Source: Elusimicrobiales bacterium
Lineage (GTDB): Bacteria; Elusimicrobiota; Elusimicrobia; Elusimicrobiales; UBA9959
Reading direction: 5' to 3'
Length of the DNA stretch: 6,822 nt
Assembly (NCBI GenBank): GCA_026419335.1
Contig: JANZZP010000064.1
Coordinates: 1-6,822 of the forward strand
Shown: in pieces, positions 1 through 6,822 of the stretch
How the letters are laid out: each line of letters opens with the position of its first letter
Numbering within the stretch: position 1 is the stretch's first letter
The notes under the pieces: model-generated
What the model was told of the DNA's origin: nothing
Databases searched by the model: none
What the model saw: the letters and a program-made list of their open reading frames with translations, nothing else
Translations under genes and position numbers: made by a program

Positions 1-176
<176 letters not shown>

Positions 177-185
177 TTAGATTTT

Positions 186-214
186 ATCATATTGAATATA
201 TATAAATCAAACAA
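186..214 (-). promoter_or_regulatory. Predicted sigma-70-type promoter for tuf
   Basis: Read on the minus strand, TTGTTT (-35, bases 209-214) is followed after exactly 17 bases by TATGAT (-10, bases 186-191). Transcription would start near base 179, giving a leader of about 50 nt that carries the strong tuf ribosome binding site. The leader is AT-rich and I see no convincing attenuator or riboswitch in it. The call rests on motif match and spacing only; AT-rich DNA gives many chance -10-like hexamers. Confidence 0.5.
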
Positions 215-234
215 AAGCCACAAAATAATTATTG

Positions 235-240
235 TATAAT
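235..240 (+). promoter_or_regulatory. Perfect TATAAT -10 box immediately upstream of the zinc-ribbon gene
   Basis: A consensus TATAAT lies six bases before the ATG at 247. With usual -10 to start-site spacing, transcription would begin at or beside that ATG, which implies a leaderless message. No Shine-Dalgarno precedes the ATG, in agreement. No good -35 is seen at 211-218 (sequence around it is ACAAAAGC), and the TG just before the hexamer lacks the one-base gap of a true extended -10. It is therefore a plausible but incomplete promoter. Confidence 0.35.
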
Positions 241-246
241 AATAGT

Positions 247-996
247 ATGGAATTCCCTACACCGGATTTCAAAAATATTATCTATATACAGGAAATTGAG
301 TCTCTTATAAAAAAAGAAGAAGATAAAATAAAAAAAATTAATGAAGAAATTGATTTAATTAATTTAAAAAATGAAAAAATGCATCAAAAATTATTAACAA
401 ATAAAAAAGAATTACAAGATTTAAGTATAGAAAAAAATAAACTTGAAAATGAACTAATAACTATAGAAGAAAATATTAAAAAAATTCAAATAGAACTTAA
501 TCAAACTAAAAAAATTGAACAATATAACTTGTTAACATCTGAGATAAACAAATTAAAAAGTAAAAAAGATGAAATTGAAAATACTATAATTTTAAAATTA
601 GATGAAATTGAGAGAAAGAAACGAGAAATTGAAAACCTTTCAAAAGAAATTGAATATGAAAATAAAAATTCTGAAAATGAATTAAGAAAATTAACATTAG
701 AAAAAGAAAAAATTAATCAATATCTAACAGAACTTATAAGCCAACAAAAAAACATTAGAAATTCTATTTCAGATAATAAAATACTTTCACGATTTGACCT
801 GCTTTTAAAAAGCAAAGAAAGGATTGCTGTTTCGCAGGCAAAAATCATAAAAAGAGAAGATAATCAACAGATAATTTATATATGCTCTACATGTCATATG
901 AAACTTAATTCAAATGATATTTCTTCCTTAAAAAAAACAAACACATTTGTAGTATGTCAGAACTGTTCAAGACTCTTATATCTTGAAGGAGAATAA
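247..996 (+). CDS. Coiled-coil protein with C-terminal C4-type zinc ribbon (zf-RING_7 / DUF164 family)
   Basis: A 249-residue protein. Residues from about 10 to 170 are almost entirely charged heptad-like sequence rich in K, E, I, L and N, a long antiparallel-type coiled coil. The C-terminus carries a C4 zinc ribbon: C213-x2-C216 and C237-x2-C240, ending in RLLYLEGE, as is typical of this family (about 240 residues). Members are thought to bind nucleic acid, but no reaction is established. I chose the ATG at 247; an in-frame TTG at 232 would add five residues but has no ribosome binding site and overlaps the putative -10 box. The gene is divergent from tuf and its stop is two bases before the RNase HI start, whose Shine-Dalgarno lies inside this gene, so the two are co-transcribed. 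From general knowledge, genes of this family are often found next to rnpB, which supports the assignment. Confidence 0.85.
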   Translation: MEFPTPDFKNIIYIQEIESLIKKEEDKIKKINEEIDLINLKNEKMHQKLLTNKKELQDLSIEKNKLENELITIEENIKKIQIELNQTKKIEQYNLLTSEINKLKSKKDEIENTIILKLDEIERKKREIENLSKEIEYENKNSENELRKLTLEKEKINQYLTELISQQKNIRNSISDNKILSRFDLLLKSKERIAVSQAKIIKREDNQQIIYICSTCHMKLNSNDISSLKKTNTFVVCQNCSRLLYLEGE

Positions 997-998
997 AT

Positions 999-1505
999 AT
1001 GAGTCAGCAATCTGAAAGAAAAATATTAAATTTTAAAAATCTAATAATATATATAGACGGGGCATCTAAAGGAAACCCAGGAGAAGGAGCTTGTGGTGCT
1101 ATATTTATGAACGATAAAAATGAAATAATTGCAGAAGAAGGACGAGTTTTGGGAACGTGTACAAATAATTTTGCAGAATATTCTTCTCTACACTTAGCAC
1201 TTTCAGTAGCAAAAAGATATAATGCAAAAAAGCTTGAAATATACTCTGATTCACAGCTTTTAGTTAAACAATTTAATGGAGAATATAAAATAAAAGATCC
1301 AAAACTTAAAGAATTATTAAGTATAATTAAAAAAGAAGCATCAGAATTTAATGAAGTTAAATTAAATTATATACCACGCTCTAAAAATAAAGTAGCAGAT
1401 AAATTTGTAAACAAACTACTAGAAGCTAAAAAACTTAAAAAATCAGATAGAAAAAAACTTCAAAAAGAAAGAGAAAGCAGATTTAAACAAGATGATCTTT
1501 TTTGA
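999..1505 (+). CDS. rnhA: Ribonuclease HI (RNase H fold, RVT_3-like)
   Basis: This enzyme cleaves the RNA strand of RNA-DNA hybrids (R-loops, primers) in the cytoplasm. The 168-residue protein has the RNase H fold with all four acidic metal ligands visible: D20 in YIDGASKGNPG, E60 in NNFAEYSSL, D84 in YSDSQLL and D134 in NKVADKF. It lacks the basic protrusion of the E. coli enzyme, as in shorter RNase HI variants of many bacteria and archaea. After about residue 140 it has a lysine-rich tail ending in KQDDLF, which might aid nucleic-acid binding (inference). The ATG is set by AAGGAG at 986-991, seven bases upstream and inside the end of the preceding gene. The TGA stop at 1503-1505 lies one base before the first pair of RNase P RNA helix P1. 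I find no convincing promoter at the end of this gene, so rnpB is probably transcribed through it. Confidence 0.93.
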   Translation: MSQQSERKILNFKNLIIYIDGASKGNPGEGACGAIFMNDKNEIIAEEGRVLGTCTNNFAEYSSLHLALSVAKRYNAKKLEIYSDSQLLVKQFNGEYKIKDPKLKELLSIIKKEASEFNEVKLNYIPRSKNKVADKFVNKLLEAKKLKKSDRKKLQKERESRFKQDDLF

Positions 1506-1506
1506 T

Positions 1507-1844
1507 AAAGTCAGACGGACGATCGCCTAAACATATGTTTAGGAGGAACCTCCGGACTCCGAAGGGAAACCAGCCATCCGTAAGGATGGGGGTGTCGTGG
1601 CGAAAGCCATACACCACGGAAAGTGTAACAGAAAATATACCGCCTATTTTTAGCCAGGCTAAAAATAGGTAAGGGTGAAAAGGCGAGGTAAGAGCTCACC
1701 AAAGACATGGTAACATGTCTTTCTGCAAACCCCTGGTGGAGCAAGGGCAAATATGCTCGATAGATACCTGTCCCGGGGAGAGCAAGGTAGCCCGCATTAG
1801 AGAAATGATCGTCTAAAACAGAATCCGGGGTATGGTCTGACTTT
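1507..1844 (+). ncRNA. rnpB: RNase P RNA, bacterial type A, lacking P18 and with an altered P4
   Basis: Catalytic RNA that removes tRNA 5' leaders. Ends are set by P1 (1507-1516 with 1835-1844, 10 bp). Conserved blocks are in order: GAGGAA at 1543-1548, ACAGAAAATATACCGCC ending at 1643, GGTAAGGGTGAAA near 1668-1680, GGTAAGAG at 1687-1694, GGAGCAAGG near 1739-1747 and ACAGAA at 1818-1823. Helices read by hand: P2 1518-1524/1807-1813; P3 1526-1543, self-complementary; P8 1574-1579/1584-1589 with GTAA loop; P9 1598-1601/1606-1609 with GAAA loop, extended by 1591-1595/1611-1615; P12 1643-1653/1659-1669; P14-like 1701-1709/1714-1722 with GTAA loop; P15 1745-1748/1790-1793 with the CCA-binding GGT at 1786-1788; P16 1755-1758/1780-1783; P6 1564-1567/1771-1774. 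P6 and P16 make it type A. P18 is absent. P4 is 1548-1556/1824-1831 with U1551 bulged. At 338 nt it is compact, and it is about 50% GC. Confidence 0.97.
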
Positions 1845-1858
1845 TTATGGAATAAACT

Positions 1859-2122
1859 ATGGAAGAAGAATTTATAAAAGAATTTCCGGAGATAAGAAAA
1901 ACTAAAAAGACTTCTGAAATAAACTGGGATAATTGTGTTGTATGGAAAGAAGAAGATTACTTTTATTTTATAGAATCAAAAGAAATAATGTATGTAAGTT
2001 GGTCTTTCGGAATACTTTCTATAATACCATCACCAAATTCTTTCATATCAAATAAACTTACGGCAATTTTGATAAATTCAAAATGTGTATTTATTGGTAA
2101 AAATATAAAAGTAAGTAATTAA
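1859..2122 (+). CDS. Small protein of unknown function (87 residues) directly after rnpB
   Basis: I do not recognise this protein. It starts MEEEFIKEFPEIRKTKKTSE, has a tryptophan- and aromatic-rich middle (NWDNCVVWKEEDYFYFIE), then an alternating hydrophobic C-terminal half with no clear membrane segment, signal peptide or metal motif (two isolated cysteines). Its length argues for real coding: at about 27% GC, stops should occur in roughly 8-9% of random codons, so 87 open codons by chance is of the order of 1 in 2,000 (hand estimate). The only possible start is the ATG at 1859, because an in-frame TAA sits at 1853-1855. That ATG has no Shine-Dalgarno and lies 14 bases after the RNase P RNA ends. 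It may be read from the rnpB transcript, or be a decayed remnant. Its stop is one base from the stop of the convergent phosphatase gene. Confidence 0.5.
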   Translation: MEEEFIKEFPEIRKTKKTSEINWDNCVVWKEEDYFYFIESKEIMYVSWSFGILSIIPSPNSFISNKLTAILINSKCVFIGKNIKVSN

Positions 2123-2123
2123 T

Positions 2124-2936
2124 TCAATTTTTTAAAGAATATCGCTTAAAGACTTTTTTTAGTATAGATAACATTTGAGAATGCAATAAATAGTTTGTTA
2201 CAAGAGTTTCTCTACCCCATTCCATTATTGAATCAAAATCCCTGTTCCACATCTTCCCAGAAAAATCACTAATCATTCCACCTGCCTCTTCTACAATAAC
2301 TTTCCCAGCAGCAACATCCCAACTTTTAAGATTAAACTCCCAATAACCGTCAATTCTTCCACAAGCAACATACGCCATATCAAGACTTGCAGCTCCACAT
2401 CTTCTAACATCATGTGATTTTTTCATAAACTCAGAATAGAAGCTACAATAAAAATCAGCTTTTTTAGCTCTATCGTAGGCAAAACCAGTTGCCAGAAGCG
2501 ACTCAGATAATTTATTTATTTTTGAAACATATATTCTTCTGTTATTAAGAAAAGACCCTCTATCCTTTTCAGCTACAAACAACTCATTCTTGCAAGGATC
2601 GTATATTACACCAACAATCACTGAACCTTCGAAAACATAAGCTATAGAAATAGCGAAATGCTTAAAGGAATGAGAAAAATTAACAGTTCCGTCTAAAGGA
2701 TCAATAATCCATAAATTATTAAAATTCTTAACTTTTGTATAATTTTCTTCAGAAATTACTGAATGTTTTGGAAATTTTTTTAAAATCATAGACGTTATTA
2801 TTTCTTGAGAAATTATATCTGCTTCAGTAACAGGATTGGCTCTACTTTTTAATCTATAATAAGTATTTCCTAAATAATCCATAATCTCTTTACCAGCCTT
2901 CTCAGCTGCTTCAACAGCAAGTTTAGCCTCTATCAT
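2124..2936 (-). CDS. suhB: Inositol monophosphatase family protein (SuhB-like)
   Basis: A Mg-dependent, Li-sensitive-fold phosphomonoesterase of 270 residues, the usual length. Signature residues are all present: D40 in VTEAD, E63-E64 in ISEEN, the metal motif WIIDPLDGTVNFSH with D79 and D82, the RRCGAASLDMAYVACGRIDG block at 178-197, and W206-D207 in SWDVAAGKVIVEEAGG. The exact substrate cannot be read from the sequence. Family members hydrolyse inositol-1-phosphate, fructose-1,6-bisphosphate, NADP or 3'-phosphoadenosine phosphate, and E. coli SuhB also acts in rRNA transcription. The ATG overlaps the stop of the upstream membrane-protein gene as ATGA (2933-2936), with GGAGG at 2942-2946, so translation is coupled. 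It is the last gene of the minus-strand operon. The neighbouring membrane and methyltransferase genes make a role in making an envelope inositol or sugar precursor possible, but that is inference. Confidence 0.9.
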   Translation of the reverse strand: MIEAKLAVEAAEKAGKEIMDYLGNTYYRLKSRANPVTEADIISQEIITSMILKKFPKHSVISEENYTKVKNFNNLWIIDPLDGTVNFSHSFKHFAISIAYVFEGSVIVGVIYDPCKNELFVAEKDRGSFLNNRRIYVSKINKLSESLLATGFAYDRAKKADFYCSFYSEFMKKSHDVRRCGAASLDMAYVACGRIDGYWEFNLKSWDVAAGKVIVEEAGGMISDFSGKMWNRDFDSIMEWGRETLVTNYLLHSQMLSILKKVFKRYSLKN

Positions 2937-4681
2937 CTTCCCCTCCTACGATAAATGAAATCTAGCTCAGAAATAAAAAATGAAATGAAAGCATTAGGAT
3001 TATCTATTTCCCTTCTCAAATAGTTAATCATTTCTTTTTTAAAACAATCTATATTTCTATTCAAAACATGTATATCCAAATACATTCTCTCAAAATCGTA
3101 AGGTAAAATACATCTGTATTCATATTTATTTATAAATTCTTTTGGGAATCTATCCCTCCTTACTATTATTAAATTTACAGAATCAAAGAAAACAATACTC
3201 CATTTATCAAAATCAATACTTTCAAGATAAAATGGTCTTCCTATTATATAAATCTTATTATTATATCGTAATCTTGTTATTTTAATTTCTTTCTGACCAT
3301 ATATTGAATATATTGCAAAATCAAAATTATATTTTGTATAAAAATTTTTCCATTTGCTATAAGAAATCATAGCATTTAAATGTTCTTCAAGAATATCTAA
3401 GAAAATGTATCTTCCATCTATGAAAATTCTTTGCTTACCATAGAAATTCCAACCTAATTCACCACCGGAGCTCCAACCATTATACATTTTTCTATTTGAA
3501 AACACATCCCAATTCTCGTTTAAAAACTTAATTGCAGCTTTACTAACAAAACTATTACTATAATATATATTTCTAGTAAAATAAGAATATGAATTTATTA
3601 GGTTAGCATATATCTCAAACCAAAAATAGAAATAATAAAATACAAAAACAATACCATATTTAAAATATTTATTTTCATTTATATTTTTACCAAAATATCT
3701 AGCAAGTATTATATGGACAATGATGCTACCAAACCCAGCAAGTCTTAAATGCAAAAAACTACTGATAGTAAAACTAACAAGTAATAAAATATCTGAAAGC
3801 CTAAAATCTCTATCTTTTAAAAATTTGATTAAATATAATAAAATAACTATAAAAGAGAAGACAAAATAATAAAACGTAGAAGCATTAATAAAAATATCAG
3901 GAGCCTGCCACTCAGCGATATAATCAGAAATTTTTTCCATATCAAAATAATGACTTAAAAACACCTTGAAAATTTTATATCCATAAGGATTTATTAAAAC
4001 TCCAATTAAAGAAAATAAAAAATAAACAATATACCTTTTAAATCGAATTATATTTATCTCATTTGTTAATCTTCTAAAATAATTTATATTATCAGAAATC
4101 AGATATGAAAAAGCATATATAACAATAGTTAAAAGTCCAAAAATAAAGCCAGAATGTAAATTTGCCCAAGTAATAAAAATAAATAATAAAATAAATATAT
4201 TTTTAAAACTAAAATCTTTGTCAATAAAAGTTTCTAAAAAATATATAAGAACAACAAACAAAAAAAATGAATAATTATCTGGTCTTAAATCTAGCGAAAG
4301 AGCGAATGAAAGATAAAGTGAAGGGATAAACCAGATAAAAGTGAAAGGAGAAAGTTTAAGTCTCTTTGCATAAAGCAAAAAAAAACCAAAACATAAAAGT
4401 ATCATATTAAAAAACTTAAACAAATAAAGAGAAAAATATTGATTTACTTTATAAATTAAATAATAAATTACATGGACCAACCATTCACTATTTATCCACT
4501 CTCTATTATTACCAAGCCAACTTATAAAATCAGTATTAGGAATCTTAAAATTTTCAACTATATATCTACCATTTGATAAATGCCAACCTACATCACAATT
4601 AGAAATAGGTAAAATGAAAAAAGGAATTGATAACAAAAAACCAAATACAGAAAAAAAAGCATATTCTAAATTTTTTTTCAT
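2933..4681 (-). CDS. Polytopic GT-C-like membrane protein, putative glycosyltransferase
   Basis: A 582-residue protein with about 10-11 hydrophobic segments in residues 8-361 (for example 8-28, 82-104, 113-130, 136-153, 160-196, 217-232, 268-288, 297-329, 341-361), then a soluble C-terminal part of about 220 residues, probably on the outer face. The first predicted external loop has D30-x2-W33-H34, IPNTDFISW (47-55) and WINSEWL (62-68), where GT-C enzymes using polyprenyl-phosphate sugars carry catalytic acids. Further landmarks are DLRPD (131-135), WANLHSGFIFG (172-182), NPYG (231-234), EWQAPD (257-262), and in the tail GGELGW (406-411) and IDGRYIF (421-427). I know this pattern from large bacterial membrane proteins of unassigned function. 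Donor and acceptor cannot be predicted. The start overlaps the methyltransferase stop (ATGA, 4678-4681), with GGAG at 4692-4695. Glycosyl transfer is inference from topology and motifs. Confidence 0.75.
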   Translation of the reverse strand: MKKNLEYAFFSVFGFLLSIPFFILPISNCDVGWHLSNGRYIVENFKIPNTDFISWLGNNREWINSEWLVHVIYYLIYKVNQYFSLYLFKFFNMILLCFGFFLLYAKRLKLSPFTFIWFIPSLYLSFALSLDLRPDNYSFFLFVVLIYFLETFIDKDFSFKNIFILLFIFITWANLHSGFIFGLLTIVIYAFSYLISDNINYFRRLTNEINIIRFKRYIVYFLFSLIGVLINPYGYKIFKVFLSHYFDMEKISDYIAEWQAPDIFINASTFYYFVFSFIVILLYLIKFLKDRDFRLSDILLLVSFTISSFLHLRLAGFGSIIVHIILARYFGKNINENKYFKYGIVFVFYYFYFWFEIYANLINSYSYFTRNIYYSNSFVSKAAIKFLNENWDVFSNRKMYNGWSSGGELGWNFYGKQRIFIDGRYIFLDILEEHLNAMISYSKWKNFYTKYNFDFAIYSIYGQKEIKITRLRYNNKIYIIGRPFYLESIDFDKWSIVFFDSVNLIIVRRDRFPKEFINKYEYRCILPYDFERMYLDIHVLNRNIDCFKKEMINYLRREIDNPNAFISFFISELDFIYRRRGR

Positions 4682-5685
4682 TGTTTTTTAACTCCACAAA
4701 AACTCCAACCGCTTTTATTAACAAGAACTGATGAAACAACATCAAATGAAGTAGCTAAAAACCATTGATGCATATCTTTTGACTTAATGTAATGAGAAAT
4801 TGGTGGAATTAAATGATCAAAAACTATACACCAAACTTCAGAAAATGGAAGATTAGACATAAAAGAAAAATATTCATTATAAAAAAGGTGTTTTGAAAAT
4901 GGTTTTAAAATGGATATTTTTGAAAATGGTAAGTATATCAGTTTCAAAATCAAAAAAAGAACAATAGAAGCAAAAAAAGCAATTATTTTAACCAAAATAG
5001 GATTTAATTTTGAAGTAATTGATATTCTAATTGGGTCAACAAACTTTATAATCCATTTATTTGTTTCAAATGCATAAACCCATACTGATAATATACCTTG
5101 AATTTTTACGTATTTAGCTAAAGAAGCAATTGAAAGCTGTGGACTAAATGTGTGATGTATAACCCCTACCGAATAAACTATATCAAATGTATTTTTTCTA
5201 AATGGAAGTTTATTTAAATCTGCACATATTACACACACATTCGAAAATTCTTTAGTATTATTAAAAGCAACTAATGAACTTGAATATGAAAAATCAATTC
5301 CAAATATTATTTTACACCCCCAATTTGAAACAAAAAAAAGATGTCTACCCTTTCCACATCCAGCATCAAGAATAATTTTATCTTTAAAATCATTTTTTTT
5401 AAGTGGATAAATCCATCTAAGGAATTGTTCCTCATAAAAGCTTTCTATATTTGAAAACTTCTGCCATTGATATCCAAACCTATTTGATGTTTCTTTATTT
5501 ATCTCATTAGTAATAGATTTATCTAACATTATAGGAATACCATTTTTTATTTCATAAATTTCTCCGCATTTATTACATGATAAGAGTCCGCTTATTATAT
5601 GTTCTTCTCTAACCTCATTTGTCTTAATACAAAAATCTCCTTCACAACTTGGACATACCAACCACTTTAAAGCATAAATTCTCAT
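4678..5685 (-). CDS. Class I SAM-dependent methyltransferase with N-terminal Trm112-like zinc ribbon
   Basis: A 335-residue protein counted from the ATG at 5683-5685. Residues 5-54 form a Trm112-like zinc ribbon: C11-x2-C14 and C37-x2-C40 followed by GEIYEIKNGIPIML. Residues about 100-205 are a Rossmann methyltransferase: motif I ILDAGCGKGRH (105-115), acidic D131 in FGIDFS, D156 in CADLNKLPF and the FDIVYSVGVIHH block (167-178). Residues about 230-252 are strongly hydrophobic and suggest membrane association. The target is unknown; such ribbon-methyltransferase proteins are common in lipid, quinone and surface-glycan gene clusters. The reading frame is open upstream to a TTG at 5751, which would overlap pyrB by 41 bases. 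I prefer the ATG because it starts just before the zinc ribbon, 25 bases after the pyrB stop, although its only Shine-Dalgarno-like sequence (AAGAAG) abuts the ATG. It is probably coupled to pyrB translation. Its stop overlaps the next start as ATGA. Confidence 0.85.
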   Translation of the reverse strand: MRIYALKWLVCPSCEGDFCIKTNEVREEHIISGLLSCNKCGEIYEIKNGIPIMLDKSITNEINKETSNRFGYQWQKFSNIESFYEEQFLRWIYPLKKNDFKDKIILDAGCGKGRHLFFVSNWGCKIIFGIDFSYSSSLVAFNNTKEFSNVCVICADLNKLPFRKNTFDIVYSVGVIHHTFSPQLSIASLAKYVKIQGILSVWVYAFETNKWIIKFVDPIRISITSKLNPILVKIIAFFASIVLFLILKLIYLPFSKISILKPFSKHLFYNEYFSFMSNLPFSEVWCIVFDHLIPPISHYIKSKDMHQWFLATSFDVVSSVLVNKSGWSFCGVKKQ

Positions 5686-5710
5686 CTTCTTAAAGTTTTT
5701 CAGTAATTCT

Positions 5711-6787
5711 CTATGGTTTGTCTTCAATATGAATTTTAGAGTCAACACCAAAAATATAACATATTAAAGCCGCTCTAACCCACATTCCATTTCTTTCCTG
5801 TCTCCAATACATTGCTCTCGAATCATCATCCACTTCCACACTAATCTCATCACGTCTAGGTAGAGGGTGCATAATAATTGCATCTTTTTTTATAATATCT
5901 AAATGTTTAGCAATGAAACTATATTTTGAATAATCAACTTTTTTAGATTCCCCTTCTTTATCATGCTCATCTTGAATTCTGGTCATATATATTGCATCAG
6001 CTTCTTTAATTCCTTCTTCAAAATTTTCCGTCTCATAAAAACTTATGTTGTTTTTCTTTAAAAATTCTATCACATCGTTTTCCATTCTAAACTCTTTAGG
6101 TGATACATATATAAGTTTTACATTTGGGTAGTTTTTCATTAAGAAACTTAATGACCTTACAGTCCTTCCCCTTTTTAAATCACCTACCATAGCAATAGTT
6201 TTGCCATCTATACTACCACCAAAACTTCTATACAAAGTATACATATCAAGCAATGCTTGAGTTGGATGTTGATCTTTACTTGAACCAGCATTAATTATTG
6301 GAACAGGTCTTCTTGTTCTATTCATAAGCCATGCTGATTTTTCAACAAAATTTGGAGTTGGATGTCTCATTATTATCATATCTACATAACTTGAAAACGT
6401 TCTTACACTATCTTCAGGAGATTCTCCTTTATATTCAGAAGATATAGATGTATCCCTTATTTCAGATGGTTTTATACCTAGTATATAACAAGCATTTAAA
6501 AATGAAAGAAATGTTCTTGTGGAAGGCTGAACAAAGTAAAGCATTGCTCTTTTGTGGCTAAGCAAAGATGAAGCAAATTCCATCCCCTCTTTTGTCTTTG
6601 TAATTCTTCTAAGGGTATTTGCTATTCGAAAAAGATATTCAAGACTATCTTTTGTAAACTGTTCTGCAAAAAGACAATCATAAATTCTACCATTCCTCAT
6701 AAAATAAGGAATCTTCTCTTCAACACTCATCTTAACAAACTTATTCCAATCTCTCTCAATATTTACCATTTGAAGGGTCCTTTCCAT
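5711..6787 (-). CDS. pyrB: Aspartate carbamoyltransferase, catalytic chain
   Basis: This enzyme condenses carbamoyl phosphate with aspartate, the committed step of pyrimidine synthesis. The 358-residue protein has the carbamoyl-phosphate loop STRT (89-92), the mobile-loop lysine K120 in SSEYKGES, MRHP (140-143), INAGS and QHPTQALLD (165-181), YMTRIQDEH (267-275) and HPLPRRDEI (307-315). The HPLPR block marks it as aspartate rather than ornithine carbamoyltransferase. Compared with the roughly 310-residue E. coli chain it has an N-terminal extension of about 35-40 residues and F93 where E. coli has an arginine (STRTR). I believe this is a known longer subclass. The ATG at 6787 follows AAGGAGGT (6791-6798) by only 3 bases, which is close but the best start; M7 is an alternative with poor spacing. 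No pyrI or other pyr gene is in the window. It leads the minus-strand operon. Confidence 0.95.
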   Translation of the reverse strand: MERTLQMVNIERDWNKFVKMSVEEKIPYFMRNGRIYDCLFAEQFTKDSLEYLFRIANTLRRITKTKEGMEFASSLLSHKRAMLYFVQPSTRTFLSFLNACYILGIKPSEIRDTSISSEYKGESPEDSVRTFSSYVDMIIMRHPTPNFVEKSAWLMNRTRRPVPIINAGSSKDQHPTQALLDMYTLYRSFGGSIDGKTIAMVGDLKRGRTVRSLSFLMKNYPNVKLIYVSPKEFRMENDVIEFLKKNNISFYETENFEEGIKEADAIYMTRIQDEHDKEGESKKVDYSKYSFIAKHLDIIKKDAIIMHPLPRRDEISVEVDDDSRAMYWRQERNGMWVRAALICYIFGVDSKIHIEDKP

Positions 6788-6807
6788 TCTACCTCCTTTA
6801 ATTTAAT

Positions 6808-6816
6808 ATTCTATCA
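6808..6816 (-). promoter_or_regulatory. Predicted extended -10 promoter element for the pyrB operon (its -35 lies beyond the window)
   Basis: On the minus strand TGATAGAAT gives an extended -10: TG, one base, then TAGAAT (bases 6808-6813, with the TG at 6815-6816). Transcription would start near 6801, leaving a leader of about 14 nt that holds the AAGGAGGT ribosome binding site. Such a short leader has no room for a PyrR-type or UTP-sensitive attenuator between promoter and gene. The -35 would fall to the right of base 6822 and cannot be checked; a further upstream gene could also contribute transcripts. Confidence 0.4.
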
Positions 6817-6822
6817 TTTTTA

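What the first reader, a model, noticed from the sequence alone, without database searches (positions are those of the whole stretch)
1548..1831. Compensatory double change in the catalytic P4 helix of RNase P RNA
Seen: the conserved core GAGGAAAGTCC reads GAGGAACCTCC here (1543-1553), and the distal strand after ACAGAA reads TCCGGGGT instead of the usual CCCGGCTT (1824-1831). The two strands still pair perfectly: A1548-T1831, C1549-G1830, C1550-G1829, bulged U1551, then C1552-G1828 through A1556-T1824. Known: the equivalents of E. coli A67 and G68 (numbering from memory), flanking bulged U69, are among the most conserved bases of RNase P RNA and lie at the metal-binding catalytic core. Here the A-U and G-C pairs next to the bulge are both replaced by C-G. 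Because both strands change together, sequencing error or a pseudogene is unlikely. Inference: this lineage tolerates a re-paired active-site helix, possibly with protein or metal-site compensation.
Basis: partly seen in the sequence, partly recalled or inferred. Interest (0 to 1): 0.72.

Follow-up and report, generated by a model that had tools for sequence, protein, structure and literature searches.

The report
Re-paired catalytic helix in RNase P
In a little-known bacterial phylum, two base pairs beside the catalytic bulge of the tRNA-processing ribozyme RNase P have been swapped on both strands, a change seen elsewhere mainly in bifidobacteria, which gives a natural test of what that active site really needs.

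Summary
Window 1507-1848 (+) is a class A RNase P RNA (RF00010, 227.7 bits). In E. coli numbering A67-U359 and G68-C358 are both C-G; A66-U360, bulged U69 and C70-G357 are unchanged. The contig is from Elusimicrobiota; a close relative has the same change on both strands. Of 168 Elusimicrobiota RNAs parsed, all keep A66-U360, U69 and C70-G357; pair 67 is C-G in 107, A×G mismatch in 34, A-U in 27; pair 68 is U·G in 95, G·U in 29, G-C in 26, C-G in 14. In 112 RNAs from four other phyla (Bifidobacteriaceae apart) pair 68 is always G-C. The 30 Bifidobacteriaceae RNAs read all have C67-G359/U68·G358. In Elusimicrobiota the re-pairing fits one origin (AU p 0.80), but one origin of C68 is rejected (p 8e-7). 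Published structures show the metal bound by phosphates of 67/68 and O4 of U69, so pair identity can change if the bulge stays. In a nearest-neighbour model U68·G358 leaves the bulge ambiguous between U68 and U69; C68, as here, fixes it at U69. A probably functional, new variant of a known ribozyme; activity untested.

The parts
1507..1848 (+). class A RNase P RNA (rnpB)
   Evidence: RF00010, 227.7 bits, E 1.2e-73, model 1-367
1548..1556 (+). P4, 5' strand (E. coli 66-74): A66 C67 C68 U69 C70 C71 G72 G73 A74
   Evidence: cmscan alignment; letters
1549..1550 (+). substituted 67 and 68 (A67C, G68C)
1551..1551 (+). bulged U69, retained
   Evidence: U in 168 of 168 Elusimicrobiota RNAs parsed (the parser required U here, and none of the 8 unparsed rows could be shown to differ)
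1824..1831 (+). P4, 3' strand (E. coli 353-360): U C C G G G G U
1829..1830 (+). substituted 358 and 359 (C358G, U359G), partners of 68 and 67
1786..1788 (+). [quoted passage not shown]
   Evidence: aligned with the conserved GGU of the model; role from PMC4264200 and PMC11221534
999..1505 (+). RNase HI gene directly upstream
   Evidence: PF13456 and PF00075; similar DNA upstream of the RNA in L077

Best explanation
This is most likely the working RNase P RNA of an Elusimicrobiota bacterium in which the two P4 pairs on the 5' side of the catalytic bulge have been replaced, A67-U359 and G68-C358 both becoming C-G. Inferred mechanism: the active site needs a helix with a bulged U at 69 that presents the phosphates of 67 and 68 and O4 of U69 to the metal ion; it does not need particular bases at 67, 68, 358 and 359. 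In this phylum the ancestral pairs were replaced by C67-G359 with U68·G358 (a single origin is compatible with the data), and U68 and C68 then interchanged several times; C68, as in the window, gives a Watson-Crick pair that makes U69 the favoured bulge. Shown: the letters, inheritance, pair counts across 168 RNAs, more than one origin of C68. Inferred: that the enzyme is active, the direction of the changes, and that bulge register is what selection acts on.
For: Intact RF00010 match. Close relative with the same strands. P4 table in Elusimicrobiota: A66-U360, U69 and C70-G357 constant in 168 of 168 while 67-359 and 68-358 vary (A66 and U69 were fixed in the parser, so their constancy is partly by construction). 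One RNase P RNA match in the nearest relative's assembly G001, which is 0.8 Mb and may be incomplete, and rnpA present there. Same C67-G359/U68·G358 in 30 of 30 Bifidobacteriaceae RNAs read. RNA trees with 67, 68, 358 and 359 left out: re-paired rows as one clade not rejected (p 0.80), CC/GG rows as one clade rejected (p 8e-7); starred branches force at least 5 changes of the CC/GG label. Mini-helix energies: CU/GG has two equal registers (-14.7 and -14.7 kcal/mol), CC/GG prefers bulged U69 by 3.0 kcal/mol, canonical AG/CU by 4.7. In the E. coli complex the metal contacts the phosphates of A67 and G68 and O4 of U69 (PMC9433436 passage).
Against: No activity data for any of these RNAs. 34 of 168 Elusimicrobiota RNAs have A67×G359 mismatches, so strict pairing at 67 is not required either. 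For the states AU/GG, AG/GG and AA/GG (5 of 168 RNAs) the isolated-helix model pairs U69 with G358 instead of bulging it, and for AG/UG (29 of 168) it gives a weak, open helix. Published mutations that move the bulge strongly reduce catalysis (PMC11221534 passage), which sits badly with 92 of 168 RNAs keeping an ambiguous CU/GG bulge unless tertiary contacts fix the register. The RNA tree is poorly resolved (64 of 167 inner branches open, long-branch and composition warnings), and the groups in the AU tests were tested after a tree had been seen. The nearest-neighbour model ignores metals and tertiary contacts.
Confidence: 0.8

Rival explanations
1. Neutral drift with compensation: the P4 letters at 67/68 are under weak selection in these lineages, and the changes record drift through mismatched intermediates with later repair, without functional meaning for bulge register.
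For: Mismatched states are widespread: A67×G359 in 34 of 168, 29 of them with G68·U358; single RNAs with G×G and A×G at pair 68. Nine combinations occur within one phylum.
Against: Pair 68 is a standard pair in 166 of 168 Elusimicrobiota RNAs, C70-G357 is constant in 168 of 168, and pair 68 is G-C in 112 of 112 RNAs of four other phyla (Bifidobacteriaceae apart); two unrelated groups have the same CU/GG combination.
Confidence: 0.4
2. Relaxed constraint because another RNase P (protein-only HARP) shares the work.
For: HARP-type proteins do occur in the phylum: 4 of 340 genomes over the PF08745 cut-off, the one protein tested matching solved RNA-free RNase P at 3.3e-48. 11 further genomes have weak matches below the cut-off.
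Against: The four HARP genomes have no detectable RNase P RNA, and they are not among the genomes whose re-paired P4 was read; the nearest relative G001 has no PF08745 match.
Confidence: 0.03
3. Pseudogene, assembly chimera or sequencing artefact.
For: The window has no whole genome held, so read support and copy number could not be checked.
Against: Both strands changed together in a full-length model match; same letters in a separate assembly and in 13 other RNAs of the phylum, that one included.
Confidence: 0.01

Closest known systems
Bacterial class A RNase P RNA (RF00010), E. coli M1 type
   Same: Full-length covariance-model match; P4 with bulged U; GGU in L15; conserved ACAGAA before the 3' strand of P4
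   Different: 67-359 and 68-358 are C-G and C-G instead of A-U and G-C; no P18 hairpin (about model 279-301 deleted)
RNase P RNA of Bifidobacteriaceae
   Same: Pairs 67 and 68 also replaced; C67-G359 identical (30 of 30 read)
   Different: Pair 68 is U·G there, C-G in the window; different phylum, so convergent (inference)
RNase P RNA of Streptomyces and some other Actinomycetota
   Same: C67-G359 (L090; 3 of 25 Actinomycetota RNAs)
   Different: G68-C358 retained
Paulinella chromatophore RNase P RNA (PMC4264200; section 4 part 1 of 2 read)
   Same: Natural change of a P4 pair, with activity measured
   Different: Change is at the far end of P4 (their 55-370), not beside the bulge

Membership tests
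Bacterial class A RNase P RNA (RF00010) | Covariance-model score above the curated threshold over the full model | tested here: met
   227.7 against 100 bits, model 1-367
Bacterial class A RNase P RNA (RF00010) | Helix P4 formed by CR I and CR V with one bulged U | tested here: met
   Pairs 66-360 to 74-353 with bulged U1551
Bacterial class A RNase P RNA (RF00010) | Consensus letters A67, G68, C358, U359 (a consensus, not a requirement: also absent in the Bifidobacteriaceae RNAs read, which all score above the threshold) | tested here: not met
   C, C, G, G in the window; Bifidobacteriaceae
Bacterial class A RNase P RNA (RF00010) | RnpA protein partner in the genome | tested here: inconclusive
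   Window genome not held; PF00825 present in nearest relative G001
Bacterial class A RNase P RNA (RF00010) | Cleavage of pre-tRNA at +1 with Mg2+ | not testable with these tools
   needs an assay

The most novel reading that the evidence does not exclude
Many re-paired RNase P RNAs (92 of 168 Elusimicrobiota RNAs parsed, the 30 Bifidobacteriaceae RNAs read, and a viral-contig RNA with GU/GC) have a register-degenerate catalytic bulge in which U68 or U69 can be the unpaired, metal-binding uridine. Two distant bacterial groups converged on it, and lineages such as the window's repeatedly removed the ambiguity with C68. The bulge would then be a position that can slide in nature, contrary to what mutations in E. 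coli suggest.
Probability: 0.3. Interest if true: 0.7.

Novelty: new variant of a known kind. Interest (0 to 1): 0.52.

Why it matters
P4 is described as the most conserved region of RNase P RNA and as the site of the catalytic metal (PMC10731613 passages). A phylum that holds canonical, mismatched, wobble and Watson-Crick re-paired versions of the same two pairs is a natural series for asking which features of the active site are chemistry (bulged U, phosphates) and which are history. It also warns that searches with the motif AAGTCCG, as used for plastid genes in PMC4264200 (passage), would miss such genes.

Tried and rejected
Exclusive lineage marker: my genome-wide pattern first suggested only Elusimicrobiota and four Bifidobacterium species; the family search showed that the pattern's right-hand context had missed other Bifidobacteriaceae, so one search is a lower bound and other lineages may have been missed too. 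Second canonical copy: one match in G001, a 0.8 Mb assembly; two copies exist in G291, AA/GG and AG/UG. HARP redundancy: not supported. A linked change in J18/2: the motif AGAGAAATG occurs in 6 of 26 canonical, 25 of 29 AG/UG, 18 of 92 CU/GG and 10 of 14 CC/GG RNAs; uneven, but kinship was not corrected for and I draw nothing from it. Order of the strand changes: mismatched states make a 3'-strand-first path plausible, but the tree backbone does not resolve it, so I do not claim it. One origin of C68: rejected. Prior reports: searches listed nothing whose title or abstract start describes this in Elusimicrobiota or Bifidobacteriaceae; the five papers were not opened. I read passages of eight papers and one section part, none in full. 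Two classical P4 papers asked for are not held, so earlier notice cannot be excluded.

Rows dropped before counts: 8 of 176 Elusimicrobiota rows (L175, L176, L178, L179, L180, L185, L262, L263; L179 and L185 read canonical at 67/68). From the other phyla: the Bifidobacterium centre genome L089 (CU/GG), which the Actinomycetota draw contains; the fragment L413; two Pseudomonadota matches without a locus (G523, and a fragment in G511); and 5 unparsed loci of 117 (L348, L352, L353, L383, L424). The parser fixed A66 and U69, so rows with another base there could not have been counted.

Full report
What is there. The window encodes, on the + strand, a zinc-ribbon protein, RNase HI, a class A RNase P RNA at 1507-1848, and a small ORF without Pfam match; on the - strand are an inositol monophosphatase family gene, a long ORF without Pfam match, a methyltransferase and a carbamoyltransferase. 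The RNA matches RF00010 over the whole model (227.7 bits, threshold 100). In E. coli numbering 67-359 and 68-358 are both C-G.

Whose it is. No genome is held for the window. A scan of a collection described as 84,980 species genomes for double changes at 67/68 in a fixed context found 85 stretches. Together with the two viral stretches, 57 of 87 have the matching 3' strand: 53 CU/GG, 3 CC/GG, 1 GU/GC. By titles, the 56 genome cases are 45 Elusimicrobiota, 7 'uncultured bacterium' and 4 Bifidobacterium. Of the 30 others, 4 are cut by the edge of the stretch held, and the other 26 hold no RNase P RNA over threshold in that stretch. The nearest relative is L077, an Elusimicrobiales genome (G001): its RNA is 92% identical over 289 columns, the upstream DNA with the end of the RNase HI gene is similar, and it has the same CC/GG.

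The phylum. 340 genomes of the phylum of G001 were searched and 290 have a match; one more, G181, was found with laxer filters. I read 175 loci from that phylum (best-scoring ones plus hand-picked weaker ones, so not a random sample) and the window; 168 of these 176 could be parsed. C70-G357, A66-U360 and U69: 168 of 168 (A66 and U69 were fixed in the parser). Pair 67-359: C-G 107, A×G 34, A-U 27. Pair 68-358: U·G 95, G·U 29, G-C 26, C-G 14, U-A 2, G×G 1, A×G 1. By combination: CU/GG 92, AG/UG 29, AG/CU 26, CC/GG 14, AU/GG 3, and one each of AG/GG, AA/GG, CU/AG and AU/AU. The window is one of the 14 CC/GG RNAs.

Outside the phylum. In samples drawn evenly from four phyla (Actinomycetota, Pseudomonadota, Acidobacteriota and Bacteroidota by the titles of their centre loci), 112 of 117 loci were parsed: 25, 29, 29 and 29. 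Pair 68-358 is G-C in 112 of 112; pair 67-359 is A-U in 107, C-G in 3, G-C in 2. The Actinomycetota draw also contains its centre, a Bifidobacterium with CU/GG (L089), left out of this count. Of the 5 not parsed, L383 looks canonical at 67/68, L348 is truncated with a canonical 5' strand, L352 and L353 are odd (below; all), and L424 was parsed as canonical by an earlier script. In Bifidobacteriaceae 119 of 121 genomes have a match, and the 30 best-scoring RNAs, the only ones read, are all CU/GG. Two unrelated groups thus share C67-G359 with U68·G358.

History. RNA trees were built without columns 67, 68, 358 and 359. In the tree (167 rows: 164 Elusimicrobiota rows and 3 outgroup rows; the longest row L155 and two outgroup rows left out), holding the 104 re-paired rows together gives a better likelihood than the free search, which had them in two groups (AU p 0.80), so one origin is compatible. 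Holding the 14 CC/GG rows together is rejected (p 8e-7), and starred branches force at least 5 changes of that label. U68 and C68 therefore interchanged repeatedly, the window's clade (4 rows, 99*) being one case. The deep order of canonical and mismatched states is unresolved.

How it likely works. In the E. coli complex the inner-sphere metal contacts the phosphates of A67 and G68 and O4 of U69 (PMC9433436, passage). None of these is a base of the swapped pairs, so swapping is compatible with catalysis if the helix and the bulge keep their geometry. In a nearest-neighbour model of the isolated helix, bulged U69 beats the alternative by 4.7 kcal/mol in the canonical form and 3.0 in CC/GG, but in CU/GG bulged U68 and bulged U69 are equal; in the rare AU/GG, AG/GG and AA/GG forms the model pairs U69, and in AG/UG the helix is weak. 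Published mutations that move the bulge strongly reduce catalysis (PMC11221534, passage). Either tertiary contacts hold U69 out in CU/GG enzymes, or the bulge really slides; the window's C68 removes the question. This last step is inference from a simple energy model.

Alternatives tested. One RNase P RNA match in G001, a 0.8 Mb assembly. rnpA found in 33 of 39 Elusimicrobiota genomes searched. The four HARP genomes are not among the genomes with re-paired RNAs read, and have no detectable RNase P RNA.

Verdict. The feature is real, inherited and compensated. It is a new variant of a known ribozyme rather than a new system. Its value is as a natural series for testing the RNase P active site.

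Noticed in passing
L444 1489-2115 (+), L445; genomes G166-G169: Four Elusimicrobiota genomes encode a HARP-type protein-only RNase P (PF08745 over cut-off in 4 of 340; the L444 protein, the only one compared, matches RNA-free RNase P structures at 3.3e-48) and have no detectable RF00010 RNA. The bacterial orders listed in a passage of PMC12153264 do not include this phylum. rnpA was not tested in them.
   Followed up: partly
L086 4070-4332 (-), viral contig IMGVR_UViG_3300020122_000057: A viral contig carries an RNase P RNA (131.8 bits) among 22 tRNA genes, with G67-C359/U68·G358 in P4 and a DNA-polymerase-like ORF nearby (judged by eye). No similar DNA found in 50,697 phage records.
   Followed up: partly
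   Followed up: no
L344, L346, L347 (Actinomycetota draw), L396, L400 (Acidobacteriota draw): P4 pair 71-356 is flipped from C-G to G-C (3 of 25 and 2 of 29 RNAs; letters).
   Followed up: no
L131 and L264 (genome G291): One genome holds two RNase P RNAs with different P4 states, AA/GG and AG/UG; a mixed assembly is possible.
   Followed up: no
window 1791-1800: The P18 hairpin is missing in the window RNA (about model 279-301 deleted) and in 4 of the 8 Elusimicrobiota RNAs aligned.
   Followed up: no
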